NCBI GenBank assembly: GCA_017307335.1
Contig: JAFKFJ010000187.1
Span: forward strand, 1 to 43,897
DNA length: 43,897 nt
Reading direction: 5' to 3'
Source: Alphaproteobacteria bacterium
GTDB lineage: Bacteria; Pseudomonadota; Alphaproteobacteria; Acetobacterales; Acetobacteraceae
In this document: piece by piece, positions 1 through 43,897 of the stretch
How the letters are laid out: every line of letters starts with the position of its first letter
Numbering within the stretch: position 1 is the first letter of the stretch
Program-made: the position numbers and the translations under genes
Notes under the pieces: model-generated
Told to the model about the DNA's origin: nothing
Databases searched by the model: none
What the model saw: only the letters and a program-made list of their open reading frames with translations

Positions 1-1
1 C

Positions 2-367
2 AACATCCCGGGCTGCACCTATTGCCGCCCGCAGGTGGCCTCGGTCGGGTTGACCGAGGCGCGGGCGAAGGAGGCGGGGCACGAGGTGAAGGTGGGTCAC
101 TTCCCCTTCATCGGCAACGGCAAGGCGATCGCCATGGGTGAGCCGGAAGGCATGGTGAAGACCGTGTTCGACGCCAGGACCGGGGAGCTGCTGGGCGCGC
201 ACATGGTGGGCGCCGAGGTGACGGAGATGATCCAGGGCTTCGCCATCGCCAAGACGCTGGAGACGACCGAGGCCGACCTGATCCACACCGTCTTCCCCCA
301 CCCGACGGTCAGCGAGACCATGCACGAGGCCGTGCTTGACGCGTATGGCCGAGCCATCCACTTCTAG
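2..367 (+). CDS. lpdA: Dihydrolipoyl dehydrogenase (E3), C-terminal part, 5' end outside window
   Basis: Only the last ~121 codons are present; the frame is open from base 2. The product is the dimerisation domain of the FAD/NAD disulfide oxidoreductase that reoxidises lipoamide in the 2-oxo-acid dehydrogenase and glycine cleavage complexes in the cytoplasm. Seen: the [10 protein letters not shown] segment, [10 protein letters not shown], and the ending [12 protein letters not shown], which carries the His and Glu of the catalytic dyad contributed across the dimer interface. The N-terminal FAD domain and redox cysteines lie upstream of the window. lipA starts 23 nt downstream with its own ribosome binding site, so the two are probably co-transcribed, coupling E3 to lipoate synthesis. 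Which complex this E3 serves cannot be told from this fragment. Confidence 0.93.
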
Positions 368-390
368 GCGGCCAGCCTGAGGGAATTGGC

Positions 391-1365
391 ATGAGTACGC
401 GCGTGCTGATCGACCACCGCGCCGGCGGGGCGAGCGTCCTGCGCCACCCCGAGAAGGCGCACCGGCCGGACAACCCGATCCAGCGCAAGCCTGCCTGGAT
501 CCGGGTGAAGGCGCCCAACCACCCCGTCTATCACGAGACGCGCGCGCTGATGCGCGCGAACCGGCTGGTGACGGTGTGCGAGGAGGCGGCGTGCCCGAAT
601 ATCGGCGAGTGCTGGGCGCAGCGCCACGCCACCATGATGATCATGGGCGACGTCTGCACCCGCGCCTGCGCGTTCTGCAACGTGGCCACCGGCCAGCCGC
701 ACGCGCTGGATGCCGACGAGCCGGCGCGGGTGGCCGACGCGGTGGCGCGGCTGGGCCTGCGCCACGTGGTGATCACCTCGGTCGACCGCGACGATCTGGA
801 CGACGGCGGGGCGGCGCATTTCGCCGCCGTGATCGGCGCCCTGCGCGCCGCCGCGCCGGCCACGACGATCGAGGTGCTGACGCCGGATTTCCTGCGCAAG
901 CCCGGCGCCGTCGAGGTCGGGGTCGCGGCCCGGCCCGACGTGTTCAACCACAACCTGGAGACGGTGCCCCGGCTCTATCCCGCCATCCGCCCCGGTGCCC
1001 GCTACTACCAGTCGCTGCGGCTGCTCGACCGGGTGAAGCAGCTCGACCCCACGCTGTTCACCAAGTCCGGCCTCATGGTCGGGCTCGGCGAGGGGCGCAC
1101 GGAAGTGGCGCAGGTGATGGACGACCTGCGGGTGGCGGACGTCGACTTCCTCACCATCGGCCAGTACCTGCAGCCCACGGTCAAGCACGCGGCGGTGGCC
1201 GAGTTCGTGACGCCCGATGCGTTCGCGGACTATGCGCGGGTGGCGCGCGGCAAGGGCTTCCTGCTGGTCTCGGCGACCCCGCTGACGCGCAGCTCCTACC
1301 ACGCGGACGCGGATTTCGCGGCGCTGAGGGAGGCGCGGGCGGCGCGGCTCGCTGGCCACGCCTAG
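391..1365 (+). CDS. lipA: Lipoyl synthase (radical SAM)
   Basis: This 324-residue protein inserts two sulfurs into octanoyl groups on lipoyl domains, using two [4Fe-4S] clusters and S-adenosylmethionine. Both cluster motifs are visible: the auxiliary-cluster Cys63-x4-Cys68-x5-Cys74 and the radical-SAM Cys89-x3-Cys93-x2-Cys96. The C-terminal TRSSYHA segment supplies the conserved serine ligand of the auxiliary cluster. Length and motif spacing are normal for LipA. The ATG at 391 follows a GAGGGA ribosome binding site about 7 nt away. It sits between lpdA and a COQ10-like gene, a frequent alphaproteobacterial order. Identity is near certain. Confidence 0.97.
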
Positions 1366-1368
1366 CGC

Positions 1369-1860
1369 ATGCCGACGCACGCGGAGTCCAAGCTCCTCCC
1401 GTACCGCGCGGAGCAGCTTTTCGATCTCGTCGCCGATGTCGGCCGCTATCCGGAGTTCCTGCCCTGGTGTGCCGGCGCGCGGGTGCTGAGCCGCAGCGAG
1501 ACGGAACTGGTGGCGATCCTGACCATCGGCTTCGGCCCGTTCCGCGAAAGCTTCACCAGCCGCGTGGCGCTGGAGCGGCCGGGGCATATCCGCGTGCGCT
1601 ATGAGAACGGGCCGTTCAGGTATCTCAACAACCGCTGGACGTTCACCCCGGACACGCGCGGCAGCCGCGTGGACTTCTTCGTCGACTTCGAGTTCCGCAG
1701 CCGCATCCTGCAGGCGGCGATCGGCGTCGTGTTCCATGAGGCGGTGCGGCGCATGGTGAACGCCTTCCAGCGCCGCGCGCAGCAGGTCTACGGCCCGCCG
1801 CCGGCCACGCTCTCCATCACGCCGCCGCGGGCGGTGCCGGCGAAGAGCCCAAGCGGCTGA
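1369..1860 (+). CDS. COQ10/RatA-family START-domain protein (type II toxin-antitoxin RatA family)
   Basis: A 163-residue single-domain protein of the SRPBCC/START fold, whose members hold ubiquinone (COQ10) or associate with ribosomes (RatA). Seen: an N-terminal strand with the YRAEQLFDLVADV and YPEFLPWC segments typical of this family, then alternating strands and a long C-terminal amphipathic helix (FHEAVRRMVNAFQRRA). There is no signal peptide. It begins 3 nt after the lipA stop, so it is translationally linked to lipA. In alphaproteobacteria this position usually holds the coenzyme-Q-binding member. The choice between quinone binding and a ribosome-directed role is not resolved by the sequence; the Q-binding role is favoured by the respiratory neighbours. 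Confidence 0.88.
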   Translation: MPTHAESKLLPYRAEQLFDLVADVGRYPEFLPWCAGARVLSRSETELVAILTIGFGPFRESFTSRVALERPGHIRVRYENGPFRYLNNRWTFTPDTRGSRVDFFVDFEFRSRILQAAIGVVFHEAVRRMVNAFQRRAQQVYGPPPATLSITPPRAVPAKSPSG

Positions 1861-1938
1861 GGCACCGAGCGGGGTTGCCTGCCGCGCGGCGCTCGGATAA
1901 CGCTGGCGTCCCCTCTCCCCGATCGGCCCCAAGCAAGA

Positions 1939-3009
1939 ATGGTCCACGCCCCTGCGCGCCCCGCCCGCGACCTGCCGCCGGTCACCGTCAACCTCTACTC
2001 GGACACCCAGACACGGCCCACCGCCGCGATGAAGGCGGCGATGATGGCGGCCGAGGTCGGCGACGAGCAGGCGGGGCTGGACCCCACCGTCGACACGCTC
2101 TGCGACCGCATGGCGCGGCTGACCGGCAAGGAAGCGGCGGTGTTTCTGCCCAGCGGCACGATGTGCAACCGCGTGGCCCTGCTCGCGCATTGCCGGCCGG
2201 GCGACGAGGTGCTCGCGCACGCGACCGCGCATGTGCTGAGCAGCGAGGGCGGCGGTGCGGCGGCGCTCGGCGGGGTGCAGATTCGCCCGCTGACCGGGGC
2301 GGACGGGCAGTTCGACGTCGCCGCCCTGACCGAGGCCGTCACCGCGCGCAGCCGCTATCAGGCGCCGCAGACGCTGCTCTGCGTGGAACAGACAGCCAAT
2401 CTCGGCGGCGGGACCATCTGGCCGGTCGCCGCGCTGCACGCCGTTGCCGAATGCGCGCACGCGCACGGCATGGCGACGCATATGGACGGCGCACGCCTGC
2501 TGAACGCGGCGGTCGCGGCCGGCGTGCCGGCGGCCGAGATGGCGGCCGGCTATGACAGCGTGTGGCTCGATTTCTCCAAGGGGCTCGGCGCGCCGCTCGG
2601 CGCGGTGCTGTGCGGGTCGGACGACTTCATCGACCGGGCCTGGATGTGGAAGCAGCGCCTCGGCGGTTCGCTGCGCCAGGCGGGGATCTGTGCCGCCGCC
2701 TGCCTGCACGCGCTCGATCATCACGTCGAGCGGCTGGCCGAGGATCACGAGAACGCCCGCCTGCTGGCGCGCGACCTGGCGCAGATCGAGGGCGTGGCGG
2801 TCACGCCGCCGCAGACCAACCTCGTCTATTTCGACGCCGACGCTGCCGGACTCTCCGCGGCCGAGCTTGCGAAACGGCTGCGCGCGCGGGGCGTGATGAT
2901 CTCCGTGCTCGGCAACCGCTTGCGCGCATGCACTCATCTCGACGTCACGCGCGCCGGCGTCGAGCAGGCGCTCGCCGCGATCCGTGGCGTTCTTGCCGCG
3001 CCCCGCTAG
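1939..3009 (+). CDS. ltaE: Low-specificity L-threonine aldolase (PLP fold type I)
   Basis: A 356-residue PLP enzyme expected to cleave L-threonine/allo-threonine to glycine and acetaldehyde. Seen: the N-terminal NLYSDTQTRPT motif, the GDEQAGLDPTVD segment, HMDGAR with the cofactor-binding Asp183, and SKGLGAP with Lys214 as the Schiff-base lysine. Length fits the family. The ATG at 1939 has only a weak purine-rich sequence before it; the next methionines would cut into the conserved N-terminus. It is separated from the COQ10-like gene by 78 nt with no clear terminator, so it may belong to the same transcript. Its TAG stop lies inside the left arm of the hairpin at 3005-3050. Substrate stereo-preference is not predictable here. 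Confidence 0.93.
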   Translation: MVHAPARPARDLPPVTVNLYSDTQTRPTAAMKAAMMAAEVGDEQAGLDPTVDTLCDRMARLTGKEAAVFLPSGTMCNRVALLAHCRPGDEVLAHATAHVLSSEGGGAAALGGVQIRPLTGADGQFDVAALTEAVTARSRYQAPQTLLCVEQTANLGGGTIWPVAALHAVAECAHAHGMATHMDGARLLNAAVAAGVPAAEMAAGYDSVWLDFSKGLGAPLGAVLCGSDDFIDRAWMWKQRLGGSLRQAGICAAACLHALDHHVERLAEDHENARLLARDLAQIEGVAVTPPQTNLVYFDADAAGLSAAELAKRLRARGVMISVLGNRLRACTHLDVTRAGVEQALAAIRGVLAAPR

Positions 3010-3050
3010 AACGGGATGAGTTCGCTCGCGCTCAGTCACCCCGTTCTAGC
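3005..3050 (+). terminator. Hairpin spanning the threonine aldolase stop codon, probable terminator
   Basis: The arms 3005-3019 and 3036-3050 match as reverse complements at 14 of 15 positions, with the outer 11 bp (GCTAGAACGGG / CCCGTTCTAGC) perfect. The loop is about 16 nt. The aldolase TAG (3007-3009) lies in the left arm. A moderately T-rich stretch (TCTTTGATTT) follows at 3051-3060 but there is no clean U-run, so it could instead be a dispersed palindromic repeat or an mRNA 3'-end stabiliser. Confidence 0.6.
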
Positions 3051-3061
3051 TCTTTGATTTG

Positions 3062-3110
3062 AGGGCATGATTCAGACCCCCGGCAACTCCGCCTCCGGTC
3101 ATCATGCTCC
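3062..3110. repeat. Second imperfect inverted repeat in the same intergenic region
   Basis: The arms 3062-3071 and 3101-3110 match at 8 of 10 positions, sharing a GCATGAT/ATCATGC core. Additional pairing of GACC (3075-3078) with GGTC (3097-3100) extends the stem inward. With the preceding hairpin it makes a two-stem block of about 105 bp between the aldolase and the EF-hand gene, resembling an intergenic palindromic repeat unit. Copy number elsewhere in the genome is unknown. Confidence 0.4.
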
Positions 3111-3206
3111 AAGGACTTCGCATCGCAGGCGAGCGATGACCGCATTGCAATGTCGCCGCCGCCGCGACTCGACTAGGGTGCCGCCGCATCCGCCAAGGAG
3201 AAAGCT

Positions 3207-3584
3207 ATGATGCGAGTCGTCCTACCCCTCGCCACCGCGCTGTTGCTGTCGGTGCCCGCGCTGGCGCAGACCACGACCACCACCCCGGCGCCCGCGACCT
3301 CGGCTCCGGCGACCGCAGCGCCGAGCACGAGCACGGCGCCGACGACCACCATGAAAAAGCACGCCCATCGTCAGACGCTGCAGCAGCGCTTCGATGCGGC
3401 GAACACGACGCATGACGGCAAGCTGACGAAGGATCAGGCGGCCGCTGCGAACTGGCCGTACGTGGTCAACAACTTCGCCGCGATCGACAAGGACAAGCGG
3501 GGCTACGTCACGACCGACGACATCCGCGCCTATGCCCGCGCGCGGCACGCGGCCAAGCACCAGCAGAAGCCGAGCAACGGCTGA
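3207..3584 (+). CDS. Small secreted EF-hand-like protein with a Thr/Pro/Ala-rich linker
   Basis: A 125-residue protein with a clear Sec signal peptide (residues 1-20, cleavage expected after ALA, before QTTTT). A low-complexity Thr/Pro/Ala/Ser stretch follows to about residue 48, then a basic segment. Two helix-loop-helix units come next: one near residues 63-80 with a degenerate loop (NTTHDGKLTKDQ) and one near 93-108 (DKDKRGYVTTDD) closer to an EF-hand loop but with Arg at loop position 5. It is therefore probably a periplasmic or exported calcium-binding-like protein, with weak affinity or none. An AAGGAG ribosome binding site precedes two consecutive ATGs (3207 and 3210). No partner is obvious; the neighbour to the right is convergent tetR. 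Confidence 0.75.
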   Translation: MMRVVLPLATALLLSVPALAQTTTTTPAPATSAPATAAPSTSTAPTTTMKKHAHRQTLQQRFDAANTTHDGKLTKDQAAAANWPYVVNNFAAIDKDKRGYVTTDDIRAYARARHAAKHQQKPSNG

Positions 3585-3604
3585 AGATCCGCAACGGCTG
3601 ACGA

Positions 3605-4258
3605 TCAGCGGTCGGGATCGGCCGCGAAGGCCCGCAGCCAGGTATCGACCGCGCCGGCAACCGCGCGGTCGATGTCGGCCCCCTCCGCCGCAGGGGGCAG
3701 CCCGAGCGTCGCGCGCAGGAACAGCGTGGAGCGCAGCAGCCCCATCAAGTGCTGGGCAGCGACCTCCGGCTCGGCGTCCGCCCGCACCTTCCCGGCCGCC
3801 TGTTGCTGGGCGATCCAGTCGCGCGTTCGCGCCAGCGTGCGCACCGGGCCGTTCGCATGGAAGCTGTGGGCGAGTTCGGGGAAGCGCACGCTCTCGGCCA
3901 TCGCGATGCGATAGATGGCGAGCCAGTCTTCGCGCAGCATGAAGCGCAGTGTCCGCCCGCCCAGCGCCTCCAGCGCCGGGCGCAGGTCGGCGACCTCGGC
4001 GGGAAACAGGTTCTCCTCGGGCGGCAGCATCTGGCTGCAACCCTCAGCCATCAGCATGCCGAACAGGGCCGCCTTCGACGCGAAATGCGCGTAGAGCGTC
4101 GCCTTCGACACGCCGGCCGTGCGCGCCACGGCGTCCATGCTCACCGCCCCGTAGCCCTGGGCGAGGAACAGCCCGCGCGCCGCGTCCAGCATCTGCCGCC
4201 GCTTGGGCGAAGCTTCCACCGCGGCGGGCGCGTCCAGCGTGGCGGCGTCGTGGTGCAT
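3605..4258 (-). CDS. TetR-family repressor of the adjacent EmrAB-type efflux operon
   Basis: 217 residues from the ATG at 4258. The same frame stays open further upstream, but that extension would run through the promoter and is not family-like. The DNA-binding helix-turn-helix lies at about residues 39-60 (VSMDAVARTAGVSKATLYAHF), followed by an all-helical ligand domain. It is divergently transcribed from the membrane fusion protein and MFS genes. Two near-identical palindromes (4297-4314 and 4366-4381) in the 141-nt intergenic region are natural candidates for its operators. It should therefore repress both itself and the pump and be released by a pump substrate; this is inference from arrangement. 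No strong ribosome binding site is visible before 4258. Confidence 0.9.
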   Translation of the reverse strand: MHHDAATLDAPAAVEASPKRRQMLDAARGLFLAQGYGAVSMDAVARTAGVSKATLYAHFASKAALFGMLMAEGCSQMLPPEENLFPAEVADLRPALEALGGRTLRFMLREDWLAIYRIAMAESVRFPELAHSFHANGPVRTLARTRDWIAQQQAAGKVRADAEPEVAAQHLMGLLRSTLFLRATLGLPPAAEGADIDRAVAGAVDTWLRAFAADPDR

Positions 4259-4296
4259 GTACGCTGAGTAGGGTGCGGCTCGGCGCCGCGTCAAGG

Positions 4297-4314
4297 CTGA
4301 ACTGGACGGTTCAG
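4297..4314. promoter_or_regulatory. Putative TetR operator O1
   Basis: CTGAAC-N6-GTTCAG is a perfect dyad with 6-bp arms, located between the tetR start and the TTGACA hexamer of the efflux promoter. It shares arm sequence and spacing with O2. Confidence 0.6.
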
Positions 4315-4321
4315 TTTTTTG

Positions 4322-4350
4322 TTGACAGTCCCCCCGCCCCGTCCCACCTT
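4322..4350 (+). promoter_or_regulatory. Candidate sigma-70 promoter of the efflux operon
   Basis: A consensus -35 hexamer TTGACA is at 4322-4327. A weak -10 candidate (CACCTT, 4345-4350) follows at 17-nt spacing. The element lies between the two palindromes, so repressor bound at either would occlude it. The -10 match is poor and the call rests mainly on the perfect -35 and its position. Confidence 0.4.
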
Positions 4351-4365
4351 GCGGCAGCACTGAAC

Positions 4366-4381
4366 TGAACGGTGCGGTTCA
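4366..4381. promoter_or_regulatory. Putative TetR operator O2
   Basis: TGAAC-N6-GTTCA, with arms and spacing matching O1. It overlaps the start of the transcribed region and ends about 18 nt before the membrane fusion protein ATG at 4400. A further TGAAC half-site lies directly upstream at 4361-4365. Confidence 0.55.
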
Positions 4382-4399
4382 CCCTTGAGGGACGCCCCG

Positions 4400-5551
4400 A
4401 TGACCGCCATCACCGAGAAGCCCGCGCGCGTCGAATCGCCGGCCCAGAGCCGCGCGCGGCGGCCGCGGCGGCACCTGCTGCGCCTGGGCATCGCCGCCGT
4501 GGTGCTCATCGTCGCGGCCGGCCTCGGCGCCTGGTGGCAGCAGGAAGGGCGCTGGATCGAGAGCACCGACAACGCCTATGTCCAGGCCGACATCGCCGTG
4601 CTCTCGCCGCGCATCGAGGGCGACGTGCTCAGGATCGACGTGGCCGACAACCGGCGCGTGCAGGCTGGCGAGCCCCTGGTCACGCTCGACCCGGCCGACT
4701 GGCAGCTCAAGGTCGATCAGGCCCGCGCCGCGGTGGCCGAGGCCGAGGCCGCGGTCGCCACCGCCCGCCGCCAGGTCGCCCAGGCGCATACCGCAATCGC
4801 GCAGGCCGACGCCGGGGTGGCCCAGGCGCGGGCGGAGCAGACCCGGGCCGACGGCGATGCGACGCGCGCGCGGGCGCTGGTGCCCGCCGGCGCGGTGTCG
4901 CGGCAGAGCTACGACCTCGCCATCGCCGACCAGCGCAAGGCGACCGCCGCCACCGCCGCGGCGACGGCACAGCGCGACGCGGCCACGGATGCGCTCGCGG
5001 TCGCCGAGGCGCAGGTGGGACAGGCCGAGACGAAGCGGGCGAGCGAGGCCGCGGCACTGCGCATCGCCGAGCGCAACCTGAGCTACACCGTTCTGCGCGC
5101 ACCGTTCGACGGCATCGTCGGCAACCGTGCGGCCGAGCCCGGCCAGCATGTCAGGCCGGGCGCCCAGGTCATCGCGGTCACGCCGCTGCGCCACGATCTC
5201 TACGTCGTCGCCAACTTCAAGGAAACGCAGCTTCGCCGCATGCAGCCGGGCCAGAAGGTCCGGCTCACGCCCGATATCGACGGCGATGCCGCGATCGACG
5301 GGCGCGTCGACAGTCTCGCGCCGGCGACCGGCGCGCTGTTCTCGCTGCTGCCGCCGGAGAACGCCACCGGCAACTTCACGAAGGTCGTGCAGCGGGTGCC
5401 GGTGAAGATCACGATCGACCCGGCCACCGCCGAGCGCGCGACATGGCTGCGCGCCGGGCTCTCCGTCACCGCCGAGGTGGACACGCGCGGCCCCGCCGCC
5501 GTGCGCCGCGGCCTGTTCGGCAGCATCGCGCACCTGCTGGGGCTTTCCTGA
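4400..5551 (+). CDS. emrA: HlyD/EmrA-type membrane fusion protein of an MFS efflux pump
   Basis: 383 residues. It is the periplasmic adaptor that links an inner-membrane MFS drug exporter to an outer-membrane channel. Seen: a cytoplasmic basic N-terminus, one membrane segment (residues ~28-45), the STDNAYVQAD motif at the start of the lipoyl/barrel half typical of EmrA, a long Ala/Gln-rich coiled-coil hairpin (about 95-210), and the second half with VLRAPFDGIVG. The ATG at 4400 has GAGGGA 7 nt before it; an upstream TTG at 4385 is in frame but overlaps that site. The stop is 2 nt before the MFS start, so the two are coupled. No outer-membrane factor gene is adjacent. Confidence 0.92.
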   Translation: MTAITEKPARVESPAQSRARRPRRHLLRLGIAAVVLIVAAGLGAWWQQEGRWIESTDNAYVQADIAVLSPRIEGDVLRIDVADNRRVQAGEPLVTLDPADWQLKVDQARAAVAEAEAAVATARRQVAQAHTAIAQADAGVAQARAEQTRADGDATRARALVPAGAVSRQSYDLAIADQRKATAATAAATAQRDAATDALAVAEAQVGQAETKRASEAAALRIAERNLSYTVLRAPFDGIVGNRAAEPGQHVRPGAQVIAVTPLRHDLYVVANFKETQLRRMQPGQKVRLTPDIDGDAAIDGRVDSLAPATGALFSLLPPENATGNFTKVVQRVPVKITIDPATAERATWLRAGLSVTAEVDTRGPAAVRRGLFGSIAHLLGLS

Positions 5552-5553
5552 CC

Positions 5554-7089
5554 ATGGGCACGCTGACCTGGCGCGAATGGGTCGGCTTCATGGCGATGGT
5601 GTTCGGGATGTTCATGGCCATCCTGGACATCCAGATCGTCAGCGCCTCGATCGACCAGATCCAGTCCGGGCTCGCCGCGAGCCCCGACGAGGCGAGCTGG
5701 GTGCAGACCAGCTACCTGATCGCAGAGATCGTCATGATCCCGCTTTCCGGCTGGCTCTCGCGCCTGCTCTCCACGCGCGTGCTGTTCGTGCTGTCCGCTG
5801 CGGGGTTCACGGTCTTCTCCCTCGCCTGCGCGTTCGCGACCTCGCTCGGCGCCATGATCACGTTCCGCGCGGCGCAGGGGTTCCTCGGCGGCGCGATGAT
5901 CCCGACCGTGTTCGCCACCTCCTTCCTGCTGTTCTCCGGTCAGCGGCGCACGCAGATGTCGGTCGTCATCGGCCTGACCGCGACGCTCGCGCCCACCATC
6001 GGCCCGACGCTCGGCGGCTGGCTGACCGAGAATTTCTCCTGGCACTGGCTGTTCCTGATCAACGTGCCGTTCGGCCTGCTGACGGTGGTGCTGGTCTGGC
6101 GCCTGCTCGACATCGACCGCCCGGACCCGTCGCTCGCGCGCCGCTTCGATGCGATCGGGCTGGCGCTGATGGCTGCGTTCCTCGGTTCGTTGGAATACGT
6201 GCTCGAAGAAGGCAACCGCAACGACTGGTTCTCCGACGACACCATCAGGATCTTTGCGCTGATCTCGGCGCTGAGTGGGGCGCTGTTCTTCTGGCGCATG
6301 TTCGCGAGCGCCGACCCGCTGGTCGAGCTGCGCGCCTTCCGCAACGGCAATTTCGCCGCCGGCTGCACGTTCAGCTTCATTCTGGGAACCGGCCTCTACG
6401 GCTCGGTCTATCTCATCCCGCTGTTCCTCGGCCGAGTGCGCGGCTTCAACTCGATGCAGATCGGCGAGACGATGTTCGTCACCGGCCTTGCCATGTTCAT
6501 CTCCGCCCCGATCGCGGGGCAGATCGCGCAGCGCGTCGACCCGCGGGCGATGCTCGCGGCCGGGCTGCTGATGTTCGGCGCATCGCTGTTCTGGCTCGGC
6601 CACCTGACCAACCAGTCGGCGTTCTGGGAAATGCTGGGGCCGCAGGCGCTGCGCGGCTTCTCGATGATGTTCGTGATGCTGCCGACGAACCAGCTCGCCC
6701 TTGGCACGCTGCCGCCGGCGGCACTCAAGAACGCCTCGGGGCTCTACAACCTGATGCGCAATCTCGGCGGCGCGGTGGGGCTCGCGATGATCAACACGCT
6801 GACGACCGCGCGGCTGGCACAGCACCGGCTGCATCTGGACGAGGCGGTGACATGGGCGCGCCCGGGTGCCATGCGCATGCTCGACGCAATGACGTCGGCG
6901 CTGAGCCCTGCGTTGCAGGAAGACGCGCAGGCGGGCGCGCTGCGCCGCATCGCCCTGCTGGTCGAACGCGAGGCGCTGACGCTCACCTACAACGACGTGC
7001 TGATGCTGATGTCGGTCGCCTTCTTCCTCGCCGTCCCGCTGACCCTGTTTCTCGCGCGGCCACGGGCCGCAGCCGCGGGCGCGCACTAG
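5554..7089 (+). CDS. emrB: DHA2-family MFS drug efflux transporter (EmrB-like, 14 TMS)
   Basis: 511 residues with about 14 hydrophobic spans, as expected for DHA2 proton:drug antiporters. Seen: the FMAILDIQIVSASI segment in TM1 with the membrane-embedded Asp of this family, QTSYLIAEIVMIPLSGWLS in TM2 and loop 2-3, the TLAPTIGPTLGGWL motif C of antiporters in TM5, and PLVELRAF before TM9. Start ATG 5554 follows the adaptor stop almost directly. With the adaptor it forms a tripartite system whose outer-membrane channel must be encoded elsewhere. Regulation by the divergent TetR is likely. Substrates cannot be predicted. Confidence 0.94.
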   Translation: MGTLTWREWVGFMAMVFGMFMAILDIQIVSASIDQIQSGLAASPDEASWVQTSYLIAEIVMIPLSGWLSRLLSTRVLFVLSAAGFTVFSLACAFATSLGAMITFRAAQGFLGGAMIPTVFATSFLLFSGQRRTQMSVVIGLTATLAPTIGPTLGGWLTENFSWHWLFLINVPFGLLTVVLVWRLLDIDRPDPSLARRFDAIGLALMAAFLGSLEYVLEEGNRNDWFSDDTIRIFALISALSGALFFWRMFASADPLVELRAFRNGNFAAGCTFSFILGTGLYGSVYLIPLFLGRVRGFNSMQIGETMFVTGLAMFISAPIAGQIAQRVDPRAMLAAGLLMFGASLFWLGHLTNQSAFWEMLGPQALRGFSMMFVMLPTNQLALGTLPPAALKNASGLYNLMRNLGGAVGLAMINTLTTARLAQHRLHLDEAVTWARPGAMRMLDAMTSALSPALQEDAQAGALRRIALLVEREALTLTYNDVLMLMSVAFFLAVPLTLFLARPRAAAAGAH

Positions 7090-7142
7090 CGGTCCCGGGC
7101 GGCGCCGCGCTATCCAGCGGGCGCAAGGGGGAGCGAACGGCA

Positions 7143-8150
7143 ATGAACGACCGCGTGAGCTGGGGCGTGCTCGGCACGGCGAAGATCGGCGTGGAGAAAG
7201 TGATCCCGGCGATGCAGCGCAGCGCACGCTGTCACATCGCCGCGATCGCCTCGCGCGATCCGGCGCGCGCGCAGGGCGCGGCATCGGCCCTCGGCATTCC
7301 CCGCGCCTATGGCAGCTACGAGGCGCTGCTCGCCGATCCCGCGATCGAGGCCATCTACAACCCGCTGCCCAACCATCTGCACGTGCCCTGGACGATCCGC
7401 GCGATGGAGGCGGGCAAGCACGTGCTGTGCGAGAAGCCGGCCGCGCTGAACGCTGCCGAGGCCGAGCAGCTTCTCGCCGCCCGCGCCCGCACCGGGCGGA
7501 TCGTCGCCGAGGCGTTCATGGTGCGGCACAACCCGCAATGGCTGCGTGCGCGCGAACTGGCGCGCAGCGGCGCGCTGGGCGAGGTGCGGGCGATCCAGAC
7601 CTTCTTCTGCTACTTTCAGGTTGATCCGGCCAATATCCGCAACCAGGCGGACATCGGCGGCGGCAGCCTGATGGACATCGGCTGCTATGCCATCCTCACC
7701 GCCCGCTTCATCTTCGGCGCCGAGCCGCTGCGCATCGCGGCGCTCATCGACCGCGACCCGACCATGCGCACCGACCGCCTGACCAGCGCGCTGATGGAGT
7801 TTCCCGGCAACCGGCACCTCATCTTCACCTGCGCCACGCAGCTCGCGCCGCACCAGCGGGTGACGATCGTGGGCACCAAGGCGCGGCTGGAGATCCTGAT
7901 CCCGTTCAACGCGCCCAACGACCGGCCGTGCCGCATCATCATCGACGACGGCAGCGACCTGCACGGCGGCAGCGCCACGGTCGAGGATTTCCCGGTCGCC
8001 GACCAGTACGGCCTGCAGGGCGACGCCTTCGCGCGCGTGGTGCGCGGCGAGGCGACGCTCGACCACCCGATCGAGGACGCCATCGCCAACATGCGCATCA
8101 TCGACGCGACGTTTCGCGCCGCAGCCGGCGGGGCCTGGGTGACGCCCTGA
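7143..8150 (+). CDS. Gfo/Idh/MocA-family NAD(P)-dependent oxidoreductase
   Basis: 335 residues. The N-terminal Rossmann domain has GVLGTAKIG (residues ~8-16). CEKPAALN (Lys98 of the EKP motif) is followed by a C-terminal beta-sheet domain with GGGSLMDIGCYA around residues 172-183. The EKP lysine, the Asp178 and the GCY form resemble the glucose-fructose oxidoreductase, xylose dehydrogenase and trans-dihydrodiol dehydrogenase branch. It probably oxidises or reduces a sugar or polyol; the substrate is unknown. There is no Tat signal, so it is cytoplasmic. A strong AAGGGGGAG ribosome binding site precedes ATG 7143. Its TGA directly abuts the stop of the convergent RND gene. Confidence 0.9.
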   Translation: MNDRVSWGVLGTAKIGVEKVIPAMQRSARCHIAAIASRDPARAQGAASALGIPRAYGSYEALLADPAIEAIYNPLPNHLHVPWTIRAMEAGKHVLCEKPAALNAAEAEQLLAARARTGRIVAEAFMVRHNPQWLRARELARSGALGEVRAIQTFFCYFQVDPANIRNQADIGGGSLMDIGCYAILTARFIFGAEPLRIAALIDRDPTMRTDRLTSALMEFPGNRHLIFTCATQLAPHQRVTIVGTKARLEILIPFNAPNDRPCRIIIDDGSDLHGGSATVEDFPVADQYGLQGDAFARVVRGEATLDHPIEDAIANMRIIDATFRAAAGGAWVTP

Positions 8151-11100
8151 CTACTCCGCCGGGGCTGTCGTCGTCGGCTGTGGCTTCGCCTTGCGCGCCG
8201 ACCGCCACTCCTCGAGGCGCTGCAGCATCACGAAGAAGCTCGGCACGAACAGCACCGCGAGCAGGGTGGAGGCGAGCATGCCGCTGACCACGGTGATGCC
8301 GATCGAGCGGCGCGAGTTCGCGCCCGCGCCGGTCGCGAACACGAGCGGGAGCATGCCGAGGATGAAGGCGAAGGACGTCATCAGGATCGGCCGGAAGCGC
8401 AGCCGCGCCGCCTCCACCGCCGATTCCACCAGCCCCGCGCCCCGCAGGATGCGGTGCTCCCGCGCCATCTCGACGATCAGGATCGCGTTCTTCGCCGAGA
8501 GCGCGATGAGCAGGATGAGGCCGATCTGGGTGTAGAGGTTGTTGTCCAGGCCAAGCCCCTCCAGCACCGCGACCGGTCCGAGCAGCGACAGCGGCACCGC
8601 GAGGATCACCGCCAGCGGCAGGATCCAGCTCTCATACTGGCCGGCGAGCACCAGATAGACCAGCAGCACGCCGAGCCCGAAGGTCAGATAGATCTGCCCG
8701 CCGACCTGCTTCTCCTGGTACGACATCGCCGTCCATTCGTACCCGACACCCGGCGGCAACGTGGCGCCGATCTGGTCCATCAGCCCGAGCGACTGGCCGG
8801 AGCTGAACCCGGGTGCGGGAGAGCCGATCACGCTCGAGGACGGATAGAGGTTGTAGAGGCTGATCAGCGACGGGCCGACCGAGGGGTGGATCGTCACCAG
8901 CGTGCCGAGCGGCACCATCTGCCCGTTCGGCGTCCGCACCGGCAGCAGCAGGATGTCCCGCTCACGCACACGGAAATCGCCGTCGGCCTGCACATAGACC
9001 TGGAACGTGCGGCCGAACTTGTTGATCTGCGCGATGTAGCTCGAGCCGAGATAGGTGGCGATCGTGTCGAACACCTGGCCGACCGAAATCTGAAGCTGCT
9101 CCGCCTTCACCCGGTCCACTTCCACATTGAGCTGCGGCACCGAGGCGCGGAAGGACGAAGCGACATGCTGCAGCGCGCTCTGGCCCGAGGCGTCGCCGAC
9201 GACCGTGCGGGTGAGGGCGGCAAGCTTGGGGAAGTCGCTGCTGCCGTCCCGCAGCTCGATCTGCATCGTGAAGCCGCCGGAGTTGCCGATGCCCTGGATC
9301 GCCGGCGGGATCACGACGATGTTCTGCGCCTCCTCGATCTTCTCGAGCGCGCGGTTCATCGCGAAATAGATCGAACGGAGGTCCTGCCCGTTCGCCTTGC
9401 CGCGAACCGACCAGTCCTTCAGGATCACGTACGACGCGCCGGCATTGGCGAGGGTGGCGCTGTTGTCGAGCAGCGAGATGCCGGCGATGCCGATGACCTC
9501 CTGCACGCCCGGCACCGCGCGCACCGCCGCCTGCACGCGGTTCAGCACGTCGTTCGTCCGTTGCAGCGAGGCGCCGTCGGGAAGCTGCGTCGCCACGACG
9601 AGGTAGCCCTGGTCCTCGAGCGGCAGGAAGCCGCCGGGAATGCGGGTGAGCCCGTAGAAAGCGAAGCCGATGACGATGAACGCGACCGGCACCGTGACGA
9701 TGGTGTGGCGCACGAGGCGGCCGATCAGGCCGGCGTACCAATCCTCCGCCACGTTGTAGACGGCGTTGAAGCCGCGATAGAAGAAGTTGCGTTTCTCCGG
9801 CGGCGTCGCCGGCCGCAGCCCGTGCGCACACTGCGTGGGTTTCAACGTCGCCGCATTGACCGCCGAGATCAGCGCCGTCACCGCGATCACCAGCGCGAAC
9901 TGCGAATAGAGCTGCCCGGTCAGCCCCGGCAGGAACGCGGCGGGCACGAAGACCGACATCAGCACGAGCGTGATGCCGATGACCGGGCCGAACAGCTCGC
10001 TCATCGCCTTCACCGCGGCATCGTGCGCGCTCAGGCCGCGCTCGATATGGTGCGCCGCACCCTCCACGATGACGATCGCATCGTCCACCACGATGCCGAT
10101 CGCCAGCACGATCGCGAACAGGGTGGAGAGGTTGATCGTGAAGCCGAGCGCCGCCATGCCGGCGAAGGCGCCGATGATCGTCACCGGCACCGTCGTCGCC
10201 GGCACCAGCGTCGCGCGCCAGTCCTGCAGGAAGACGAGGATCACGACCAGGATCAGGATGCCGGCCTCGACCAGCGTTTTGTACACCTCGTGGACCGACA
10301 CCTTCACGAACATCGTGGTGTCGAACGGGATGCCCCAGGCCATGCCCTGCGGAAAGCTCTTGGCCAGCTCGGCGGTGCGGGCCCGCACCTCGTTGGCGAC
10401 GTTGAGCGCGTTGGCACCGGGTGTCTGGTAGATGCCGATGCCGGCGGCCTGCTGGCCGTTCACCGCGAATTTCTGGCCGTAGGTCTGCGCGCCCAGCTCC
10501 ACGCGCCCGATGTCGCGGATGCGGGTGATGCCACCGCTCGAGTCGACCTTGACGATCACGTTCTCGAACTGCTCGGCCTGGTCGAGCCGGCCGGCGACGT
10601 TCAGCGTGAGCTGAAACGGCTGGCCCTTCGGCGCCGGCGGGGCGGCGAGCTGGCCGGCCGTCACCTGCTGGCTCTGCTGCTGCAGCGCCTGCACCACGTC
10701 CTGCGTGGTCAAGGCGCGGGCCTGCATCCGCTCCGGGTCGAGCCAGATGCGCATGGCATACTGGCCGGCGCCGAACACCGTCACCTGTCCCACACCGGGC
10801 AGCCGCGCGAGTTCCGGCTGCATGCTGATGGTCGCGTAGTTCGACAGGAACAGCGCGTCCTGCTTCGGGTTGGAGGATGTGAGAGTGATGATCTGCAGCA
10901 TCGCGGTGGACTGCTTCTGCACCACCACGCCCTGCGCCTGCACCTCCGTCGGCAGCGCGGACAGCGCCGCCGATACCTTGTTCTGCACCAGGACCTGGGC
11001 GAAGTTGAGGTCGGTGCCGATCGCAAACGTGACCGTGAGCGTGTAGCTGCCGTCGCTGGCGCTGGTGGACTGCATGTACAGCATGTTTTCCACGCCGTTC

Positions 11101-11309
11101 ACCTGCTGCTCGATCGGCAGCGCCACCGTGTTCATCACGTCCGTCGCCGAGGCGCCGGGATAGCGCGTCGTCACCTGCACCGTTGGCGGCACGACGTTGG
11201 GGTACTGCGCCACGGGCAGCGTGACCAATGCCACCAGCCCGATCAGCACCATCACGATCGCCAGCACATTGGCCAGGACCGGACGGTTGATGAAGAAGGT
11301 TGAGATCAC
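8151..11309 (-). CDS. RND efflux pump, hydrophobic/amphiphilic exporter (HAE1) family
   Basis: 1052 residues, the usual length for AcrB/MexB-type trimeric pumps. Seen: the N-terminal FFINRPVLANVLAIVM segment, GIVVDDAIVIVE with the proton-relay Asp409-Asp410 in TM4, and LSAKNAILIVEMA with the TM10 lysine. Two large periplasmic loops with internal symmetry complete the family pattern. The start is GTG at 11309, overlapping the adaptor stop as GTGA, so translation is coupled. It uses proton motive force to expel hydrophobic or amphiphilic compounds through a TolC-type channel that is not encoded here. Substrate range is unknown. Confidence 0.96.
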   Translation of the reverse strand: MISTFFINRPVLANVLAIVMVLIGLVALVTLPVAQYPNVVPPTVQVTTRYPGASATDVMNTVALPIEQQVNGVENMLYMQSTSASDGSYTLTVTFAIGTDLNFAQVLVQNKVSAALSALPTEVQAQGVVVQKQSTAMLQIITLTSSNPKQDALFLSNYATISMQPELARLPGVGQVTVFGAGQYAMRIWLDPERMQARALTTQDVVQALQQQSQQVTAGQLAAPPAPKGQPFQLTLNVAGRLDQAEQFENVIVKVDSSGGITRIRDIGRVELGAQTYGQKFAVNGQQAAGIGIYQTPGANALNVANEVRARTAELAKSFPQGMAWGIPFDTTMFVKVSVHEVYKTLVEAGILILVVILVFLQDWRATLVPATTVPVTIIGAFAGMAALGFTINLSTLFAIVLAIGIVVDDAIVIVEGAAHHIERGLSAHDAAVKAMSELFGPVIGITLVLMSVFVPAAFLPGLTGQLYSQFALVIAVTALISAVNAATLKPTQCAHGLRPATPPEKRNFFYRGFNAVYNVAEDWYAGLIGRLVRHTIVTVPVAFIVIGFAFYGLTRIPGGFLPLEDQGYLVVATQLPDGASLQRTNDVLNRVQAAVRAVPGVQEVIGIAGISLLDNSATLANAGASYVILKDWSVRGKANGQDLRSIYFAMNRALEKIEEAQNIVVIPPAIQGIGNSGGFTMQIELRDGSSDFPKLAALTRTVVGDASGQSALQHVASSFRASVPQLNVEVDRVKAEQLQISVGQVFDTIATYLGSSYIAQINKFGRTFQVYVQADGDFRVRERDILLLPVRTPNGQMVPLGTLVTIHPSVGPSLISLYNLYPSSSVIGSPAPGFSSGQSLGLMDQIGATLPPGVGYEWTAMSYQEKQVGGQIYLTFGLGVLLVYLVLAGQYESWILPLAVILAVPLSLLGPVAVLEGLGLDNNLYTQIGLILLIALSAKNAILIVEMAREHRILRGAGLVESAVEAARLRFRPILMTSFAFILGMLPLVFATGAGANSRRSIGITVVSGMLASTLLAVLFVPSFFVMLQRLEEWRSARKAKPQPTTTAPAE

Positions 11310-12475
11310 GACGCGCGGCTCACCGTGCGCACCTGCGGCACGACTTTCTGGCCCGGAACCGCACGCTGCAGCCCCTCGATCACCACACGGTCGTCAGGCT
11401 TGAGGCCGGAGACCACCTCGCGCAGCGATCCAACGGTTTCGCCGACCACGACGTGCCGCAGCCCGACCACGTTATCGGCATTCACGACCAGCAGGGTCCG
11501 GCCGAGCTGGTCGGCCCCCATCGCAGTGTCGGGCACCAGCAGCGCCTCCACCCCGCTCTCGATCGGGATGCGTGCGCGGGCGAACATGCCGGGCAGCAGC
11601 GCGCGGTCGTCATTGGTGAACACGCCGCGCACCGTGATGGTGCCGGTCGAGGGATCGAGGCCCGGTGCGACGTAGTCGAGAATGCCGCGATGGGGGAACC
11701 CGGTCTCGTTCTGCAGTCCCACTTCCACCGGCACCTTGGCGTTCAGCAGGTCGGCGCGGGTGACGATGCCCTGCTTGCGCAGCAGGCCGCGCACGCGCAG
11801 CACGTCCTGCTCGCTCAGCGTGAACGTCACCCAGATCGGGTCGAGCTGGACGATGGTGGCGAGCTTGGTCGGCGTGGTGCCGCCGACCAGTTCGCCCACC
11901 GACTGCAGATGCGCCGAGACCACGCCGTCGAACGGCGCGGTCACGCGCGTGTAGGAATACTGGATCGCGGCGATCGCCACGCTCGCCTGCGCCCCCGCCA
12001 GCGCCGCCTGCGCCGTGTCGCGCCGGGTCAGCGCATCCTCCACCCGCGCCTGCGAGGCGAAGTCCTTCGCCCCCAGCGCCGACTGGCGCGCATATTCCGA
12101 GGCGGCGTTCTTGAGCTGCGCGGTGTCGCTGTCCACGGTCGCCTGCGCCTGCTGCAGCTGGCTCAGATACGGCAGCGGCTCGATGATGAAGAGGTCGGTG
12201 CCCTTCTTCACGAACTGACCGTCCTGGTACTTGATGTCCTGCAGGAAGCCTGCGACGCGCGCGACCAGGTCGACCTGGTTCACTGCCGAGGCGTTGCCGG
12301 TGCCGAACACGTAGCGGTCGATCTTTTCCTTCAGCGGCGCGGCCACGCCCACCTGCGGCGGCGGCGGCGGGACGAAGCGGTTCTCGTCCTTGCAGGCGGC
12401 GAGCGGCGCCGCAAGGAGCAGCATCGCAAGTGCGCCGCGCACCGCGCGGCATCGCTTGTGGCCCGGCATCCGCAT
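11306..12475 (-). CDS. RND periplasmic adaptor (AcrA/MexA-type), lipoprotein
   Basis: 389 residues from ATG 12475 (a second ATG lies at 12469). A short signal with lipobox LAAC (residues 25-28) predicts acylation at Cys28, then a Pro-rich linker (VPPPPPQVG). The domains run in the usual order: barrel/lipoyl start (GTGNASAVNQVDLVARV), coiled-coil hairpin (about 105-170), lipoyl end (YTRVTAPFDGVVSAHL), beta-barrel and membrane-proximal domains. It precedes and overlaps the pump gene by 4 nt. The 101-nt gap upstream, to cinA, contains GC-rich self-complementary sequence but no convincing terminator, so it is unclear whether the pair has its own promoter. Confidence 0.93.
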   Translation of the reverse strand: MRMPGHKRCRAVRGALAMLLLAAPLAACKDENRFVPPPPPQVGVAAPLKEKIDRYVFGTGNASAVNQVDLVARVAGFLQDIKYQDGQFVKKGTDLFIIEPLPYLSQLQQAQATVDSDTAQLKNAASEYARQSALGAKDFASQARVEDALTRRDTAQAALAGAQASVAIAAIQYSYTRVTAPFDGVVSAHLQSVGELVGGTTPTKLATIVQLDPIWVTFTLSEQDVLRVRGLLRKQGIVTRADLLNAKVPVEVGLQNETGFPHRGILDYVAPGLDPSTGTITVRGVFTNDDRALLPGMFARARIPIESGVEALLVPDTAMGADQLGRTLLVVNADNVVGLRHVVVGETVGSLREVVSGLKPDDRVVIEGLQRAVPGQKVVPQVRTVSRAS

Positions 12476-12576
12476 CGTCCCCCATCCCTCGGCCGCGGCG
12501 GGTGCCCGCCAGCGGCGGGTTGTAGCGCGCCCGGATCGCAGCGTGCGAGCAGTGCATCCCGCTCGCGATCTCGTGA

Positions 12577-13062
12577 TCATATCATTTCGCGCAGGAGTGC
12601 CAGCGCGCGCAAGGCCGCCGCGTGACGCACGGCAGCCCGGTCGCCGGGAAAGACGTGGCGCTCGGCCCGCACCGCCGCGCCCCGGCGGGCGGCGCCGAAC
12701 CAGACCAGTCCCACCGGCTTCGCGGCACTGCCGCCACCGGGCCCCGCGATGCCGGTGACGGCAACCGCCAGATCGGCCGCCGCATGCGCAAGCGCGCCCG
12801 CCGCCATGGCGCGCGCCACCGATTCGCTGACGGCACCGTGCGCCGCGATCAGCGCCGCATCGACGCCGAGCATCGCGTGCTTGGCGGCATTCGAATAGGT
12901 GACGAAACCGCGTTCGAACACGTCGGAACTGCCGGCGATCTCGGTCAGCGCCGCGGCCACAAGGCCGCCGGTGCAGCTCTCGGCGGTCGCGACCCGCAGG
13001 CCAGCGGCGCGGCAGGCAACAAGCACCGCGTCGGCGGCGGCAAGCGTCGCCGTGTCGGTCAT
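12577..13062 (-). CDS. pncC: CinA C-terminal-type nicotinamide-nucleotide amidohydrolase (PncC)
   Basis: 161 residues, corresponding to the stand-alone C-terminal domain of CinA. It hydrolyses nicotinamide mononucleotide to nicotinate mononucleotide in pyridine nucleotide salvage. Seen: the [15 protein letters not shown] signature (Ser29-Cys30-TGG), [13 protein letters not shown], and [18 protein letters not shown], all diagnostic. The N-terminal CinA domain is absent, as is usual for this shorter type. Its ATG overlaps the stop of the upstream DUF2252 gene as ATGA, so it is translationally coupled to it. The function is well supported; its link to the neighbours is not obvious. Confidence 0.93.
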
Positions 13063-14402
13063 GCGGCAGCCTCGATCCGCCCCACCTCGATCGCGGCGCA
13101 GAATGCCGCGTGATCCGCCTCGGTGAGCCGGGCATAGGCGAGGGCAAACTCGGCGATCGCGTCCTCGAAGCCCGTCCCGTTGCCGAGATAGCCGGCGATC
13201 GCAGCCGCGTCGCCGGCGCGCGCATGCGCCCGCGCCAGCGTCCGTCCGCACAACGGCGCGTAGAACGCCAGCGCGGCGTCCTCGATCTGGGCGCCGATGG
13301 CGGCGAGGCGCGAGTCCTTCAGCGCCCGCACATAGAAATGCCGCCCCTCCGGCCCGCCCTGTGTCCAGTTCAGCAGGATGTCGGTCGCCGCCTGCATGAT
13401 GCGCTGGCCGACCACCACGCGCTGGCCGTGGTGGGCATAGGCGCTCGCGCCGGCATAGGGGGCGAGCACCGAGCCCTGCGCCTCCTTGAGCTGCAGCAGC
13501 AGCGGCTCGCCGTCGGCAGTCGCGAACAGGCCGATCGCGCAGAACGTGCCCACGCTGCCCACGCCCACCGCCTTGAACGCGATGTCGCGCAGCCGGTAGC
13601 GCGCGAGCAGCGCCCGCCGCTCCTCCGGCAGCCCGTCGAGATAGGCGGCATAGGCCGCATGCGCGGTCGCCTCCTCCGGGCCGAGGCGATAGATCGCGGG
13701 CGGATGCTCGGGCAGCCGCAGCCCGTCCTTGGCGACGAGGTTGGCATAGGCGCTGCGGCTCGCCGCCAGCGCGGCGCGCAGCCGCCGCTGCTCCAGCAGC
13801 CGCAGGCGCTTGCGGTCGATGGCCGCCACGGCGCCCGCGAGGTCGATGCGGTCGCGCCACCCGTCGAGCAGCGGCATCGCCGCCAGCGCCAGCATGTGGT
13901 GCCGATAGGCTTCCGCCGCCTGCCGGGCGAACGCCGTCGCGGCCCGCTCGCGCTCGCCACGCGCCCGCGCCGCCACCGCCACGCTCGCGGCCAGCCGCTT
14001 CACGTCCCACTCGAACGGCGCCGGCAGCGTCTCGTCGAAATCGTTGATGTCGAACAGCGGCGTCCCCTCGGGCGAAGCGTAGGTCCCGAAGTTGAGCAAA
14101 TGACAATCGCCGCAGGCCTGGGCGACGAGGCCGGTGTTCGGCCCCGCGGCCAGATCGGCCGCCATCAGGGCGGCGCTGCCGCGCAGGAAGGCGAACGGGT
14201 CGCGGCGCATGCGCGCGTAGCGCAGCGGCAGGAGGGCGGGAATCCGCGCGGTGTCGGCCGCCTGCAGCAAGGCCACCGGATCGCGCGCGCGCCCTGCCAG
14301 GGTGGCGAGGGCGCGGCGCGGCAGGCACCGACGCGCGGCGCGCCCCGCCTCGCGGCGCGCAGCACGCGGCATCAGGTTCGGCAACGGCGCGGCGTCCGGC
14401 AT
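13059..14402 (-). CDS. DUF2252 family protein
   Basis: 447 residues from ATG 14402, 28 nt after the pgpA stop; a longer in-frame extension would overlap pgpA and is Cys/Arg-rich, unlike the family. DUF2252 motifs are clear: [10 protein letters not shown] (residues ~97-106), [21 protein letters not shown] (about 117-137) and a C-terminal [13 protein letters not shown] region. The His/Asn and Asp-x-Asn-Asp pattern is reminiscent of kinase-like phosphotransferase folds, but no biochemical function is established that I can name. There is no signal peptide or membrane span. It sits in a minus-strand run with pgpA (phospholipid synthesis) and cinA, overlapping cinA by 4 nt. Confidence 0.88.
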
Positions 14403-14430
14403 GGGTCGATCCTGCACGCGCCGGTCCGGC

Positions 14431-14892
14431 TCAGTCCAGAACGCCCGGCCACGCGCGGCGCAGCAGATACAGCAGCAACGCCGCCAGGACGCCCGCGACC
14501 ACATCATCGGCCATCACCGCCACCGGCCCGCTGCGCCGGTCCGCCCAGCCCACCGGCCCCGGCTTGACGATGTCGAACAGGCGAAAGAGCAGGAACCCGG
14601 CGAGAAGCCCGAGCGGGGCGGGATCGCGAAGATAGAGCAGCGCGATCCACTGGCCGGCGATCTCGTCGATCACGATCCAGGACGGATCGCCCGCGGCGCC
14701 GACCCGCGCGATCGCCCAGATGCCCACGCTCACGGCCACCACCGCCGCCAGCGCCAGCACCCAAGGCGAGATGGCCAGCAGGGCCGCGCCGAGCAGTGTC
14801 GCCGCGACCGAGGCGGCGGTTCCGGGTGCGCCCGGCACGGCGCCGCATCCGAACCCGCCCGCGACCGCCCGCGCGAGCTTCAGCGCAGCCAT
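14431..14892 (-). CDS. pgpA: Phosphatidylglycerophosphatase A
   Basis: 153 residues with four hydrophobic helices. It removes the terminal phosphate of phosphatidylglycerol phosphate in the inner membrane, giving phosphatidylglycerol. Seen: [17 protein letters not shown] near the N-terminus, [14 protein letters not shown] (Asp76-Glu77 of the conserved acidic motif) and [16 protein letters not shown] (about 104-119), all PgpA hallmarks. The chosen ATG (14892) lies within the last 13 nt of the transglycosylase gene, so translation is coupled. Length fits the family. Confidence 0.93.
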
Positions 14893-16814
14893 TGCGCCAG
14901 CGGGTGCGGCTTCACCTCGCCGCTGCGGGCGCGATAGATCACCTCGTTCTCGATCACCCGCTGCACGTAGTTGCGGGTCTCGCCGTACGGGATCAGCTCG
15001 ATCCAGTCGATCATCGCCACGCCGTTCTGTCGCGGATCGCCGTAGGTGGCGAGCCATTCCTGCACCCGCGACGGTCCCGCGTTGTAGGCGGCGACCGCGA
15101 GCGGGGTGCAGCCGTCGAACTGGTCGAGCATCGCGCGCAGATAGGCGGTGCCCAGCTTCACGTTCTGCTCCGGATCGCCGATCAGGTTGGCGCGCCGGGT
15201 GCCGAGGCCGATCTGCCGCGCGACCAGGCTGGCGGTGCCGGGCATGAGCTGCATCAGCCCCTCGGCGCCGGCGGGCGAGACCGTGGTGGTGTCGAAGCTG
15301 CTCTCCTGGCGGATGACGCCGAGCACGAGGGCCGGCTCCACGCCGCCGCCCGGCGGCAGCCTGACCGGGTCGGGCCAGCCGGCGTCGATCAGCACCACGC
15401 CCTCGACCCCCGCCCGGCGCGCGATCGCGACCGCCGTCTGTGGCATCCCGAACCCGGCCGCGAGCCGGGCGGCCAGCGAGCGGTCCACCGGATCGGGCAC
15501 GATGTTCACGAGGCGCAGCAGGAACGCCTCGGCGCGGTCCTGCTCGCCCCAGGCGATCAGATAGGCGCTGGCGCGTGCCAGCTCGCGCGCGGCGAAGGCC
15601 AGTGCCTGCCCGGAATCCCAGGCGGGGTCGCGCCGCTCGGTGATGCGCCGCGCCAGCCCGGCCGGCCCCTCGCCGAGCGCCAGGATCGCAAGCTGACCGT
15701 AGAACGTCTCCGGCCAGGCGGCGGCGGCCTGGTATTCGCGCCGGGCCGTGGCCGGGTCCGCGGCGGCCTGCGCCGCCCAGAAATGCGCCCGCCCCTGCGT
15801 GATCGCCGCCCGCGACATTGCCGCCAGCCGCGCGAAATGCGGCGCCGCGCGGGCGCGGTCGTTCAGCCGGCGCAGCGCGATGAAGCCGGCCAGAAACTCG
15901 GCGTCGGCCACCTGCTCCGCCGCTGTCTGCGCATGGCCGGCGGCGAGCGCGTAGGCGCCCTCCGGGTCATTGTCGCGCAGCCGGTGACGGGCGAGCAGGT
16001 TGCGCTCGGCCCAGAACGCCGCCCGGTGCTCGGCCGGCGCCGCCCGCTCGGCGGCGGTGCCGAGGTCGAGCCAGAGTTTCTCCGCCTCCTCGTCGCGTTC
16101 GGCGCGGCGCAGGTAGCGCGCTTCCTCCAGCACCATCGCCGGTGCGGCCCGCGCGGCCGCCGGCAGTGCGGCGACCATGGCGAGCGCCTGCGGATCGTCG
16201 CGGCGCAATGCGAGCCGCGCCTCGGCCGCCGGCCGGTCCTCCGGGTCGAGCCGCGGGATCTGGCGCGCGGCGGCGGCAGTGTCGGTCCAGGCGAGGCGGT
16301 CGAACCGGGCGCGCTGCTCGGCCGGCCCGATCACGCTGCCCCAGCGTGCCAGGAACGCCGGGGCGGTCCCGTCGCCGGGCAGCAGCACCCAGGCCCGCCG
16401 CGCCGCCGCCGTCGCCTCGTCCGCCCTGCCCATCGCCGCATCGGCCTGCGCGCAGCGTTCCCAGCCGGCGGCGGAACGCGCGGCGCCCTGGGCGCAGGCC
16501 GCAGCCGCCGCGGTATCGTCGGGCTCGGTGACCAGCGCCTCGTCGCGGCGCCGCGCGAGCGTGCCGGCCATCGGCCAGTCCGGGCTCTCCGCCATGAACC
16601 GGCCGATCTCGGCGGCGCTCGCGGCCCCCGGCGTCAGCAGGCGGTAGAAGGTGACGAGCTTCCCCGCGACCGGGTCCGGCTCGGCGGCGGCCAGTGCCGC
16701 AGCTTCGTCCCAGCGGTCGGCGCGCACCGCGGCCATCACGTCGCCGGCCCGCGCCGGGGCGGCGGTGAACAGGACCAGCAGGGCGCCGAGCGCCCGAATC
16801 GTTGCGCGCACCAT
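14880..16814 (-). CDS. slt: Soluble lytic murein transglycosylase (Slt70-like)
   Basis: 644 residues. A signal peptide (1-23, cleavage after ARA) sends it to the periplasm. An alpha-superhelical region of Ala-rich repeats (about 25-480) precedes the C-terminal goose-type lysozyme-like domain. Catalytic Glu504 lies in VIRQESSFD, followed by [21 protein letters not shown] and AAYNAGP, the diagnostic SLT motifs. It cleaves peptidoglycan between MurNAc and GlcNAc to give 1,6-anhydro products. It is the first gene of the minus-strand run and is divergent from dapA across 102 nt that must hold both promoters. Closeness to dapA (DAP/lysine branch feeding peptidoglycan) is common in alphaproteobacteria. 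Confidence 0.95.
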
Positions 16815-16916
16815 GCCGCCTTTTATCCGCTCGCCGCCTTGCGATGCATCCCCCGCGCGCCTAGCCTCCCGCGCTCACGCGCAGGCCCCCGCATGCGCCA
16901 ACCCCCGAGGTGTGCG

Positions 16917-17795
16917 ATGTTCAAAGGCTCCCTCGTCGCCCTGATCACCCCCATGCGCCCGGACGGGACGATGGACGAGGCGGCGCTTGCCCGGTTCGTC
17001 GACTGGCAGATCAGCGAAGGGACCCACGGCGTCGTGCCGGTTGGCACCACCGGGGAATCCCCCACGCTGTCGCACGACGAGCACAAGCGGGTGGTGGAGA
17101 TCACCGTGGAGGTCGCGCGCGGGCGGGTGCCGGTGATCGCGGGCGCCGGCTCGAACTCCACCGCCGAGGCGATCGACCTCACCCGCCACGCCACGCGCGC
17201 CGGCGCCGATGCCGTGCTGATCGTCACCCCCTACTACAACAAGCCCACGCAGGAGGGTCTGTTCCTGCATTTCTCGGCCATCGCCGACGCCTCCGACATC
17301 CCGATCATCATCTACAACATTCCCGGCCGCAGCGTGATCGATATGAGCGTGGAGACGATGGCGCGGCTGGCGCGGCACAAGAACATCGTCGGCGTGAAGG
17401 ACGCCACCGCCAACCTCGCCCGGCCGCTGCACACCACGCGCGCCTGCGGCGGGGATTTCTGCCAGCTCTCCGGCGAGGACCACACCGCCGTCGCCTTCCT
17501 CGCCGCCGGCGGGGACGGCTGCATCAGCGTCACCGGCAACGTCGCCCCGCGGCTGTGCAGCGCCATGCACACCGCCTGGCAGGAAGGCCGCGTCGCCGAG
17601 GCGATGCGCATCCAGTCCCGGCTGGTGCCGCTGCACGACGCGATGTTCGCCGAAACCTCGCCCGGTCCCGTGAAATACGCCGCCTCCCTCCTGGGCCACA
17701 CCAGCGAGCATTGCCGCCTGCCGCTGGCGCCCTGCGCCGAGGCGACGAAGGCGCGGGTGCGGGCCGCGATGGGCGAGGCGGGCCTGCTCAACTGA
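16917..17795 (+). CDS. dapA: 4-hydroxy-tetrahydrodipicolinate synthase
   Basis: 292 residues. It condenses pyruvate with aspartate semialdehyde, the first committed step to diaminopimelate and lysine. Seen: GTTGESPTL with Thr44-Thr45, [17 protein letters not shown] with Tyr133, and GVKDAT with Schiff-base Lys161. Length is typical. ATG 16917 is preceded by CCGAGG about 6 nt away; longer in-frame upstream sequence is coincidental and lies over slt. smpB follows after 7 nt, so the two form an operon. Confidence 0.97.
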
Positions 17796-17802
17796 GTCCA
17801 CG

Positions 17803-18285
17803 ATGGCCGAGCGCCGCAAGTCGAGCCTGATCGCGCACGGGGTCGTGGCGCAGAATCGCAAGGCACGGTTCGACTACACCGTGAAGGAGACCGTCGAGGC
17901 CGGGCTGGTCCTGAAGGGGCCGGAGGTGAAGAGCCTGCGCCACGGCCGCGCGCAGATCGCCGAGGCGTGGGCTGGCGAGCGCGACGGCGAGATGTTCCTG
18001 TTCAACGCCTACATCCCCGAATACCAGGGCGGCGTGCTGGCGCGGTTCGAGCCGCGGGCGCCGCGCAAGCTGCTGCTCAGCCGCAAGCAGATCAACCGCC
18101 TGCTGGGCGCGGTCGCGCGGCAGGGGCAGACGCTGGTGCCGCTCGATATCCACTTCAACGAGCGCGGCCGGGCGAAGGTGCTGCTCGGCCTCGCCGAGGG
18201 CCGCAACAAGGCCGACAAGCGCCACGCCATCGCGGCGCGCGACTGGCAGCGCGACAAGGCGCGGCTGATGCGGGAGAAGGGATAA
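17803..18285 (+). CDS. smpB: SsrA-binding protein
   Basis: 160 residues. It binds tmRNA and delivers it to stalled ribosomes for trans-translation. Seen: the N-terminal VVAQNRKARFDYTV, LVLKGPEVKSLRHGRAQIAEAW, FNAYIPEY and the ARFEPRAPRKLLLSRKQI segments of the OB-fold. The basic C-terminal tail (ARDWQRDKARLMREKG) inserts in the decoding centre. Length and motifs are normal. It lies 7 nt behind dapA and 6 nt ahead of a molybdoenzyme gene. Confidence 0.97.
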   Translation: MAERRKSSLIAHGVVAQNRKARFDYTVKETVEAGLVLKGPEVKSLRHGRAQIAEAWAGERDGEMFLFNAYIPEYQGGVLARFEPRAPRKLLLSRKQINRLLGAVARQGQTLVPLDIHFNERGRAKVLLGLAEGRNKADKRHAIAARDWQRDKARLMREKG

Positions 18286-18291
18286 GGGCAC

Positions 18292-18954
18292 ATGGCGGAG
18301 GACGGAGAGGTCGGCGCCGGGCGCGAGAAGCTGGTGGCCCGCAAGCAGGAATGGGCGCGCGAGGGCCGCCTGCTCACCGGCACCACGGCCGACCCCGCGC
18401 GCGTTCGCCTCCCGCCCGGCCAGCGCCTGGTGCGCGACTGGCCGGTGCTCGATCTCGGCGTGCAGCCCGACGTGACGGCGCAGAAGTTCCGCCTCGACGT
18501 GGACGGCGCGGTCGCCCGGCCGCTCAGCCTCGACCTCGACGCATTCATGGCGCTGCCGCAGGCGGAGAGCGTGGCAGACATGCACTGCGTCACGCAGTGG
18601 TCGCGCTACGACAACCGCTGGCAGGGCGTGGCGGCGCGCACGCTGCTGGAACAGGCGATGCCGAAGCCCGAAGCGCAGCACGTGGTCTTTCATGCCCATG
18701 ACGGCTACACGACCAACGTGCGGCTCGATCAGTTCGACCAGCCGGACGTGTTTCTCGTGCACCGCTGGAACGGCGCGCCGATCCCGCGCCAGCACGGCGG
18801 GCCGGTGCGGGTGATGATCCCACGCCTCTATCTGTGGAAGTCGGCGAAGTGGGTGCGGCGGATCGAGCTGGTCGTGCAGGATCGGCCCGGGTTCTGGGAA
18901 ACCCGCGGCTATCACAACAACGCCGATCCGTGGCGCGAGGAACGCTACGGCTGA
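18292..18954 (+). CDS. SUOX-fold molybdopterin-dependent oxidoreductase (sulfite oxidase-like)
   Basis: 220 residues of the oxidoreductase molybdopterin-binding domain. Seen: DWPVLDLGVQPDV near the N-terminus, then DMHCVTQWSRYDNRWQGV, in which Cys99 is the expected molybdenum ligand, and PRLYLWKSAKWVRRIEL near the C-terminus, typical of the short sulfite-oxidase-like branch. There is no Tat signal or heme/dimerisation domain, so it is probably cytoplasmic and its physiological substrate and electron acceptor are unknown. It starts 6 nt after smpB. Its 3' end overlaps the convergent EAL gene by 10 nt. Confidence 0.88.
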   Translation: MAEDGEVGAGREKLVARKQEWAREGRLLTGTTADPARVRLPPGQRLVRDWPVLDLGVQPDVTAQKFRLDVDGAVARPLSLDLDAFMALPQAESVADMHCVTQWSRYDNRWQGVAARTLLEQAMPKPEAQHVVFHAHDGYTTNVRLDQFDQPDVFLVHRWNGAPIPRQHGGPVRVMIPRLYLWKSAKWVRRIELVVQDRPGFWETRGYHNNADPWREERYG

Positions 18955-19790
18955 TCGGCCCAGAGTGTCGCGGCCGGCATCGCCCGGCCGAACAGCGGGC
19001 CCTGCCCGCTCTCACAGCCGCAGTCGGCGAGAAGCGCGCGCTGCGCCTCCGTATCGACGCAATCCGCAATGACGCCGAGGCCGAGGGCCGCGGCGGCGGT
19101 GATGATGGCGCGCACGATCGCAACCCCCTCGGCATCGTCCGGCAGATCGCGCACCAGCCCTCGATGCAGCTTCACCGCCGTCAGCGGCAGCCGCTGCAGC
19201 AGCGCGAGTGCCGCGTGCGCCGCGCCGAAATCATCGAGCACGAGCCCCACCCCGATGTCGCGGATCGCCGACAGCAGCAGCAGCGTCTCCGCATCGGCGT
19301 CGAGTAGGGACGCCTCGGGCACCGCGATCTCAAGCCGCTCGGGCGGCAGTGCCGCGGCGCCCAGGGCGGCGGCGAGCTGGCCGAGCAGGACGCCGCCCGC
19401 GAGCTGCGGCAGGCTCACCTTGACCGACACCACGCACGCCCCGGGCCAGCCGGCCGCCTCCCGGCAGGCGGTGCGCAGCACCTGGGCGCCGAGCGGCACC
19501 GCAAGCCCGGCTGCCTCGGCCAGCGGCAGGAAGACGGAGGGTGGCACGACGCCGCGGCGCGGATGCGGCCAGCGCAGCGCCGCCTCGGCACCGTATGGCA
19601 CCCCGCTCGCCAGCGCCACGCGCGGCACGTAGCGCAGCACGAAGCCGTCGGCGTGCACCGCCTCCGCCAGTTCGCGCATCAGCCGCCGGCGTTCGGCCTG
19701 CACGTCGCGGCGACGGGGTTCGAGGCGAAAGCGCGGCGGCGCGGCCGCGGCGGGCGGTGCCACGGGCCGCTGCACGAGGTCGGACGGCAT
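18945..19790 (-). CDS. Degenerate EAL-domain protein, probably catalytically inactive
   Basis: 281 residues: a Pro/Ala/Arg-rich N-terminus (1-40) then one EAL domain to the end; no GGDEF, PAS or membrane segment. Compared with active c-di-GMP phosphodiesterases, Glu69 of the EAL motif (here EAAL), DDFG (186-189), Lys207 and Gln263 are kept. Other key residues are altered: the VNxS Asn is Lys124, the metal Glu of ExE-I-T-E is Ala156, KxD is Lys207-Leu-His209, and EGVE is DCVD (Asp243, Asp246). YQP is YVP. Loss of two metal ligands argues against hydrolysis; a c-di-GMP-sensing or protein-binding role is possible. It is divergent from an unrecognised coiled-coil gene. Confidence 0.85.
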   Translation of the reverse strand: MPSDLVQRPVAPPAAAAPPRFRLEPRRRDVQAERRRLMRELAEAVHADGFVLRYVPRVALASGVPYGAEAALRWPHPRRGVVPPSVFLPLAEAAGLAVPLGAQVLRTACREAAGWPGACVVSVKVSLPQLAGGVLLGQLAAALGAAALPPERLEIAVPEASLLDADAETLLLLSAIRDIGVGLVLDDFGAAHAALALLQRLPLTAVKLHRGLVRDLPDDAEGVAIVRAIITAAAALGLGVIADCVDTEAQRALLADCGCESGQGPLFGRAMPAATLWADQP

Positions 19791-19955
19791 GAGGCGAGTC
19801 CCGCAATGGTGGGCGCGTCCAGATTATCGAGCAGCTCCTGATTTTTCGGTTAATCGGCCCCGCGCCGTCTCATGGCACGCCGCCGCGCTCCTTTACCGGA
19901 TTGTTCATTGCGGCACGCCAGAGTTCGTCCCGTTTCGCCACGTCCGTGAGACACC

Positions 19956-20939
19956 ATGATCGACGTCGCGCCCGAGCGCTGCGCGCTCGCCAATCCCGTT
20001 TTCGCCCGCTTCGGGGATGCCCTGTTCCGCCGCGCCGAGGCCGACGGCATACCGGTGATGGTGATCGCGCTCGGCGAGGGGCATGCCGCGCTGCCGCTGC
20101 GCGCGTTGCAGCGCGAGTTCCACATCGACGACGACAGCCCCGACGGGCGCATGCTCGGCCTGATCGCGGAATCGCTCGACTACGTGACCTGCCTGCGTCC
20201 CGGCGACAGGCTGCCCGCCGAAGTGCTGACCGGCGAGGCGAGCTGGGAGCCGGAGGCGCGGCACCGCCGCCTCGCCGCCGCGCGGCTGCGCCTGCAACTC
20301 CTCGCCTGGCTCGACCCCGCCGCCGCGCGCGATCCCACCGCGCATGCGCGGCTGGAGACCGATCCGGGGCTGCGCGCCCGCGTGCAGACCGCCTTCGACC
20401 AGGCGGCGACGGCGCTCGGCCTGCCTGACGCAGAGGCGGTGGTGCAGGTGGTGGCGGGGCTGGCCGAGGAGATCGCGTATATCGAGGCGCTGCGCGAGGG
20501 GCTGCTCGCGCGGGTGCAGGCGATGTGCGCGCGGCTCGACACGCTCGGCGCCGGCTGGCGCGGCAACGCCGAGCGACAGACGACGCTGACCCAGGTCCGC
20601 CGCCTCGCCCACATCGCGCTCACCCAACTCGCCGCCCGCTTCGCCGAGGTCGATGCGCAGACCGCCGAGATCGTCGGCGCCTTGCGCAATGCCGAGAGCC
20701 ACCGGGCCTTCATCCGCTCCAGCCGCGACTGGCTCCACCGTTCGCGCCGCGCGTGGGAGCCGCTGCTCGGCGACTGGGACGCGGCGGGTCCGGGGCTGGA
20801 TGATTCCGCGTGGCTGCGTCTCGGCCGCAGCTATCAGTTCCTCGCACCGCGCTTCATGCCGGTGCAGGAGTGGGAAGTCGCGAGCAGCCTGCGGCAGAAG
20901 AAGCGCGCCGGCCTGTTCGGCCCGATCATGCAGTGGTGA
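19956..20939 (+). CDS. Unrecognised protein with helical/coiled-coil middle region
   Basis: 327 residues, not assigned to a family by eye. The N-terminal ~100 residues look like a compact alpha/beta domain (CALANPVFARFGDALFRRAEADG, VMVIALGEGHAALPL). Residues ~100-260 are strongly helical with heptad-like Leu/Ala and many Glu/Arg, suggesting a coiled coil. The C-terminus is Trp-rich (RDWLHRSRRAWEPLLGDWD) and ends in a basic patch (RQKKRAG). No signal peptide or membrane span is present. It is divergent from the degenerate EAL gene across 165 nt, suggesting shared regulation. Its last 14 nt overlap the convergent FAD oxidase gene. GC-rich codon use and clear reading-frame bias support it as real. 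Confidence 0.75.
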   Translation: MIDVAPERCALANPVFARFGDALFRRAEADGIPVMVIALGEGHAALPLRALQREFHIDDDSPDGRMLGLIAESLDYVTCLRPGDRLPAEVLTGEASWEPEARHRRLAAARLRLQLLAWLDPAAARDPTAHARLETDPGLRARVQTAFDQAATALGLPDAEAVVQVVAGLAEEIAYIEALREGLLARVQAMCARLDTLGAGWRGNAERQTTLTQVRRLAHIALTQLAARFAEVDAQTAEIVGALRNAESHRAFIRSSRDWLHRSRRAWEPLLGDWDAAGPGLDDSAWLRLGRSYQFLAPRFMPVQEWEVASSLRQKKRAGLFGPIMQW

Positions 20940-23757
20940 GCGCGGCGGCCAGCACCTGGACCGAGTGCACCGCCCGCCGTCCCGACAGGTCGGCGATCTG
21001 TGCGCGGCAGGAGGTGCCGTCGGCCACGATCAGGTCGTCGGGCGCCGCCGCGCGCACCGCCGGCAGCAGCGACAGCTCCGCCATCGCCTGCGAGACCGCC
21101 TGCGTCTCGGTCTGATAGCCGAACGCGCCCGCCATGCCGCAGCAGGACGAGGTGATCGGCCGCACCGACAACCCAGGTACCTTTTGCAACAGCGCCAGCG
21201 TCGCCGGGAACGCGCCGAAGCTCTTCTGGTGGCAATGGCCGTGCACGTGCGCCGCCGCCGCGCGCGGGGTGAAGCAAATCCGCTTGTCGTCGGCGAGGAA
21301 CTCCGCGAGCAGCATGACGCGGTCCGCCAGCGCGCGCGCCGCCGCGCCGGGCAGCAGCGACGGCAGCTCGTCCTTCAGCGTGAACAGGCATGACGGCTCC
21401 AGCCCCACCACCGGCGCATCACCCGCAAGGGCGGCGAGCGTGCGCCGCATCTCGCGCCGCGCGCGGTCGATCATGCCGGCCGCCAGGAATGTGCGGCCAC
21501 AGCACAGCGGGCGGCCACGGGCGCGCGGCACGCTCGGGCGCACGCCGGCTGCGTGCAGCACGCGCACCGCGGCGCGCAGGTTCTCCGGCTCGAAGTAGCG
21601 GTTGAAGGTGTCGGCGAACAGCAGCACCGGCGCGCCGTCCCCCGCGCCGCCATCGGCCTCGCGATCGGCGAACACGTCGCCGCGGAACGGCGGCGGCGTG
21701 CGGGCGAGGCCGAGATGGCGCAGGAGCCCCATCTGCGCCGGCAGGTTGGCGAGGCCCGGCGCGATCGCCGCCACACGCGCGAGCCGCGGCAGCGCGGCGA
21801 TCAGCCGCTCGCGCAGCGCCACGCCATGCGCCGCAGCGCGCGCCGCGGTGGCCTCGATCTTCATGCGTGCCATGTCGACGCCGGTCGGGCATTCGCGCCG
21901 GCACGCCTTGCAGCCGACGCAGAAGCGCAGCGCATCCTTCACGTCGGCGCCCGCGATCCCCTTGGCGTCGAGCTGGCCGCTCAGCGCGAGGCGCAGCGTG
22001 TTGGCGCGCCCGCGCACGCCATGCTGTTCATCGCGCGTGGCACGAAAGCTCGGGCACATGCTGCCGGTGTTGAACGCGCGGCAGGTGCCGTTGTTGTTGC
22101 ACATCTCGGCGGCGCCGAGCAGGCCGTTCGGATGCGCCGACCAGTCCAGCCGCTCGACGCTGCCGGGCGCACGCGCATACCCGGGCGGGTAGCGCAGCAG
22201 CGTGCGATCATCCATGCGCGGCGGGTGCACGATCCGGTTGGGATTGAGCAGCCCCGCCGGATCGAAAGCGTCCTTCACCGTCTCGAATGCGCGCACCAGC
22301 CGTTCGCCGAACATCGCCGCGTGGAACTCGCTGCGCACGATGCCGTCGCCGTGCTCGCCGCTGTGGCTGCCCTTGTATTCGCGCACCAGCGCGAAGCACT
22401 CCTCCGCCACCGCGCGCATCGTGGCGAGGTCGTCCGGGTCCTTCGTGTTGAGCACCGGGCGGACATGCAGGCAGCCGACCGAGGCATGCGCGTACCAAGT
22501 GCCGCGCACGCCGTGGCGCGCGAACACTTCCTCCAGCCGCGCGGTGTAGTCGGCGAGGTCGGCGAGCGGCACGGCGCAGTCCTCGATGAAGGAGACCGGC
22601 TTGGCGTCGCCCTTCATCGACATCATGATGTTGAGGCCGGCTTCGCGCACCTGCGCGATGCGCGCCTGGAACGCGGCGTCGGTCGCGCGCACGACCGCGT
22701 TGGGATAGCCGAGGTCGCCCATCGCCTGCTCCAGTGCGTTGAGCCGCGCCGCCAGCGCCGCGTCCTCTTCGCCATGGAACTCGACGATGAGCAGGCTGTC
22801 GGGTTCGCCGATCAGCATTTCCTCGATCGTGGGGCGGTAGATGGGAATGCCGCGCCCGAGTTCGATCATCGTGCGATCGACCAGCTCCACCGCATCGGGA
22901 TCGAGTGCCACCAGGTGCGCGGTCGCCTGCATCGCCGCGCGGAAGGTGGGGAACTGGCAGATGCCGACCACCTTGCGCGGGCGGATCGGGTGCAGAAACA
23001 GCTCGATCGCGGTCGAGAGCGCGAGCGTACCCTCCGAGCCGACCAGCAGCCGCGCGAGGTTGAGCGGGCGGCGCGCCGGCACCAGCGTGTCGATGTTGTA
23101 GCCGCCAACCCGGCGCAGCACGTGCGGAAACCGCACCGCGATCTCCGCCGCCTCCGCCTCGCCCAACGCCAGCAGCCGCGCGGTCAGCTCCGTGATGCGC
23201 GGCGCGGCCTCGTTCTGGCCGACGCTGAAGCGGTGCTGCGTGCCGTCGGCGAGCAGGGCTTCGATCGCGCGCACATTGTCCGCCATCAGCCCGTAGCGGA
23301 TGGACTTGGCGCCGCAGGAGTTGTTGCCGGCCATGCCGCCGATGGTGCAGCGCGAATGCGTCGAGGGATCGACGGGAAAGAATAGCTGCGCCGAGGCGAG
23401 GGCCGCGTTCAGCGTGTTCAGCACGATGCCCGGCTCGACTCGCGCCGTGCGCGCCGCCGGATCGACATGCAGGACGCGGTTGAGGTGCTTGGAAAAGTCG
23501 ATGACCAGCGCGCGGTTCACGGTCTGCCCGCACTGGCTGGTGCCGCCGCCGCGGGCGAGCACCGGCACGCCTTCGGCCCGCGCCACCGCCATCGCCGCGA
23601 CCACGTCGTCGGTGCTGCGCGGCACGACGACGCCGATCGGCATCACCTGATAGATCGACGCATCGGTGGCATAGCGGCCGCGATCGGCGCGCGTGAACAG
23701 CACCTCCGCCGAGGTCTCGCGCCGCAGCCGCTCGGCGAGATGGTCCGCGAGGAGCAT
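20926..23757 (-). CDS. FAD-linked oxidase fused to Fe-S/CCG heterodisulfide-type domains (YdiJ/D-2-hydroxyacid dehydrogenase family)
   Basis: 943 residues from ATG 23757. Order of domains: PCMH-type FAD domain (about 35-260; ARGGGTSQCGQTVN, CTIGGMAGNNSCGAKSIRYG), FAD oxidase C-terminal domain (to about 540; GEHGDGIVRSEF), a ferredoxin-like module with CNNNGTCR and then CVGCKACRRECPTGV near residue 625, and a CCG-type cysteine domain (CCGRTF; SSCCGMAGAFGYQ) at the C-terminus. This is the single-chain equivalent of GlcD plus GlcF, usually oxidising D-lactate, D-2-hydroxyglutarate or glycolate and passing electrons to quinone. Substrate choice is not readable. It is divergent from a glutathione transferase gene across only 64 nt. 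Confidence 0.92.
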   Translation of the reverse strand: MLLADHLAERLRRETSAEVLFTRADRGRYATDASIYQVMPIGVVVPRSTDDVVAAMAVARAEGVPVLARGGGTSQCGQTVNRALVIDFSKHLNRVLHVDPAARTARVEPGIVLNTLNAALASAQLFFPVDPSTHSRCTIGGMAGNNSCGAKSIRYGLMADNVRAIEALLADGTQHRFSVGQNEAAPRITELTARLLALGEAEAAEIAVRFPHVLRRVGGYNIDTLVPARRPLNLARLLVGSEGTLALSTAIELFLHPIRPRKVVGICQFPTFRAAMQATAHLVALDPDAVELVDRTMIELGRGIPIYRPTIEEMLIGEPDSLLIVEFHGEEDAALAARLNALEQAMGDLGYPNAVVRATDAAFQARIAQVREAGLNIMMSMKGDAKPVSFIEDCAVPLADLADYTARLEEVFARHGVRGTWYAHASVGCLHVRPVLNTKDPDDLATMRAVAEECFALVREYKGSHSGEHGDGIVRSEFHAAMFGERLVRAFETVKDAFDPAGLLNPNRIVHPPRMDDRTLLRYPPGYARAPGSVERLDWSAHPNGLLGAAEMCNNNGTCRAFNTGSMCPSFRATRDEQHGVRGRANTLRLALSGQLDAKGIAGADVKDALRFCVGCKACRRECPTGVDMARMKIEATAARAAAHGVALRERLIAALPRLARVAAIAPGLANLPAQMGLLRHLGLARTPPPFRGDVFADREADGGAGDGAPVLLFADTFNRYFEPENLRAAVRVLHAAGVRPSVPRARGRPLCCGRTFLAAGMIDRARREMRRTLAALAGDAPVVGLEPSCLFTLKDELPSLLPGAAARALADRVMLLAEFLADDKRICFTPRAAAAHVHGHCHQKSFGAFPATLALLQKVPGLSVRPITSSCCGMAGAFGYQTETQAVSQAMAELSLLPAVRAAAPDDLIVADGTSCRAQIADLSGRRAVHSVQVLAAALTTA

Positions 23758-23821
23758 GGCGTGCCTAGCGGACCGGGGTCCGCCGCCCATATCGGGACGA
23801 CGCAACCCGCCGGAGTGTCGG

Positions 23822-24517
23822 ATGATCGAAGCCTGGACATGGCCCACGCCGAACGGCCACAAGGTGCATATCGCGCTCGAGGAACTCGCGCTTCCCTACA
23901 CGGTGATCCCCGTGCACATCGGCGCCGGGGAGCAGTTCAAGCCCGAGTTCCTCGCCATCACGCCCAACCACCGCATCCCGGCGATCGTCGATCGCGACGG
24001 CCCGGGCGGCAAGCCGCTGGCGCTGTTCGAGTCCGGCGCGATCCTGATCTACCTCGCGGAGAAAGCGGGACGCCTGATCCCCGCGGCGCCGGCGGCGCGC
24101 TATGCGTGCCTGCAGTGGCTGATGTTCCAGATGGGCGGCGTGGGTCCGATGTTCGGGCAGTACGGGCATTTTCATCACTACGCGGCGGAGCGGCTGGCCT
24201 ATCCGATGGAACGCTATGCCAATGAGGTCGCGCGGCTGCACCGCGTGTTGGAAAAACGATTGAGCGATGCGGAATACCTGGCGGGCGACCACTATTCGAT
24301 TGCCGACATCGCGACCTTCCCGTGGTTGCGCTTTCCTGAACGTCGTGGCATCGACTTCGACGACTATCCGGCGGTGAAGCGGTGGTTTCAGAGCATCGCC
24401 GCGCGGCCGGCGGTTCAGCGGGGTGTGGCGGTCCTCGCGGATCGACAGCGGCAGGGTAGCATGACCGACGCGGAACGCGAGGTCCTGTTCGGCAAGACTC
24501 AGTTTCAGACACGCTAG
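23822..24517 (+). CDS. Glutathione S-transferase family protein (Nu-class/YfcG-like)
   Basis: 231 residues. The N-terminal thioredoxin-fold domain has TPNGHKVHIALEELALPY, NHRIPAIVD with the cis-Pro, and FESGAILIYLAEK, the Glu-Ser glutathione-contact pair. The C-terminal helical domain has the conserved YSIADIATFPW segment. The TPNG start and length resemble the Nu-class YfcG/YghU group, which act as disulfide-bond reductases more than classical transferases. It is cytoplasmic. ATG 23822 was chosen because conserved residues begin at once; in-frame sequence upstream overlaps the divergent oxidase. Substrate unknown. Confidence 0.93.
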   Translation: MIEAWTWPTPNGHKVHIALEELALPYTVIPVHIGAGEQFKPEFLAITPNHRIPAIVDRDGPGGKPLALFESGAILIYLAEKAGRLIPAAPAARYACLQWLMFQMGGVGPMFGQYGHFHHYAAERLAYPMERYANEVARLHRVLEKRLSDAEYLAGDHYSIADIATFPWLRFPERRGIDFDDYPAVKRWFQSIAARPAVQRGVAVLADRQRQGSMTDAEREVLFGKTQFQTR

Positions 24518-24533
24518 GCCGGCGCGGGATCGC

Positions 24534-27285
<2,752 letters not shown>

Positions 27286-27408
27286 GATCTCGTTTCATCC
27301 CGCTGCTGGCGTGCCGCAGGGGCGGCGTTCCAGAGCGGATCGAACCGTAGCAGTCAATATTATTGAGGCGATATCACTTTTCCGAGGCTCACGCCGTCGG
27401 CGGGTCGA

Positions 27409-28887
27409 TCAGGCGAAGCCGAGGAAGCCTTCCATCGCGCTGATCGGCGGTGCCGCCCGCAGCTTGGCGATGTCGGGAACCGGCCGGGCCGGCAGCACCG
27501 CTTCCAGCGCCGCGGCCGCGGCGAGCACGAAGGCGTCGCCGCCGCGCGGCCCCACGATCTGCAGCCCGAACGGCATGCCTACCGAATCGACGCCCGCCGG
27601 CAGGCACACCGCCGGCGTGCCCGCCAGCGTCACGGCGTACGGCAGTGCCAGCCAGTGGAAATAGGTCTTCGTCGGCACCCCGTCGATTTGGGTGGGGTAA
27701 AGCTCCCGCCAGGGGCGGGGGGTGATGGTCATCGCCGGGCTAATAATTAAATCAAAATCCGTGAAGAATTCGACCCAGCGCCGGTACAGCGCCGTGTGCG
27801 CCACTTCGGCCCGCGCCACGTCCAGCGCCGAATACGCAAGCGCCTCCTCGACATTCGCGCGCACGTTCGGCCCGACCTGGTCGGGATGCAGGCGCGACTT
27901 CTCCTCATGGGCGGCCAGGAAGGCCACGCCACGCGCGACCCCGAAGGCCTCGTCGGCGCCGGTGCAGTCCGGCGTCGTATCCGCCGCGCGCCCGACGAGG
28001 CCGCGCAGCGGCGCCGTGCGGGCGGCGAAGGTCTCGCGGATCAGCCGCTCGGTGGGCGCGAAGCCGAAATCCGGCGTGAATGCGACGCGCAGGCGCGACA
28101 GGTCGACCGGCGGCAGCGGCGTGAAATCCTTGGCGCGGCGGACCTGCTTGCCGTGCACCGTGGTCGCGAGCGGGTCGCGCGCATCGTCGGCGACCATCGC
28201 CGACAGCATCAGCGCCAAGTCGGCGACCGAGCGCGCCATCGGGCCGCCGGTGGAAAGCGGCGACCAGCCGAGGCCGCGCCGCTCGCTCGGCACCAGCCCG
28301 GCCGTCGGGCGGAAGCCGACGATGCCGCAGAACGCCGCCGGGTTGCGCAGCGAGCCGCCCATGTCGGTGCCGGAGGCGAGCGGCACCATGCCGGTCGCCA
28401 GCGCCACCGCCGAGCCGCCGGAGGAGCCGGCGCAGGACAGGCGCGGGTCGAACGGGTTGCCGGTCGCGCCATAGACCGCGTTGCGCGTGTTGGCGCCGGC
28501 GCCGAACTCCGGCGTGTTGCTCTTGCCCAGGATGATCGCGCCCGCCGCGCGCAGGCTCGCGACGGTCCGCTCGTCGGCCGCCGGCACGTTGTCGGCGAAC
28601 AGCGGGCTGCCGAACGTCGTGCGCAGCCCCGCGGTTTCCTCGAGGTCCTTGATCACCACCGGCAGCCCGTGCAGCGCGCCGAGCGCGTCGCCGCGCTTTA
28701 CCGCCGCCTCCGCCGCACGCGCCGTCGCGCGCGCCCGGTCGAAGTCGCGGGCGACGACGGCATTCACCGCATGGTCCACCGCCTCGATGCGCGCGATGCA
28801 GCTCTCCACCAGTTCCACCGGCGAGAGCTGGCGCGCGCCGATCAGCCGGCGCGCTTCCGTGGCGCCAAGATCGCAGGGCTCGGTCAT
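27409..28887 (-). CDS. Amidase signature family amidase
   Basis: 492 residues of the amidase-signature fold. The Ser-cisSer-Lys triad is visible: Lys80 in GLPVVIKDLEE, Ser155 in the GSSGGSA motif and nucleophile Ser179 in GTDMGGSLRNPA. It hydrolyses an amide bond; the family includes GatA, allophanate hydrolase, urethanase and aryl-acylamidases, and the substrate is not predictable. No GatB/C neighbours are present, so tRNA transamidation is unlikely. Its ATG is 4 nt after the stop of the GGT-family gene, so the two form an operon with GGT first. A cluster of AT-rich codons (TTA ATT ATT) occurs at about 27740-27770, unlike the rest. Confidence 0.92.
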   Translation of the reverse strand: MTEPCDLGATEARRLIGARQLSPVELVESCIARIEAVDHAVNAVVARDFDRARATARAAEAAVKRGDALGALHGLPVVIKDLEETAGLRTTFGSPLFADNVPAADERTVASLRAAGAIILGKSNTPEFGAGANTRNAVYGATGNPFDPRLSCAGSSGGSAVALATGMVPLASGTDMGGSLRNPAAFCGIVGFRPTAGLVPSERRGLGWSPLSTGGPMARSVADLALMLSAMVADDARDPLATTVHGKQVRRAKDFTPLPPVDLSRLRVAFTPDFGFAPTERLIRETFAARTAPLRGLVGRAADTTPDCTGADEAFGVARGVAFLAAHEEKSRLHPDQVGPNVRANVEEALAYSALDVARAEVAHTALYRRWVEFFTDFDLIISPAMTITPRPWRELYPTQIDGVPTKTYFHWLALPYAVTLAGTPAVCLPAGVDSVGMPFGLQIVGPRGGDAFVLAAAAALEAVLPARPVPDIAKLRAAPPISAMEGFLGFA

Positions 28888-28891
28888 CGGT

Positions 28892-30490
28892 TCAGTACCC
28901 CAGGGCCATTCCGTCCTTGCGCGGATCGGAGCCGCCGATCAGGCAGCCCCGCGCACGGTCGATGCGAATCGCCTGGCCGCCGCCATGGGGCTTCGCGACC
29001 CGCTCGATGGTGTGGCCGAGCCGCGCGAGATGGTCGAGCACCGGCAGCGGCACGCCGCGTTCCGCCTGCACCTTGCCGCCGAGCGCCATCAGGCGCGGCG
29101 CGTCCAGCGCCTCCTGGATGTCGAGCCCGTAGTCGAGGTGGTTGGTCAGGAACAGCGTCTGCCCCATCGGCTGGAAATGCCCGCCCATGACGCCGAACGG
29201 CATCACCGCCTGCCCGTTCTCGGTCAGCATGCCGGGGATGATGGTGTGCATCGGCCGCTTGAACGGCGCGATCGTGTTCGGGTGCCCCCGCTCGAGCCGG
29301 AAGCTGAAGCCGCGATTCTGCAGCATCACGCCCGACTGCTCGGCGAGGATCGCGGAACCGAAGCTCTGGAACAGCGAGTTGATGAAGCTGCACGCGTTGC
29401 CGTCGCGATCGACGACGCAGAGATAGACCGTGTCGCGATGCGCCGGCAGCGCCGCCTCGCCCGCCCGCGGCAGGTCGCGCAGCGCCGCGTCGTCGCGGAC
29501 CAGGCCGCGCAGCGCATCGAGATAGGCGGGATCGGTCAGCCGTGCGACCGGCACCTCGACCTGATCGGGGTCGCCCAGGAAGGTGTCGCGGTCGCGATAG
29601 ACGAGGCGCGCCGCCTCCAGGTGCCGGTGCAGGCGCAGCGTGCTCATCGGCCCGTGCGGCGGCGTGTCCCAGCCGCGCAGGATACCAAGCAGCATCAGCA
29701 CCAGCAGGCCGGAGCCGTTGGGCGGGCACTGCCAGACCTCGTAGCCGCGGAACCCGGTGCGGATCGGCTCGACGAAATGCGCGGCATCGAGCCCGGCGGC
29801 GAAGTCCTCCTCCGTATGCAGCCCGCCGCGCGCGCGCAGCGCCGCCACCATGTCGGCGGCGATCGGCCCCTCGTAGAACGCCTTCGCGCCGCGGGCGGCG
29901 ATGGCGCGCAGGGTCTTGGCGAGGTTGGGCGGCACGAAGCGATCGCCCTCGGCCGGCGCGTCGCCGCCCGGCAGGAACGACGTGGCCCCGGTCGCGCGCA
30001 GCTTCGGCGCATGCTCGGCCCAGTCCGAGGCCACGCGCGAATGGACGATGAACCCGTCCTCGGCGTAGCGGATCGCCGGCTGCAGCAGTTCCTCGAGCCC
30101 CTTGGTGCCGTGGGCGGCGAGCAGCCGCTCCCACGCGCCGACGGCGCCCGGCACGGTGACGGCGTGGGGCGAGGTGTTCTCGATCGCGGTGATGCCCTGC
30201 GCCTCGTACCAGTCCAGCGTCGCCGCCGCCGGCGCGCGGCCGGAGCCGTTGAGCGCGACCACCCGCCCGGTTCCGGCCGGCGCGTAGAGACAGAAGCAGT
30301 CGCCGCCGATGCCGGTCGAATGCGGCTCGATCACGCACTGGACGGCGACGGCGGCGACCGCGGCGTCCATCGCATTGCCGCCGGCGCGCAGCACATCGAG
30401 TGCCGCCAGCGTCGCGGCCGGCATCGAGGTAGCGGCCATTCCATTGGCGGCATAAGCCGGGCTACGGCCCGGAAGATGAAGATCGCGCAT
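28892..30490 (-). CDS. Gamma-glutamyltransferase family protein (possibly HpxW/oxamate amidohydrolase-like)
   Basis: 532 residues from ATG 30490, with AGGAG 6 nt upstream. It is an Ntn-hydrolase of the GGT family: GGNAMDAAVAA and STGIGGDCFCLY near the N-terminus, then the autocleavage site at Thr354 in HRDTVYLCVVDRDGN, the presumed N-terminal nucleophile of the small subunit, and NSLFQSFGS and MGGHFQPMGQ. There is no signal peptide, unlike classical periplasmic GGT, which fits the cytoplasmic GGT-like group that includes oxamate amidohydrolase HpxW and cephalosporin-acylase-type enzymes. Co-transcription with an amidase suggests amide hydrolysis. The choice of HpxW is inference only. Confidence 0.88.
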   Translation of the reverse strand: MRDLHLPGRSPAYAANGMAATSMPAATLAALDVLRAGGNAMDAAVAAVAVQCVIEPHSTGIGGDCFCLYAPAGTGRVVALNGSGRAPAAATLDWYEAQGITAIENTSPHAVTVPGAVGAWERLLAAHGTKGLEELLQPAIRYAEDGFIVHSRVASDWAEHAPKLRATGATSFLPGGDAPAEGDRFVPPNLAKTLRAIAARGAKAFYEGPIAADMVAALRARGGLHTEEDFAAGLDAAHFVEPIRTGFRGYEVWQCPPNGSGLLVLMLLGILRGWDTPPHGPMSTLRLHRHLEAARLVYRDRDTFLGDPDQVEVPVARLTDPAYLDALRGLVRDDAALRDLPRAGEAALPAHRDTVYLCVVDRDGNACSFINSLFQSFGSAILAEQSGVMLQNRGFSFRLERGHPNTIAPFKRPMHTIIPGMLTENGQAVMPFGVMGGHFQPMGQTLFLTNHLDYGLDIQEALDAPRLMALGGKVQAERGVPLPVLDHLARLGHTIERVAKPHGGGQAIRIDRARGCLIGGSDPRKDGMALGY

Positions 30491-30522
30491 GGCCGGCTCC
30501 TGTGCCACGCAGCCCGACCCTT

Positions 30523-30567
30523 GGCAACCTGAGCATCGGCAAGCTGGGCATTGGCAACGCCGGGGCG
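30523..30567. repeat. Three tandem copies of a 15-bp unit in the divergent promoter
   Basis: The units 30523-30537, 30538-30552 and 30553-30567 each begin GGCAA(C/G). Units 1 and 2 share most positions and unit 3 diverges at its end. They lie between the divergent GGT-family and csaA-like genes. They could be direct-repeat binding sites or a simple slippage product. Confidence 0.35.
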
Positions 30568-30586
30568 GCCGGATAGATGCTGGCGC

Positions 30587-30919
30587 ATGGCCACGATCGA
30601 AGATTTTGAGCGGCTGGACATCCGCGTCGGCACAGTGCGCGACGCGCGCCCGTTCGCCGAGGCGCGCAAGCCCGCGATAAAACTCTGGATCGACTTCGGC
30701 GGCGAGATCGGCGTGAAGCAGTCCTCGGCGCAGCTCACCGTGCACTATGACGTGGGCCGGCTGATGGGGCGGCAGGTGCTCGCCGTCGTGAACCTGCCGC
30801 CGCGGCGCATCGCCGGCTTCATGAGCGAGGTGCTGACCCTCGGCGTGCCCGACGAGCACGGGAACGTGGTGCTGCTGCGGGCCGATCTTCCGGTGCCGAA
30901 CGGGGGGCGGATGTTCTGA
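30587..30919 (+). CDS. csaA: CsaA-type tRNA-binding domain protein (export-related chaperone)
   Basis: 110 residues: one EMAP-II/tRNA-binding OB-fold. Seen: FERLDIRVGTVRDARPFAEARKPAIKL, YDVGRLMGRQVLAVVNLPPRRIAGFMSEVLTLGV and the C-terminal DLPVPNGGRMF, all typical of CsaA. Members bind tRNA and have been proposed as secretion-related chaperones. The ATG at 30587 was chosen at the family start; only a weak ribosome binding site precedes it. The stop and the next start share a base (TGATG), so gpt is translationally coupled. Confidence 0.9.
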   Translation: MATIEDFERLDIRVGTVRDARPFAEARKPAIKLWIDFGGEIGVKQSSAQLTVHYDVGRLMGRQVLAVVNLPPRRIAGFMSEVLTLGVPDEHGNVVLLRADLPVPNGGRMF

Positions 30920-31398
30920 TGGCGGCGCACTACTACACGGTCACCTGGGACCAGCTCCATCGCGACGCGCGGGCGCTCGCCTGGCGGCTGATGGCGCTGC
31001 GCCCGTTGCGCGGGATCGTCGCGGTCACCCGCGGCGGCCTCATCCCGGCCGCGATCATTGCGCGCGAGCTGGAGGTACGACTGGTCGAGAGCGTCTCGGT
31101 CGTCACCTATGACGAGGAGAACCGTGGCCAGCCCGTGGTGACGAAGCCGCCGACCGCGGCCGGCGATGGCGAGGGGTTCCTGATCATCGACGACCTCGTG
31201 GACACCGGCACCACCGCGCGCGTGGTGCGCGGCCTGCTGCCCCGCGCCCATTTCGCCTGCGTCTACGCCAAGCCCGCCGGCAAGGTGATGGTGGACAGCT
31301 TCGTGACCGAGGTCAGCCAGGATACCTGGATCATGTTTCCCTGGGACACGGAGCCGCAGTTCGCGGTGCCGCTGGCGCGCCGCGAGGGCGGGAGCTGA
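30919..31398 (+). CDS. gpt: Xanthine-guanine phosphoribosyltransferase
   Basis: 159 residues. It salvages guanine and xanthine (weakly hypoxanthine) to their nucleotides with PRPP. Seen: VTRGGLIPAAIIARELEVRLVESVSV with the substrate loop, and the PRPP-binding motif LIIDDLVDTGTTA (about 88-100). Length and the N-terminal YYTVTWDQLHRDARALAWRL match E. coli-type Gpt. Translation is coupled to the CsaA-like gene. A small GC hairpin (31404-31417, GCCGC-CTTC-GCGGC) follows the stop but lacks a T-run. Confidence 0.93.
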   Translation: MAAHYYTVTWDQLHRDARALAWRLMALRPLRGIVAVTRGGLIPAAIIARELEVRLVESVSVVTYDEENRGQPVVTKPPTAAGDGEGFLIIDDLVDTGTTARVVRGLLPRAHFACVYAKPAGKVMVDSFVTEVSQDTWIMFPWDTEPQFAVPLARREGGS

Positions 31399-31804
31399 GC
31401 CAGGCCGCCTTCGCGGCGCCCTATCCGTGGCCGCCGCCCCGCCCGGCGGTCAAGCACCACCGGCCCTCCCGCAGCGGCGTCGACACGGCGGTCACGGCGG
31501 CCAGAAGTCCGCCGACCCGGCTGGCATACCGTGATGCCAATTCGCAACGAAAACCTCGGCTTCCCCGGCCCGTGCTGCCTTGCATGAGACGATCCCGCAG
31601 TCGATGCGTAGTGCTAACCAACGCTTTGCCGTTTCTTTGGCACCGGGCTTTCGTTAGGCTGGCGGCTTCGTTGCGATGCCTCGCGCTGACGGCGAGAGGC
31701 GGCGCCCAGCGGGATTGGAATGGAGACACGGATCCAAAGCGCGGCGACCGGCGCGATGCCCGCCGGTTCCGAACCCCCCGACCGGCCATCGCTCAACGCG
31801 CGCC
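31399..31804. other. 406-bp non-coding interval before the acyltransferase
   Basis: No convincing gene, RNA or terminator is seen. A small GC stem follows gpt (31404-31417). A 10-bp inverted pair (TCGCAACGAA near 31540 and TTCGTTGCGA near 31665) is too far apart to interpret. The section 31600-31680 is less GC-rich than its flanks and may hold the acyltransferase promoter, but no clear -35/-10 pair was found. Confidence 0.4.
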
Positions 31805-32908
31805 ATGTCGCCGCGCGATAACCATACCGTCCGCAAGGTCGGCGCGATCGAGGGGCTGCGCGGCCTGCTCGCGTGCTGGGTGGTGCTGGGCCACATGCTG
31901 CCGGCGGCCGGGCTCGGCGATGACTGGCGCGGTCCGTTCAAGGTCATCGCCTTCGGCGGCTACGCCGTGGACGTGTTCATCATCGTCAGCGGCTTCGTCA
32001 TCTTCTACCTGCTGGACACGGCGCGGGAGACCTACGGTCGTTTCCTCTGGCGCCGGGCACTGCGCCTCTATCCGCTCTACCTGGTCTGCCTCCTGGCCTC
32101 GCTCGCCGTCATTCCCTTGCAGATCGAGGCCTACGCCAACGCACCCTGGCCGCACCCGCACAATCTCGCGGTGGTGGCCATCGACTACGAAACCTTGCGC
32201 GACCTGCCGCAGCATCTCGCGGCGCATCTGCTGATGGCGCACGGGTTGCTGTCGGGCTGGCTGCTGCCATACGGGAACTACGCGATTCTCGGCCAGGCGT
32301 GGAGCCTGTCGCTGGAATGGCAGTTCTACGTGGTGGCGCCGCTGTTCGCGGCGGCGTTCCTGCGCGGCACCATGCCCACACTGGTCGCCACCGCCGTCGC
32401 ATGCGCGCTCTATTTTCTGGTGACGGGCAATGAAGGTTTCCTGCCGCGCCACATCCCGCTGTTCGCGTTCGGCATCGCCTCCTACTACCTTTGGCGCGAG
32501 CGATGGCAGCCGCGCTGGGCGCTGGCGCCGGTGGTCGGCGTGGCGCTCGCCTATCTGCTGACCGGCAACCCGCCGCTGGTGATCTGGAGCGCCGTGCTGC
32601 TGGCGATCCTGCAGCCGCGGGGCGTGGGCAGCGCGGTCGTACGGCGCGTGCTGGAAGCGCCGCCCGTGATGTGGCTGGGACGGATCTCCTACCCGATCTA
32701 TCTCGTCCACAACATGGTGCTGACCGCGGCGCTGCTCGGGCTGGAGCGGGTGGGCGCGGCACGGTTCGGCCAGTGGCCGTTCGTCGCGATGCTGGCCGCG
32801 CTCACCTTCGGCGGCACCCTCGTCGTCGCCTCACTGCTGCACCGGGGCATCGAGATGCCCTGCATCGCCCTGGGCCGGCGCCGGGCGCGCGTGGCCGTGC
32901 GCGCCTGA
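31805..32908 (+). CDS. Acyltransferase 3 family membrane protein (OafA/YrhL-like)
   Basis: 367 residues with about ten membrane spans. Seen: the N-terminal VGAIEGLRGLLACWVVLGHM, with the catalytic-region His of AT3 enzymes, DVFIIVSGFVIFYLL, the RRALRLYPLYLVCLL segment, the LSLEWQFYVVAPL motif, and SYPIYLVHNMVL near the C-terminus. These proteins O-acylate surface polysaccharides or other extracytoplasmic acceptors using cytoplasmic acyl donor. There is no SGNH fusion domain. ATG 31805 was chosen at the family start, although no strong ribosome binding site is visible. No polysaccharide genes are near, so the acceptor is unknown. Confidence 0.9.
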   Translation: MSPRDNHTVRKVGAIEGLRGLLACWVVLGHMLPAAGLGDDWRGPFKVIAFGGYAVDVFIIVSGFVIFYLLDTARETYGRFLWRRALRLYPLYLVCLLASLAVIPLQIEAYANAPWPHPHNLAVVAIDYETLRDLPQHLAAHLLMAHGLLSGWLLPYGNYAILGQAWSLSLEWQFYVVAPLFAAAFLRGTMPTLVATAVACALYFLVTGNEGFLPRHIPLFAFGIASYYLWRERWQPRWALAPVVGVALAYLLTGNPPLVIWSAVLLAILQPRGVGSAVVRRVLEAPPVMWLGRISYPIYLVHNMVLTAALLGLERVGAARFGQWPFVAMLAALTFGGTLVVASLLHRGIEMPCIALGRRRARVAVRA

Positions 32909-32921
32909 CGCGGCGGCGCGA

Positions 32922-34379
32922 TCAGACGCCGATCGGCATGTGCTCCGGCGCGCGGGTGACGGCCCGCGGTGCAGTGAGTTCCTTCCAAGCCGAAAGCGCC
33001 CGGTTCACGGCCGGGAACGGCTTGCGGCCGATGAAGCGGCCGCGCCCCGGCCGCGGCTGGTCGTTCCTGCCGTGCGACCAGACCACCTCGCCGCGCGACA
33101 TGGTGTAGCGCGGCAGGCCGCGCACCGCGAACCCCTCGAACACGTTGTAGTCGATGATCGACTTCTGGTTGGCGGCCGAGATCGTCTTCGAAAGCTTGGG
33201 GTCCCACACGACGATGTCGGCGTCCGCCCCGGGCATGATCGCGCCCTTCTGTGGATAGATGTTCAGGATCTGCGCAATGTTGGTCGACGTGACGGCGACG
33301 AACTCGTTCGGCGTCAGCCGCCCGGTCTCCACACCCTTGGTCCAGAGCACGGAGAGCCGGTCCTCCAGCCCGCCGGTGCCGTTCGGGATCTTGCGGAAAT
33401 CGCCGAGGCCCATGCGCTTCTGCTCGGTCGTAAACGCGCAGTGGTCGGTCGCGACGACGTGCAGCGACCCCGCCGCGAGCCCCGCCCACAGGCTGTCCTG
33501 ATGCGCCTTGCCGCGGAATGGCGGCGACATCACGCGCTGCGCGGCGTGATCCCATTTCTGGTTGAAATACTCGCCCTCATCGAGCGTGAGGTGCTGGATC
33601 AGCGGCTCGCCGTACACGCGCATGCCGAGCTGGCGGGCGCGGCGGATCGCCTCGTGCGCCTGCTCGCTGGAGGTGTGCACGATGTAGACCGGCACGCCGG
33701 CGGCATCGGCGATCATGATCGCGCGGTTGGTCGCTTCGCCCTCAACCGAGGGCGGGCGCGAGAAGGCGTGGCCCTCCGGCCCGGTCGCGCCCTCGGCCAT
33801 GTACTTGTCCTGCAGCGCCGCGACCACGTCGCCGTTCTCGGCGTGCACCAGCGGCAGGGCACCGAGAGCGGCGCAGCGCGAGAAGGAGGCGAACATCTCG
33901 TCGTCGTTCACCATCAGCGCGCCCTTGTACGCCATGAAGTGCTTGAAGGTGTTGATGCCGCGGCTAACGACGGTGGCCATGTCCTCGAAAATCTGCTGCG
34001 ACCAGCCGGTGACGCACATGTGGAAGGAATAGTCGGACGACGCCTGCCGCTGCGCCCGCCCCTCCCACGCCGCCAGCGCCGGCAGCATCCCTTCGGGGCC
34101 GGGAATGACGAAGTCCACGACGCTGGTGGTGCCGCCGGAGAGGGCCGCGAACGTGCCGCTCTCCCACGTCTCCGCCGCAGTCGTGCCCATGAACGGCATT
34201 TCGAGATGGGTGTGCGGGTCGATGCCGCCCGGGATCACATAGGCCCCGGCCGCATCCACCACGGTGTCGCCGGACAGGTTCGGGCCGACCGCGGCGATGC
34301 GCTCGCCCTCGACCAGGATGTCGGCCTCGTAGGACCGATCCGCGGCGACGATGGTGCCGCCCTTGATGACCGTGGACAT
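32922..34379 (-). CDS. hydA: D-hydantoinase / dihydropyrimidinase family amidohydrolase
   Basis: 485 residues. Seen: GGIDPHTHLE (metal ligands His56, His58), FMAYKGALMV with the carboxylated Lys152, LVHAENGD, IVHTSSEQA and VATDHCAF, giving a complete binuclear site. The family opens cyclic amide rings: dihydropyrimidines, hydantoins and, in related clades, allantoin. The sequence pattern favours dihydropyrimidinase/hydantoinase over allantoinase. ATG 34379 has AGGAAGGAG upstream. It is convergent with the acyltransferase and divergent from the flavoprotein gene across a 384-nt region. No beta-ureidopropionase or N-carbamoylase gene is in the window. Confidence 0.93.
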   Translation of the reverse strand: MSTVIKGGTIVAADRSYEADILVEGERIAAVGPNLSGDTVVDAAGAYVIPGGIDPHTHLEMPFMGTTAAETWESGTFAALSGGTTSVVDFVIPGPEGMLPALAAWEGRAQRQASSDYSFHMCVTGWSQQIFEDMATVVSRGINTFKHFMAYKGALMVNDDEMFASFSRCAALGALPLVHAENGDVVAALQDKYMAEGATGPEGHAFSRPPSVEGEATNRAIMIADAAGVPVYIVHTSSEQAHEAIRRARQLGMRVYGEPLIQHLTLDEGEYFNQKWDHAAQRVMSPPFRGKAHQDSLWAGLAAGSLHVVATDHCAFTTEQKRMGLGDFRKIPNGTGGLEDRLSVLWTKGVETGRLTPNEFVAVTSTNIAQILNIYPQKGAIMPGADADIVVWDPKLSKTISAANQKSIIDYNVFEGFAVRGLPRYTMSRGEVVWSHGRNDQPRPGRGRFIGRKPFPAVNRALSAWKELTAPRAVTRAPEHMPIGV

Positions 34380-34410
34380 CGCGCACTCCTTCCTGCTCGC
34401 CGCTCCGCTG

Positions 34411-34422
34411 GTTGCGCGCAAC
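34411..34422. promoter_or_regulatory. Palindrome GTTGCGCGCAAC upstream of the hydantoinase
   Basis: A perfect 12-bp palindrome, 31 nt upstream of the hydantoinase ATG. Its position suits an operator, but such GC palindromes can arise by chance in this composition. No regulator is assigned. Confidence 0.25.
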
Positions 34423-34550
34423 GTGGGGGCGCGTCAATCGGGTCCCGCGAAGCAAGGCGCCGGGCGGCCTCTGCCGCGTGACGGACGCGACCAGCGGCCG
34501 CGTGAAGGCGCCAAATTGGTGCTGGGGATAGGGCCTCGTTGATTTCCTAC

Positions 34551-34579
34551 TTGACTAATATGATTCATGATGGTCTCAT
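34551..34579 (+). promoter_or_regulatory. Candidate promoter for the flavoprotein gene
   Basis: TTGACT (34551-34556) and TCTCAT (34574-34579) are separated by 17 nt, at the upstream edge of the AT-rich core. Transcription from here would place the inverted repeat 34613-34666 in a 5' leader of about 175 nt. The -10 match is 4 of 6. Confidence 0.35.
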
Positions 34580-34612
34580 CGCGCCTGCCAATCACGATGT
34601 CGTCCATTTGGC

Positions 34613-34666
34613 ATGGCTGCGAGCTTCCGTTCGATGAAACTGTAGTCCTGTTGATCTCGCAGCCAT
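34613..34666 (+). promoter_or_regulatory. 11-bp perfect inverted repeat in the flavoprotein leader
   Basis: ATGGCTGCGAG (34613-34623) and CTCGCAGCCAT (34656-34666) are exact reverse complements separated by 32 nt. An RNA stem-loop or a looped operator is possible. AT-rich sequence (TTAATTAAGAGTTATC) follows directly. No known riboswitch consensus was recognised. Confidence 0.4.
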
Positions 34667-34763
34667 TAATTAAGAGTTATCTTTATTCTCTTTTCCAAAC
34701 ACAGCACAGATGATTTTCGGAGAGTGTCGACCGAAACGCCGCTTGTGGGATGGAGCGATGCCA

Positions 34764-36254
34764 ATGAACACTGTTCCGTCATTGCGCCTGGCCCCGATGG
34801 ATAACGAGCGGTCCGCCGGCCGCAGGGTCGCCGTCATCGGCGCCGGCTTCAGCGGCACCATGGTCGCGATCCATCTGCACGCGCTGCTGCCGCCTGCCTG
34901 CCAGGTCCTGCTCTGCGAGCGCGACCGCTTCGCTTGCGGTACCGCGTACGCGACGCCATTCGCGCATCACATGCTGAACGTCCGCGCCACGGGCATGAGC
35001 GCATTCCCCGCCGATTCTTCGCATTTCGTGAACTGGCTCGCTGCGCGCGCGACCGACCGTGCCGGCGAGGTGATGACGACCGAGGCCGGCGCATTCGCCT
35101 CGCGGCGCGTGTTCGGCGACTATCTCTCGGAACTCCTCGAAACCGCGCGCGCGACGGCGGGGAAGCGCCGGATCGCGCTGCGCCCTGGCGAAGTCGTCGA
35201 CATCGAGCGTGCCGGCGTCGGATTCCGGTTGCACTTCGCCGATGGCGGCGTCGAGCGGGTTGGTGCGGTGGTGCTCGCCATGGGCAACCTTCCGCCGCCG
35301 CCGAGCGGCATGCCGGGCCGTCTGGCCGATGCCTGGAGCGCGGGCGCGACCACGGGGCTTCGTCCCGACCTCCCGGTCCTCATCGTCGGCACCGGCCTGA
35401 CGATGATCGATCTGGCATTGCAGATGCGGGATGCCGGGTTCGCCGCGCCGATCATCGCGCTGTCGCGGCGCGGCCTGCTGCCGCGGCGCCACCGGCCGAC
35501 GACCCCGTGGCCCACACCCGTCTTCACCGACCGCGAACGCCGCTCGCTCCTTGCGCTGCTCGACTGCGTGCGCCGGGAGGTGCGAGCGGCGGCGGCGCGC
35601 GGCGTGGACTGGCGCTGCGTCATCGACAGCCTGCGCCCGATGACCGCCGATCTCTGGTGCGGCCTGCCGCCGCGCGAGCGCGCGCGGTTCCTGCGCCATC
35701 TGCGTCCGTTCTGGGACGTGCACCGGCACCGGCTGCCCGGGCCGATCGCGGACCGGATCGACGGCATGCGCGCCCAGGGGCAGCTCGACATCCGGCGCGG
35801 GCGCCTCCTTGACATGCGCGCCGGCGAGTCCGGCGTTGAAGTGACCGCGCGCCTGCACGGCGCGTCCGAGCCGACGCGCTTCGTCGTGCAGCGCGTGATT
35901 GATGCGATGGGGCTCACCGGGCTGCACGGTTCCGTCGATCCACTCGCGGTCGCCCTCATGCGCCGTGGCCTCGCGCGGGCCGATGGCCTCGGCCTGGGCC
36001 TCGATGTCACGTCCACGCTGGCGGTGATCGACGCGTCCGGCCATGCGGCGACGCAGATGTGGGCGCTCGGGCCGGTGGTTCGCGGCGCCCTCTGGGAATG
36101 CACCGCGGTGCCGGAGATCCGCGTGCATGCGGTGCGCGTGGCACACGCCGTCGCGGAAGCATTCGCCGAGCGGCGCGCGCCGCCCGTTGGCCGTCCGCGC
36201 CCGCAGCCCCGTTCCGCCGCGCCGTGCGCCGCATGGCGCGCGCGGACTATCTAG
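34764..36254 (+). CDS. FAD/NAD(P)-binding oxidoreductase, CreE/HpyO-type (COG4529-like)
   Basis: 496 residues from ATG 34764, chosen because GGAG (34752-34755) lies 8 nt before it; ATGs at 34758 and 34710 are alternatives. Seen: RRVAVIGAGFSGTMVAIHL (FAD dinucleotide motif, residues ~20-38), CERDRFACGTAYATPFAHHMLNV, typical of the FAD-NAD(P)-binding domain shared by HpyO and CreE-type enzymes, VLIVGTGLTMIDLAL (second dinucleotide motif), and a C-terminal MWALGPVVRGALWE. Described members include a urate hydroxylase and an aspartate N-monooxygenase, but most are uncharacterised. Substrate is open. The 3' end overlaps the convergent lysR by 8 nt. Confidence 0.82.
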   Translation: MNTVPSLRLAPMDNERSAGRRVAVIGAGFSGTMVAIHLHALLPPACQVLLCERDRFACGTAYATPFAHHMLNVRATGMSAFPADSSHFVNWLAARATDRAGEVMTTEAGAFASRRVFGDYLSELLETARATAGKRRIALRPGEVVDIERAGVGFRLHFADGGVERVGAVVLAMGNLPPPPSGMPGRLADAWSAGATTGLRPDLPVLIVGTGLTMIDLALQMRDAGFAAPIIALSRRGLLPRRHRPTTPWPTPVFTDRERRSLLALLDCVRREVRAAAARGVDWRCVIDSLRPMTADLWCGLPPRERARFLRHLRPFWDVHRHRLPGPIADRIDGMRAQGQLDIRRGRLLDMRAGESGVEVTARLHGASEPTRFVVQRVIDAMGLTGLHGSVDPLAVALMRRGLARADGLGLGLDVTSTLAVIDASGHAATQMWALGPVVRGALWECTAVPEIRVHAVRVAHAVAEAFAERRAPPVGRPRPQPRSAAPCAAWRARTI

Positions 36255-37209
36255 CGAGCGGCTCCGGCGTATCCGCCGCCGCCTGCTGCTGCAGCCACGA
36301 TCGCAGCTTCTGCAGCGCCGGATCGCCGGCGCGGGTTTCGTGGAACAGCACGTGGTAGGCGCCGGCGCTCGCCACGTCCGGCTCGAACACCCGCACGATC
36401 CGGCTCGCGCCGTCATAGTGCCGCAACAGCACGGTCGGCACGATCGCGATGCCGCGCCCGGCCCGCGCCGCCTCCATCGCCATGAAGAAATGGCCGAAAT
36501 GCAGCGCATCCCGCTCCGGATCGAACCCGGCGCGGTGTGCGCGCAGCCAGTCGTGCCACGCGTAGCGGCGCGTGGTCACGTGGATCAGCCGGAAGCGGCC
36601 GAGCGCTTCGACGTTTGCGGGACGACCGGCCGCCAACAGCGCGGGCGAGGCGATGGGCACAAGAATGTCGGGAAACAGGAACTCCGAGCGCGCCCCGCGC
36701 CAGTCGGTGAGCATCTGGAGTTCGATGCGCGGCTGATCGGCGCCGAACCGCTCCCCCGGCAGCGCGCCCACCCGGATTGCCGCGTCCACCGCGCGGGCCT
36801 GCAGGTCGACCGGCTCGATCGAGCTGATGATCCTGAGCTCCACGTCGGGCACCTGCTGCGCGAAGCTGGCGAGGCGCGGCATGAGCCAGAACGCGGCGAT
36901 GGTCGGCAGCACGCTGATCGTCAGGACGCGGCGCTGGCGCCGTCCCTTCAGGCGCAGCGTCGCCCGCTCGATCTCATCCAGCGCCGCCGCCGCGACCGCC
37001 TGATAGGCGCGCCCGGCCTCCGTCAGTTCCAGCCGGCGGATGAAGCGGCGGAACAGCGGCATCGACAGAAAATCCTCCAGCACCCGGATCTGCCGGCTGA
37101 CCGCGCTCTGGGTCACGCCGAGTTCCTCGGCGGCGCGGGTGAAGGAGCCGTGGCGCGCCGCGGCCTCGAACGCGCGCAGTGCGGTCAGCGGGGGCAGGTC
37201 ACGGCGCAT
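36247..37209 (-). CDS. LysR-family transcriptional regulator (GcvA-like), divergent from the importer operon
   Basis: 320 residues. The winged helix-turn-helix is at 1-65 (LTALRAFEAAARHGSFTRAAEELGVTQSAVSRQIRVLE), followed by the periplasmic-binding-like effector domain. The N-terminus and FRRFIRRLELTEAGRAY are closest in pattern to GcvA-type regulators. It is transcribed away from the ABC operon, with only 139 nt between starts, and the T-N11-A dyad at 37238-37252 lies in that space. It probably controls the importer and the two enzymes downstream in response to their substrate; this is inferred from the arrangement. Confidence 0.92.
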   Translation of the reverse strand: MRRDLPPLTALRAFEAAARHGSFTRAAEELGVTQSAVSRQIRVLEDFLSMPLFRRFIRRLELTEAGRAYQAVAAAALDEIERATLRLKGRRQRRVLTISVLPTIAAFWLMPRLASFAQQVPDVELRIISSIEPVDLQARAVDAAIRVGALPGERFGADQPRIELQMLTDWRGARSEFLFPDILVPIASPALLAAGRPANVEALGRFRLIHVTTRRYAWHDWLRAHRAGFDPERDALHFGHFFMAMEAARAGRGIAIVPTVLLRHYDGASRIVRVFEPDVASAGAYHVLFHETRAGDPALQKLRSWLQQQAAADTPEPLAR

Positions 37210-37232
37210 GGCCTCTCGTTCCGGGCGGAGCG

Positions 37233-37257
37233 CATGAATGAGAATATCTCATGCATG
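37233..37257. promoter_or_regulatory. Putative LysR-type operator (T-N11-A dyad)
   Basis: The core ATGAGA-ATA-TCTCAT (37238-37252) is a perfect 6-bp dyad satisfying the T-N11-A rule of LysR regulators. Flanking CATGA and GCATG extend it with 4 of 5 matches. It lies 28 nt upstream of the lysR start and about 96 nt upstream of the importer ATPase start, a normal place for an autoregulating activator site. Confidence 0.6.
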
Positions 37258-37348
37258 CTGCAAAGTCATCGTTTGCGGGCGGCGCCCGCCCGACCCTAGC
37301 CTTTCCGCCGGATGAACCGGGCACGCGCCCGGGCAGGAGGTGTGCGGC

Positions 37349-38842
37349 GTGGCGGCTTCCCTGGAAGCGGACCGGATCGCCAAGGCTTTCGGGGCGACCC
37401 TGGCGCTGCGCGGCGCGTCGCTGCACCTCCAGCCGGGCCGTGTGCATGCCCTGCTGGGCGAGAACGGCGCCGGCAAGAGCACGCTGGTCAAGATCATCGT
37501 GGGCGCGCTGGCGCCCGATGCCGGCGCGCTGCGGATGGCCGGCCGGCCGGTCGTCTTCCGCTCGGTGCGCGAGGCGATGGCGGCGGGGATCGTGCCGATC
37601 CATCAGCATCTGAGCCTGTTCCCGCATCTCTCCGTGCTGGAGAACCTCTCCGCCTTCGCGCTGGGCTGCACGCGCCGCGCCGCGGCCAGCAGCGCCCTGC
37701 TGCCGCGCGCGGAGGCTGCCGCCCGGCTGGAGACGGTGGGGCTGCACCTCGACCTGGACCAGCCGGTTGCGGCGCTGTCACTGGGCCAGCGCCAGTTGCT
37801 GGAGATCGCCCGCAGCGTCGGGCGGGAATGCCGCGTCCTGGTGCTCGACGAGCCGACGGCCGCGCTGAACCACAGCGAGGCGGCGCGGCTGTTCGAGGTG
37901 GTCCGGCGCCTGTGCGCCGCCGGCACCGCGGTGCTGTTCATCAGCCACCGGCTGGACGAGATCGACGCGGTGGCGGACGACGTGACGGTGCTGCGCGACG
38001 GGCGCGCGGTGATCGCCGGCACGCCGCGGTCGCACCTGTCGCGGGAGGCGCTGGTGCGCGCCATGCTGGGCACCGCGGTGGCCGCGGCCACCCGGCACCT
38101 GCCGGAGCCCGGCGCGCCGGTGCTGGTCGCCGCCGGCCTGCGCCCGGGTCCGGGCGACGCGCCGGCGGACTGCGTGGTGCGTGCGGGCGAGGTGGTCGGC
38201 CTCGCCGGCCTGGTCGGGTCCGGCGCATTGGAACTCGCCGCGGCACTGGCCGGCGCGCGGCCGGCGGCGGGGCAACTCCATGTCGCCGGGCGACGCCTGC
38301 CCCCCGGCGACCGGCAGCAGGCGGTGGCGCTGGGCGTCGGCTACGTGCCGGGCGACCGGCACGCCGAGGGGCTGTTTCCCGTGCTGTCGGCGCTGCAGAA
38401 CGCCTCCGCCTGCAGCACGCGCGGTCTCGCGCCCGCCGGTGTGCTCTCGCCGGCGCGGGAGGCGGCGCGGATGCTGCCCTGGCTGCGGCGGATGAAGCTC
38501 CATCCGTTCCTGCCCGCCATGAAGGCCCGCACGTTCAGCGGCGGCAACCAGCAGAAGCTGCTGATGGCGCGCAACCTGGCGATCGACGGGCTGCGCGTGC
38601 TGGTGGTGCTGGAGCCGACCCGCGGCGTCGACATCGCCGCGCGCGAGACCATCCATGACGCAATCGCCGACATCGCGCGGCAGGGCGTGGCCGTGGTGCT
38701 GGCGACCAGCGATCTGGACGAGGCAATGGCGCTGGCGCACCGCGTGCTGGTGGTCCGCCACGGCCGCATCGCGGCCGAGATCTTGCGCGGCGCGGCACGG
38801 ACGAACCTGCTCGACGCGCTGGCCGGGCAGGCGGCGGCGTGA
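37349..38842 (+). CDS. Sugar-type ABC importer, double ATPase subunit (RbsA/LsrA-like)
   Basis: 497 residues from GTG 37349; AGGAGG at 37335-37340 is 8 nt upstream, whereas an earlier in-frame GTG at 37340 overlaps it. Two nucleotide-binding domains. The first is complete: GENGAGKST (Walker A), LSLGQRQLLEIA (signature), VLVLDEPTAAL (Walker B), FISHRLDEI (H-loop). The second lacks the Walker A lysine (GLVGSGALEL), usual for this family, has FSGGNQQKLLMARNL, but its Walker B reads VLVVLEPTRGVD, with Leu in place of the normal Asp. It energises import with the two permeases that follow. The permease start overlaps the stop as GTGA. Confidence 0.93.
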   Translation: MAASLEADRIAKAFGATLALRGASLHLQPGRVHALLGENGAGKSTLVKIIVGALAPDAGALRMAGRPVVFRSVREAMAAGIVPIHQHLSLFPHLSVLENLSAFALGCTRRAAASSALLPRAEAAARLETVGLHLDLDQPVAALSLGQRQLLEIARSVGRECRVLVLDEPTAALNHSEAARLFEVVRRLCAAGTAVLFISHRLDEIDAVADDVTVLRDGRAVIAGTPRSHLSREALVRAMLGTAVAAATRHLPEPGAPVLVAAGLRPGPGDAPADCVVRAGEVVGLAGLVGSGALELAAALAGARPAAGQLHVAGRRLPPGDRQQAVALGVGYVPGDRHAEGLFPVLSALQNASACSTRGLAPAGVLSPAREAARMLPWLRRMKLHPFLPAMKARTFSGGNQQKLLMARNLAIDGLRVLVVLEPTRGVDIAARETIHDAIADIARQGVAVVLATSDLDEAMALAHRVLVVRHGRIAAEILRGAARTNLLDALAGQAAA

Positions 38843-39837
38843 CCGCCCTCGCCCTGCCGCTGCCGGTGCGGAGCGCGTGGCGCCGCTGGCGGCCGGGGGC
38901 GGCGGCGTGGACGACGCTCGGCGTGTTCCTGCTGTTCGCCGTGCTGGTGCCGCGGTTCGCGAGCAGCGGCAACCTCGTCAACGTGCTGCGGGTCGCCGCC
39001 ATCCTGTGCGTCGCCGCCTGCGGGCAGGCGATCGTGCTGGTGCTCGGCGGCATCGAGTTCTCTTTCGGCTCGTCGGCGGCGCTGGCGAGCGTGGTCGGGG
39101 TGCTGGCGGTGCCCTGGCTCGGCCCGGCCGGGGGGCTGGCCGCCGGGGGCGCCGTGGTGATCGCGATCGGGGCGCTGAACGGCGCGTTGATCGCCGGGTT
39201 CGGGCTGCCGCCCTTCGTCGTCACGCTCGGCATGCTGATGGCCGCCGCCGGCGCCGCGGCAAGCCTGGTGGGCGGGCAGCCGATCGACGCGCCACCGAGC
39301 GCCGCCTTCGCCTGGCCCGCCGCCGGGTCCGTCGCCACGATCCCGGTGCCGATCCTGCTGGGCGCGGCGGCAGTGACAGTGCTGCACGCGCTGCTGTCGC
39401 GGTCGCGCCTCGGGCGGCTGTGGTATCTCGCCGGCGCCAACCCGGTCGCCGCGCGCCTCTCCGGGATCGCCGTCGGCCGGGTGACGTTTCTTGGCTACCT
39501 CGTTGCCGGCGCGTTCTGCGCCGTGACGGCAGTGGTGCTGACCAGCCGGGTCGGCTCCGGCCAGCCGAACCTCGCGCCCAACCTGCCGTTCGAGAGCATC
39601 GCCGCCTGCGCGATCGGCGGCATTCCGCTCGCCGGCGGCGAGGGCCGGGCGCATCAGGTGGTGTGCGGCGTGCTCGTCATCGCCATGATGAACAATGCCG
39701 TGGTGCTGCTGAACTTTCCCATCGCGGCGCAGCAGCTCGTGATGGCGGTGGTGATCATCGGCGCCGTGCTGCTGCAGAACGCGGGTTCGCTGCCCGTGAT
39801 GCTGCGCCGCGCGCTGACCCGCCGGCCGAACGCATGA
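38839..39837 (+). CDS. Sugar-type ABC importer permease 1 (BPD_transp_2)
   Basis: 332 residues with about 8-10 hydrophobic helices. Seen: NLVNVLRVAAILCVAACGQAIVLVLGGIEFSFGS, the TM region typical of RbsC-like permeases, PPFVVTLGMLMAAAGAA, and AACAIGGIPLAGGEGRAHQVVCGVLVI, which is the coupling segment contacting the ATPase. The start is GTG in a GTGA overlap with the ATPase gene. It differs from permease 2, so the channel is probably a heterodimer as in LsrC/LsrD-type systems. Confidence 0.9.
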   Translation: MTALALPLPVRSAWRRWRPGAAAWTTLGVFLLFAVLVPRFASSGNLVNVLRVAAILCVAACGQAIVLVLGGIEFSFGSSAALASVVGVLAVPWLGPAGGLAAGGAVVIAIGALNGALIAGFGLPPFVVTLGMLMAAAGAAASLVGGQPIDAPPSAAFAWPAAGSVATIPVPILLGAAAVTVLHALLSRSRLGRLWYLAGANPVAARLSGIAVGRVTFLGYLVAGAFCAVTAVVLTSRVGSGQPNLAPNLPFESIAACAIGGIPLAGGEGRAHQVVCGVLVIAMMNNAVVLLNFPIAAQQLVMAVVIIGAVLLQNAGSLPVMLRRALTRRPNA

Positions 39838-40808
39838 GGACGGCGCTGCGTCTTCTCGGGGGACAGCGTTTCCTGGTGGCGCCGCTCTGCCTGCTCGGCG
39901 CCGTCATCGTGTTCGCGGCGAGCGCACCCGAGTTTCTGACGCTCGGCAATGTGAGCAATGTCGGTGCCCAGATGTGGGTGCTGGCGCTGCTCGCCGTCGG
40001 GCAGATGTTCGCGATCGTCACTCGCGGCTTCGACATCTCGGTGGGCGCGGTCGCGGCGCTGTCGAGCACGATCGCCGCGCATGCGGTGAATGCGCTCGGC
40101 CCGGCGGGATTGCTGGCGGGCCCGCTCACCGGCCTGCTGTGCGGGACGCTCACCGGGTTCCTGATCGGCTTCCTGCGGCTGCAACCGATCGTCGCCACGC
40201 TCGGCATGATGATCGGCGTGCGGGGCCTGGCACTGCTCGTCACCGGCGACGGACAGGTGGTGCCGCTGCACGATGCCGATCTCGCGTCCTGGCTCGCCTT
40301 CGACCCCGCGTTCGGGCTGCCGCCGGCGGACTGGGGCGCCATCGGCTGCATCCTGCTCGCGGGCGCGCTGCTGGGCCGCGCGGTGCTCGGGCGGCGGCTC
40401 GTCATGCTCGGCTCCAACCCGGATGCCGCGCATCTCGTCGGCATCGACACGGCGCGGACGCAGTTGCGCGCGTACCAGCTCTGCGGCGGATTTGCTGGCC
40501 TCGCGGGCGTGCTGGTGCTGCTGCGCGCAGGCACCGGCCTGCCGACCGACGGCGCGGGGATGGAGCTGCAATCCATCGCCGCGGCGCTGATCGGCGGCAC
40601 GGCGCTGTCCGGCGGGGTCGCACGGGTGTTTCCGGTCGTGCTTGGCGCGGCGTTCATCCAGGCGGTGCTGACCGGCCTCGACCTACAAGGCGTGTCGCCC
40701 TTCATCGCACAGATTGTGGTCGGGCTGGTCATCGTCGCCGCCGGCTTCCTGGAATTCGCGCTGCGGCGCTTCCAGGGTTTCGCATTCCACAGAAGGAGCT
40801 GGACATGA
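39834..40808 (+). CDS. Sugar-type ABC importer permease 2 (BPD_transp_2)
   Basis: 324 residues, again with about 8-10 helices. Seen: LALLAVGQMFAIVTRGFDISVGAVAALSS, QPIVATLGMMIGVRGLALLVTG, MLGSNPDAAHLVGID, and IAAALIGGTALSGGVARVFPVVLGA, all RbsC-family landmarks. It is joined to permease 1 and to the binding protein by ATGA overlaps. The AGGAG ribosome binding site of the binding protein lies inside its last codons. Confidence 0.92.
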   Translation: MRTALRLLGGQRFLVAPLCLLGAVIVFAASAPEFLTLGNVSNVGAQMWVLALLAVGQMFAIVTRGFDISVGAVAALSSTIAAHAVNALGPAGLLAGPLTGLLCGTLTGFLIGFLRLQPIVATLGMMIGVRGLALLVTGDGQVVPLHDADLASWLAFDPAFGLPPADWGAIGCILLAGALLGRAVLGRRLVMLGSNPDAAHLVGIDTARTQLRAYQLCGGFAGLAGVLVLLRAGTGLPTDGAGMELQSIAAALIGGTALSGGVARVFPVVLGAAFIQAVLTGLDLQGVSPFIAQIVVGLVIVAAGFLEFALRRFQGFAFHRRSWT

Positions 40809-41767
40809 AACGCATCCTGGCCGCGGCTGCCTGCGCGGCCGCACTCCTCGGCGGCATCGTGGCGCCGACCGAAGCGGCGACGAAAAAGACGATCGGCCTC
40901 GCGGTGCCCAGCCTGACCTCGTCGTTCTGGATCTCGGCCGTCTATGGTGCCGAGCACGAGGCGGCGAAGGACGGCGTCTCGCTGATCAAGCTCAATGCCG
41001 GCGGGGATGCCAATGCCAGCCAACAGATTTCCCAGATCCAGGACCTGATCCAGCGCAAGGTGGACGCGATCATCGTCGGCGCCACCAACGGCGAGGCGGT
41101 GGCCGCGGTCGTCAACCGCGCGGCGCAGCGCGGCATTCCGGTCGTCGGGCTGAGCTCGCCGCCGCAGACCACGCATCTCGTCTCCGTCGTCAGCGCCGAT
41201 CACTACGACATGGGCAGGCTGCAGGCCCAGTGTCTCGCGAAGGCGATGGGCGACAAGGGCAACGTCGCCATGCTCGCCGGGCCGAGCGGCCAGTCCTGGG
41301 CGGACATGCGTGCCAAGGGGTTCAAGGAGACGCTCGCGAAGGACGCGCCCACGATGAAGATCGTGGCCGAATCCCACCTCGCCGACAACCGCAACGCGGC
41401 GCTGACCGTGGCGGAGGACTGGGTGCAGCGGTTCCCGGCGCTGAACGGCGTCTATACCGCGACCGACGACATGGCCGCCGGCGCCATCTCCGCCTTCAAG
41501 AACGCCGGCCGGCAGAACGACGTCAAGGTTTCCACCTCGAACCTCAGCCCCACCGCCCAGGATTTGCTCAAGCAGGGCGCGCTGGTGTGCACCTCGATCC
41601 AGCAGGTCGTGGCGCAGGGGCGTGCCGCGCTGGATCAGGCGGTCGCGGCCGCGAACCACCAGGCGGTGACGAAGGAAGTCGTGCTGCCGGCGCTGCTGGT
41701 CACACCGGAGAATCTCGCCACGGTGGACCTGAGCGCCGTGACCGCGCCGGCGAGCTATCGCCCGTAA
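40805..41767 (+). CDS. Periplasmic substrate-binding protein of the sugar-type importer (Peripla_BP_4)
   Basis: 320 residues with a Sec signal (1-24, cleavage near TEA/A) and a type I periplasmic-binding fold. Seen: IGLAVPSLTSSFWISAVYGAEHEA (first strand and helix), SQIQDLIQRKVDAIIVGATNGEAVAAVV, GNVAMLAGPSGQSWADMRAKGFKETL, and a hinge-crossing C-terminal lobe. The pattern is that of RbsB/TorT-like proteins, not clearly AI-2-binding LsrB. The ligand is not readable. Its position as last transport gene, after ATPase and two different permeases, matches the lsrACDB order. A 35-nt gap with GGAGAG precedes the deacetylase gene. Confidence 0.92.
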   Translation: MKRILAAAACAAALLGGIVAPTEAATKKTIGLAVPSLTSSFWISAVYGAEHEAAKDGVSLIKLNAGGDANASQQISQIQDLIQRKVDAIIVGATNGEAVAAVVNRAAQRGIPVVGLSSPPQTTHLVSVVSADHYDMGRLQAQCLAKAMGDKGNVAMLAGPSGQSWADMRAKGFKETLAKDAPTMKIVAESHLADNRNAALTVAEDWVQRFPALNGVYTATDDMAAGAISAFKNAGRQNDVKVSTSNLSPTAQDLLKQGALVCTSIQQVVAQGRAALDQAVAAANHQAVTKEVVLPALLVTPENLATVDLSAVTAPASYRP

Positions 41768-41802
41768 CCGCGCCCCGTCCCGCGTTGCACGGAGAGACCG
41801 AC

Positions 41803-42705
41803 ATGCTGCCCACGCACGACCGCTTCCGCTATTCGCCGATCGTCGATCGCCCCGACTTCACCTGGCCGGGCGGGCGGCGGCTGGGCGTCTACGTCGCGCT
41901 GTGCGTGGAGCATTTCGCCTATGGCTCCGGCCTGGGGCTCGCCTATTCTCCCGGCCTCAGCCATCCCAACAGCTACAACTGGGGCTGGCGGGAATACGGC
42001 AACCGCGTGGGCGGCTGGCGGCTGGCGAAGCTGTTCGACGAATTCCGCCTGCCGCTGACGGTGCTGCTCAACACCGCCTGCTACCATCACTGCCCGCAGC
42101 TCGTCGCCGCGTACCGTGCGCGCGGCGATGAGATCGTGGCGCATGGCCGCACCAACTCCGAACATCCGAACGGCATGGAACCTGAGACCGAGCGCCGGAT
42201 GATCGCCGAGGTGACGCAGACGATCCGCCGGCACGAGGGCGGCCCGCCACTCGGCTGGATGAGCCCCGGCGCGCATCCGAGCGCCGCGACCGAGGACCTG
42301 CTGGCGGAGGCCGGCTATCGGTACACGCTCGACTGGCCGATGGATGACCAGCCGGTGTGGATGCAGACGCGGCACGGGCCGCTGCTCAGCGTTCCCTATC
42401 CGCACGAGGTCAACGACGTGCCGATGATCGTACTGCACGACGGCACGGCGCGTGCGTTCGCCGACATGGCCATCGACAATTTCGAGGAGATGCTGCTGCA
42501 GTCGAAGGACCAGCCGCTGCTGTACGGCATCACCATCCACACCTTCATCGTCGGCCAGCCGTTCCGGCTGCGGCAGCTTCGCCGCGTGCTGGAACACATC
42601 AACCGGGTGCGCGATCAGGTCTGGTTCACGACCGCGGGGCGGGCCGCGCAGCACTACGCGGCGCAGTTTCCGCCACCGGCGCACGCGAGCCAGGCGCCCC
42701 GATGA
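41803..42705 (+). CDS. Polysaccharide deacetylase-fold amidohydrolase (PuuE/HpPgdA-like branch)
   Basis: 300 residues, no signal peptide, so cytoplasmic. Seen: LGVYVALCVEHFAYG (motif 1, with Glu36 where CE4 deacetylases have Asp), LPLTVLLNTACYHHCPQLV, DEIVAHGRTNSEH (His114 kept; the second CE4 histidine position is Asn118), GWMSPGAHPS (the motif normally carrying RxPxG), and a C-terminal LLYGITIHTFIVGQPFR. The layout resembles PuuE-type allantoinases and H. pylori PgdA more than extracellular chitin deacetylases. Encoded within an importer operon, it probably hydrolyses the imported compound, but the reaction is unknown. The stop overlaps the next start as ATGA. Confidence 0.8.
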   Translation: MLPTHDRFRYSPIVDRPDFTWPGGRRLGVYVALCVEHFAYGSGLGLAYSPGLSHPNSYNWGWREYGNRVGGWRLAKLFDEFRLPLTVLLNTACYHHCPQLVAAYRARGDEIVAHGRTNSEHPNGMEPETERRMIAEVTQTIRRHEGGPPLGWMSPGAHPSAATEDLLAEAGYRYTLDWPMDDQPVWMQTRHGPLLSVPYPHEVNDVPMIVLHDGTARAFADMAIDNFEEMLLQSKDQPLLYGITIHTFIVGQPFRLRQLRRVLEHINRVRDQVWFTTAGRAAQHYAAQFPPPAHASQAPR

Positions 42706-43532
42706 GCAAGCATTCGCGCGCCGCCGCGCCCCCGGTGCGGATCGCGATCGCCGGGCTCGGGGCGATCGGCACGAAGGTCATGGAGGCGCTGGACGCGGGC
42801 ATTCCCGGCTGCGCGCTGGCCGCGGTCGCAGCGCGCGATCTCGCTCGGGCGCGGACGCGCGTTGCGCAATTGCGCCAGCCGGTGCCGGTGGTGGCGCTGC
42901 ACGCCCTGGAACCGCTCGCCGACATGGTGGTCGAGTGCGCGCCCGCGCATCTGCTGCCGGAGCTTGCAACGCCGTTTCTGCGCGCCGGCAAGACCGTGGT
43001 CGTGCTGAGCGCGAGCGCGCTGCTGTCGCACCCGGCGCTGATCGACCTGGCGCGACAGAATGGCGGGCAGGTCGTGGTGCCCACCGGCGCGCTGCTCGGC
43101 CTCGATGCGATCACCGCCGCGGCCGAGGGCGCCATCCATTCCGTGGCGATGGTCACGCGCAAGCCGGTGCGCGGACTGGTCGGTGCGCCCTATCTCGTCG
43201 CGAACGACATTCGCATCGAGGATATCGACGCGCCGGTCTGCGTCTTCCGTGGCACGCCGCGCGACGCGGCGGTGGGGTTCCCGGCCAATCTCAACGTGGC
43301 GGTGGCGCTGTCGCTTGCCGGCATCGGACCCGACCGGACCACGCTGGAGATCTGGGCCGACCCGTCGCTCACCCGCAACACGCACAGCGTCGTCGTCGAA
43401 TCCGACGCGGCGCGGCTGACCATGACGATCGAGAACATCCCGAGCGACAATCCGAAAACCGGGCGCATCACGGCGCTTTCCGTCATCGCCTGGCTGCGCA
43501 AGCTGCGCGCGCCGCTGCGCGTCGGCACCTGA
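42702..43532 (+). CDS. L-aspartate dehydrogenase family NAD(P)-dependent oxidoreductase
   Basis: 276 residues. Seen: the Rossmann motif IAIAGLGAIGTKVMEAL (about 14-30), VVECAPAHLL, VVLSASALL, VVPTGALLGLDAI, and the C-terminal NLNVAVALSLAGIGPDRTTLEIWADP followed by NTHSVVVES, whose His is the conserved active-site histidine of AspDH. Such enzymes interconvert aspartate with iminoaspartate/oxaloacetate and ammonia. In NAD biosynthesis they would pair with nadA/nadC, which are absent here. Coupling by ATGA to the deacetylase and importer suggests a catabolic role, perhaps on the amine or amino acid released. Confidence 0.87.
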   Translation: MSKHSRAAAPPVRIAIAGLGAIGTKVMEALDAGIPGCALAAVAARDLARARTRVAQLRQPVPVVALHALEPLADMVVECAPAHLLPELATPFLRAGKTVVVLSASALLSHPALIDLARQNGGQVVVPTGALLGLDAITAAAEGAIHSVAMVTRKPVRGLVGAPYLVANDIRIEDIDAPVCVFRGTPRDAAVGFPANLNVAVALSLAGIGPDRTTLEIWADPSLTRNTHSVVVESDAARLTMTIENIPSDNPKTGRITALSVIAWLRKLRAPLRVGT

Positions 43533-43556
43533 GCCCGGCGCAGGCGCGCGACGCGG

Positions 43557-43897
43557 TCAGAGCTGCAGATGCGCCGCGATATCGGCCGCCGCGTCGGGGT
43601 CGGCGGCCTCGCCTTCCGCCACCTTCTCGCCGCCCTTCAGCACCGCGTAGCGATGCGCGATGCGCAGCGCGAAGCCGACATGCTGCTCCACCAGCAGGAT
43701 CGCGCGCCCGTTCTGCTCCGCCTCCGCGCGCAGCACGGCCGCGATGCGGTCGATGTTGGAGGGTTGCAGCCCCTCCGTCACTTCGTCGATCAACAGCAGC
43801 CGCGGCGCGCCCATCAGCGCGCGCGCCAGCAGCAGCATCTTCTGCTCGCCGCCGGAGAGCGTGCCGGCCTTCTGCGCGAGCCGCGCCGGGAGGAACG
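43557..43897 (-). CDS. livF: Branched-chain amino acid-type ABC importer ATPase (LivF-like), N-terminal part outside window
   Basis: The last ~113 codons of an ATP-binding subunit, read from the window edge. Seen: TLSGGEQKMLLLARALMG (signature), LLLIDEVTEGLQPSNIDRI (Walker B with the LivF-type ITERI-like continuation replaced by SNIDRI), and ILLVEQHVGFALRIAHRYAVLKGGEKVAEG (H-loop region). This pattern is that of LivF/UrtE-type subunits of the HAAT family, importing branched-chain amino acids, amides or urea. The Walker A half lies beyond the window. It converges on the aspartate dehydrogenase gene with 24 nt between stops. Confidence 0.9.
   Translation of the reverse strand, partial: FLPARLAQKAGTLSGGEQKMLLLARALMGAPRLLLIDEVTEGLQPSNIDRIAAVLRAEAEQNGRAILLVEQHVGFALRIAHRYAVLKGGEKVAEGEAADPDAAADIAAHLQL

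Follow-up and report, generated by a model that had tools for sequence, protein, structure and literature searches.

We propose that a six-gene operon with a divergent LysR-type regulator serves the catabolic uptake of a small cyclic imide or ureide with an aspartate skeleton, which would be degraded by ring opening and then through aspartate to oxaloacetate; we give this reading a probability of about one half. The operon was found in DNA from an Alphaproteobacteria bacterium of the Acetobacteraceae (assembly GCA_017307335.1, contig JAFKFJ010000187.1), in a stretch of 43,897 nt that was analysed as a whole and is called the window here.

The steps below, as well as the binding of the regulator and the direction in which the dehydrogenase runs in vivo, are what we infer from the genes and their families. 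The CUT2-type ABC importer would take up the cyclic compound, and the PuuE-type hydrolase would open the ring without a metal to give a half-amide or N-carbamoyl acid. Release of free aspartate would take an amidase, whose gene lies in the cluster in relatives and presumably elsewhere in the window strain. The aspartate dehydrogenase would convert aspartate to iminosuccinate, to be hydrolysed to oxaloacetate, with RidA helping in relatives, where an RraA-family enzyme may carry oxaloacetate on to pyruvate. The likely ligands are of the hydantoin-5-acetate, dihydroorotate or aminosuccinimide types. For a NodB-fold imidase and an amidase in one pathway there is a precedent in HxnM and HxnN (PMC9304392).

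Operon layout, conservation and operator

The operon spans 37340-43532 on the + strand, with the LysR gene opposite (Table 1); frames and overlaps were verified on the sequence and by translation. Its genes are joined by GTGA or ATGA overlaps throughout, except for a single 35-nt gap between the binding protein and hydrolase genes, and no kinase or LsrFGK genes lie within it. In all of this, gene order included, the original prediction was exact.

Table 1. Features of the operon region, in window positions
Feature	Position	Strand	Basis
LysR-family regulator, GcvA-like	36247..37209	-	Pfam HTH_1 + LysR_substrate; NCBIfam GcvA
Operator-like palindrome ATGAATGAGAATATCTCATGCAT (T-N11-A)	37234..37256		consensus ATGCATGA-N7-TCATGCAT
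Tandem ABC ATPase, CUT2 type (AraG/LsrA/RbsA-like), GTG start	37340..38842	+	PF00005 (ABC_tran) x2
Permease 1	38839..39837	+	BPD_transp_2; GTGA overlap with ATPase gene
Permease 2	39834..40808	+	BPD_transp_2; ATGA overlap
Periplasmic binding protein, ribose/TorT fold, altered pocket	40805..41767	+	Peripla_BP_4; ATGA overlap
PuuE-type cytoplasmic amidohydrolase (proposed ring-opening imide/ureide hydrolase)	41803..42705	+	Polysacc_deac_1; PuuE-type fold
L-aspartate dehydrogenase family enzyme	42702..43532	+	Asp_DH_C (PF01958) + NAD_binding_3, NF009825; ATGA overlap

The seven-gene order (LysR plus the six) is identical in 23 genome contigs from ten genera of Alpha-, Beta- and Gammaproteobacteria and on two plasmids, and rearranged versions are present in other relatives. 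The enzyme genes are thus conserved with the importer, which supports the prediction that importer, hydrolase and dehydrogenase form one transcription unit under a LysR regulator. Such genes are currently annotated as 'polysaccharide deacetylase', 'sugar ABC transporter' and 'TMAO reductase system protein TorT', labels that our analysis argues against. No paper joining them was found in the open-access literature searched, which agrees with the earlier description of the operon as undescribed.

The regulator scores 276 bits against the NCBIfam GcvA model, just below the cut-off of 288. It belongs to the LysR type by its HTH_1 and LysR_substrate domains, its divergent gene, the position of which is kept in 23 genome loci, and the T-N11-A palindrome in the common intergenic region, where it is predicted to bind and control the operon. 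The palindrome is the sole site at up to 2 mismatches in its own 4.34-Mb genome. In ~149 Mb from 26 genomes or records, 23 sites with no more than one mismatch were found, every one of them at most 6.1 kb from the hydrolase gene; none lay outside the cluster in this set, and control matches were zero. Chance alone does not explain the operon, given a gene order shared by ten genera and a palindrome unique in the 4.34-Mb genome. In relatives the operator precedes the LysR-ABC genes, a RidA gene, an ALDH-TPP pair (locus L019) or a rearranged PuuE gene (L031), and it also occurs at a LysR-AspDH locus without PuuE (L096).

Two genes upstream were considered as further parts of the cluster and rejected. 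For the dihydropyrimidinase gene (32922-34421), genes 80% identical occur near the operon (6-7 kb) in only two Ancylobacter genomes; in four other genomes they lie about 550 kb off or on separate contigs, and no match at E <= 1e-100 came from the Bosea and Microvirga genomes. The FAD/NAD(P)-binding gene (34710-36254) has no match in related loci.

The dehydrogenase and the proposed fate of aspartate

The dehydrogenase reaches 416 bits against the NF009825 aspartate dehydrogenase model (cut-off 253) and, with its PF01958 domain and conserved motifs, is by sequence an L-aspartate dehydrogenase. The motifs N226, H228 and NPxT (NPKT in the window protein) are invariant. Outside the cluster, its closest relatives have as neighbours aspA and a dicarboxylate/amino acid symporter, a DASS anion symporter, or ectoine uptake genes, and AspDHs that have been characterised show specificity for aspartate/oxaloacetate (PMC5554190). 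The window enzyme shares both domains and the catalytic motifs with NadX/AspDH proteins; unlike theirs, its gene is part of a catabolic uptake operon and does not neighbour nadA/nadC. A route through aspartate is further indicated by the amidase, RidA, SDR and RraA-family genes of relatives, the amidase and the RraA-family gene each being present in 24 clustered loci and the SDR in at least 16.

The RraA-family and SDR genes would also fit a second scheme, which we regard as unlikely. Here, importer and ring opener would be the same, but the AspDH-family enzyme would have shifted to another amino acid or imine (glutamate-type or substituted aspartate), and the keto acid would be cleaved or decarboxylated by RraA-family, TPP and ALDH enzymes. 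Agreeing with this scheme, an SSADH-type ALDH and a TPP enzyme are encoded in three relatives (L019, L031 and L090), in L019 with the operator before the pair. Disagreeing with it, however, are the NF009825 score, well over the equivalog cut-off, the invariant AspDH motifs, and the aspartase and ectoine uptake genes adjoining the enzyme's relatives. The ALDH and TPP genes also count against the main reading, suggesting that the keto acid in these three relatives is other than oxaloacetate or is otherwise handled.

Characterised AspDHs are 5-10 times more active in aminating oxaloacetate than in deaminating aspartate (PMC5554190), a bias that counts against the main reading. It would suit nitrogen scavenging, in which the hydrolase, together with an amidase, frees ammonia and the dehydrogenase works reductively, fixing it onto oxaloacetate. 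We consider this decidedly unlikely, since such enzymes have a high Km for ammonium (about 20 mM for one of them; PMC5554190), RidA, of a family acting on free imines, has this operator before its gene in relatives, and relatives of the dehydrogenase are found with aspartate catabolic or uptake genes.

The route through aspartate would draw on an amidase from elsewhere in the window strain. Unlike its relatives, this strain has no amidase, RidA, SDR or RraA genes beside the operon, which counts against the main reading, and elsewhere its genome holds nothing closer than 37-42% identity to the RraA, SDR and amidase of relatives. An amidase gene in the window (27412-28887) was rejected as the missing one, being just 26-44% identical to the cluster amidases.

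The hydrolase and the importer

The hydrolase matches Pfam Polysacc_deac_1 weakly (28.4 bits). Its second CE4 metal His is replaced by an invariant Asn, N118, so that the D-H-H metal triad is missing and the protein falls outside CE4. The nearest fold is that of PuuE allantoinase (Z 34.1 over 285 residues, 2.5 A), whereas classical CE4 enzymes do not exceed Z 21. Fold and lost triad together place it among the PuuE-like, metal-free NodB-fold amidohydrolases, and, with N118 and the closest fold in view, it more plausibly opens the ring of a cyclic amide, imide or ureide than removes an N-acyl group. Thus, of the 'PuuE/CE4-type hydrolase' originally predicted, the PuuE type stands and the CE4 or 'deacetylase' part falls; of the N-acyl or ureido compound thought to be imported, the ureide remains among the fitting classes and N-acyl hydrolysis fits worse. 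That the hydrolase instead removes the acetyl or other acyl group from an imported N-acyl amino acid or amino sugar, as the Pfam match would suggest, is improbable given the missing triad and the closeness to PuuE in both fold and sequence.

With PuuE allantoinase (TIGR03212; PDB 3cl6) the hydrolase has in common the fold, the lack of a CE4 metal triad, and the conserved H114, D181/D182, N204-D205, H246 and GxPxR motif. The two differ in sequence (the structural alignment gives about 28% identity), in loop residues (for instance, SPGAHPS in the window hydrolase and TGRTGPN in PuuE) and in gene context. Although PuuE is the best family match, an ordinary allantoin operon is very improbable: the TIGR03212 score, 128.8 bits, is far below the cut-off of 424.6, excluding the hydrolase from the PuuE allantoinases by score, allantoate/ureidoglycolate genes are absent from the conserved cluster, and aspartate dehydrogenase has no role in allantoin breakdown. 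Close homologues of the hydrolase adjoin genes for N-carbamoyl-D-amino-acid hydrolase, dihydropyrimidinase or amidase, or a TetR_C_29/NMT1/aminohydrolase set.

The importer is of the CUT2 type, having a tandem ATPase, BPD_transp_2 permeases and a Peripla_BP_4 binding protein in one operon. In these components, in the single family of its permeases and in its LsrACDB-like order it resembles RbsABC, AraFGH and LsrABCD; it differs in its pocket residues, in the lack of a sugar kinase or LsrFGK, and in sharing the operon with two enzymes of amide and aspartate metabolism. For its proteins the top-scoring matches are sugar or AI-2 models or TorT, yet all fall under the NCBIfam equivalog cut-offs. 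The binding protein does not keep the ribose contacts N64, D89, R90, N190 and D215, and for most of these positions the replacement holds in all 28 orthologues; together with the scores and the absent LsrFGK genes, this sets the importer apart from ribose (RbsABC) and AI-2 (LsrABCD) importers. In structure searches sugar-type proteins matched the binding protein about equally, singling out no ligand. A plain CUT2 sugar or AI-2 importer followed by two unrelated enzymes is therefore hardly credible, the more so as the enzymes are conserved alongside it and the hydrolase gene has the same operator in the rearranged L031; the view that this is neither a standard sugar nor an AI-2 system is upheld.

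Significance and known parallels

It is possible, and we suggest it tentatively, that the cluster, under LysR control, is devoted to degrading a natural cyclic imide or ureide new as a bacterial nutrient, combining a CUT2 importer that has moved past sugar binding, a metal-free PuuE-type imidase and an aspartate route. If so, it would be a new catabolic pathway, with a new substrate for the importer and hydrolase families. With its one cluster-specific operator, the conserved cluster narrows the hunt for the ligand to a compact set: a single binding protein, a single regulator and a single ring-opening enzyme. Solving it would bring re-annotation to part of the large PuuE-like family, and would probably reveal a nitrogen compound used by many soil and plant-associated bacteria.

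A chemical parallel is HxnM/HxnN of Aspergillus nidulans nicotinate breakdown, along with the Pseudomonas putida YZ-26 imidase, where ring opening by a NodB-fold imidase precedes an amidase-signature amidase. It differs in that HxnM belongs to the HpPgdA branch and the pathway is fungal, without an ABC importer or aspartate dehydrogenase. HpPgdA, the closest solved relative of this type of cyclic imide hydrolase (reference sequence AAY98498), matches the window hydrolase more weakly (43.5 bits) than PuuE does (101.3 bits); that HxnM and its P. putida homologue lie in the HpPgdA branch and outside the PuuE branch counts against the main reading.

In gene content, the operon is paralleled by the ectoine uptake and catabolic clusters of Rhizobium and Mesorhizobium (L098 and L100), which likewise join an importer and catabolic enzymes to an AspDH (51-54% identical), but have an importer of the EhuABCD family, other hydrolases and a GntR regulator.

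Gene order and distribution

The operon encodes a tandem ABC ATPase, two BPD_transp_2 permeases, a Peripla_BP_4 binding protein, a Polysacc_deac_1 hydrolase and an Asp_DH_C dehydrogenase. Start and stop codons overlap as GTGA at 38839 and as ATGA at 39834, 40805 and 42702, with one 35-nt gap, exactly as originally predicted. That prediction had read these genes as one importer-deacetylase-aspartate dehydrogenase operon under a LysR regulator, and a neighbourhood search bears the association out. With the hydrolase as the query against a bacterial and archaeal genome collection, 80 loci were recovered, of which 23 keep the enzyme genes with the importer and have all seven genes, the regulator included, in identical order and orientation. 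They belong to Bosea/Boseaceae, Ancylobacter, Azospirillum, Microvirga, Enterovirga, Nitratireductor, Pseudomonas, Pandoraea, Cupriavidus and Pararobbsia, and the arrangement is also plasmid-borne (Azospirillum brasilense, Bosea sp. F3-2). In Mesorhizobium, Poseidonocella, Solirubrobacterales and Leisingera, the gene set is found in a different arrangement. On a quick tree of the hydrolase, linkage to the aspartate dehydrogenase (AspDH) gene is clustered, requiring 5 changes versus ~27 in shuffles.

Features of the operon and its surroundings (window coordinates)
Feature	Position	Strand	Basis or remark
Six-gene operon	37340-43532	+	read on sequence
LysR regulator gene	36247-37209		divergent from operon; LysR family match
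Candidate operator	37234-37256		LysR/ABC intergenic region
35-nt gap	41768-41802		directly 5' of hydrolase gene
UrtE/LivF-type ABC ATPase	43557-43897	-	partial gene cut at window end; convergent with operon
FAD/NAD(P)-binding oxidoreductase (NAD_binding_9)	34710-36254	+	
Dihydropyrimidinase/D-hydantoinase	32922-34421	-	TIGR02033, 563 bits, over cut-off
Hint_2 (intein/hedgehog-like) domain protein	25882-27285	-	between enolase and amidase genes

A hydrolase of >57% identity was found in only 1 of 299 genomes of the window's order, namely its own, and three same-genus genomes have no match at E <= 1e-60; for these reasons, the operon was probably acquired horizontally. As for the flanking genes, the NAD_binding_9 oxidoreductase has no counterpart near the operon in relatives. 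The dihydropyrimidinase shares ~80% identity with Ancylobacter genes, and of the six Ancylobacter genomes two have the counterpart close to the operon; this closeness is apparently due to chance. One hydrolase locus is on a contig titled Candidatus Campbellbacteria (L077), which is probably misbinned, since its hydrolase is identical to that of Natronohydrobacter (L074).

Operator and accessory genes

The candidate operator is a palindrome, ATGAATGAGA-ata-TCTCATGCAT, of the T-N11-A type, and most related loci have a near-identical one at the same position. The pattern is matched once within the window at <=3 mismatches (0.08 expected) and once in the whole genome at <=2. A scan of about 149 Mb from 26 genomes or records gave 23 distinct sites at <=1 mismatch, none of them more than 6.1 kb away from the same genome's hydrolase gene, and the reversed control pattern gave zero matches; 51 non-cluster hydrolase-homologue loci (954 kb) contain none at <=2 mismatches. 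Sites also lie just 5' of RidA (loci L001, L003, L004, L012, L021, L022, L028 and L088), upstream of an ALDH-TPP pair (L019) or of the ABC genes (L034), and between the LysR and hydrolase genes (rearranged L031). Pseudoroseomonas L096, where the hydrolase is absent, has a site in the LysR–AspDH interval. The genes that carry these sites therefore make up one small regulon, in which the regulator is predicted to bind the palindrome.

Accessory genes in relatives, counted as cluster members, lie mostly downstream and include an SDR, an RraA-family gene and an amidase (24 clustered loci each for the latter two). RidA is present in 11 relatives' loci, often on the opposite strand, and an SSADH-type aldehyde dehydrogenase with a TPP enzyme is added in three. 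None of these genes lies beside the window operon; the relatives' RraA, SDR and amidase proteins find best matches of 37–42% identity elsewhere in the window genome. Two PuuE-like paralogues in that genome adjoin amidase genes (contigs C250:18658-20816 and C59:5279-6965, the match to the PuuE-like query being short in the latter), and this pairing may represent a ring-opening module that recurs. In Leisingera L090, a lyase-family gene beside the cluster (9395-10518) is annotated as two separate pieces, the first matching Pfam Lyase_1 (fumarase/aspartase superfamily).

Protein families and a proposed pathway

The predicted structure of the binding protein (pLDDT 89.4) is that of a ribose/TorT-type periplasmic protein. 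Relative to the ribose-binding protein 2ioy, F15, R141 and Q235 (E. coli numbering) are retained; the ribose contacts N64, D89, R90, N190 and D215 are replaced by G, S, S, T and N, respectively, with little or no variation across 28 orthologues. By this alignment, a plain pentose is an unlikely ligand.

The hydrolase scores 128.8 bits against the PuuE allantoinase NCBIfam model, far below the 424.6 cut-off. Its predicted structure (mean pLDDT 84.9) is closest in fold to PuuE allantoinase (Z 34.1, rmsd 2.5 Å, 285 residues), versus Z <=21 for classical CE4 deacetylases. Across 32 AspDH-linked and 56 other homologues, (almost) no variation is seen at E36, H114, N118, D181, D182, N204, D205, H246 and R255, and N118 aligns with the second metal histidine of HpPgdA. 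PuuE is reported not to be metal-dependent (PMC10967932; PMC3084791). Homologues of 50–60% identity neighbour N-carbamoyl-D-amino-acid hydrolase, dihydropyrimidinase, racemase or amidase genes. We infer that the hydrolase is a metal-free opener of a cyclic amide, imide or ureide.

The dehydrogenase exceeds the NF009825 cut-off (416 versus 253 bits), its closest solved structures are aspartate dehydrogenases, and it has the conserved residues N226 and H228 and a conserved NPKT segment. Close non-cluster relatives adjoin aspA together with a dicarboxylate/amino acid symporter gene (in Methylobacterium oryzae, L104), a DASS symporter, ectoine uptake genes, or a hydantoin and D-aminoacylase set. 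Characterised AspDHs act on aspartate/oxaloacetate and barely on pyruvate, 2-oxoglutarate, glutamate or alanine (PMC5554190). Family match, gene neighbours and specificity thus make aspartate the likely hub of the pathway. The L104 match itself (10001-10653) is in two pieces with no intact gene annotated, possibly a decayed gene.

We propose that the ABC system, whose families are evident, imports a ligand whose ring the hydrolase would open, judging from its family, missing metal triad and gene context. An amidase, not one encoded beside the window operon, would then free aspartate; an imidase and an amidase share a pathway in A. nidulans (HxnM and HxnN; PMC9304392). The AspDH-family enzyme would oxidise aspartate to iminosuccinate/oxaloacetate, and the imine intermediate fits with RidA belonging to the relatives' regulon. 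Pyruvate might follow via the RraA-family enzyme, in relatives only. To this outline as a whole we give even odds (about 0.5), and any single ligand would be a more tentative proposal. The open-access literature searched yielded no paper joining these genes. Every part is from a known family, and the combination, operator and pathway appear undescribed; the cluster is filed as a ligand-specific ABC uptake and catabolic operon, an established type of system.

In Rhodobacteraceae, hydrolase homologues of 50–60% identity neighbour genes for a regulator of the TetR_C_29 type, an NMT1-type importer, an aminohydrolase and a SnoaL-like protein. This cluster recurs in Rhodobacterales (L052, L054-L058, L065, L067-L069, L071, L073, L074, L076 and L079), and is probably another undescribed cyclic-compound pathway.
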